IMG/VR virus record: IMGVR_UViG_3300007276_000231
Coordinates: 1-27,850 of that record
Source of the DNA: a virus
Direction: 5' to 3' (one strand)
Length of the DNA: 27,850 nucleotides
Shown: piece after piece, positions 1-27,850 of the stretch
Layout: each line of letters begins with the position of its first letter
How positions within the stretch are numbered: the stretch's first letter is position 1
The notes under the pieces: generated by a model
Databases searched by the model: none
What the model was told of the DNA's origin: nothing
Seen by the model: the letters and a program-made list of their open reading frames with translations, nothing else
Made by a program: the position numbers and the translations under genes

Positions 1-2379
1 CGCTGCCGTGGCATCGCGCACAAATGCAACCGTTGACCAGACGCGGCTGGTGTACTTCGCGCCCAAGTCGATTGCAGCCGTGCCTGTCGCCGTCGCAAAT
101 TCATAAATGCCTTCAATCGGCGCTGTTCCGCCCAGTGCCACGCTTTCAATGGCTAGGAATGACGTGTCAACCACTTCCGTGTCGGTCTTTGTGCCTGTGA
201 ATGTTGTGTGTTCGTCGATGTCCTCAATGACATTCAGACCCTGAATTGACAGAATGTTTGTCGTAACAGAAGGCGGGGCGGGCGATGCGTTGCCTGTCTT
301 GTCGTATGCCTGCACAAAATAGGTTCCAGATCGGGCCGCGATTGAAACGCTGGTGGCTGGGCGCGCAATCTTATCGACTACCGTTGTGGCTTCGTCGAAG
401 TTCGCGCCCGTCAGCTTTGATGAATGCCGCACCCGATAATGCGACAAGTCCAAATCAGGGGAAGCAGTCCAAGCAAGGTGCGCGTTGCCGTCAACTACGC
501 TGATGCGGAAGTCCGTCACATCGGAGGGCGCGTCGCTAAACGCGGAAACAAGGAAATCGTCAGTTTGCGCCCAAGCGGATCGCACGCCGAACGTGTTGAT
601 GGTGCGCGCCCTGACATCGTAAAGCACATCTTGCACGTCCAAGGCTTCGAACTTGCCGCCGCTGGCAAGGCCCAAATTCGTCCATTCGGTGTCGGTAGAT
701 TGGCGAAACTCGACCTCAAAGGTGTCGATAAATCCAGCGGTTGATGCGGTGCAGCTCACAATCAATGCGCCCGACACTTTTTGGTTCTGCAATCGCAGCT
801 CGCTTGACAGCGCAATGGTCGGGATAGACGCGATGAAAGCGTCAGGCAATGACGTGTCATCAGCCGTGAAATCAGCCTCATCAACATTGCTGTCCCAATC
901 GAACACCGCTTCGGATATTTCGCGCAGCGTCATTTCAACCAGCGGTTCGCCTTCTTCGCCAATCGCTAAAATCCAACTGACGCACTCGAATGTTTTGTTA
1001 GTCCAGCCCCACCGCTCATAAGTCAGGTTAATCACTTCACCGATTGCCACGTCCATTGCGTTCAATCCGAAAGCCGCGTTGACAGTCATTTGTTGGCGGT
1101 TGCGATAAAGCGCAATTTTGGCAATGCGCTGACAACGCGCGGGGCTGTCCGACATCAGCAGGTTCAAATCGGCAAGGTTTTCGACGGCGTTATCCTCTGC
1201 GACAAAACCAGCGCCAACCAGCGCAGGATAGCTTGTCGGTTGCCACTTGCTTGCTTCTGAACGCCATAGCCCGATTACGCCGTTAAAGTTTGACGAGCGG
1301 GGTATTTTTGGCGACACCGAAAGCGATCCGCGCAAATCGTCAGCAATCAGCGTTTTAGTTGGTGCAGTCCAATCGCCGGGGACTGACGACCATTGCCCCT
1401 GCGCATAGGCGGGGAAGCCTGCCATGTGGGTGTGAATGGTTGTTACGACTTCTTTCGGGGAACTTTCCGTGGAAAACGACCCGTTGACGGTGTAGCGGGC
1501 TTCTGTGCCGCCCGTGACTGTCACAACTTCATCGCAGACAGCCGCAGCTGCGATATATGCCGTGTCGTTGACTGCCGTTGATGCCGCTTGCAGGCCATAG
1601 GCGCTGGTAAAGTAATCACGCGCAACGAGCGCCGCGTTGTCTGTCCATTCAGTGACCAACGTTGACGGGTTATATATCTTCTTGCCTTTGACCTTTGCAG
1701 TGACAACGGGAACGCCATTCGGGAACGCATCGCGGTCAAATTCAAAACGGACATAAATATAACAAATGCCGCTCGCCTTGTGGTCCGCCGTCCATTGCTT
1801 TTCTGTCTCCAAGGACGCTGTGCGGCTCACCAGATTGGTGTCTGCCGCTTGTGCATCCGTGCCAAGGTGAACACGCATCACGGCCTTGCCTGCCCATTTG
1901 CTAGGGGCTGTGATGGAGACTTCGCCCGCCGTCACGTCGCCGTCTAGTGTCAGCGCTTCGTCGTCAATATAAATCGTTGTGATGCCGTCGCATTCGTGTC
2001 CGGCAAGCGCAATGCAGCGGTGTAGGTATTTGTTGCCGTTCGTCACGCTGTCAAAGAACACAACGCCGCCGACAACCGTTTCGCCATATATAATCGCGTG
2101 AGCATTTGCCCCGCCGCGTGCGTTGACTGTATAGCCGCTGTCGGCCTGCCGCGCGGGCTTGGGAGAAAGCAGATTGAGAGCAAAGCCAAGCGCCGCCGTG
2201 ACAACGAAGTGCGTCAGGAATGTTCCCGCGCCACCGATAAGAAAACCACCAATGAATGCGCCTGTCGTCGCCGCTGTGGATACGGTAGAAATCAGCGCCA
2301 TCGTCAAAGTCACAGGGTCGGCCTGCAACTGTGTTGCGGCAAGGCAAAAGAAAATCGCAATATAAATCAAACGCGCCAT
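1..2379 (-). CDS. Central tail fibre / host-specificity protein (lambda gpJ-like), C-terminus cut by window edge
   Basis: The frame stays open from an ATG at 2379 to the left edge (793 codons, no stop), so the gene is incomplete. It sits last in the tail-tip cluster, where siphophages encode the central fibre that contacts the host. The N-terminus starts MARLIYIAIFFCLAATQ, resembles a signal peptide, and is followed by Gly/Ala-rich hydrophobic stretches at about residues 25-75. A J-like core follows, including IYNPSTLVTEW near residue 235. Near residues 615-660 lies a fibronectin type III-like repeat (DVTDFRISVVDG, HLAWTASPDLDLSHYRVRHS). The start overlaps the preceding peptidase-like gene by 13 nt. 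The tail-tip role rests on position plus fold-like features; receptor identity cannot be read. Confidence 0.85.
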   Translation of the reverse strand, partial: MARLIYIAIFFCLAATQLQADPVTLTMALISTVSTAATTGAFIGGFLIGGAGTFLTHFVVTAALGFALNLLSPKPARQADSGYTVNARGGANAHAIIYGETVVGGVVFFDSVTNGNKYLHRCIALAGHECDGITTIYIDDEALTLDGDVTAGEVSITAPSKWAGKAVMRVHLGTDAQAADTNLVSRTASLETEKQWTADHKASGICYIYVRFEFDRDAFPNGVPVVTAKVKGKKIYNPSTLVTEWTDNAALVARDYFTSAYGLQAASTAVNDTAYIAAAAVCDEVVTVTGGTEARYTVNGSFSTESSPKEVVTTIHTHMAGFPAYAQGQWSSVPGDWTAPTKTLIADDLRGSLSVSPKIPRSSNFNGVIGLWRSEASKWQPTSYPALVGAGFVAEDNAVENLADLNLLMSDSPARCQRIAKIALYRNRQQMTVNAAFGLNAMDVAIGEVINLTYERWGWTNKTFECVSWILAIGEEGEPLVEMTLREISEAVFDWDSNVDEADFTADDTSLPDAFIASIPTIALSSELRLQNQKVSGALIVSCTASTAGFIDTFEVEFRQSTDTEWTNLGLASGGKFEALDVQDVLYDVRARTINTFGVRSAWAQTDDFLVSAFSDAPSDVTDFRISVVDGNAHLAWTASPDLDLSHYRVRHSSKLTGANFDEATTVVDKIARPATSVSIAARSGTYFVQAYDKTGNASPAPPSVTTNILSIQGLNVIEDIDEHTTFTGTKTDTEVVDTSFLAIESVALGGTAPIEGIYEFATATGTAAIDLGAKYTSRVWSTVAFVRDATAA

Positions 2380-2795
2380 GCAAATTCCCCTGCCCCTGCG
2401 GGTAACACTTCAATGCCTTCATAGCCGACAAAGGCCGCGCTGTCGCCGTCAATGCAAACGCCGAGCGCATATCCTGTCGCCATTTTCTGCGCCAGCATCG
2501 CAACAATCATGCCGCGCTCTGGATTGCGGAAAACCCGCGTCAGGCGCTCGTCAATCAATTCCGTGCCGCTGTATAGCTTGCGCTTTTTCATTTCGGCCAG
2601 ATATTCGCGCTTGGCTTCCATTGCTGTGAAGGCCCGCTTAACCAAATCATCGCAGTAGCCGAAGCCTGTCATGGCGTTGTGCGCCCCGTTGGTGAATGAC
2701 AGACAGTCATGCTTGCCCCATTCAAACGGCGTGTGACCGACTGCAAGCAGATATGCATCAAGGCGCAAGGACCAGTTTGGCAAAAGTGCGGTCAT
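2367..2795 (-). CDS. Tail-tip assembly protein with cysteine-peptidase-like N-terminus (DUF6950/NlpC-P60-like)
   Basis: This 142-aa protein resembles the small peptidase-like proteins that siphophages place just before the central fibre gene (equivalent to lambda gpK). The supporting motif is FEWGKHDCLSF, a Cys preceded by Asp in an early helix. A C-terminal half with GYALGVCIDGDSAAFVGYEG could carry the beta-strand part of the fold, but a clear catalytic His was not identified. The ATG at 2795 overlaps the upstream stop as ATGA, which favours it over a GTG at 2810. A G-rich stretch (GGGGCAAGGGG) precedes it. The likely role is in tail-tip assembly or local cell-wall cleavage during DNA entry; the enzymatic activity is inferred. 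Confidence 0.7.
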   Translation of the reverse strand: MTALLPNWSLRLDAYLLAVGHTPFEWGKHDCLSFTNGAHNAMTGFGYCDDLVKRAFTAMEAKREYLAEMKKRKLYSGTELIDERLTRVFRNPERGMIVAMLAQKMATGYALGVCIDGDSAAFVGYEGIEVLPAGAGEFAWRV

Positions 2796-3340
2796 CGCCC
2801 CTTGCCCCACGGCAAATTCTGGTTGCCCAGCGACGTGACGAAATCAAACGCCCGGTCATCAGGAAAGCGGGATTTCTGCGAGGCGGATGTGTAATAACGC
2901 TGCACAACGCGGTCCAGCATTTCCATGTCGTTTTCAATCGCAAGGCCAATCGTGCTGGATGTTGGCGTGTCCTCAACCTGCATGGTGTTCATCTTGCCGC
3001 TGAACAAAACCATCTGGTCGTCGCTATCCATCAATCCAATCAGCGACGTGAACGGACGGCCTTGGAATTGCTCTGTCAGCGCCAGCGAAATCAGTGTGGC
3101 ATCAATGCCCGACAGCGTGACGGTTTGCCCGCGACTTTCGACGTTTGATGTTTCGACGGTTTCCGACAAGCCAAGCAGATTGCCCGCGCCCTGATACGTC
3201 TTTGCCCCAATTGTGCGTTCGCCAATGCCTGACCACAAGAACACGTCGCCGCTGTCAAATTCGGCTTCGACATAAAGCACGAAATCAACCACGCCTTGTT
3301 GAAATGCTGTGAGAATGGCGGCAGGGACAACGCGGCTCAT
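2792..3340 (-). CDS. Tail-tip / baseplate hub protein (DUF2163-like)
   Basis: A 182-aa protein in the slot of lambda gpL, between a distal-tail-type protein and the peptidase-like protein. It is rich in beta-strand patterns (VDFVLYVEAEFDSGDVFLWSG). The C-terminal SRFPDDRAFDFVTSL matches the conserved (Y/F)PGDR.F.FV-type ending I associate with DUF2163-like hub proteins. It starts with ATG in an ATGA overlap with the upstream stop and ends in an ATGA overlap with the next gene, so the three tail-tip genes are translationally coupled. No catalytic residues are evident and the role is structural. The exact family assignment is from memory and moderately certain. Confidence 0.7.
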   Translation of the reverse strand: MSRVVPAAILTAFQQGVVDFVLYVEAEFDSGDVFLWSGIGERTIGAKTYQGAGNLLGLSETVETSNVESRGQTVTLSGIDATLISLALTEQFQGRPFTSLIGLMDSDDQMVLFSGKMNTMQVEDTPTSSTIGLAIENDMEMLDRVVQRYYTSASQKSRFPDDRAFDFVTSLGNQNLPWGKGR

Positions 3341-3957
3341 AGCGCTTCAATCATGCTGAACGCATGTCCGTAGATGCCGGGGTGTTCCACCTGATAGCTT
3401 GCCGTGGGGCTTGCTAGGCGGAAAAGGCCAGATGCCCCGGATACAATCACTGTGGCCCCATCGGCGGGGGAGGACCGCAGGTTAGGCCAAATGTCGAGCG
3501 TCACGTTCCCGCTGCCATCCGTGTTTGCATCCGAGACAACTTTGTGAAGCCGCGTTGTTGATGCGCTTCCCAATTGAATGAAATCGCCAGCCAATAGCCA
3601 GCCCGTGACGTTTGTCGTTGCGCCCCTGATTGCGAGTTCCGCGCCCGTTTGGCTTGCCCCGTCAACGACAGGCGTGCCGCCAATAGCTCCGCGCGGCAAT
3701 GCAGCGTCAGGCGGGGTGAATGTAAACGTCCCCTTGCGCCCGTCTAGCTTGAGCAGGAACCCGTCGAATTGCGCCGCCTCTGCCCGCTCAAGCGGCGGCA
3801 TCGTGACATCAGCCTCCCAACGCTGGCCCGCATGGCGCACAACTTGCTGCGCGAGCGTAAAGCCAGACTGCGATAGTGCATCAACGCGCATGGCTCGCCA
3901 GTTGAGCGACATCACGCCGCGTACTGTCGGAAACGCAATTGGATATGTAATCGCCAT
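3337..3957 (-). CDS. Distal tail / minor tail protein (gpM-like position)
   Basis: A 206-aa protein immediately after the tape measure gene, with no spacer: its ATG at 3957 directly abuts the TAA of the tape measure gene. It has no cysteine-rich or enzymatic motif. The N-terminal half (SLNWRAMRVDALSQSGFTLAQQ, then FDGFLLKLDGRKGTFTFTPPD) looks like a beta-rich ring protein. The middle (GDFIQLGSASTTRLHKVV) resembles a small OB/beta-barrel insertion. The position and fold pattern match distal tail proteins that cap the tail tube below the tape measure. It is part of the ATGA-coupled tail-tip cluster. The specific function is inferred from synteny. Confidence 0.65.
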   Translation of the reverse strand: MAITYPIAFPTVRGVMSLNWRAMRVDALSQSGFTLAQQVVRHAGQRWEADVTMPPLERAEAAQFDGFLLKLDGRKGTFTFTPPDAALPRGAIGGTPVVDGASQTGAELAIRGATTNVTGWLLAGDFIQLGSASTTRLHKVVSDANTDGSGNVTLDIWPNLRSSPADGATVIVSGASGLFRLASPTASYQVEHPGIYGHAFSMIEAL

Positions 3958-6453
3958 TTACATCGCGCCCCTTTTTCTTTCATCCCGCACGGCGGCGAGT
4001 GTCATTTGTTTGAGTTGCGGCATACGCTTGGCAAGCACCCGGTCAATGTCGCCGTCACCCATTGCGTTGATGGTGATGTGCTGCACGACTTCTGTGCTGC
4101 CGCCACCGCCCGCCGCTTTGACGCCTAGTTTGCCGTCAGGGCCGCGTGACAGGGGCATGATTGCTTCGGGGCCCGCTTCACCCATCAAACCCATGCCCTT
4201 GGCCATAGGGAACATGGTTGGCTTGTCCACGATGCCACCAGTGGCGAATGGAATGACGTTGCCGCCACTGAATGCGTCGCCGTTGGCTTCTGCCGTGATA
4301 GGTGCGCCACCCGTTGCGCCCGATATAAGATTGCCAAGCAATCCCGCAAAGCCCGTGTTTGCAGAACCGCCGCCGACTTTAAAACTGCCGACGAGTTGCT
4401 GAACCACAAGCACATCATAAAGTTGTGCGATAATGTCGCGGGCCATATCGCGGAATGCGTCTTTTGCTTTCTTTGTGCCATCAACGATTGACGTAAGGCC
4501 GCTGCCAATAGTGCCTGCAATCCCGTTGGCTATGGTTTCTGCCGTTGCCCAAGCCGCTGCGTTTGCATCTGCCCACTTGTCCATCATGGTTTGAATTGCC
4601 GACGATACGCCGTTCGTTATTGTATCGGCTGTTTCAGTTGCTGCCGCACCCGCGCCCGCGATTGCTCGCGTTAACTGTTCGGCTTCTTCGATTGGCATAG
4701 TTGTCCCGCCCAACTGAACCATCCCATTTTCGGCTTTTGCTATCGCGTCTTTAAGCAATTTGATATTTTCAGCCGCCGTCTTGACCGCGTTTGACACGTC
4801 TTCGTCAAAGACATTATCCATCATTTCTGACATCAAATTCAATGCTGCGACTGCGCTCAATTCTTGTTCTTCTATTGCAGCAAGGTTCCTTAGTGCGTCA
4901 CCACCTACGTCCGGGCGTTGTGATATGGACTGCCTTTGCTCAACTGCGCCTTGATACTGCCCCAATGCGCTTTGATAAGCGTCTGTTCCCATCGCCAACG
5001 CACGGTTTTCAGCCATGACAGCCTTGGCGGTTTCATAGTGCGCTTGTGCCTGAACTAGCTTCTGGTTGGCGATTTGCACTGATACTTGTTGCGCGATTTG
5101 CAAATCCGTATTTAGAGTAGCAATTGCCCTCAATTCCGCATCAGCCGAAAGAACTACGTTGTCCATCGCTAGGTCAAGCAATTCTTGCTGTTTCCGCGCT
5201 TCATCCGAATTTGTGATTAAATCGCGGAACCAAGAACCAGCCTTGCCGATCAAATCAGCAAGTTTTGCTGCCTTGTCGTAAACGGCTTCAAACACGCGCA
5301 CCAATCCTTCAAGGACAGGGACGACCACGCGCAAAAGCAACGTGCCTAGCTTTTCAAAGATGTTCCAAGCCTTTTGGATGGCAACGGTCAATCGCGTATT
5401 CAGCAATGCGGCTATCTTTTCATAGGCCGCATCAGCCGCGCCCGCTGCGCTCGCTTGCGCAATCATGCTATCTGTAAGTGGTTTTCCGTCATTGGCAGTT
5501 AATGCCAAGACCGCGCCCAATGCTTCGACCGATCCGAATAGCTTTGCCATTTCGTCGCTATTGCCGCCCGTCTTGATGCGAATGTCATCAAGAAATGCGG
5601 GCAGGCCGACCGCTTCAAGTTGCGCAGAATTAAATTCAATCCCCAACCTTTCCGCTGCATCTGCGGCCTCTTGGGTGGGTCGAATAACCCCTGACAAAAT
5701 TCCGCGCAAGCCAGTGATAGCCATTGAAGTCGAAAGGCCGTTCTTTGTCAGCGCAGCCGTTGCCCCCACCACTTCATCAAACCCGACGCCCATTTGCGCC
5801 GCGATAGGCACAACCTGCCCCAATGAACTAGCCAATTCGTCAATTGTTGTCTTGCCGAATTTGACGCCAGTGAACAGCGTATCGGATACCTGTTCAGCCG
5901 TTAGGCCCGTTCCTGCATAAGCATTAACGGCAGTTGAAAGCACATCGACAGCCGTGGCGGTATTTGACACGCCGCCGACAGCCAAGCGGTTCGCCACGTC
6001 AAGCTGTGCTGCCGCATCCGCAACCGATCCAGCGCCCGCCGAAATTGCCTGATAAAATGCTTCGACCTGTTGCGTGGTTGAACCGCCGAACTGGTTTGAC
6101 ATCTTATATGCTTCATCGCGCATCAACTCCATTTCGGCAGTTGTGCCAGCGATTAGCGTTGACGCTTCACCCAGCGCGGCATCTAGTTTTTTAGCACCTG
6201 AGAAACCAGCGACGGCAGCAGCCGCAAAGCCCAGCGCAACAGTCGTCAGTGCAACCATTGAGACCGATGCAGCACCAGCGGCCAAACCAACCTTAGAAAG
6301 CCCGCCGCCTAACGCTTTGGAACGCCCGTGAACGCCGTCCATTGCCTTATCAGTTTTGCGGGCTTCTCGTGTGATGCCGTTCAACTCGCGCTTGACAACT
6401 GCGGCCCCGCGTTTCGCGCCCGATGGATCGATGTCGATGGATAAGCGAGCCAT
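3958..6453 (-). CDS. Tail tape measure protein
   Basis: The 831-aa product is the longest in the window and sets tail length. Residues about 90-310 match the TP901-type tape measure core (YKMSNQFGGSTTQQVEAFYQ, GKTTIDELASSLGQVVPIAA, TKNGLSTSMAITGLRGI). A hydrophobic Ala/Val-rich segment near residues 55-85 and another around the LLRVVVPVLEGLVRVFEAVY stretch are the membrane-active type seen in these proteins. The C-terminal part has the lambda-like AFRDMARDIIAQLYDVLVVQ segment and the GEAGPEAIMPL motif. At about 0.15 nm per residue, a general rule for the family, the tail would be roughly 120 nm. Its ATG abuts the TAA of the chaperone extension, so translation is coupled. Confidence 0.95.
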   Translation of the reverse strand: MARLSIDIDPSGAKRGAAVVKRELNGITREARKTDKAMDGVHGRSKALGGGLSKVGLAAGAASVSMVALTTVALGFAAAAVAGFSGAKKLDAALGEASTLIAGTTAEMELMRDEAYKMSNQFGGSTTQQVEAFYQAISAGAGSVADAAAQLDVANRLAVGGVSNTATAVDVLSTAVNAYAGTGLTAEQVSDTLFTGVKFGKTTIDELASSLGQVVPIAAQMGVGFDEVVGATAALTKNGLSTSMAITGLRGILSGVIRPTQEAADAAERLGIEFNSAQLEAVGLPAFLDDIRIKTGGNSDEMAKLFGSVEALGAVLALTANDGKPLTDSMIAQASAAGAADAAYEKIAALLNTRLTVAIQKAWNIFEKLGTLLLRVVVPVLEGLVRVFEAVYDKAAKLADLIGKAGSWFRDLITNSDEARKQQELLDLAMDNVVLSADAELRAIATLNTDLQIAQQVSVQIANQKLVQAQAHYETAKAVMAENRALAMGTDAYQSALGQYQGAVEQRQSISQRPDVGGDALRNLAAIEEQELSAVAALNLMSEMMDNVFDEDVSNAVKTAAENIKLLKDAIAKAENGMVQLGGTTMPIEEAEQLTRAIAGAGAAATETADTITNGVSSAIQTMMDKWADANAAAWATAETIANGIAGTIGSGLTSIVDGTKKAKDAFRDMARDIIAQLYDVLVVQQLVGSFKVGGGSANTGFAGLLGNLISGATGGAPITAEANGDAFSGGNVIPFATGGIVDKPTMFPMAKGMGLMGEAGPEAIMPLSRGPDGKLGVKAAGGGGSTEVVQHITINAMGDGDIDRVLAKRMPQLKQMTLAAVRDERKRGAM

Positions 6454-6786
6454 TTATTTCACCTTCGGGTTGACGTAAGTTCTGTAAGCATCATCCATCT
6501 TTTGCACCAATCGGGCAATCTGCTTTCGCAATTCAAAGCAGGCAACCCCAGCTAGGTCACAATATGCCGCAATTTCTGACAAATGGATAGCTTCCGCGAC
6601 AATGTACTCACGCCCCTCGCGTCCGTATCGTTTGCCATAACTGCGGCTTGATGTGGTCATCGCAAATGCTTCCCAAATGATAACCAGACCCGGCAGCAGG
6701 TCTGGTTCGTCTTGTAGCGATTTAGTCAATTCGCCGCGTTCTAGCGACCGATCAACCAAGAACTGATAATCCTTGCCCCACTCCAA
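6454..6786 (-). CDS. Tail assembly chaperone, T-type extension (made by -1 frameshift from the upstream gene)
   Basis: This frame lies between the first chaperone gene and the tape measure, where siphophages encode the gpT part of a gpG-gpGT pair. Its only nearby independent start is a TTG at 6786 with no clear ribosome site. The frame is open upstream through a slippery heptamer (6810-6816). A -1 shift there joins the upstream 146 residues to 118 residues starting LIDVLLWQLEWGKDYQF, giving a 264-aa fusion. The extension is helical with basic and aromatic residues (SRSYGKRYGREGREYIVAEA) and ends NPKVK. The family role is to hold the tape measure while tube protein polymerises. As an independent gene it is doubtful; as a fused extension it is likely. 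Confidence 0.85.
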   Translation of the reverse strand: MEWGKDYQFLVDRSLERGELTKSLQDEPDLLPGLVIIWEAFAMTTSSRSYGKRYGREGREYIVAEAIHLSEIAAYCDLAGVACFELRKQIARLVQKMDDAYRTYVNPKVK

Positions 6787-6806
6787 CTGCCAGAGCAGGA
6801 CATCAA

Positions 6807-7247
6807 TTAGTTTTTTGCGGCGGCGGCTTCTTCCTCTTTTGCGAAAAGTGCAGTGTTTGCCATGTCACCTGTTAATTCAGTCACGACTTGACCCAAGACA
6901 GGCAATGAAAACAAATACAAGAAAGTCTCGCGCGTTGACTTGAACGGCTTGCCGCCGTCGCCCGTGGCAGTCGTTGACCAAGAAATAATCAGAATGTCAT
7001 GGATCATGCCGAGGAACGTCTTTTCGTTTTCCTTTTCGACATCATCATTCGCAGACTTTACACCGCGCAAAGCAATCGCTTTCTTGCTTTCAAATGCCCG
7101 CATCGCGGCTTTCCACGTCGCGTTTTCAGTTCCCGCCATCCTTGTTTGGAACGTAAACGAACCAAGAGAAGTGGTGTATTTCAACTCAATTCCCGTATCC
7201 AGCGCAATGCCCATGTCGGGCGGTGTGTAGCCATCAAGTTTCATCAT
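6807..7247 (-). CDS. Tail assembly chaperone, G-type (upstream partner of the frameshift)
   Basis: A 146-aa protein between the tail tube module and the tape measure gene, the fixed position of the first tail chaperone. It begins MMKLDGYTPPDMGIALDTG and ends in an acidic, Ala-rich tail (KEEEAAAAKN) encoded over the slippery site. A ribosome site AAGGAA lies about 10 nt before the ATG at 7247; a second ATG follows directly at 7244. The product itself should be abundant; a minor fraction of ribosomes would shift to make the longer G-T fusion. It does not go into the finished virion in the known systems. Assignment rests on position, size and the frameshift site more than on sequence similarity. 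Confidence 0.85.
   Translation of the reverse strand: MMKLDGYTPPDMGIALDTGIELKYTTSLGSFTFQTRMAGTENATWKAAMRAFESKKAIALRGVKSANDDVEKENEKTFLGMIHDILIISWSTTATGDGGKPFKSTRETFLYLFSLPVLGQVVTELTGDMANTALFAKEEEAAAAKN
6810..6816 (-). promoter_or_regulatory. Programmed -1 ribosomal frameshift site (A AAA AAC)
   Basis: On the minus strand the last codons of the first chaperone gene read GCA AAA AAC TAA. The heptamer A AAA AAC is in the exact zero-frame phase needed for tandem -1 slippage, and the zero-frame stop follows immediately. After slippage the -1 frame continues CTA ATT GAT and on into the downstream frame. A purine-rich GAGGAAGAAG (6827-6836) lies about 10-15 nt upstream and could act like the internal Shine-Dalgarno stimulator of dnaX. 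A weak 4-bp hairpin (6787-6798) lies downstream. Frameshifting in this gene pair is well established for siphophages. Confidence 0.88.
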
Positions 7248-7274
7248 CTTAGAATTCCTTTGTAGGGTTTAGGT

Positions 7275-7306
7275 GGGGACTGCGCACCCCTACAGAGCGC
7301 AGCCCC
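7275..7306 (-). other. Intercistronic hairpin between the 54-aa gene and the tail chaperone gene
   Basis: The 70-nt gap holds a stem of CTGCGC (7280-7285) with GCGCAG (7297-7302), extended past one bulged base by GGGG (7275-7278) with CCCC (7303-7306), around an 11-nt loop. It begins 12 nt after the stop of the 54-aa gene. No T-run follows on the minus strand, so it is not a standard intrinsic terminator. It may act as an attenuator, RNA processing point or 3' stabiliser lowering chaperone output relative to tube protein. Confidence 0.5.
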
Positions 7307-7318
7307 CGATTTGACGCA

Positions 7319-7483
7319 TCAAATTTCCGTAGGGGGTTCCTCGACAAGAGCCACAAGGCCCTTTTCCACCAGCTTTGCATCTGCCACATAATCGGCAGTC
7401 AAAACCACTGTGTCATTCTTGGCGAAATCCACGGGAGCGCCTTTCGGATACCCCGTGAAACTCTTTTCAACTTTGACCTTCAT
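7319..7483 (-). CDS. Small tail-module protein, 54 aa, function unknown
   Basis: A 54-aa frame starting ATG at 7483 and ending TGA at 7319. The ATG shares one base with the TAA of the tail tube gene (TAATG), so translation is very likely coupled to it. The sequence begins MKVKVEKSFTGYPKGAPVDF and continues with alternating hydrophobic residues (TVVLTADYVADAKLVEKGLV), suggesting a compact beta/alpha fold, and ends in an acidic PPTEI tail. Small genes of this kind between tube and chaperone genes occur in other phages, but I do not recognise a characterised one. It may be a small virion or tail-assembly component. Coupling, base composition like its neighbours and a filled operon gap support it being real. 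Confidence 0.75.
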   Translation of the reverse strand: MKVKVEKSFTGYPKGAPVDFAKNDTVVLTADYVADAKLVEKGLVALVEEPPTEI

Positions 7484-8415
7484 TAGACAACGGCCCGCGT
7501 GATTTGCACGGTGCCACTGATGCCGCTGTCATACTGGCCCATGAAATCAACATCAAAGGCCACGTCATTGCCGTTGCCGCCGCTGGTCGGGTCGCCCGAC
7601 ATCAGCTTTGCAACAGGGATTGACAGCGTGTATTTTTCGCCAGTGACAGAGCCGAGAGGAACAGCAATCGCAATTGATGTGTGGTTTTTAATCGCGTTGT
7701 ATTCATCGATGCTGTCGAAGTAGAGGCCGAGCGTTCCCGATACGGTGAACTGCCCAAGCGCAACGCCCGCCAAATCATCAGAACCAATCTGCAACTGTTC
7801 GCGGTTTTGGCTGTTGATTTGCAGGTTCATCGACTTGATGGCAGGCAACGTCAGGCCGCTTGCGGTGATTGTGCCGATGTAGGTGCCTGATGGCATCACT
7901 TCCTCGGTTGTCGCCGCTGTATAGGTCGCGCCCGAGATGATTGCCGCCGCTGCCGCATCGGAACCCATGCCGAGAATGTCAAAAGACACGCCAATCGGGG
8001 CGCGGGGTTGCATGTCGATGGTCACGCCGTTGATAAAGCACCCCCGGTAGCGGACATATCCGAAAGAGGCAGAACCGAAATCAAACGTCTTTTCAATCGT
8101 GAATGATTTGCGGTCGGTGCCGTTTGTCAGAACGTTTGTAGACCAAGTGCCGCGCATTGCAGCCTCAAGGAAATCGTCAAACGTGCCATACGAAAATTCG
8201 CCATCAATCCCGCCGCTGATGCTTTCGCCCGCTGCGATGATGTCCGCAAGGTTCTTGTCAGAACGGATTTCATTTGATTGCAGCGAGTTTTTCGCCGCCG
8301 TCAGGCTTTCCGACGTATAGCGCAACACCTGCAAGGCTGGTGTGGCCGGGGTTGTCCCTTCGGTTACTTCGGCAATATAGGCAAGCCGGGTGCCGTCACT
8401 TTCTGCAATGGTCAT
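7483..8415 (-). CDS. Major tail tube protein
   Basis: A 310-aa protein in the canonical tube position, after the tail terminator and before the tail chaperones. The N-terminus (DGTRLAYIAEVTEGTTPATPA, then TSESLTAAKNSLQSNEIRSD) is typical of siphophage tube proteins, where a short arm is followed by the beta-sandwich ring domain. SGGIDGEFSYGTFDDFLEAA and the later QINSQNREQLQIGS and GQFTVSGTLGLYF segments fit the same family. Tube proteins polymerise as hexameric rings around the tape measure. A strong ribosome site (AAGGAG) lies about 10 nt upstream of the ATG at 8415, as expected for an abundant product. The downstream 54-aa gene overlaps its stop. Confidence 0.9.
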   Translation of the reverse strand: MTIAESDGTRLAYIAEVTEGTTPATPALQVLRYTSESLTAAKNSLQSNEIRSDKNLADIIAAGESISGGIDGEFSYGTFDDFLEAAMRGTWSTNVLTNGTDRKSFTIEKTFDFGSASFGYVRYRGCFINGVTIDMQPRAPIGVSFDILGMGSDAAAAAIISGATYTAATTEEVMPSGTYIGTITASGLTLPAIKSMNLQINSQNREQLQIGSDDLAGVALGQFTVSGTLGLYFDSIDEYNAIKNHTSIAIAVPLGSVTGEKYTLSIPVAKLMSGDPTSGGNGNDVAFDVDFMGQYDSGISGTVQITRAVV

Positions 8416-8430
8416 TTGATGACACTCCTT

Positions 8431-8832
8431 TTAAGCATTAAATTCGTCCCATTGAAGCGGGACGGCGATAGTCACGATGAAGTAGGGTTCGTCAGAACGT
8501 TCACCTTGCTTGTAGGGTATGCCGCAGCGATAGCTTTCTGACAATGTTGCGTTTCGGAAAAGCGTCATAAGCGTGTCAGCATAGCCATAGGCCGCTGTCG
8601 TGCCTGCCCCGCCGTCCACGTATAATTCAAGGAAAACCACGGTCACGTTGCGCGTCATGTTTGTACCGGGCGAACCAAAAGAGGCTTGGAACGATTGAAC
8701 GGCAGGGAATGACACCAAGACTTCGGGCGTGTTGATTGCGCCGCTGAACCCCGCATAAGTCACGTTGACGCCAGACGGCAACCCGCTTGCAAGTTTCGTT
8801 TCAAAGTGCTGGCGGGCAAGTTGCATACTCAT
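8431..8832 (-). CDS. Tail terminator / tail completion protein (gpU-like)
   Basis: A 133-aa protein directly before the tail tube gene. Size and position match tail terminators, which form a hexameric ring ending tube growth and joining tail to head. The sequence has a helical N-terminus (MSMQLARQHFETKLA) followed by beta-strands (TRNVTVVFLELYVDG, EPYFIVTIAVPLQWDEFN), with the C-terminal strand pattern common to this fold. The ATG at 8832 overlaps the upstream stop as ATGA. A 15-nt gap to the tube gene carries that gene's ribosome site. The assignment comes mainly from synteny, size and secondary-structure pattern; no diagnostic motif was identified. Confidence 0.7.
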   Translation of the reverse strand: MSMQLARQHFETKLASGLPSGVNVTYAGFSGAINTPEVLVSFPAVQSFQASFGSPGTNMTRNVTVVFLELYVDGGAGTTAAYGYADTLMTLFRNATLSESYRCGIPYKQGERSDEPYFIVTIAVPLQWDEFNA

Positions 8833-9227
8833 GTGAATTGTACCTGCAATCTTGCGAACGTAACGCCGAACATGCCGAGCGGCGCTTGCTCGCTGGAATG
8901 CCCGCCCTCAAGCCGCTCAATATACGGCAGATTATTCTGCACGTAGACCACCGCATATGGGTCGTTGTCAGCGTTGATAGTTGCGCTGCCTTTTGCCTTG
9001 GTTGCTTCGCCGTTCTTGTCAGTGTCATCAGTGAACGTGGCATCAGGGGATTTTACCGAAACAATTGTATTGCCCCGCGCCCGCCCGCTTTTAACTGGCA
9101 TTATCAACGTCACGCCTGCCAATGCTTGAAGCGCGATTGATTGCTTCAAGTTCATCAAGTCCTTGCTTTCAATTCGTGCGAACTCTTTTTCCATTTCAAA
9201 TTTGAATTGTGTGACGCCGACGCTCAT
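8829..9227 (-). CDS. Neck / tail completion protein (HK97 gp10-like)
   Basis: A 132-aa protein with the profile of the HK97 gp10-like neck family: a helical N-terminus (KEFARIESKDLMNLKQSIAL), a middle MPVKSGRARGNTIVS strand region, and a C-terminal DPYAVVYVQNNLPYIERLEGG followed by HSSEQAPLGMFGVTFARLQ. The region of Tyr-Ile-Glu-x-Leu-Glu-x-Gly-x-Ser near the end is the feature I rely on. Such proteins sit at the head-tail interface. Both ends overlap neighbours as ATGA, so translation is coupled. The exact ring position in the neck cannot be told from sequence alone. Confidence 0.75.
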   Translation of the reverse strand: MSVGVTQFKFEMEKEFARIESKDLMNLKQSIALQALAGVTLIMPVKSGRARGNTIVSVKSPDATFTDDTDKNGEATKAKGSATINADNDPYAVVYVQNNLPYIERLEGGHSSEQAPLGMFGVTFARLQVQFT

Positions 9228-9592
9228 GCTGCCACCACCTCAAAGAATGTTCCCGCGCCAACGATGTCGCCAATCGCTTTGATGGTGCGCGTGACGCCGC
9301 CTGCGGTAACTGTCCACCCGATCTGCGGAACGGTTGTGAAGCCTTCCAAGATCAAAACCAGATCATCAGCACCCGCAACATAGCTGGGGAATTTATTTGC
9401 GATTGATGCCGACGTATCGACAACAACGCGCCCGCCCGTCACTTCCGTTGCGAATGAGATATGCTTGCCAGTCGCGGGGTTATATGCGCCCTTTGTGTCA
9501 TACGACATGGACGCAGCGCGAACCACGCCCGTTATCTGCGCGTCAACCGCTGTGAATGCCGATGCTGCGATTTGGGCGACTGTCGTAACCAT
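9224..9592 (-). CDS. Putative head-tail connector / stopper protein
   Basis: A 122-aa protein between the DnaT-like connector and the gp10-like neck protein, the slot for a head-completion or stopper protein. It starts MVTTVAQIAASAFTAVDAQI. It then has a beta-rich pattern with an SYDTKGAYNPATG loop and a C-terminal LEGFTTVPQIGWTVTAGGVT region, resembling small beta-barrel stoppers of siphophages. The ATG at 9592 shares its A with the TGA of the upstream gene (TGATG). No cysteine or enzyme motif is present. The role is inferred from gene order and size. Confidence 0.65.
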   Translation of the reverse strand: MVTTVAQIAASAFTAVDAQITGVVRAASMSYDTKGAYNPATGKHISFATEVTGGRVVVDTSASIANKFPSYVAGADDLVLILEGFTTVPQIGWTVTAGGVTRTIKAIGDIVGAGTFFEVVAA

Positions 9593-10089
9593 CAGGCCCG
9601 CACCAATCTAGCGTTGCCGCTACCTGCCGCCAAATAGCGCGATACAAGGCCACGAATAGCCATCTGGCGGGGGTTAGCCCTGCCGCCCTCATAAACCGTT
9701 GTAGACGACACGCTGCCCGCCTGCACGGCCAAGGATTTGACTGCGCCCGCATCGGTTGATGCAAACGGGTCAAGCCCCTCATGGATAAGCCAAGCCATTT
9801 CGGCCTGCGCGTCTTTTAGCTTTTGCGGAATTTCTGTGGCTTCAATCCAGTAGCCGTCGATGTATTTGCCAAGATGGCGCGGCCATTGCAACGCTTGGGC
9901 TTCCTCTGCGGGATAGCCCAGATACAAAAACTCACGGTCGAGATACTGCGTTGCGCGGCGCAGATAGACTTCCTTCACCGCGTCAGTGCCGACAGTCACC
10001 CAGCCCATATTTGTTGCGTAGGTTTCCCACTCGGCAAGCGTGATGTAGGTATCGGATGCCGCGCCGCTTATTGTTGCGTCAAGGGTCAT
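9592..10089 (-). CDS. Head-tail connector adaptor, DnaT-like family
   Basis: A 165-aa protein matching the phage family often annotated as DnaT-like ssDNA binding protein, which in virion gene clusters is a head-tail adaptor rather than a replication protein. The evidence is the helical YITLAEWETYATNMGW opening, then EVYLRRATQYLDREFLYLGY, QALQWPRHLG, and IPQKLKDAQAEMAWLIHEGL. This order of short helices is typical of portal-binding adaptors. It starts in an ATGA overlap with the upstream gene. The name DnaT-like should not be read as a replication function here, because its neighbours are all virion genes. Confidence 0.78.
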   Translation of the reverse strand: MTLDATISGAASDTYITLAEWETYATNMGWVTVGTDAVKEVYLRRATQYLDREFLYLGYPAEEAQALQWPRHLGKYIDGYWIEATEIPQKLKDAQAEMAWLIHEGLDPFASTDAGAVKSLAVQAGSVSSTTVYEGGRANPRQMAIRGLVSRYLAAGSGNARLVRA

Positions 10090-10874
10090 GTTTTCACCAG
10101 TACAATTTCAAAATCAATAGAAACGTCAGACGTTGTGGCAGATACTTTCGCCAGAAATCCAATGTCGGTCAGTTCAGGATATGGCCCTTTTGGCGCATCA
10201 AAGCGCTGTGCGAATGAGCCTTCAAGGCCGACAAATTCAGATTGCAGCCGACGAGGTGAATACGGCGCTGCCGTTTCCAAGATGCCCGACCGCGTGTAAA
10301 GTTTTAGGCTGATTAGCCTTGTGCTTTCCGCCGTCATGTAAATGTTGTCGATGAATGCCTGATAGCCACGCGGCACGGTGTAAAAACCAATCTGCGACTG
10401 CGCACGCGGCGACCCCGTCACGTCAATCAGCGCCCAATCTTCTGTCCCAGCCGCGTTTTCAATTGTGATGCTGCCGACGTGACTGCCCGATGCGACGGTT
10501 GCGTAGGTGCCTGATGAAGCCACGAACACGCGAAACAGGCGAATGAATGTGGCCGATGTAGTCGCGCTTGCGCTTGCGCCTGCGGTTGCCAGCGTTTCAG
10601 TGATGATGTTGCCGTTCTGGTCAATGCCCTGCACCGTGACGGAACGTGCGCCAGCGCCGTTTGATGTGTCTGCCGCGTTGCCTGCTTTAACGCGCAATGC
10701 CGTAGCCGCGCCGACTTGGGGCGTGCGTAGAAGGCCACCGCTGCAAATAGGACCATAAGTGACCCCGATTGCGCTATTGCGACCGAATTTGTGAACAACT
10801 GAATGACCCGGCATTTCGCCAGATGCCAAGCGCAAACCAGCGGGATATGCGCCTTGGACGGGGTGGATGCTCAT
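10086..10874 (-). CDS. Putative virion structural protein, 262 aa
   Basis: A 262-aa, Gly/Ala/Ser/Thr-rich protein between the capsid genes and the connector genes. It has an N-terminal GAYPAGLRLASGEMPGHSVV, then a beta-strand-rich region (ARSVTVQGIDQNGNIITETL) resembling a small immunoglobulin-like or jelly-roll fold. The C-terminal half contains GFYTVPRGYQAFIDNIYMT, a pattern I associate with virion proteins of marine phages. Head decoration, fibre or neck roles are all possible. The ATG at 10874 overlaps the stop of the upstream 54-aa gene as ATGA, and its own stop overlaps the connector gene, supporting expression at late time. I do not recognise a characterised homologue. Confidence 0.65.
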   Translation of the reverse strand: MSIHPVQGAYPAGLRLASGEMPGHSVVHKFGRNSAIGVTYGPICSGGLLRTPQVGAATALRVKAGNAADTSNGAGARSVTVQGIDQNGNIITETLATAGASASATTSATFIRLFRVFVASSGTYATVASGSHVGSITIENAAGTEDWALIDVTGSPRAQSQIGFYTVPRGYQAFIDNIYMTAESTRLISLKLYTRSGILETAAPYSPRRLQSEFVGLEGSFAQRFDAPKGPYPELTDIGFLAKVSATTSDVSIDFEIVLVKT

Positions 10875-11035
10875 TTAGCGCCCTTCCTTCCAGTCTTGAA
10901 TTTCGCGGCAGGCTTTGTGACTTTTGCGGGCTTATCCGAAAACTTCACCTGCGTCTTAGCGTCAAAATCAGCTTCATTGATAACGCACCAACCGCGCGTC
11001 GCGTGAACAATTTTGATAGTCGGAATGATAGCCAT
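10871..11035 (-). CDS. Small basic protein following the major capsid gene, 54 aa
   Basis: A 54-aa frame with ATG at 11035 and TGA at 10871. An AGGAG ribosome site lies 8 nt before the start, and its stop overlaps the next ATG (ATGA). The first half reads MAIIPTIKIVHATRGWCVIN followed by EADFD, a compact strand pattern; the second half is Lys/Ala-rich (VTKPAAKFKTGRKGAK) and probably disordered. Very short proteins of this style often follow coat genes in phages, but I know of no proven function. Candidates are a capsid-associated protein or a DNA- or RNA-binding tail that helps assembly. The strong ribosome site and coupling make it a convincing gene. Confidence 0.8.
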   Translation of the reverse strand: MAIIPTIKIVHATRGWCVINEADFDAKTQVKFSDKPAKVTKPAAKFKTGRKGAK

Positions 11036-11056
11036 GACATTGCGCTCCTGTTGAAT

Positions 11057-11078
11057 GGGGCCGCTCGAAAGCGACCCC
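11057..11078 (-). other. 22-nt UUCG-loop hairpin 7 nt after the major capsid stop codon
   Basis: On the minus strand GGGGTCGCT pairs with AGCGGCCCC around a TTCG loop: nine consecutive pairs, one of them U-G. That wobble exists only in the minus-strand RNA; the plus-strand equivalent is a C-A mismatch. This points to a structure of the late transcript. No T-run follows, so full termination is unlikely. It sits between the capsid stop and the ribosome site of the 54-aa gene, and may stabilise capsid mRNA or reduce downstream output. Confidence 0.6.
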
Positions 11079-11085
11079 GTTTAGC

Positions 11086-12231
11086 TTATCCGAGCAGGAT
11101 TGCCACGCCGTCGTCTTTCCAGACTTTGGCGTCATAAAGGACCGTCACGTCCAGCATCGCTTTCTTGTAACCTTTATAGGCTGAGAACTGATAAACCATG
11201 CCGCTGTGCGGGTCTTGCACAGTCATCATGTCAGTTGCAGCGTCGCCGCCGTTTGGATTGGCAAGTGGACGCATGACAAGTTCACAAGATGGCTGATGAA
11301 CTGCGATGTTTGCAGTTGATGCCGCTGTGATCGACAATGCAACGCCGTCAGCAAGTGTTTCACGAAGGCCGGGGCCACCGATGGTCACAATGCCTGCGGC
11401 TGCGATGCCTGTGGTGACAACGTATTTATTTGTATCACCCGCAAAGGTGATTACGTCGCCAGCCAAGACCGTACCTGTGCCGCCGTCAACAGTGATGGCA
11501 GTTGCACCAACCGCATAAGTGCCATCGGTGATGTAGCTTGCACCGCCGCCGACCGCAGTCGAAACAGGTGCAGCGCTTTCTTTCAGGTTGAAGCCTTGCA
11601 GATTGAGCAAAGTACCCTGACGCAGCATTGTATCGTTGCCGCTTGTGTCAACGCCAGTCAGCGAAGCCAGTTGGCGCAGATTAGTGCCTGCAAGCGAGTT
11701 GACCACAAGCGAGTTCTGACCCGAATTTACTGGCATACCGTTGTCAAACAAAACCTGACGAACTTCGGCAACTTCATTGAAGTTTGAAGCGAAAGGGGTT
11801 GTGCCAGCGGCTCCGACAGCGCGAGAAGCGTTTGCACGCAGCTTGCCCCAAAGGAAACTTTCGATCGAGTTGGTGATGCCGCGCATGGCTTGGGCGATCT
11901 GGTCGCCATAGATGGTTTCAAAGCCAGAACCGTTGTTGACGTGCTTTACGTCTTCGCCAGTCCAAGGAATTTGCACATTTGCAATCTGCGAAACGGTCAT
12001 GGTCTTGCTGTCAACCGTTTGATCGTCACCCTCTGGAATGGTCATGGATGGCGTTGCGGAAGTGTTGACAACAGCGGCGCGAGTGAAGTGCGAGCGAACC
12101 GTGTCGCCCTGCGCTGCGGCTTCTGAACCACTGTTGATGGTGACAGACGGGATAAGGCCAACGGCCTCGCGTCCAATGATGTCAGCGGCTTTGTAGATGT
12201 CCGCTGCAAGGTCTGTGAGTACGTTTGCCAT
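11086..12231 (-). CDS. Major capsid protein (P22 coat-like)
   Basis: A 381-aa protein following the scaffold gene. The N-terminal MANVLTDLAADIYKAADIIG and GLIPSVTINSG, then the TVSQIANVQIPWTGEDVKHV and QAMRGITNSIESFLWGKL helices, are characteristic of the P22-coat-like HK97-fold family. NEVAEVRQVLFDNGMPV is the conserved spine region. Residues about 225-305 form a Gly/Thr-rich insertion (ITVDGGTGTVLAGDVITFAG), a likely surface or intra-capsid domain comparable to the inserted domain of P22-type coats. An AGGAG ribosome site about 9 nt upstream fits high expression. The protein would assemble with the 235-aa scaffold encoded just upstream. Confidence 0.92.
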   Translation of the reverse strand: MANVLTDLAADIYKAADIIGREAVGLIPSVTINSGSEAAAQGDTVRSHFTRAAVVNTSATPSMTIPEGDDQTVDSKTMTVSQIANVQIPWTGEDVKHVNNGSGFETIYGDQIAQAMRGITNSIESFLWGKLRANASRAVGAAGTTPFASNFNEVAEVRQVLFDNGMPVNSGQNSLVVNSLAGTNLRQLASLTGVDTSGNDTMLRQGTLLNLQGFNLKESAAPVSTAVGGGASYITDGTYAVGATAITVDGGTGTVLAGDVITFAGDTNKYVVTTGIAAAGIVTIGGPGLRETLADGVALSITAASTANIAVHQPSCELVMRPLANPNGGDAATDMMTVQDPHSGMVYQFSAYKGYKKAMLDVTVLYDAKVWKDDGVAILLG

Positions 12232-12254
12232 TTGGCGAAACTCCTATAACGCGG

Positions 12255-12962
12255 TCAGTCTTTTAACTTGCCGCCTGATTTTGAATGAGCAGACCGTTCC
12301 GCGTGGCTCATGGCATCGAATTGCGCCCGCGTAATTGTGTCCGAGGATGGCTTCCCGCCGTTTGAACCCGGTGGCTTCCCGCCGCCCGGTAGAGATGTGT
12401 CACGCATCAAATCTGACATCGTGACCGAAAGGTCTTTCGCCAAATCGGCTAAAGTCCCGCCATGCAAAGGACCAGTCCCCTGCATGTGTGTTCCGTCTGG
12501 CATCATCACTTCTGGCGTGCCATCTTCACTATATCTTATACGAGAAAGCGCAGAGTTAGCAACAGGGTCGATTGCACCCGTTATAAATCCAGCTTTTGCA
12601 AGCTCTGATTTCAATTCAGATAAAGCGTTTCGCTGAAACAGTTTAGAAATGCGTTCATCTTTTGCCGCGTTTTCTTCGGCGTGCTTCTTTTCCATTGCGT
12701 CGAGCCGCGCCTGCGCATCCTCTGCGCCTTTGCCTGTGCCTTTGGCTTTTTCAGTCAGGTCGGCAATCTTTGCAGCAAGTTCGTCAGGGTGCTTGGCTAG
12801 CTTGCCCCATCCTTCAATTTGCCCGCGCAGATTTGTCACGGTGCTTTTAAGGCCGCTTACGTCTTCGGGCGGTGGAACCGCGCCAAGGTCAAGGTGGCCG
12901 TCAGCTACAAGCGGCTGCATCCATTCTGGCAATGTGGTTGTGTCGGGGATTTCGATTTTCAT
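12255..12962 (-). CDS. Capsid scaffold protein
   Basis: A 235-aa, highly charged, helical protein directly before the coat gene, the standard place of a scaffold. The middle (residues about 40-120) is a coiled-coil pattern rich in Lys, Glu and Ala (DELAAKIADLTEKAK, then RLDAMEKKHAEENAAKDERI). The C-terminal part has Gly/Pro-rich disorder (SLPGGGKPPGSNGGKPSS) and ends in a basic SAHSKSGGKLKD tail. A basic C-terminus is where P22-type scaffolds bind coat. No protease motif is seen, so recycling or release by a host or other protease is open. An AGGAAG ribosome site lies upstream of the ATG at 12962. Confidence 0.85.
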   Translation of the reverse strand: MKIEIPDTTTLPEWMQPLVADGHLDLGAVPPPEDVSGLKSTVTNLRGQIEGWGKLAKHPDELAAKIADLTEKAKGTGKGAEDAQARLDAMEKKHAEENAAKDERISKLFQRNALSELKSELAKAGFITGAIDPVANSALSRIRYSEDGTPEVMMPDGTHMQGTGPLHGGTLADLAKDLSVTMSDLMRDTSLPGGGKPPGSNGGKPSSDTITRAQFDAMSHAERSAHSKSGGKLKD

Positions 12963-13005
12963 GGTGTGACTTCCTGTCGGTTGCGGGCTTCCTGCCCTGT
13001 GGGGG

Positions 13006-14022
13006 TTATCGGTTTAATTCATCAAGGGTCAATGTGCGCCCTGAATTATCAACGAAGCTGCGCACGCTTTCGCCCGCGCGGAATTTGTCGGCTCTTGGTT
13101 TGCCAAGAAGTTCGTTCTGAAATTTACTATCTTTCTTGCGCAGGAAATCGTCAAACGTCGATCCCGCTGGAATTTGCCCGTTCATGCTTGCGCGCGTGCC
13201 TTCGGGTGCTTCTTTCAGATCAATGCCCAATTCCTTCCACGACTTGATAATTGGCGTGGTGCTGGATCGGCAGTTGAAATGAGCAGGCGGGCGCGGGCCT
13301 TTGTTCGGCGGGTAGACAACGCCATCACGGGCTTGGCAGATCGGGCTTGTGCGCCCGTCGAGCGTTGACACCCATTGCACGCCCTTGATGAGCCGCTCGT
13401 TGTCGCCATAGACGCTTTCACGCGCCACGTTGGCGGTGTGGCTTAGGGCAGTGCGCACCGTGGCTTCCATGTCGCGGCGGGCTTTGTTGAACACGCCGTT
13501 TTTATAGCCTTGAATTGCAGTGCCGCGCACCGCGCGAATTATTTGTGGGGTAGTTTGCCCCTCAAGATACCCCAAGCGGATTGTGTCGCGGATTTTGCGA
13601 TAGGCCGCGTCGGGCAATTCGCGGTAGACATCGGCGAGCAGTTTACCTTGGAATGGTCGGGCTTTTGCCGCTGCCAATATCTGCGCAGACGCAGGCGTGA
13701 CTGTATTGACCACAATCGGGATTGTCTCATTCAATGCCTTTGCTATAAATTCGCTTTCGACCCCTACAAGGCCATCCATGTCGATTTGCAGAACGCCAAA
13801 AGCGTCCTTGTAAGCCGTGGCGATGATTGCGCGAATATCCTTGAGCAGCTTTTCTTGCCGCGTGCGGCTTAGGTTGTCGCCAGCCGTCAACAGCCGCTCA
13901 ATGATGCGGGCCTCGCTTGCCTTGAGGCTGTTTAGCACGCGACGGGTCGCGCCCTTGTAGAACCGTTGCAAGGCGATGTCCCTGTCCGTCAGTCGATCAA
14001 GGATTTCGTCGTTGACCGCCAT
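13006..14022 (-). CDS. Minor head protein, Mu gpF / SPP1 gp7-like head morphogenesis family
   Basis: A 338-aa protein immediately downstream of the portal gene, with no spacer (portal TAA abuts ATG). The diagnostic motif is in the C-terminal half: GVQWVSTLDGRTSPICQARDG followed by GPRPPAHFNCRSSTTPI, the conserved Asp-Gly-Arg-Thr ... Cys ... His-x-x-Cys-Arg pattern of the head morphogenesis domain. The N-terminal 150 residues are helical. Members bind the portal and a few copies are packaged in the head, some being ejected with DNA. The Cys/His set may bind a metal; that is inferred. Confidence 0.9.
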   Translation of the reverse strand: MAVNDEILDRLTDRDIALQRFYKGATRRVLNSLKASEARIIERLLTAGDNLSRTRQEKLLKDIRAIIATAYKDAFGVLQIDMDGLVGVESEFIAKALNETIPIVVNTVTPASAQILAAAKARPFQGKLLADVYRELPDAAYRKIRDTIRLGYLEGQTTPQIIRAVRGTAIQGYKNGVFNKARRDMEATVRTALSHTANVARESVYGDNERLIKGVQWVSTLDGRTSPICQARDGVVYPPNKGPRPPAHFNCRSSTTPIIKSWKELGIDLKEAPEGTRASMNGQIPAGSTFDDFLRKKDSKFQNELLGKPRADKFRAGESVRSFVDNSGRTLTLDELNR

Positions 14023-15405
14023 TTATGCCTCGCCAAGATCAGGTGCAGTGAAGTCGATGCGGTCGATTTCATCCTCTGCAATCGTGTCAGCGCTGATGAA
14101 GTTTCGTCGCGCCAGTTCTTCGATGAACTTGGATTGCGACAGGTTGCCCGTCGTCACAGCGGCAAGCAATGCCATCACGTCTTGCGCAGCAAGGGCGGCG
14201 GTTCCAAAGTCGGTGTTCACGTCGATTGTAAACGGTTGTTCGCCCAGCCCTGCATAGACATTCATCCACGTCAGCGCCTGTTCCATCGCGTCCTTGAGGC
14301 TGTCGGCCATTTGCGCAAGCGTGCTGCTTTCTTTTTCCGCCTCAAGCGCCGCGCCCGTTGCGCTGGATTGCGCGACTTTATTGGCCTGCAATTGCAAACC
14401 CAATTCGGCCATCTGCGTTTCCATGTCTTTCAACATATCCATGCCCGTTTGCGTGGCTGCGGTGTCGGTCTTGACCCATTCGGCCTTCGCGCTGGCATCG
14501 CGCGCAATCATTGCCATGTTGGACGAAAGCACCATTTCCGTTTCGTCATCAAAGCCCGCCAAGAGCATGACGGGGATCAGCGAATAATGCGAGTTGTTGC
14601 GGATCGACGATTGCAACTGCCAATGGCTGATGTTGATGTCGGCCATGCCTTCCAGCGGTGGCTTTCCTGTGAAGAACCCCGTGCGGTGCGCGTAATACGG
14701 CACAACCGTGATTTCAGGCGACGCGCTTAGATACGTTTCGAACAACACCCATTCGTCGCCTTTTTTTGATTTGCGATACAAGCGCACCTGCACCGCGCCC
14801 GTCAGGCGATCCAACACGCGCACTTGCTCAATCTCAATGCTTGCAAATTCGTCCTTGGGGTCAACTTCCGTCACGGTTTCCATGATACGCAACTGTGACA
14901 GCGCCATAGCGTTTCCATATAACGCCGTTTGCCAGCCAAGTATGTCCTCAACCCGCAAGTGAACCAGATAAGGCCGCAAGCCCTTTGCTGCCGCCTGTGC
15001 CTTGGTTGCCTCGCCTTCTTTGCGCGGGGCTTCAACCATGATGTAGCTGATGCCTGCGGAAAAGCCGTCGCGGAATACTTCAAGCGCAAAGCGGGATAAA
15101 TCGCGGCCCTGCATGTCGATGTTTTGCGCCCATGTTTCCATTTGCGGCGATGCGTCAACCAGTTCAACGGGCTTGCTGAACACCTTGCCCGTCATTTGTT
15201 CGACTGCGCGGGGGAAGGCTTCGAATAGCGTGCTGCGGTCCAGCTTGGCCGCATATGCCTCGTTGGTTTCGGCCTCGAACTTGGGCAGGTATGTTTCACC
15301 CGCCGCGCGCATTGCTGCGGTGCCACCCATTAGGGCGCGGCCTTTGGTTGTGGCCTCAATCATGGCCGTGACTGTGGCCGTCCGTTTTGCAACTGTTTTA
15401 GACAT
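14023..15405 (-). CDS. Portal protein (DUF4055 family)
   Basis: A 460-aa protein between large terminase and minor head genes. The sequence matches the DUF4055 portal family: YLPKFEAETNEAYAAKLDRS, FPRAVEQMTGKVFSKPVEL, the QGRDLSRFALEVFRDGFSAG stretch, VPYYAHRTGFFTGKPPLEGM, and NISHWQLQSSIRNNSHYSLI. Portals form the dodecameric ring through which DNA enters and leaves and onto which the connector proteins dock. A GAGGG ribosome site lies upstream of the ATG at 15405, 12 nt after the terminase stop. The length is normal for the family and no truncation is apparent. Confidence 0.92.
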   Translation of the reverse strand: MSKTVAKRTATVTAMIEATTKGRALMGGTAAMRAAGETYLPKFEAETNEAYAAKLDRSTLFEAFPRAVEQMTGKVFSKPVELVDASPQMETWAQNIDMQGRDLSRFALEVFRDGFSAGISYIMVEAPRKEGEATKAQAAAKGLRPYLVHLRVEDILGWQTALYGNAMALSQLRIMETVTEVDPKDEFASIEIEQVRVLDRLTGAVQVRLYRKSKKGDEWVLFETYLSASPEITVVPYYAHRTGFFTGKPPLEGMADINISHWQLQSSIRNNSHYSLIPVMLLAGFDDETEMVLSSNMAMIARDASAKAEWVKTDTAATQTGMDMLKDMETQMAELGLQLQANKVAQSSATGAALEAEKESSTLAQMADSLKDAMEQALTWMNVYAGLGEQPFTIDVNTDFGTAALAAQDVMALLAAVTTGNLSQSKFIEELARRNFISADTIAEDEIDRIDFTAPDLGEA

Positions 15406-15417
15406 ATCTGGCCCTCA

Positions 15418-16731
15418 TTAAATTGGCATCTTGATCTGACGCATTCCCGGTTTTATAACTGGCATCCGCTGGTGGGCCAAGTATCCAAGCGCGTCGTTGT
15501 GGTGGTCATGCCCCGCCGTCTTATCAGGTTCCCCGTTTTTATCATAGCTTTGTTGCTCAAGCGCATCTGCCAAATCAGGGCAGGCGCGGTCGTTGATAAG
15601 CAAGCGGCCTTTTTCCAGCGCGGCGTTCATTGCCAAGATGCGGTCTTTGACGCGCGGGTTTGCATTGGGTGCGCGAATGCTGAACTTCGCATTTTTCAAC
15701 AGTTGAATGTCTGACACGCTGGCATTGACGGTTTTCGTCGAGCCGCCCGATGCGTCAGGGTAAGCCGTAATGTGGTGGCCCTCGTATCGTTGCTGCAATG
15801 TCTTGATGAGGTGCGGCGTATCTTGCAGCCCTTTCAATTCATCGACTGCGTGCCATTCATCGCCCCGGCGCACGCAAATCACGCTCGCCATATTGTAGAC
15901 GTTGAAGTCCTGCCCGATATGCAGCGGTTCGTTTGCCTTGATGGTTTCCTTCGAGCGACAGCGGGCGCGGTCATAGCTGGTGTAAATCGTGCCTGCCGTC
16001 AGGTTGACGAAGTTGCCTTCAATATAAGCCTCAACCAATGCGGCGGGGTAACTGTCGCGCATGTTTTCGATGTAATCGTCTGGCAAGAATGGGTTTGAAT
16101 AGGTCGGGGCCTGGATGATTTCATAATTGGCAGTCGGGTTGCGCTTCCATCGGTCATAGGTAAACCGAAAGCCCTCTGGCGTCGTATAAGCTGATACGCG
16201 ATTAAACGGGCGGGCGATGCCTTGCGGCCTTTGACGGTTGCGGGCAATGATTTGGTTCCAAACTAGCCGCGCGTGTTCCGTCTTGAGCGTATCCAACTCA
16301 TCGCAGTGTGCGCGGTAGGTTTCATAACCAACAATGCGGGCCGGGTTGTCCATTGTGCGCAGAACAAAATCCCCGAAGCGCGGGTAGCTGGTGTAAATGA
16401 TGTTTTCGCTTTTGTTGTGAACATACGGCACGCCGATTTCATCCAGCTTGGCGCAGATGCGCGGGGCCGTGACAAGGCGCACAAGGTCATAGGTGGGCGC
16501 GTATAGCCCGATGAGCGCGTCGGCGCTGTGTGCCGCGTCACTGATGGCTGAATAGGCCATGACTTCTGACTTGCCAGAGCCAAAGCCCGCGACAAATGCG
16601 GGATGCTTGGCCGTTGACACCAAAAACCGCTCTTGCGGTTCAGTCAGCGTCAGGCGTATCGGGTTTCGTTGCGCTTTCAATGTGCCATCCGTCAAAAGGA
16701 ATTCGTGTGATGTTTGTTTGGGCCTCAACAT
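15418..16731 (-). CDS. terL: Terminase large subunit
   Basis: The 437-aa DNA-packaging motor and nuclease. The ATPase half has Walker A GFGSGKS (residues 49-55) and a Walker B-like AHCDELDTL with D144 and E145. The nuclease half shows the RNase H-like acidic triad: D275 in IGQDFN, D326 in YPDASGGS, and D413 in HDHHNDALGY. All key residues are present, so it looks functional. The ATG at 16731 lies 92 nt inside the small terminase gene, an unusually deep overlap. The only ribosome site visible before it is a weak AGAAAG, so coupling to translation of the small subunit is likely. Headful or cohesive-end packaging cannot be decided here. Confidence 0.95.
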   Translation of the reverse strand: MLRPKQTSHEFLLTDGTLKAQRNPIRLTLTEPQERFLVSTAKHPAFVAGFGSGKSEVMAYSAISDAAHSADALIGLYAPTYDLVRLVTAPRICAKLDEIGVPYVHNKSENIIYTSYPRFGDFVLRTMDNPARIVGYETYRAHCDELDTLKTEHARLVWNQIIARNRQRPQGIARPFNRVSAYTTPEGFRFTYDRWKRNPTANYEIIQAPTYSNPFLPDDYIENMRDSYPAALVEAYIEGNFVNLTAGTIYTSYDRARCRSKETIKANEPLHIGQDFNVYNMASVICVRRGDEWHAVDELKGLQDTPHLIKTLQQRYEGHHITAYPDASGGSTKTVNASVSDIQLLKNAKFSIRAPNANPRVKDRILAMNAALEKGRLLINDRACPDLADALEQQSYDKNGEPDKTAGHDHHNDALGYLAHQRMPVIKPGMRQIKMPI

Positions 16732-17041
16732 GGTCTTTCTGGCCGAGATATTGCTTGCCTAACCAAATCAACATGCCGGGGTTTTCTTTGTTTACTCCGA
16801 CATTCCATTGCCCGCGTCTGATTGAAACGTTGCCTTCCGAACTGTGCTTTTTATACAAGGCTTCAAAATTTGGCACGCCGCGTTCTTTCAAGCGACGGTT
16901 TAGCGTGGTGTCTGACATATCCATGACAAAGCAGATTTCATCCCGCGTGCATTGAATGCGTATCATGTTCATCATCTGCTCATATTCTTTGTCGGTCAGC
17001 GGCTTTGATGGTCCCTTTGGGCCTGTCTTATTGCCTGTCAT
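16640..17041 (-). CDS. terS: Terminase small subunit
   Basis: A 133-aa protein just before the large terminase. I choose the ATG at 17041, 2 nt after the upstream methyltransferase stop and preceded by GAGGT, over a 40-residue upstream extension that would lie inside the methyltransferase gene. The N-terminal part (TDKEYEQMMNMIRIQCTRDE, then CFVMDMSDTTLNRRLKERGV) is a DNA-binding helix-turn-helix typical of these subunits. MLIWLGKQYLGQKDHVE is a conserved phrase of phage small terminases. The C-terminal 30 residues overlap the start of the large subunit gene. It would recognise the packaging site and recruit the large subunit. Confidence 0.88.
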   Translation of the reverse strand: MTGNKTGPKGPSKPLTDKEYEQMMNMIRIQCTRDEICFVMDMSDTTLNRRLKERGVPNFEALYKKHSSEGNVSIRRGQWNVGVNKENPGMLIWLGKQYLGQKDHVEAQTNITRIPFDGWHIESATKPDTPDAD

Positions 17042-17043
17042 AT

Positions 17044-17643
17044 CTACCTCGCCCGCAAGACGCAGGCACGCGCTTTTTCGCATTGTGCCTCGTCTATATC
17101 CACGCCGATTGCCTTTGCGCCCAACGCCTCCGCCACAGCCGGGATTGTTCCCTGCCCGCAAAACGGGTCAACAATTTCATCTGATGCCTTCATAGCCCAT
17201 TCAACTGCAACCCTTGCGGCCAAGATGCCTGTGCCGTTTGGATACAAGACATTGCCGCGCCTGATTGTGTCGGGCGTTGCTGTCCCCGGCTTTCCGTTAA
17301 ACGCTAACAGGTGCGAAAACCCCGGCCTGTGTATATCAACCGCCCCGACATCGCGGCGCAGTGCTATTTTATGCCAAGCAAGCGATGCGCCCCCTGATGC
17401 CTCGAATATGGCTTTGGGCTTTGACCAAGTTTCGCCGCCGTGCTTTCTGTCTGTGACATAAAACACAACTGGCCCGCCTGATGCTTTGAAGCAAAGGCGG
17501 GCGGCGTTGATGAACCATTCCCGCCAATCGGCAAGAGGCAAACCGATTTCCTCTGCGTCAGGCGGGCTTGTGACGATTGCGCCGCAAGTGTTTTGCTGCA
17601 TCCAATCAATCGCGTCAGCGCAGATGATTTCCTTATGCGGCAT
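17044..17643 (-). CDS. DNA methyltransferase, beta-type motif order (N4-cytosine or N6-adenine)
   Basis: A 199-aa protein from the ATG at 17643 (ATG at 17655 or TTG at 17688 are alternatives). A G-run (GGGGGG) lies 4 nt before 17643. Catalytic motif IV appears first as TSPPDAE (residues 25-31), an SPPD variant of the usual SPPY/DPPY. The AdoMet-binding motif I appears near the end as VDPFCGQGT (158-166), followed by GVDIDEAQCEKARA. This order is the beta class of amino-methyltransferases. It is small, with a short target-recognition region. It overlaps the upstream methyltransferase by 11 nt and lies 2 nt before the small terminase start, so modification and packaging genes are co-expressed. 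Target base and site are unknown. Confidence 0.82.
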   Translation of the reverse strand: MPHKEIICADAIDWMQQNTCGAIVTSPPDAEEIGLPLADWREWFINAARLCFKASGGPVVFYVTDRKHGGETWSKPKAIFEASGGASLAWHKIALRRDVGAVDIHRPGFSHLLAFNGKPGTATPDTIRRGNVLYPNGTGILAARVAVEWAMKASDEIVDPFCGQGTIPAVAEALGAKAIGVDIDEAQCEKARACVLRAR

Positions 17644-18529
17644 CAAACCCCCCATCGTCGCTTCCGCCTTCTGGCATTGCAAATTCAACGTGGCCGCACG
17701 CTTCCGTGGCTTTCTTGCCGTCGCCCTTTACGAACACCAAAACATTCTGGTGCGTCTTGCCTAGCTTGCGGCCCGCGTCGAATTGCCTGCCTGCCCTGAT
17801 CGGCAAAGAACCGACAGCCGTGACCAAAATTGCCTCGTTATAGTAATTCAGCCCAGCGGCTTTGAACGCCTCGACGGTATCGCCCACAAAATTGTAATAG
17901 TTGCCCTTCTTGTCGCGCACTTCGCCAACCACAAAGCAGGCAAAGCGGTTGTCTTTTAGCTGTGCGCAGGCTTTTGCAATGATGTCAAAATAGGCTGGCT
18001 TGAATTCTGCATAGGAAAGCGTTGAAAGGTCATCGGGGTCATCGCTGTAAACTTCAAGGTCAGCATAAGGCGGGCAACTAAAAACAAAGTCGGCTTCAAC
18101 GTCGCCGCAAACGTCAGGGATTTTGCGGCTGTCGGCGCAATGCCATATCGGCGGGTTTTCGGGGCATAGGTCCGCGCCCTGAATGCGATTGGCTTCAACC
18201 TGTTCCTGTCGCAATTCCACGCCGACATATTTGCGGCCTAGCTTTGACGCAACAACGCCGCGCACTGAACCGCCTGCAAAGGGGTCAAGCACTACGCCGT
18301 CAGGCGGGCTGAACCAGCTATAAGCCAATTCGCACAGAACGGGGTCAAAGATTGACGTGCCAGATGCAACCGCATCATCGCCATCCGAGCAACCGCCAGA
18401 AAGCCCCTTGTCACGCATCGAATCCGTTGTGCCGACCGTCTTAATAGGTGCGCCCATCTTTGCCCCCCCCTCTTTGCCTTCGCCGCGCATTAGGTCTTGG
18501 CCGAATGTGGCCGCTTTACGTTTAGCCAT
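17633..18529 (-). CDS. DNA methyltransferase (amino-MTase, AdoMet motif before SCPPY)
   Basis: A 298-aa protein with motif I VVLDPFAGGSVRG (residues 79-91), the acidic end of the next strand VGVELRQEQ, and catalytic motif IV FSCPPYADLE (150-159). These identify an N6-adenine or N4-cytosine methyltransferase with motif I preceding motif IV, as in alpha or gamma classes. The C-terminal half (SLPIRAGRQFDAGRKLGKTH, then QNVLVFVKGDGKK) is the usual end of such enzymes. The ATG overlaps the ParB-like gene stop (TAATG). Residues 20-23 are encoded over a run of eight G, and an in-frame ATG at codon 25 follows it. In many phages a ParB domain and this type of methylase are one polypeptide; here they are separate but coupled. 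Confidence 0.88.
   Translation of the reverse strand: MAKRKAATFGQDLMRGEGKEGGAKMGAPIKTVGTTDSMRDKGLSGGCSDGDDAVASGTSIFDPVLCELAYSWFSPPDGVVLDPFAGGSVRGVVASKLGRKYVGVELRQEQVEANRIQGADLCPENPPIWHCADSRKIPDVCGDVEADFVFSCPPYADLEVYSDDPDDLSTLSYAEFKPAYFDIIAKACAQLKDNRFACFVVGEVRDKKGNYYNFVGDTVEAFKAAGLNYYNEAILVTAVGSLPIRAGRQFDAGRKLGKTHQNVLVFVKGDGKKATEACGHVEFAMPEGGSDDGGFDAA
18463..18470 (-). repeat. G8 homopolymer inside the methyltransferase reading frame
   Basis: The minus strand has eight consecutive G within codons 20-23 of the methyltransferase gene (plus strand: eight C). It is the longest G/C mononucleotide run I noticed in the window. Runs of this length in methylase genes are classic slippage sites, and an in-frame ATG at codon 25 lies just downstream. 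Confidence 0.85.
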
Positions 18530-19257
18530 TATGAACTCCGCCCAATCAGCCCATCGGCAATTAGTCTTTCCCTCGCTTGTGGAGTTGAAAACTTCTTGCC
18601 TTCCCTTTTTTCTAGCGCCCTTTTTTGCGCATAAAAGTCCATATTGCCTGTGGTTTCAGGATGTCCCAAAGCGTTTTCCCCACGCCCTAATTCGGACGCA
18701 ATCCCCAAAGCAAGCCAAGCCCGCTTGCGGTCCTGCCACCAGCCCTCGCGGGCGTTCAATACGCTAAAAGGCGGGATGCCAAAGCGGTCAGCAAGCGAAC
18801 CCGCGCCACCAGCACCGTCGCCGTCGCCCATTTCTGGCTCATCAAACAAATCACCCAACTCGCCCAAATCAAAGCCCGTCAGCGTCAAATCGAAATTCAA
18901 GTCGCCAAGATCTTTGAACTCGACTTTTAGCATGTCCAAGTCCCAGCCCGCGTTCATCGCCAGCTTGTTATCGGCAATGATGTAGGCCCGCTTTTGCGCG
19001 TCGGTCCATCCGTGCGCGGTCATGGTTGGCACATCGTCCAAGCCCAACTTTTGCGCGGCAAGCAATCGCCCGTGGCCTGCAATGATGCCGCCGTCAGGGT
19101 CTATGAGGATTGGTGTGGTGAAGCCCCATTCTTTGATTGATGCGGCGATTTGGCCGACTTGTTCATCAGAGTGGGTGCGGCTGTTTTTGGCGTAGGGGAT
19201 TAGGTCAGCGACCTTGCGGCGGGCCACGCTATCGGCGGGCCATTCTTGTTTTGTCAT
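18529..19257 (-). CDS. ParB-like N-terminal domain protein, partner of DNA methylase
   Basis: A 242-aa protein from the ATG at 19257. An in-frame ATG at 19347 exists, but a near-consensus promoter (19309-19337) lies inside that extension, so I prefer the shorter form. Residues about 14-85 are a ParB/Sulfiredoxin-type domain: KVADLIPYAKNSRTHSDEQV, SIKEWGFTTPILID, and the nucleotide-binding GGIIAGHGRLLAA. IIADNKLAMNAGWD and an acidic Gly-rich linker follow. The C-terminal DRFGIPPFSVLNAREGWWQD and ELGRGE phrase is, to my memory, commonly found in ParB-methylase fusion proteins. It is first in the late operon and overlaps the methylase gene as TAATG. It probably acts with the methylase on DNA; a partition role is unlikely because no ParA is present. 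Confidence 0.85.
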   Translation of the reverse strand: MTKQEWPADSVARRKVADLIPYAKNSRTHSDEQVGQIAASIKEWGFTTPILIDPDGGIIAGHGRLLAAQKLGLDDVPTMTAHGWTDAQKRAYIIADNKLAMNAGWDLDMLKVEFKDLGDLNFDLTLTGFDLGELGDLFDEPEMGDGDGAGGAGSLADRFGIPPFSVLNAREGWWQDRKRAWLALGIASELGRGENALGHPETTGNMDFYAQKRALEKREGKKFSTPQARERLIADGLIGRSS

Positions 19258-19308
19258 CGGGCGTCCCGTCCGTTTGTGGCCTTGGCGTCCTGCCTTGGCG
19301 GTGCTTGC

Positions 19309-19337
19309 AGAATACATGCGCAGTGATGCGCGGTCAA
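19309..19337 (-). promoter_or_regulatory. Candidate sigma70-type promoter of the leftward late operon
   Basis: On the minus strand TTGACC (19337-19332) and TATTCT (19314-19309) are separated by exactly 17 nt. Transcription would start near 19302, giving a leader of about 45 nt before the ATG at 19257. The spacer carries the word GCGCAT twice, possibly an operator. This placement argues for the shorter ParB-like protein. Confidence 0.65.
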
Positions 19338-19349
19338 TCAATCGCATTT

Positions 19350-19383
19350 AGGTGTTGCATATCCCGTTTGCCCGTTGTAAAAG
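19350..19383 (+). promoter_or_regulatory. Early promoter A with the repeated GTGTTGCATATCCC element
   Basis: AGGTGTTGCATATCCCGT (19350-19367) contains TTGCAT as a -35-like box, 17 nt before TAAAAG (19378-19383). A CCAACCAAAGGAA leader follows before the ATG at 19417. The same element recurs at 22749 and 27599 in the same position relative to gene blocks. It lies between divergent transcription units and is the likely start of the rightward genes. Confidence 0.65.
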
Positions 19384-19416
19384 ATTACCAAGAAAACCAA
19401 CCAAAGGAACGAAACG

Positions 19417-20007
19417 ATGAAAATCCTAGTCGCTTGCGAATACTCTGGCACGGTGCGCGATGCATTCATTGCGCGGGGGCATGACGCCATATCTTGCGAC
19501 CTGCTGCCGACTGACAAAGACGGCCCTCATCATCAAGGCGACGTTTATGACATGCTTAATCAGCCGTGGGATTTAATCATAGCCCACCCGCCATGCACGG
19601 CGTTGACCGTGGCAGGCAACAGCACATACGGCGAAGGCCAACCCAAATATGCCGAGCGGCTTGCGTCGGTTGAATGGACCGTTGCGCTGTGGAACGCGAT
19701 GAAAGCCGCATCGCCGCGCGTCTGCATGGAAAACCCTGTCGGCGTCTTGCGCAGGCTTGGCAACATGCACGCCCCGCAGTTTGTGCAGCCGTATCAGTTT
19801 GGGCATATGGAACAGAAGAAAACTGGCCTGTTCCTTCACGGCCTGCCGCCGCTTGTCGAGACCAACAACGTCTTTGACGAAATGATGAAGCTTCCAAAGA
19901 ACGTGCGCGAGCGGTTGCACTACCTGCCGCCATCGCCTGATAGGTGGAAAGTGCGCAGCACGACTTATCAAGGCATTGCTGACGCTATGGCGGAGCAGTG
20001 GACTTAA
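19417..20007 (+). CDS. C5-cytosine DNA methyltransferase-like protein (short phage form)
   Basis: A 196-aa protein starting MKILVACEYSGTVRDAFIARG, the form of the Rossmann first motif found in a phage family annotated as DNA cytosine methyltransferase. The PPC motif (AHPPCTALTVAGN, catalytic C60) and the ENP motif (MENPVGVL, E105) are present and correctly ordered. At under 200 residues it is about half the length of a classic C5 enzyme and lacks an obvious large target-recognition domain. It may modify with little sequence specificity, or act on nucleotides or another substrate; this is open. It is the first gene after early promoter A, with AAAGGAA upstream of the ATG. Early timing would fit anti-restriction. 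Confidence 0.78.
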   Translation: MKILVACEYSGTVRDAFIARGHDAISCDLLPTDKDGPHHQGDVYDMLNQPWDLIIAHPPCTALTVAGNSTYGEGQPKYAERLASVEWTVALWNAMKAASPRVCMENPVGVLRRLGNMHAPQFVQPYQFGHMEQKKTGLFLHGLPPLVETNNVFDEMMKLPKNVRERLHYLPPSPDRWKVRSTTYQGIADAMAEQWT

Positions 20008-20049
20008 CCAACGGGGATTTACCCCCACCAACCCAGAAGGAAAGAACCG

Positions 20050-20316
20050 ATGAAACTCGAAAGCCTATCAATCGCCCCGAAGCAAACCTACTCCGCCGCC
20101 GGGCCAAAAAACCCATACATTGCAACGCTGCGTGTCAGCTACAATGAGAACACAATGCAAGTGACGCTAGGACACGAAACATGCGTGCGCATTCTCGCCC
20201 TTGCTGGCGACGAAATCGCGCAGGCCGCGCAAATCCAAATTCAGGATTTTGTCAGAACCGCGATTGCAGTCAATGAAATGCCTCTGATTGAAGGGGATGC
20301 AAAGCAAAGCGAATAA
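20050..20316 (+). CDS. Hypothetical protein, 88 aa
   Basis: An 88-aa protein with an AAGGAAAG ribosome site about 6 nt before the ATG. It begins MKLESLSIAPKQTYSAAG, then KNPYIATLRVSYNENTMQ, a strand-rich pattern, followed by a helix (CVRILALAGDEIAQAAQIQI) and an acidic C-terminus. No catalytic motif or cysteine cluster is visible and I do not recognise the family. It shares the early operon with the C5 methyltransferase-like gene (42-nt gap containing a small GGGG-ATTTA-CCCC hairpin at 20013-20025) and lies upstream of the VRR-NUC nuclease gene. Confidence 0.8.
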   Translation: MKLESLSIAPKQTYSAAGPKNPYIATLRVSYNENTMQVTLGHETCVRILALAGDEIAQAAQIQIQDFVRTAIAVNEMPLIEGDAKQSE

Positions 20317-20319
20317 TCG

Positions 20320-20388
20320 TGTGGGGCGTGGCTGCGGCTCTTTGGGCAACTGACCAGATCAACACTAAACGGTTGAAATCGCCCCACA
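20320..20388 (+). ncRNA. Candidate structured RNA element in the gap before the VRR-NUC gene
   Basis: TGTGGGGCG (20320-20328) is perfectly complementary to CGCCCCACA (20380-20388), enclosing 51 nt. Inside, TCAAC and GTTGA can form a further small stem. This fills most of the roughly 150-nt gap between 20316 and 20475. There is no T-run after it, so a simple terminator is unlikely. A structured leader, a regulatory element or a small RNA are possible; no known riboswitch was recognised. Confidence 0.4.
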
Positions 20389-20420
20389 AAACTTGATACC
20401 AAATGGAATGGAGAGACACA

Positions 20421-20456
20421 ATGACAAAAGAAAGATGCTTGGATGCCGTGGCCTGA
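20421..20456 (+). CDS. Possible 11-aa leader peptide
   Basis: ATG at 20421 is preceded by a good ribosome site (TGGAGAGACACA) and reads MTKERCLDAVA before TGA. A second 11-codon frame at 20443-20478 (MPWPEPYEAGK) ends in an ATGA overlap with the VRR-NUC gene at 20475. Together they may be two leader peptides, or the remains of one small gene broken by a frameshift. Short length makes both tentative. Confidence 0.35.
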   Translation: MTKERCLDAVA

Positions 20457-20474
20457 ACCATACGAGGCGGGCAA

Positions 20475-20840
20475 ATGAAACTAACCGAGGACCAAATACA
20501 AGCCAGCATCGTTCAGTTTTGGGCGGTGCAAGCACCTGATGCCATCGTTCATCATAGCCGCAACGAAGGCTCGCGCGGTGGCCGGGCTGGCATGATTGAC
20601 GGGGCGCGGGGGAAACGGCTTGGCGTGTGCAAAGGCTACCCCGATTTGATTATCCACTGGCGCATCGCGACGTTCTTCATCGAAGTCAAACGCGAGGGCG
20701 CATATCTGGACAAGACGCAAAAGGCGCTTCATGCGATATTGCAGACGCACGGCCTGCGCGTCTTTGTCTGCCGCTCGGTTGCTGATGCGCAGGAAGTCTA
20801 TGACGAGATGAAAGTTTACACAGCGCGGGCTTCGGTATAA
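20475..20840 (+). CDS. VRR-NUC domain nuclease
   Basis: A 121-aa protein that is essentially one VRR-NUC domain, a PD-(D/E)XK-type nuclease fold. The key residues are visible: an early Glu in HHSRNEGSRGG, the Asp in KGYPDLIIHW, and the E-x-K pair in FFIEVKREGAYLD, followed by the helix QKALHAILQTHGLRVFVCRS. Stand-alone VRR-NUC proteins of phages are thought to cut branched or structured DNA in replication or recombination, or to act as Holliday-junction-type nucleases. A possible 11-codon upstream frame overlaps its ATG. It precedes the DUF1376 replication gene and is followed closely by two hairpins. Confidence 0.88.
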   Translation: MKLTEDQIQASIVQFWAVQAPDAIVHHSRNEGSRGGRAGMIDGARGKRLGVCKGYPDLIIHWRIATFFIEVKREGAYLDKTQKALHAILQTHGLRVFVCRSVADAQEVYDEMKVYTARASV

Positions 20841-20847
20841 AAGAAAC

Positions 20848-20904
20848 AGGCGGGGAGCGTGTGGTGCGCTCAACCCGCCTAAACAACCCGCGAGCAGTCG
20901 GGTT
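20848..20904 (+). terminator. Two consecutive hairpins after the VRR-NUC gene
   Basis: The first stem pairs 20848-20854 with 20874-20880 (AGGCGGG with CCCGCCT) and 20855-20859 with 20867-20871 (GAGCG with CGCTC), a 12-bp stem with an AA bulge and a 7-nt loop. The second pairs AACCCG (20885-20890) with CGGGTT (20899-20904) around 8 nt, followed by TAAATC. The first starts 8 nt after the stop codon. The T-run is poor, so attenuation rather than full termination is likely. Confidence 0.5.
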
Positions 20905-20930
20905 TAAATCAGCGAAGAAAGGTTTCGCCA

Positions 20931-20996
20931 ATGTCTAAAGTTTTACCAGCAACTCACGCTGCGCACAAGCACAAGATGCGCAGGTGTTGCATATGA
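20931..20996 (+). CDS. Possible 21-aa coupled leader frame
   Basis: ATG at 20931, with AAAGG 9 nt upstream, opens a 21-codon frame (MSKVLPATHAAHKHKMRRCC plus I) ending in a TGA that overlaps the next ATG as ATGA. The coupling and ribosome site suggest it is translated and delivers ribosomes to the DUF1376 gene. The product is basic with two adjacent Cys; any function of the peptide itself is unknown. Confidence 0.5.
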   Translation: MSKVLPATHAAHKHKMRRCCI

Positions 20997-21781
20997 GCCT
21001 GCCATATTTCCCTATGTATCCCACAGATTTTGAAGCCGACACGTCCCACCTGACGCTTGCCGAAGATGGCGCATATAATCGCCTCTTGCGCCTCATGTGG
21101 ATGACGCCGGGCTGTTCATTGCCAGATGATGCAGATTGGATAAGACGGCGCATGAGGTGCCAATCAGACGCAGATTTTGAAACCGTGATGACAGTCGTTG
21201 GCGAATTTTTCACGCGAAAATCTGGCCGCATTATCAGTCCTAGGTTAGCTAAGGAACACCAGAAAACAGACCTAGCACATCGAAAAAGAGTTGAAGCAGG
21301 TTCAATGGGGGGTAAGGCTAAGGCCGCGAAATCTAACAATAAAAGCTCTAGCAATGCTAAAGCAATGCTCTACCAACCAGAACCAGAACCAGAACCATAT
21401 AAAAGAGAAGCTAAAGCTTCTATAAAATCAGGCGACAACGATGCTGAAATCATCCAAATTCTAAGCATTGCAGTCTCGCCAAATATCGCAGCGGCTTTTG
21501 TTCAGCACCGCAAGGAGTTGAAAAAGCCAATGACAGCAAACGCGGCAAGCGCGATGATAAAAAAACTTGAAGGCCACCCCGCGCCCGACGATGTTTTGAC
21601 AGACAGCATCGCAAACGGATGGCAGGGCATTTTCCCTGAGAAAACGAAAGGCAAAACCAATGGACACTCAAAGCAAACTTCCCGCGCAGACTTCGACACA
21701 GCGCATCGCGAATACACCCGCCGCGTTGGCAAAGGTGAAATCGACTTCGGACCTGACCCAAGCAATCCATTCGGCGGGTGA
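20993..21781 (+). CDS. DUF1376-containing replication protein
   Basis: A 262-aa protein from the ATG at 20993, which overlaps the stop of the small upstream frame and has AGGTG 6 nt before it. Residues 1-100 are a clear DUF1376 (YdaU-like) domain: YFPMYPTDFEADTSHLTLAE, DGAYNRLLRLMWMTPGCSLP, and DDADWIRRRMR. A low-complexity linker follows (AKSNNKSSSNAKAM and QPEPEPEPYKRE, the latter from a repeated AACCAG hexamer at 21375-21397). A C-terminal helical region with PMTANAASAMIKKLEGH comes next. DUF1376 proteins occur at the replication-initiator or primosome position of many phages and are thought to bind DNA; the function is inferred from context. Confidence 0.85.
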   Translation: MSLPYFPMYPTDFEADTSHLTLAEDGAYNRLLRLMWMTPGCSLPDDADWIRRRMRCQSDADFETVMTVVGEFFTRKSGRIISPRLAKEHQKTDLAHRKRVEAGSMGGKAKAAKSNNKSSSNAKAMLYQPEPEPEPYKREAKASIKSGDNDAEIIQILSIAVSPNIAAAFVQHRKELKKPMTANAASAMIKKLEGHPAPDDVLTDSIANGWQGIFPEKTKGKTNGHSKQTSRADFDTAHREYTRRVGKGEIDFGPDPSNPFGG

Positions 21782-22304
21782 TGATGCTTACACGCTGGAC
21801 CGCACGCGCACTTGCCTGAAATTGTATTACGACCCGGATATGGGCTTTGAAGAACGTGCCGACATGATGGACAGCTATCGCAAGGCGCTGTCAGCGCGTC
21901 CCAAGTGGGCAGTCGCCAAGGCTTTCGATGAATGGGAACGGACAGGGACGCGCAGGCCATCACCAGCCGATTTGAATATCCTTGCAGGTAGGGCGATGCA
22001 GGTTTTGACCGACGAACTGGCAAGGCGCGAAAGGCTGGCGGGCGAACCAAAACAAACCATTGCAGAGCGCACCGACGATGAGCGGGCGGTCGGGTTGCTG
22101 GCGATGCAAAAAGCAGGCTTTACCCCGAAGCGGTTGCAAGCTGTGAGGCGCAAGCGCATGGCGAAAAGCGAGGCGGAATTGTATCAACAGACGGCTTTGG
22201 AACGTGAACCGCATTGGGCAGATGTTGCCGCGCCTGACAGTCCCGAAATGAAAGCGCTGCGCAAGGCCCGCGCAGGCAACCCGCTGATGTTTCCAAACGA
22301 ATGA
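21660..22304 (+). CDS. Hypothetical replication-module protein downstream of DUF1376 gene
   Basis: A 214-aa protein from the ATG at 21660, which lies 122 nt inside the DUF1376 gene and has GAAAGG about 8 nt upstream; GTG at 21735 is an alternative start. The conserved-looking part begins near residue 38 (DDAYTLDRTRTCLKLYYDPD) and continues MDSYRKALSARPKWAVAKAF and RPSPADLNILAGRA, a compact helical region. It then becomes a charged helix (DELARRERLAGEPKQTIAER). No ATPase or nuclease motif is visible. Its place next to the DUF1376 gene suggests a partner in replication initiation, such as a helicase loader or DNA-binding co-factor. It ends in an ATGA overlap with the HNH gene. Confidence 0.75.
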   Translation: MDTQSKLPAQTSTQRIANTPAALAKVKSTSDLTQAIHSAGDDAYTLDRTRTCLKLYYDPDMGFEERADMMDSYRKALSARPKWAVAKAFDEWERTGTRRPSPADLNILAGRAMQVLTDELARRERLAGEPKQTIAERTDDERAVGLLAMQKAGFTPKRLQAVRRKRMAKSEAELYQQTALEREPHWADVAAPDSPEMKALRKARAGNPLMFPNE

Positions 22305-22750
22305 AGCGCACCGAAATCAAACGCAAAACCGAGTTGAAGCGCGGCGCTGAAATCATCCCGTTCAATAAAGCAACCAAGCAGGCGGCGAAATTCAAGCGGA
22401 GGCCCGCCAAACAGCCCGCTACAAGCGCAACTGCCGCCGCCGAGCATATGGCATGGGTCAGAACATGCGAATGCCACGTGTGCGGCAGATTTGGGCCGAG
22501 CGAGGCGCATCATGTATTCCACGACAGGCACAGCAACCGACGCCCTGCGGACTGGCTGACAATCCCGCTTTGCCAAGAATGCCACCGCGAAGGGCGGCAC
22601 GCCATTCACAAGGAAAAGCGGACGTGGCGATTTACGCACGGCCCTGATTATGGCTATGTTCCGCTTTACCTGCAATCCAGCCCCGTAGATGGCGCACTGA
22701 CTGACGGGCTGGATGCGCTGGCGCGGTATTTGGAGCGCGACGAAAAATAG
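22301..22750 (+). CDS. HNH-type nuclease with zinc site (DUF968/Ref-like)
   Basis: A 149-aa protein with a very basic N-terminus (MKRTEIKRKTELKRG, then KFKRRPAKQ), probably for DNA binding. It is followed by a zinc-binding HNH core: CHVCG (C58, C61), SEAHHVFHDRH (H70, H71), PLCQECH (C91, C94, H95) and HAIHKEKRTW (H100, H103). The pattern resembles the DUF968/Ref group of phage recombination nucleases. Its start overlaps the upstream stop as ATGA. Its TAG stop forms part of the next promoter element. The likely role is in recombination or DNA processing; a terminase-associated HNH role is less likely because it is not beside the terminase genes. Confidence 0.85.
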   Translation: MKRTEIKRKTELKRGAEIIPFNKATKQAAKFKRRPAKQPATSATAAAEHMAWVRTCECHVCGRFGPSEAHHVFHDRHSNRRPADWLTIPLCQECHREGRHAIHKEKRTWRFTHGPDYGYVPLYLQSSPVDGALTDGLDALARYLERDEK

Positions 22751-22782
22751 GTGTTGCATATCCCGTCTGCGTTTTATAAAGT
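22749..22782 (+). promoter_or_regulatory. Early promoter B with the repeated GTGTTGCATATCCC element
   Basis: AGGTGTTGCATATCCCGT (22749-22766) is identical over 18 nt to the element at promoter A. TTGCAT is followed after 17 nt by TAAAGT (22777-22782). The leader then has TCACTAAGGCAACCAACCAA and CGGAGA before the ATG at 22817. The element starts within the stop codon of the HNH gene. Confidence 0.65.
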
Positions 22783-22816
22783 CTCACTAAGGCAACCAAC
22801 CAACGGAGATAACCAA

Positions 22817-23107
22817 ATGAGAAATTCCATCATCACAATCGACATGCAGGGCGCGGCATTCCGCATCACGCAGGAGAATTTCAACGGCGGCGATTTGGTC
22901 AACAAATCCACGCTGACAACGCAATCCCGCAACGGCACGTTTGCCCACGCGCCGCAGGTTTTATCGCTGGTCAGCGCATTCATTGCAGCCCGCCCCGTGC
23001 CGCATACGCTTATCGTGACGGCAGAGGCAGAAGCCAATCTTGCTGTTGATGATGTCGAGGAAATCATGCGCAGAGTTGGCGCGACACGCAAGCAGGTGAC
23101 AGCATGA
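22817..23107 (+). CDS. Hypothetical protein, 96 aa
   Basis: A 96-aa protein starting at the ATG at 22817 with CGGAGA upstream. A longer frame from GTG at 22751 would run through the promoter and is rejected. It begins MRNSIITIDMQGAAFRITQE and has a central TFAHAPQVLSLVSAFIAARP and an acidic VDDVEEIMRRVG end, a mixed alpha/beta pattern. No catalytic motif is seen and I do not recognise it. It is first in the unit driven by promoter B and overlaps the next gene as ATGA. Confidence 0.8.
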   Translation: MRNSIITIDMQGAAFRITQENFNGGDLVNKSTLTTQSRNGTFAHAPQVLSLVSAFIAARPVPHTLIVTAEAEANLAVDDVEEIMRRVGATRKQVTA

Positions 23108-23394
23108 GCCAGCGCATCACAATAAAGCACCTCGAGGCCAAAGCGCGGACGCTCAACAAAATCGCGGGCCAACCGCTTGAGCCTTACACGCGCACCGAGG
23201 GCGGCGACTTAGTTGCCTGCCCCGGCAATTATCACATCAGCGGCGCTTATGGCGGATACCAGCTTGAGCGCATGTCAACCGAAGGCGGCGGCGTGACAAT
23301 CCCCGTTAGCACGGGCCACATTCCAGCGCGTCAATGCGCCCTTGTGATTGATGCTTTTATTCTGGGCTACAGCGCAGCGAAGGAGAACGCATGA
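23104..23394 (+). CDS. Hypothetical protein, 96 aa
   Basis: A 96-aa protein overlapping the previous stop as ATGA and the next start as ATGA. It begins MSQRITIKHLEAKARTLNKI, a helical stretch, then Gly-rich strands (PGNYHISGAYGGYQLERMST), and a C-terminal helix CALVIDAFILGYSAAKENA. This layout resembles small phage proteins of unknown function with a helix-sheet-helix fold. No metal-binding or catalytic residues stand out. It belongs to the promoter B unit. Confidence 0.8.
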   Translation: MSQRITIKHLEAKARTLNKIAGQPLEPYTRTEGGDLVACPGNYHISGAYGGYQLERMSTEGGGVTIPVSTGHIPARQCALVIDAFILGYSAAKENA

Positions 23395-23549
23395 CCCAAG
23401 ACGAGCGCAACGAAATCCAGCAGGTGATTGATTTGGCAATGGACGAAATCGAAACCCTGTCCAACCCGTCCAGGCGGCTGAACCGCGTCGGGCAATTGGT
23501 TGAAATCATAACAGCGAACAAACTCAAACTAGCGAAGGAAACAGAATGA
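23391..23549 (+). CDS. Hypothetical helical protein, 52 aa
   Basis: A 52-aa frame with ATG at 23391 and TGA at 23549. Both ends overlap neighbours as ATGA, and an AGGAGA ribosome site precedes it. It is predicted mainly helical (MTQDERNEIQQVIDLAMDEI, then RRLNRVGQLVEIITANKLKL) and ends AKETE. The KETE ending and the start of the next gene form a junction sequence that recurs elsewhere in the window. Function is unknown; the heptad-like spacing would allow dimerisation. Confidence 0.75.
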   Translation: MTQDERNEIQQVIDLAMDEIETLSNPSRRLNRVGQLVEIITANKLKLAKETE

Positions 23550-23740
23550 ACATTGGGAAATGGGAAAACCCAGAACTGTATCAAGCCGCAATTATTTTTC
23601 AGAAAGGCGGCAACTCAAAAGGCGTCTTTTCGATAATCAAAAAAATGACACCAAACGACCAATGCAGATTTGCCCTTATACTTATGAAAGCCCTAGAAAT
23701 AGAAAAAGAGAGAGAAAATGACCCAAGAAGAACTAGATAA
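23546..23740 (+). CDS. Small paralogue 1 of a tandem pair, 64 aa
   Basis: A 64-aa protein starting in an ATGA overlap. It shares with the following gene a gap-free pattern at a constant offset of eight residues: GKW (4-6), N-P (8-9), A-A (14-15), K-M-T (33-35), D38 and R41. This indicates duplication and divergence. The encoding DNA is more A/T-rich than the flanking genes. It ends in basic residues (DPRRTR) where it overlaps the next gene by 23 nt. I do not recognise a known family; the fold is probably helical. Confidence 0.75.
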   Translation: MNIGKWENPELYQAAIIFQKGGNSKGVFSIIKKMTPNDQCRFALILMKALEIEKERENDPRRTR

Positions 23741-23960
23741 AATCATCAAAGGCAAATGGGACAACCCATCATTGTTTTACGCGGCGGAAGCAACAATGAT
23801 GATGGGCCAAGCGCATTTGACAAAAAAGATTACCAACAAAATGACCTATGCCGACAGGGTTAGGTACTTCGATAAATTGTTCCGCGAAATGACAAGATCT
23901 GACCAATCTTACGTGCTCAAAGTAATGGAAAAAGACATAGAGAAAAAGGAAACAAAATGA
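23718..23960 (+). CDS. Small paralogue 2 of a tandem pair, 80 aa
   Basis: An 80-aa protein with a GAGAGA ribosome site inside the end of the previous gene. Residues 12-49 align with paralogue 1 (GKW at 12-14, N-P 16-17, A-A 22-23, K-M-T 41-43, D46, R49). The N-terminal extension MTQEELDKIIK and the longer C-terminal helix (SDQSYVLKVMEKDIEKKETK) are its own. It is A/T-rich, like paralogue 1. It overlaps the next gene as ATGA within a repeated junction sequence. Function is unknown. A helical, possibly self-associating pair or heterodimer with paralogue 1 is possible. Confidence 0.75.
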   Translation: MTQEELDKIIKGKWDNPSLFYAAEATMMMGQAHLTKKITNKMTYADRVRYFDKLFREMTRSDQSYVLKVMEKDIEKKETK

Positions 23961-24640
23961 ACATCGGACACAACAACCCGCCAGCAAAATTTGAACTGCG
24001 CGAAAAGAAAGCGGGCCTACTGCCCGAAATCGAAAACTGGCTAGACGGCCAGCGCGTCGAAAATGAGGACCAGATGGCGGCGGTTGATGCGCTGACAGGC
24101 GAAGTTAAAGCACTGGCAAAGGACTTTGAAGCAGAAAAAGAAACCGAATACCGCCCGCACAAGCTGGCCTGCGATGCTGTTGTCGCTGAATACAAGCCCG
24201 ACCTGAAAGACCTAGACGATTGGGTCAAGGGGCTGAACGCCATCAACGGCGCATACAAAATCAAACTGGCGGCGGCAAAGAAAGCCGAGGCCGACGAAGC
24301 CCGCCGGGAAGCGCAAGAGGCCGCACGGCTGGCACAGATAGCGCAAGAACAAGCCGACTATGGCAACCTTGAAGAACGCCGCCACGCCGACGAACAAGCC
24401 GCCGCAGCGCGTGAAATCGAGCGCAACGCGCAGGCGATGGCAAAAGACAAACCCAAGGGCCTGCGCACGACCAAGCGCACCCGCGTCACCGACTACAAGG
24501 CGCTCATCAATCACATTGCCCGCGAGGACAAAGACGCGGTTGCAGCCTTTTGCGATATTTGGGCGGCGAACTACTACCGCGAAAACAAGGAAATCATCGA
24601 CGGTTGCTTTGATTTGGTTGCAGAGACAAAAGCCGTTTGA
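23957..24640 (+). CDS. Coiled-coil phage protein beginning MNIGHNNPP, upstream of SSB-like gene
   Basis: A 227-aa protein. The MNIGHNNPP start is a familiar opening of a phage family that sits beside single-strand DNA binding or annealing genes. A long charged coiled coil covers residues about 90-165 (AAAKKAEADEARREAQEAAR, then LAQIAQEQADYG). The C-terminal domain (RTTKRTRVTDYKALINHIA, then WAANYYRENKEIIDGC) is a small conserved-looking module. It starts in an ATGA overlap with paralogue 2. The likely role is in DNA replication or recombination together with the downstream SSB-like protein; this is by association only. Confidence 0.78.
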   Translation: MNIGHNNPPAKFELREKKAGLLPEIENWLDGQRVENEDQMAAVDALTGEVKALAKDFEAEKETEYRPHKLACDAVVAEYKPDLKDLDDWVKGLNAINGAYKIKLAAAKKAEADEARREAQEAARLAQIAQEQADYGNLEERRHADEQAAAAREIERNAQAMAKDKPKGLRTTKRTRVTDYKALINHIAREDKDAVAAFCDIWAANYYRENKEIIDGCFDLVAETKAV

Positions 24641-24664
24641 CCTCGCCGCAATTTAGTATAAGAT
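24637..24664 (+). promoter_or_regulatory. Candidate promoter upstream of the SSB-like gene
   Basis: TTGACC (24637-24642) is followed after 16 nt by TAAGAT (24659-24664), with TATAAG overlapping at 24657. It lies at the end of the previous gene, about 45 nt before the SSB-like start, in the only sizeable gap of that region. It lacks the GTGTTGCATATCCC element, so it would belong to a different promoter class. Confidence 0.45.
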
Positions 24665-24707
24665 CACAATGCGGAAACGCTAAACCCCAAAACAAGGAAA
24701 CTGAAAA

Positions 24708-25340
24708 ATGAAGATACCAGAACCCACAGCAGGCGGCGACTTTGAGCCAACGCCAGAAGGACAATTTACCGCCATATGTGCGCGGTTTGTTGACCTTGGA
24801 ACGCAGACAGTCGATAGCATCCACGGCATCAAGCATCAGCATAAGGTGATGATTGGCTGGGAAATCCCAGAAGTGCGCGTGACTGACCAAGACGGCAAAG
24901 ACGCGCCAGCACTGCACCAAGAACGCTATACTTGGTCAATGCACGAAAAGGCAAATCTGCGCAAAGTGCTTGAGGCATGGCGCGGCGTCAAATTTAAGGA
25001 AGCCGACTTCAACACCTTCGACACGAAAACGCTGATTGGTGTGCCTTGCTTGATGCAGATTGTCCATAATGTCGGCAACAACGGCAAGACTTACGCCAAC
25101 ATTCAAAGCGTCATGCGCTCGCCTGTCAAAAAGGATGATTGGCCCAAGCTGGAAGGCGTGCCGATTTACCTATCGCTGGCCGACTTCAATCAAGCCGAAT
25201 ATGACAAGCTGTCGGACTACTGGCAGAACCTTATCGCTGAAAGCCCAGAGTTCAAAACGATGAAGGGCATCAAGTCAGGCAGCGATGAAAACGGCGGCGA
25301 CGACTGGCGCAAAGATATGGAAGATGAAATTCCATTCTAA
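24708..25340 (+). CDS. Phage single-stranded DNA-binding protein-like
   Basis: A 210-aa protein whose C-terminus GDDWRKDMEDEIPF is an acidic tail ending in Ile-Pro-Phe, the classic partner-binding tail of bacterial and phage SSBs. The body (HQHKVMIGWEIPEVRVTDQD, then QERYTWSMHEKANLRKVLEA and WRGVKF, and TLIGVPCLMQIVHNVGNNGK with TYANIQSV) has the strand pattern of an OB-fold family common in phage replication modules. A ribosome site is modest (AAGGAAA). It would coat single-stranded DNA during replication and recombination, and fits beside the coiled-coil protein upstream and the nucleases nearby. Confidence 0.85.
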   Translation: MKIPEPTAGGDFEPTPEGQFTAICARFVDLGTQTVDSIHGIKHQHKVMIGWEIPEVRVTDQDGKDAPALHQERYTWSMHEKANLRKVLEAWRGVKFKEADFNTFDTKTLIGVPCLMQIVHNVGNNGKTYANIQSVMRSPVKKDDWPKLEGVPIYLSLADFNQAEYDKLSDYWQNLIAESPEFKTMKGIKSGSDENGGDDWRKDMEDEIPF

Positions 25341-25348
25341 ACAACCCG

Positions 25349-25370
25349 GCGGGCGGCTTCGGTTGCCCGC
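25349..25370 (+). other. 22-nt cUUCGg hairpin 8 nt after the SSB-like stop codon
   Basis: GCGGGCGGC pairs with GTTGCCCGC around TTCG, nine consecutive pairs with two G-U wobbles and the exceptionally stable C(UUCG)G closure. The wobbles exist only in the plus-strand RNA, so it is a structure of the coding transcript. No T-run follows. It lies between the SSB-like gene and a 75-aa gene and may protect the SSB mRNA 3' end or reduce downstream expression. Confidence 0.6.
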
Positions 25371-25396
25371 TTCAATCAACCAACGGAGAATGAAAA

Positions 25397-25624
25397 ATGG
25401 CATGCAATAAAATCACAACACCAGCAGAGCATAGAGCGCTTTTGCTTTCAGCAATGGAAGCAGTGTGCGAGGGCAGATTGAATGTATCACAGGCAAACGC
25501 GCTTGTCGGGCTATCTGGCGAACTGCACAAAAGTATCCGCCAAGAATGGGACATGCGGACATATGCCGCCGAAAACTTGTCACTAAAGCACGGCCAAGTC
25601 GTGAAAATGCTAGGGGCGGACTGA
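25397..25624 (+). CDS. Hypothetical helical protein, 75 aa
   Basis: A 75-aa, mainly helical protein with CGGAG upstream of the ATG. It begins MACNKITTPAEHRALLLSAM and contains the stretch EGRLNVSQANALVGLSGELH and KSIRQEWDMRTYAAENLSLK, which resembles a helix-turn-helix or small bundle, and ends GQVVKMLGAD. The NVSQANALVGLSGELHKSI phrase is common to many small phage proteins of unknown role. It overlaps the next gene as TGATG. DNA binding is possible but not established. Confidence 0.75.
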   Translation: MACNKITTPAEHRALLLSAMEAVCEGRLNVSQANALVGLSGELHKSIRQEWDMRTYAAENLSLKHGQVVKMLGAD

Positions 25625-26031
25625 TGGCAAAAGCCAACCCAAATTCGCCATTCTATTGGGAGTGGGGCCGAAAGTATGAGGCCGAATACCAATTAGTTGA
25701 AAGGTGCGGTGTAATGCTTGGTAAAATCATGGGCAAGCGCAATGTCAACTTTATAAAAGTTCACCTAAATCGGTCAACAGCTGAAAGGTTTTCGGCTACT
25801 GCGCACCATTCATCCAGAGAGTGCTTGATTGAAGAATTTAAAGGCGGGTTGCGACACGGGAATTGGGCCGCAAGACATGGTTTCATTTATAGGTATTTTG
25901 TCTCTGATGATTTAGTTTGCGTCTTTAAGATTGAGGACAACGACGCCAACATTTACAAAATTAAAGTTTTGCGCGAACTCGCGGGCGCATATTGCGACAC
26001 AGAGCCATCCCGCGTTCAAATGATGATGTAA
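25624..26031 (+). CDS. Hypothetical protein, 135 aa, A/T-rich gene
   Basis: A 135-aa protein from the ATG at 25624, which overlaps the previous stop as TGATG; a longer upstream frame lies inside the previous gene and is rejected. Its DNA is visibly more A/T-rich than its neighbours. The sequence (NSPFYWEWGRKYEAEYQLVE, later RHGFIYRYFVSDDLVCVFKI) is aromatic-rich and mixed alpha/beta. I do not recognise it. No catalytic cluster is evident. Composition suggests acquisition separate from the flanking genes. Confidence 0.75.
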   Translation: MAKANPNSPFYWEWGRKYEAEYQLVERCGVMLGKIMGKRNVNFIKVHLNRSTAERFSATAHHSSRECLIEEFKGGLRHGNWAARHGFIYRYFVSDDLVCVFKIEDNDANIYKIKVLRELAGAYCDTEPSRVQMMM

Positions 26032-26065
26032 CCGCAAATTGATTTAACCAAAGGAGAATGAAACC

Positions 26066-26275
26066 ATGTCACAGAACAACGTAATTCTAAGCCACCTGCG
26101 CACCCGCCCCAACATCACGCCGATTGAGGCGCTGAATAAATACGGGTGCATGAGGCTGGCGGCTCGCATCAGGGATTTGCGCGACGGCGGCAATCACATC
26201 GAAATGACGCTGATACCGACAAACAGCGGCAAATGGATTGGCAGCTATTCACTGGTGAAGGAAGCGGGGCAATGA
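26066..26275 (+). CDS. Small helix-turn-helix protein (phage HTH family)
   Basis: A 69-aa protein with AAAGGAG before the ATG. The sequence SQNNVILSHLRTRPNITPIE, then ALNKYGCMRLAARIRDLRDG, and NHIEMTLI matches a common small phage winged-helix family (I associate it with Pfam HTH_39), in which LxxxGxxRLAxRIxDLR is the recognition part. It probably binds DNA, for regulation or replication. Its stop overlaps the next start as ATGA. The target cannot be inferred, although the repeated promoter elements in this window are candidate sites. Confidence 0.82.
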   Translation: MSQNNVILSHLRTRPNITPIEALNKYGCMRLAARIRDLRDGGNHIEMTLIPTNSGKWIGSYSLVKEAGQ

Positions 26276-26622
26276 CGGTTGAACTATTCACCAACACGGG
26301 CGGCATCAGCCGGGAAGCCGCTGACCGCGCCGTGCAATGGCTCGTTGACCACGCCGAGGAAATCGCCAGACGGAAAGCCATGATGGTTTATCATGAGGAC
26401 CGCTTGCGCGTTGTTAAATCAACCGCGATGGCGCTGTCTGACGAAAAGTCCATCGCGGCCAAAGAGGCGGAAGCCTATCGCAGCGGCGTCTATGAAACCG
26501 CAGTCGAAGAACGCAGGAACGCCGTGTTTAACTATGAGCGGCTGATGAATAGCAAAATGGCATGTATTGCAACAAAGGAACTATTCCAGACCTTTGAAGC
26601 ATCATTGAGGCACATCGTATGA
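26272..26622 (+). CDS. Hypothetical coiled-coil protein, 116 aa
   Basis: A 116-aa protein from the ATG at 26272 (ATGA overlap); an in-frame extension upstream lies inside the HTH gene and is rejected. It is nearly all helical: DRAVQWLVDHAEEIARRKAM, then VYHEDRLRVVKSTAMAL, and AAKEAEAYRSGVYETAVEER. It ends in KELFQTFEASLRHIV. The repeated Ala/Glu pattern with KEAEAYR resembles a phage protein family with no known role, found beside replication and recombination genes. It overlaps the next start as ATGA. Confidence 0.78.
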   Translation: MTVELFTNTGGISREAADRAVQWLVDHAEEIARRKAMMVYHEDRLRVVKSTAMALSDEKSIAAKEAEAYRSGVYETAVEERRNAVFNYERLMNSKMACIATKELFQTFEASLRHIV

Positions 26623-26825
26623 CCAACATTATGAACCGACTGAAAGAAGCAGAAAGCCTTTATGAAAGGGCAGGGCTTCACGGGACTAATGGCGCTGCGC
26701 TGATGTATGATGCCCAAGCGCACATCAAAAAGCTGACGACTGCGCTTAAAAAAATAAAATCCCACGCGGGCGATGATGCCTATCACACGGCAATCGCTGC
26801 CGAAGCATTGAAGGAAACAGAATGA
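26619..26825 (+). CDS. Hypothetical helical protein, 68 aa
   Basis: A 68-aa, helical protein with ATGA overlaps at both ends. It begins MTNIMNRLKEAESLYERAGL, then GAALMYDAQAHIKKLTTALK, and ends AEALKETE. The last codons and the next start (GAAGGAAACAGAATGAACA, 26810-26828) repeat exactly the junction at 23534-23552. No function is recognised. Its charged helices would allow dimerisation or binding to a partner. Confidence 0.75.
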   Translation: MTNIMNRLKEAESLYERAGLHGTNGAALMYDAQAHIKKLTTALKKIKSHAGDDAYHTAIAAEALKETE

Positions 26826-27211
26826 ACAACGAACTAACATCGTGGATTTATGTAATCGGAGCATATGAAACGCTTAATTTTGTTAAAATTGGAGCTACCA
26901 CACATTTGCCTCACCATGGTCGATTACAACAGCTACAGACAGGAAGCCCGCATAAACTTCATGTTCATGGGTTTCACCCCGTGCAGACAGAAAAACTTCT
27001 CGCCGCTGAAAAGCGAACACACGCCAGACTTGAGGCTAATAAAATGGTTGGTGAGTGGTTCAATATAAGCCCGCGAAAAGCGCTACTTATCGTTAGAGAT
27101 GTCACCGAGCAATTTTATGGAAAGAAGTTGGCGAGATGCTCCAAAAAATTTGCGCCATATTCATACGCCGTGCATGGACCAACCGAGAAAGAAATGGAGA
27201 ACGCCGAATGA
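26822..27211 (+). CDS. GIY-YIG superfamily protein (T5orf172/MUG113-like)
   Basis: A 129-aa protein with the motif set of the T5orf172/MUG113 branch of the GIY-YIG fold: WIYVIGAY (8-15), FVKIGATT (20-27), GRLQQLQTGSPHKL (33-46, with the conserved Arg34), AEKRTHARLE (62-71, Glu63 and His67), and GEWFNI (77-82). The catalytic set looks complete, so nuclease activity is possible. The gene is clearly more A/T-rich than neighbours and is entered through a repeated junction sequence, suggesting a mobile or recently acquired gene. Homing or anti-competitor activity is conceivable; DNA repair is an alternative. It overlaps both neighbours as ATGA. Confidence 0.82.
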   Translation: MNNELTSWIYVIGAYETLNFVKIGATTHLPHHGRLQQLQTGSPHKLHVHGFHPVQTEKLLAAEKRTHARLEANKMVGEWFNISPRKALLIVRDVTEQFYGKKLARCSKKFAPYSYAVHGPTEKEMENAE

Positions 27212-27411
27212 CTGACATGGAAAAGATGCTCAAAGCGGTTGAAAAATACGCCGAGCGCAAAGGCTGGAAGCCATCCACCGTGCTGCAATACGCCGCCAAC
27301 GCGGGTTCCCGCTATGAGGCGCTGAAAGCAGGCGAGGTTGATATGACCAGCAAGGTGATGGCTCGCGTTTACGCCTACATCAAAGCTGACGGCAAGGACT
27401 TGAACCCCTGA
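27208..27411 (+). CDS. Small hypothetical, possibly HTH-type protein, 67 aa
   Basis: A 67-aa protein from the ATG at 27208 (ATGA overlap); the frame extends upstream into the GIY-YIG gene but that part is rejected. The sequence DMEKMLKAVEKYAERKGWKP, then STVLQYAANAGSRYEALKAG, and EVDMTSKVMARVYAYIKADG has the spacing of a short helix-turn-helix (helix, turn with KPSTVLQ, helix), similar to small phage regulators. DNA binding is inferred. The next gene starts in a TGATG overlap. Confidence 0.75.
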   Translation: MTDMEKMLKAVEKYAERKGWKPSTVLQYAANAGSRYEALKAGEVDMTSKVMARVYAYIKADGKDLNP

Positions 27412-27599
27412 TGCCTCGGTGTTTCCACGCAGGCTGCGCAAACAACGCGCCACACGGCCTTCGCTTGTCGGGGTTTAGGTCTGACTTGCCAGCGGACAAG
27501 CGAGGCTATCTGTGGCACTGCGAGGAACACCGGGCAGAAGCCGAACAGCGTTGGCAGGTTGCCGAGGCGAAGCGGTCGGGAAAACGAGTGGCAAAATAA
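27411..27599 (+). CDS. Small zinc-finger-like protein, 62 aa
   Basis: A 62-aa protein with Cys4, Cys9, and a WHCEEH group (with further His), suggesting a small zinc-binding knuckle. It begins MPRCFHAGCANNAPHGLRLS and ends in a basic helix (AEQRWQVAEAKRSGKRVAK). It overlaps the previous stop as TGATG and is followed immediately by promoter element C. Such proteins are common in phage genomes as metal-binding DNA or protein adaptors; the role here is unknown. Confidence 0.72.
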   Translation: MPRCFHAGCANNAPHGLRLSGFRSDLPADKRGYLWHCEEHRAEAEQRWQVAEAKRSGKRVAK

Positions 27600-27630
27600 G
27601 TGTTGCATATCCCCTGATTAGTAGTAATCT
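27599..27630 (+). promoter_or_regulatory. Early promoter C with the repeated GTGTTGCATATCCC element
   Basis: GTGTTGCATATCCC recurs at 27600-27613. TTGCAT (27603-27608) is followed after 16 nt by TAATCT (27625-27630). A leader with TCACTACGACAACCAACCAA and CAAGGAGA follows before the ATG at 27668, closely matching the leader of promoter B. It opens the gene block running off the right edge. Confidence 0.65.
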
Positions 27631-27667
27631 GTCACTACGACAACCAACCAACCAAGGAGAACGACCA

Positions 27668-27850
27668 ATGATTTATTTCCACGCAGTAATGCTCGACGAA
27701 TGCGGAATGGAATTTGGGGTAGGCATCAGCGCCAAAACCAAAGACGACGCCCGCGAAGCGCTGGCCGAAGCCTTCCCCGAAAATCGCGGCATCGTGCAGA
27801 TTGAAAGCACCGAGGACGCCGCCAAGCGCGAGCGGGCCATGTATGACCGA
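27668..27850 (+). CDS. Hypothetical protein, C-terminus cut by window edge
   Basis: An open frame from the ATG at 27668 to the right edge (61 codons, no stop). An AAGGAG ribosome site lies 9 nt upstream and promoter element C precedes it. It begins MIYFHAVMLDECGMEFGVGI, then SAKTKDDAREALAEAFPENR and GIVQIESTEDAAKR, an alternating strand-helix-strand pattern of a small alpha/beta fold. I do not recognise it. It is the first gene of a new unit whose remainder lies outside the window. Confidence 0.75.
   Translation, partial: MIYFHAVMLDECGMEFGVGISAKTKDDAREALAEAFPENRGIVQIESTEDAAKRERAMYDR

Follow-up and report, generated by a model that had tools for sequence, protein, structure and literature searches.

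Three copies of a putative promoter element with an invariant 14-bp block over the -35 position in an environmental phage contig

Gene content of the contig and copies of the element

The stretch of DNA analysed here (the window) is a complete IMG/VR virus record of 27,850 bases and is probably a genome fragment. Its leftward genes encode a tape-measure protein, a major head protein, a portal, a large terminase, methyltransferases and a ParB-like protein. Rightward genes, from 19417 onward, encode a methyltransferase, a VRR-NUC nuclease, a replication-type DUF1376 protein, an HNH protein, an exonuclease-like protein and many small proteins, a content that fits an early or replication region; gene content only is what suggests early timing for the blocks of genes described below. 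The window methyltransferase has 76% DNA identity to the methyltransferase of an Octadecabacter phage, and therefore the host is likely, judging from this sequence match, to be an alphaproteobacterium. The coordinates of the features are collected in Table 1.

Table 1. Elements, associated promoter-like features and relevant genes of the window
Feature	Coordinates	Strand	Basis
Element 1, TAGGTGTTGCATATCCCGT; invariant block 19352-19365; -35-like TTGCAT 19355-19360	19349-19367	+	
Element 2, TAGGTGTTGCATATCCCGT	22748-22766	+	
Element 3, TAAGTGTTGCATATCCC	27597-27613	+	
Partial copy AGGTGTTGCATAT over the start codon of the DUF1376/replication gene	20982-20994	+	
-10-like TAAAAG (element 1), 17 nt after TTGCAT	19378-19383	+	sequence
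-10-like TAAAGT (element 2), 17 nt after TTGCAT	22777-22782	+	sequence
-10-like TAATCT (element 3), 16 nt after TTGCAT	27625-27630	+	sequence
A/C-rich leader and ribosome site before methyltransferase gene 19417	19384-19416	+	
Leader and ribosome site before gene 22817	22783-22816	+	
Leader and ribosome site before gene 27669 (gene runs past the contig end)	27631-27668	+	
Divergent leftward promoter-like TTGACC-17-TATTCT without element, toward ParB/methyltransferase/structural genes	19309-19337	-	consensus scan
Promoter-like TTGACC-16-TAAGAT without element, before gene 24708	24637-24664	+	consensus scan
Phage DNA methyltransferase (phrog_757), first gene after element 1	19417-20007	+	
HNH/DUF968 gene; stop codon is the TAG of element 2	22301-22750		
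Close-packed genes after element 2: exonuclease-like 23957, HTH_39 26066, T5orf172-domain 26822	22817-27599	+	
Candidate DNA-binding protein, winged-HTH, Pfam HTH_39 (E 9e-13)	26066-26275	+	
67-aa all-helical protein, possible XRE-type DNA-binding protein	27208-27411	+	
Gene whose stop codon is the TAA of element 3	27411-27599		

The block GTGTTGCATATCCC occurs exactly three times in the contig, always on the + strand (19352-19365, 22751-22764 and 27600-27613), and the next-best sites in the window have three mismatches. The original prediction gave the first two elements an identity of 18 nt, which is in fact 19 nt, and the 14 nt attributed to the third are an exact copy of the block. Once the preceding bases (TAR) are included, all three copies have TARGTGTTGCATATCCC in common; at copies 2 and 3 this TAR also serves as the stop codon for the upstream gene. 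The end of the block lies 51, 52 and 55 nt before the ATG in copies 1, 2 and 3, respectively. No other 14-mer has three copies in the contig, and any 14-mer reached three copies in only 0.5% of order-3 and 2.5% of order-5 Markov simulations, so that a chance repeat was rejected. A symmetric operator was also rejected, as no dyad is conserved across the three window copies. The partial copy at 20982 differs from the block in its last three bases, is coding, has no -10 box at the right distance and is possibly due to chance.

Promoter anatomy and leaders

Each copy contains the TTG triad at -35 (as TTGCAT) and is followed by a -10-like box starting with TA, at spacings of 17, 17 and 16 nt that agree with the range originally proposed. 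According to mapped start sites, most alphaproteobacterial sigma-70 promoters are without T at -7, and the TTG of the -35 hexamer is kept outside Actinobacteria and Betaproteobacteria (PMC8407463). The arrangement TTGCAT-17-TAAAAG fits the alphaproteobacterial habit, and therefore a special sigma factor is not needed. By the E. coli consensus the elements are weak sigma-70 sites, and a scan with that consensus does not list them. The start-site region after the -10-like box reads TTACCA, TCACTA and TCACTA in copies 1, 2 and 3.

Conservation is unevenly distributed along the copies. The block is invariant (14/14), while the spacer has approximately 58% identity between copies 1 and 2 (about 7 of the 12 bases after the block) and far lower identity between copy 3 and either of them, which bears out the earlier observation that identity extends well past a -35 hexamer. 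The -10 box and start region, compared between copies 2 and 3, are 82% identical over 28 nt. A block and a -10 box that are kept while the spacer has diverged indicate selection on both boxes but not on the sequence between them, as expected of a promoter. From sequence, it is well supported that the three elements are putative phage promoters for the main sigma factor of the host, with promoter-like anatomy at the starts of three gene blocks as predicted.

A leader with a ribosome site does follow each element, as had been proposed, but it is not specific to the element: the CAACCAACC leader has a further copy at 25373 without an element, and so belongs to the ribosome-site context. No RNA structure was predicted in the element leaders, and an Rfam search of the window gave no match. 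The two promoter-like sites at 24637 and 19337-19309 are free of the element, indicating that the block is absent from some promoter-like sites of the region.

Distribution of the block in bacterial genomes and other phages

The 17-mer TARGTGTTGCATATCCC has 24 matches in 84,980 bacterial and archaeal genomes, scattered over unrelated phyla and nearly all within open coding frames. When 385 genomes of one class were scanned for the block with one mismatch allowed, 130 had any match, mostly one or two, and the exact 14-mer appeared three times among the matches listed. The host genomes scanned contain no repeated promoter copies, a result that contradicts a host regulon reading the whole element and with it the suggestion that a host regulator or host sigma factor uses it genome-wide. 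Because the full element is unused in bacterial genomes, any extra reader should be encoded by the phage, although a host regulator that recognises a far looser sequence is conceivable.

The element is absent from the relatives identified by the terminase (80 loci, up to 81%), by methyltransferase 19417 (up to 90%) and by gene 24708 (best viral relatives 45-46%). L124 (80% in the terminase), among the closest of the terminase relatives to have long flanks, differs in its early region, and the viral collections searched yielded no relative whose early region is orthologous. In 385 genomes of one class, gene 24708 had no match and the terminase had one (43%).

Among the matches listed for the exact 14-mer in the viral collection, most lie within coding frames, and one unrelated marine phage family has the 14-mer outside genes. 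A query for the block with the CAACC leader was rejected, since its 56 matches look like chance coding matches. A query for the block with a ribosome site and ATG left only one plausible promoter, in the phage contig L054, where the 14-mer is located 17 nt before TAGTGT and 42 nt before the ATG.

The marine family (IMG/VR loci L325-L404) has a DNA polymerase A with 48-56% identity to those of pelagiphages HTVC023P and HTVC027P and phage DSL-LC04. In 69 of its 80 loci (42 distinct sequences), a degenerate version of the block, GTRTTGCWTATCSC, is found 16-18 nt before TATAAT-like boxes, directly after the stop codon of a small zinc-ribbon-like gene. Here the block sits in an inverted repeat, TATGSGAT-N12-ATCSCATA, with a central pair that is C-G, G-C or a C/C mismatch and a left arm that overlaps coding sequence; the sites used for column counts were picked by a TATG.GA seed, so the conservation of the left arm is partly due to selection of the sites. 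The left arm is absent before all three window copies.

Thus, the polymerase-A family and L054 indicate that independent phages place the block at -35. The inverted repeat is a feature of the polymerase-A phages and not of the window phage, which makes a shared reader doubtful, and a match that came from an exact-word search is support for such a reader rather than proof of it; the match could be partly luck. It is accordingly a tentative and rather improbable proposal that GTGTTGCATATCCC represents an undescribed class of regulator sites overlapping the -35 position across unrelated marine phages (three times in the window phage, once in the DNA-polymerase-A phages, and in L054), which would be read by a small phage-encoded DNA-binding protein passing between phages. 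The related site in the marine polymerase-A phages would allow the question of a phage-encoded reader to be put to a much larger group.

The polymerase-A phages also have a side feature downstream of this promoter, where a leader of approximately 80 nt precedes a ribosome site and the start of a small gene. The leader contains a first hairpin of varying sequence in which pairing is apparently kept, a conserved CTCCGTAGT, and a second, terminator-like hairpin with a conserved TTGCCC loop and a T-rich tail, in which 8 of 12 predicted pairs have pairing-preserving changes on both sides. These features suggest either a conserved, attenuator-bearing leader RNA or a small RNA. An Rfam search with it gave no match, and this structured RNA is apparently undescribed so far. 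It may be more novel than the promoter set and merits separate study.

A possible second reader, rival explanations and known systems

The phage promoter set is real, and repeated promoters of this type are ordinary for phages. What recognition by sigma-70 leaves unexplained is the invariant GTG before TTGCAT and the invariant ATCCC after it, for which a second reader would account. The elements are therefore interpreted, with moderate confidence, as host sigma-70 promoters with an overlapping putative site for one phage-encoded regulator. Host RNA polymerase with its main sigma factor would use TTGCAT as -35 and TAAAAG, TAAAGT or TAATCT as -10, while the 14-bp block over the -35 hexamer would be the site of one phage-encoded DNA-binding protein. 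The inferred regulator could act as a repressor, by preventing sigma from making contact, or as an activator that docks at -35. The blocks starting at 19417, 22817 and 27669 would then be switched together, and the two element-free promoter-like sites, leftward and before 24708, would remain outside control by the block. If a phage protein does read the block, this would be one of few defined control circuits in an environmental phage of alphaproteobacterial type, with the 14-bp site as a possible handle for finding the regulator.

Two products of the window are candidates for the reader, and no link from either of them to the element was found. The product of 26066 was originally described as a small HTH protein, which its Pfam match confirms (Table 1); its structure model is poor. 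A structure model of the 27208 product, of moderate confidence (mean pLDDT 68), has four helices; in fold comparison XRE-type regulators such as SinR and HipB rank highest, but no match is significant (E 1.8 or worse). A third protein, 26272, resembles the C-terminal domain of T4 MotA at a sub-threshold Pfam score (E 0.04) that was taken as noise; the T4 MotA box is nearer to the -10 box than the 16-17 nt spacing seen in the window elements. Among the matches listed in a literature search for TTGCATATCC, none concerned phage promoters.

The main rival is that ordinary sigma-70 promoters were duplicated from one ancestor and that the extra bases are read by no protein. Copies 1 and 2 are approximately 78% identical over 60 nt, from the block through the ribosome site, there are only three copies, and a promoter-like site free of the block lies beside them, all as promoter copying would have it. 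However, the identity is uneven, since all 14 positions of the block agree but only about 58% or fewer of the spacer positions do: if copying were recent, the spacer would have been kept, and if it were old and without selection, the block would have been lost. Recurrence of the block at -35 in unrelated phages also argues against copying, which is considered unlikely, if less so than the explanations that follow. If there is no second reader, the elements are a clean example of promoter copying inside a phage genome.

A special case of the explanation by sigma-70 promoters and a phage regulator, in which the sign would be repression, is that the elements are operators like the stoperators of L5-type mycobacteriophages, where directional sites of 13-14 bp, located within transcribed regions as well as at promoters, are bound by a prophage repressor. 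The 13-mers recognised by L5-type repressors are asymmetric, follow the direction of transcription and are found at promoters and in short intergenic spaces (PMC9283540). The site in the window is likewise asymmetric, always oriented with transcription, placed in short gaps by stop codons and overlapping -35, and the partial fourth copy at 20982 is without a -10 box. Nevertheless, that copy is coding and altered at its end, the three full sites are all promoter-like and compare with >20 in L5, and none of the window proteins that were searched (from a probably partial contig) was recognised as a repressor or an integrase. The repressor case is improbable.

Two further explanations fare worse. 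The poor fit of both hexamers to the E. coli consensus could point to a non-standard sigma factor, encoded by either the phage or its host, that reads a long -35 region, but the hexamers fit alphaproteobacterial sigma-70 habits (PMC8407463), the scan of host genomes gave no regulon and none of the window proteins that were searched (from a partial contig) was recognised as sigma-like; the need for such a factor, raised in the original prediction, falls away, and its existence is very unlikely. Instead of acting as a DNA signal, the block could encode a short conserved leader peptide (GTG TTG CAT ATC CC for MLHIP), given the GTG codon directly after TAR, the frame of copy 1 that terminates at the next gene's ATGA and the frame of copy 2 that runs into the gene, but this was rejected as scarcely credible: in copy 3 the frame is lost, stopping after five codons (GTG TTG CAT ATC CCC TGA), residues beyond MLHIP are not conserved, no wobble position varies within the block and a -10-like box comes after it.

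Several known systems resemble the preferred arrangement, sigma-70 promoters with a phage regulator site, in part. Alphaproteobacterial sigma-70 promoters of the Rhodobacter and Caulobacter type share the TTG at -35, the spacer of 16-17 and the -10 box often without T at -7 (PMC8407463), whereas the identity in the window spans 14-17 bases around -35, beyond what sigma-70 needs. The operators and stoperators of Cluster A mycobacteriophages (the L5 family) are likewise asymmetric, directional sites of 13-14 bp in promoters and short gaps (PMC9283540), but are of different sequence, and the window has three full copies in 27.85 kb and no repressor found. The SAS/ESAS of Cluster K mycobacteriophages also form a phage-specific repeat (13-bp), absent from the host, upstream of several genes (PMC3203893); SAS is at the translation start and is thought to be translational, in contrast to a block located 51-55 nt upstream, at -35. 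Phages 7-11 and phiEco32 similarly have a short conserved repeat at several intergenic starts (PMC4331800), but encode a sigma factor thought to read the repeats, and none was recognised in the window. The post-polymerase promoter of the marine polymerase-A phages belongs to an unrelated genome and differs in having one copy per contig, an inverted repeat and a structured leader with a terminator-like hairpin, and yet it shares with the window elements the block at -35 directly after a stop codon and a -10 box 16-18 nt further on.

Promoter and candidate leader RNA of the marine polymerase-A phages

The conserved promoter of the marine polymerase-A phages (IMG/VR loci L325-L404, also L121), a family unrelated to the window phage, contains the inverted repeat TATGSGAT-N12-ATCSCATA and is followed by a conserved leader consisting, in order, of a hairpin, CTCCGTAGT and a terminator-like hairpin (TTGCCC loop and T tract); a small gene comes next. 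The second leader hairpin shows compensatory change in 8 of its 12 pairs, and an Rfam search with the leader gave no match. The leader is a candidate for a new cis-regulatory or small RNA.

Other sites related to the element or to gene starts

In L054, GTGTTGCATATCCC is located 17 nt upstream of TAGTGT and 42 nt upstream of ATG, with a second TATCCC 14 nt upstream of the site. In the window, the partial copy of the 14-nt promoter element (AGGTGTTGCATAT) falls within the final codons of a tiny ORF, which at its stop runs into the start codon of the DUF1376 replication gene, the two overlapping as ATGA. Genes 23546 and 26822 share the start junction GAAGGAAACAGAATGAACA, a repeated ribosome-site/start context.

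Features discussed, with coordinates
Feature	Location	Strand	Remark
19-nt junction GAAGGAAACAGAATGAACA	window 23534-23552 and 26810-26828	+	two identical copies
GTGTTGCATATCCC	L054:10206-10219	-	phage contig unrelated to window phage
Tiny ORF, MSKVLPATHAAHKHKMRRCCI	window 20932-20997	+	
75-aa protein	window 25397-25624	+	family unknown
ParB-like protein	window 18529-19257	-	phrog_498 match
DNA methyltransferase	window 17633-18529	-	phrog_498 match
Third methyltransferase-like gene	window 17044-17688		
Fourth methyltransferase-like gene	window 19417-20007		
Polymerase-A phage promoter/leader (examples)	L373:6120-6300; L328:6303-6440		

Other genes of the window

The 75-aa protein has 82% identity to the product of a gene in viral contig L140, which, unlike the window gene, adjoins structural genes; with another counterpart in L139, it is apparently encoded by a small mobile gene. 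The ParB-like and DNA methyltransferase genes are distinct but overlapping (window 17633-19257, minus strand), and their products match different parts of phrog_498, which is annotated as a DNA methyltransferase and looks like a ParB-methyltransferase fusion.

Follow-up and report, generated by a model that had tools for sequence, protein, structure and literature searches.

A translation-initiation sequence repeated in a phage early region was probably copied as small genes entered

We analyzed a viral DNA stretch of 27,850 nucleotides (IMG/VR record IMGVR_UViG_3300007276_000231, positions 1 to 27,850; hereafter the window), in which the sequence joining one small early gene to the next recurs elsewhere. 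A scan of the sequence recovered the exact 19-base repeat GAAGGAAACAGAATGAACA at 23534-23552 and 26810-26828 on the + strand, as had been reported in an earlier reading made from the sequence alone (the sequence-only reading). The diverged third copy in that reading is also present, with 2 mismatches, and starts at 23945 rather than 23946. The copies and the genes around them are as follows.

23391..23549, + strand: g23391, 52-aa gene ending LAKETE-stop; no relatives found
23534..23552, + strand: copy 1 (J1), GAAGGAAACAGAATGAACA; SD AAGGA, spacer, ATGA formed by the g23391 stop and g23546 start, first codons
23546..23740, + strand: g23546, 64-aa orphan, 37% GC; paralogue of g23718; starts MNIGKWENPEL
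23718..23960, + strand: g23718, 80-aa orphan, 40% GC; paralogue of g23546; ends KKETK-stop
23945..23963, + strand: copy 3 (J3), AAAGGAAACAAAATGAACA; 17/19; ATGA overlap of g23718 and g23957
23957..24640, + strand: g23957, 227-aa DUF1351-like recombination-module protein; phrog_10477 'exonuclease'; starts MNIGHNNPP
24708..25340, + strand: 210-aa protein; phrog_862, no Pfam match; ends MEDEIPF
26619..26825, + strand: g26619, 68-aa gene ending ALKETE-stop; no relatives found
26810..26828, + strand: copy 2 (J2), identical to copy 1; ATGA formed by the g26619 stop and g26822 start
26822..27211, + strand: g26822, 129-aa T5orf172/MUG113 gene, 44% GC; its start lies in copy 2

A rightward early gene starts at each of the three copies, which comprise the SD AAGGA, an A-rich spacer and a 4-nt ATGA overlap of stop and start. 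Each is an ATGA junction whose SD lies within the upstream gene. Judged by this anatomy, the 19-mer is a translation-initiation region, which would couple translation of the two genes that it joins. The genes upstream of both exact copies do end in KETE, as the earlier reading stated, and ORF translation gave KETK-stop for the gene upstream of copy 3. Since an SD and a stop in one frame largely force the KETE ending, it is no sign of homology, and comparison of the two KETE-ending genes, g23391 and g26619, yielded no alignment and no detectable homology. The likeness between copies ends abruptly on either side of the 19-mer; copies 1 and 3 are alike slightly further into the coding sequence (ATGAACATYGG, 20/23). 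A distance of 3276 bp separates the two exact copies, and the DUF1351-like gene falls within it.

The genes bounded by the copies differ in composition from their surroundings. GC content is 38% for the orphan pair g23546 and g23718 and 44% for g26822, compared to 54% for the window, and GC segmentation placed change points at 23494 and 23965, adjoining copies 1 and 3, with 38% GC in between. The orphans are tandem paralogues (38% over 39 aa, E 2e-8). Of the two, g23546 has no counterpart to the N-terminus of g23718; it begins MNIG instead, as g23957 does, a start that would fit duplication of the g23957 junction when the orphan pair entered. Searches of phages and IMG/VR found no relatives of the small genes g23391, g23546, g23718 and g26619. 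The description of the gene after copy 2 as A/T-rich and GIY-YIG-like was borne out: g26822 scored above both Pfam cut-offs (38.1 bits versus 22.3 and 31.0 versus 20) for T5orf172 and MUG113, which belong to Pfam's GIY-YIG clan. Only distant matches to g26822 were found, in Sinorhizobium and Agrobacterium phages, and a search with peptide patterns found no relatives in IMG/VR. A homing endonuclease gene would be expected to invade a specific cut site in genomes that lack it, and no close relative lacking g26822 was found. The placing of g23957 in a recombination module is supported by the DUF1351-like annotation beside ERF in phage phiGT1.

Other features of the early region also recur. A homologue of the 75-aa early gene at 25397-25624, at 82% identity, sits amid late head genes in the related phage L168 (G018:C1:31227-31448), which suggests that this small gene is mobile. 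The 24708-25340 protein had no matches beyond PHROGs of unknown function; its tail, MEDEIPF, looks like the acidic tail typical of single-strand-binding proteins. An element, GTGTTGCATATCCC, is repeated on the + strand before three early operons (19352, 22751 and 27600), and behind it come, each time, an A/T stretch that resembles a promoter and a AACCAACCAA..GGAG/GGAA leader. A fourth copy, GTGTTGCATA, lies at 20984, at the start of a DUF1376 gene. This element looks like a repeated early promoter.

We searched for the 19-mer in other genomes. There were no exact matches among the 2.9 million viral contigs of IMG/VR, and it was absent from 85 orthologous junctions preceding DUF1351-like homologues, where the best match had 5 mismatches. 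The eight exact copies in GTDB contigs were all in unrelated bacterial genomes. Thus, relatives do not share the 19-mer as a boundary sequence, and its failure to recur at their variable gene junctions is the outcome by which the sequence-only reading had proposed to judge itself wrong. Close relatives of the early region were likewise not recovered. Megablast of this region against annotated phages gave no match, comparison of the DNA at 22301-27850 with 48 related records gave scattered short matches only, and the phages closest by terminase (G002, 80%) carry another early region.

We considered whether the copies could have arisen by pure convergence, in which a strong ribosome-binding start in an A-rich leader was reached three times independently, with no recombination history or role. 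The 19-mer is the kind of sequence that starts favor, as 7 of the 8 GTDB copies are at ORF starts and its 18-mer core AAGGAAACARAATGAACA was found in 119 or more unrelated viral contigs, 104 of which have it at the start of an ORF of at least 40 aa. The confinement of the likeness to the start region also fits this explanation. Dinucleotide-shuffled windows contained 0.01 matches to the 19-mer on average, but plain shuffles are too lenient because start regions look alike. A site-by-site position model of the phage's own starts, built from its other 18 + strand starts, nevertheless expects only about 1e-5 pairs identical at 19/19 (9e-6, or 1.7e-5 using ATGA junctions only). Among 3842 ATGA-junction pairs in related-phage loci, one was identical at 18/19 positions and none at 19/19. 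Scoring in-register identical runs across 2760 start junctions, we compared 3.8 million non-homologous pairs from different loci, a set that retains some homologues; 68 had runs of at least 16 nt, and 4 of these had runs of at least 19 nt. The latter rate predicts approximately 2e-4 for the 210 start pairs of the window. Within loci, runs of at least 16 nt occurred as three distinct cases in 18,725 pairs, one of which is the window itself. As copies 1 and 3 also fall at composition change points, convergence is unlikely. From these statistics, we infer that the three copies descend from one another and did not originate independently.

We next describe start-region repeats in relatives, defined as phages linked to the window through terminase or the DUF1351-like gene, whose loci were scanned for repeats covering the SD and start. 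Such repeats were present in L159 (30 nt), L019 (20 nt), L109 (19 nt), phiGT1/L085 (19 nt) and L111 (16 nt). They are identical within one genome and different from genome to genome, and they mark the ends of small genes that have been gained or lost. The longest genuine case is in L159, where an exact 30-nt repeat (6759 and 7005) spans the SD and start in each of two neighboring small genes. In the named, isolated Sulfitobacter phage phiGT1, gene phiGT1_32 (8643-8885) has a perfect 19-nt SD/start repeat on both sides; no relative of phiGT1 in which this repeat could be tested was found.

Two natural recombinants were evident in these relatives, in other phages than the window and at other repeat sequences. 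L166 is equivalent to L019 lacking 814 bp, exactly one repeat period, with a single 20-nt copy at the join and flanks identical at 496/500 and 597/600 positions (99.2-99.5%). Similarly, L115 corresponds to L121 lacking 414 bp (one gene between copies), with a hybrid 16-nt junction and flanks identical at 249/250 and 250/250 positions. Since the L115 junction combines the variant base of the left copy with the flank of the right copy, the crossover took place within the 11 nt AAAACATGACA. At one place, a gene (gene X) is present in L115, L121 and L122 and missing from L111, L117 and L119. Long and short forms derive from different metagenome contigs; for the right-hand L019 copy, three contigs have the long form and one the short form. 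ERF is encoded beside the junctions in L019, L121, L115 and L117. In L074, three consecutive genes (6809, 7204 and 7626) begin MTAAERN..., two of them near copies, and L019 lacks 817 bp at these genes, with the join at the shared start.

A wider survey of gene-size indels revealed that joins often touch gene starts. Where loci had been selected on protein similarity, the joins touched called gene starts in 9 of 32 cases (6.5% expected, P 1.5e-4), while in a second, pattern-selected set, which is biased because its contigs were picked for holding a start-region pattern, 13 of 22 did so (5.7% expected, P 2e-11); both P values are rough, as some events are interrelated. Because an initial strict start-region filter missed clear cases, we inspected the join contexts manually and called gene starts with a simple program. 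Some joins scored as negative are gene starts by eye, such as GGAGCAACGACAATGAAAA, while others are plainly off gene starts, as for the L141/L147 join, which lies inside a gene. By eye, 7 of 7 gene-size indel joins with a repeat of at least 10 nt in the pattern-chosen contigs L183-L301 have an SD-like motif, on one strand. Since selection against broken genes also drives joins to gene starts, and short SD-ATG matches arise at joins because all starts look alike, only the repeats of 16-20 nt clearly exceed this background and argue for homology.

Local tandem duplication, in which the repeats are leftovers of duplicating a small gene together with its junction and the genes later diverged, is a less probable source of the copies than convergence. 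It would account for the tandem paralogy of g23546 and g23718 and for the similar beginnings of g23391 and g23718 (27 nt, 74%). However, the genes flanking the exact pair are unrelated, both upstream (g23391 and g26619) and downstream, where they belong to different families, and coding sequences would have had to diverge far while the junctions remained identical. We rejected as highly improbable a regulatory role of the kind proposed for start-associated sequences (SAS) in Cluster K mycobacteriophages, in which conserved copies would bind a factor or serve coordinated translation of a gene set: although the 19-mer lies at the SD and start and has several copies in the non-structural half, there are only three, all in ATGA overlaps and unconserved across relatives, while the SAS (PMC3203893) is a 13-bp sequence (GGGATAGGAGCCC) with 11-19 copies per genome, mostly after gaps of more than 50 bp and conserved across the cluster. 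A site-specific cassette system was also deemed unlikely, since the SD and start account for the repeat and no paired recombination site was noticed.

The explanation that we favor, and consider probable, is that a start-region repeat was copied within this genome as small A/T-rich genes entered, and that its copies can recombine as their counterparts do in relatives. The A/T-rich gene pair at 23546-23960 most likely entered at the junction before the DUF1351-like gene, an event that would have left one junction copy on either side, and the GIY-YIG-clan gene g26822 probably acquired the same junction. A copy contains the ribosome site along with the stop and the start, so an exchange between any pair of copies would insert or remove genes and still leave a single intact junction. 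Deletion between copies 1 and 2 may not be tolerated, because the DUF1351-like gene sits between them. Likely agents would be ERF-type single-strand annealing recombinases or replication slippage. No recombinant at the 19-mer was seen and, as the searches turned up no close relative for the early region of the window, we infer recombination at the window's own copies by analogy with the natural recombinants observed in related phages. Thus, the proposal that these junctions are recombination points and a hotspot for small accessory genes holds in kind, through the repeats of relatives, the two natural recombinants and the GC steps at copies 1 and 3, but not as worded, since the 19-mer itself was found in no relative.

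This class of junction is known in outline. Lambdoid boundary sequences are short, lie at gene junctions and are proposed to provide homology for the swap or loss of small genes (summarized in PMC3029335). The 19-mer shares these properties, and frames survive because the junction is kept. Unlike lambdoid boundary sequences, which are common to related phages, it was found in no relative, and each phage has its own start-region repeat. In the mycobacteriophages Island3 and Brujita, two copies of a short repeat flank a small gene in one phage, while the other lacks the gene and has one recombinant copy (PMC3029335). The recombinants in our relatives resemble this case, in that one copy is left where the gene is missing; however, the Island3/Brujita repeat is ~50-60 bp and lies at gene 3′ ends, whereas the repeats described here are 16-20 nt and cover ribosome site and start codon. 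Like the Cluster K SAS, the 19-mer is repeated at the SD of several early genes, although it differs from the SAS in sequence; the SAS sections of PMC3203893 describe no recombination role. What sets the present repeats apart is that every genome has one of its own, which coincides with the ribosome site.

Rad52-like recombinases (Red-beta, RecT and ERF) drive phage mosaicism by relaxed recombination (PMC3945230, PMC2327257) and recombine short, diverged homologies (PMC3945230). As in these systems, short homologies would be joined during phage replication, and ERF genes lie near the junctions of relatives. However, Rad52-like recombination has been measured on longer, diverged homologies, and the window, which is a fragment, yielded no ERF gene.

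How phages trade small genes without breaking reading frames has long been debated, with boundary homology on one side and random joining followed by selection on the other. In relatives, the crossovers of natural recombinants can be placed within 11-20 nt of SD-start region, while the window contributes a candidate cassette whose edges show steps in composition. With these genome-private repeats, the boundary-homology idea becomes testable beyond the lambdoid phages. More tentatively, ribosome-binding starts may serve phage early operons generally as recombination substrates that are private to each genome. If so, any two starts identical over 16-20 nt would turn the genes between them into a cassette that can be removed, and phages would not need to have a boundary sequence in common.
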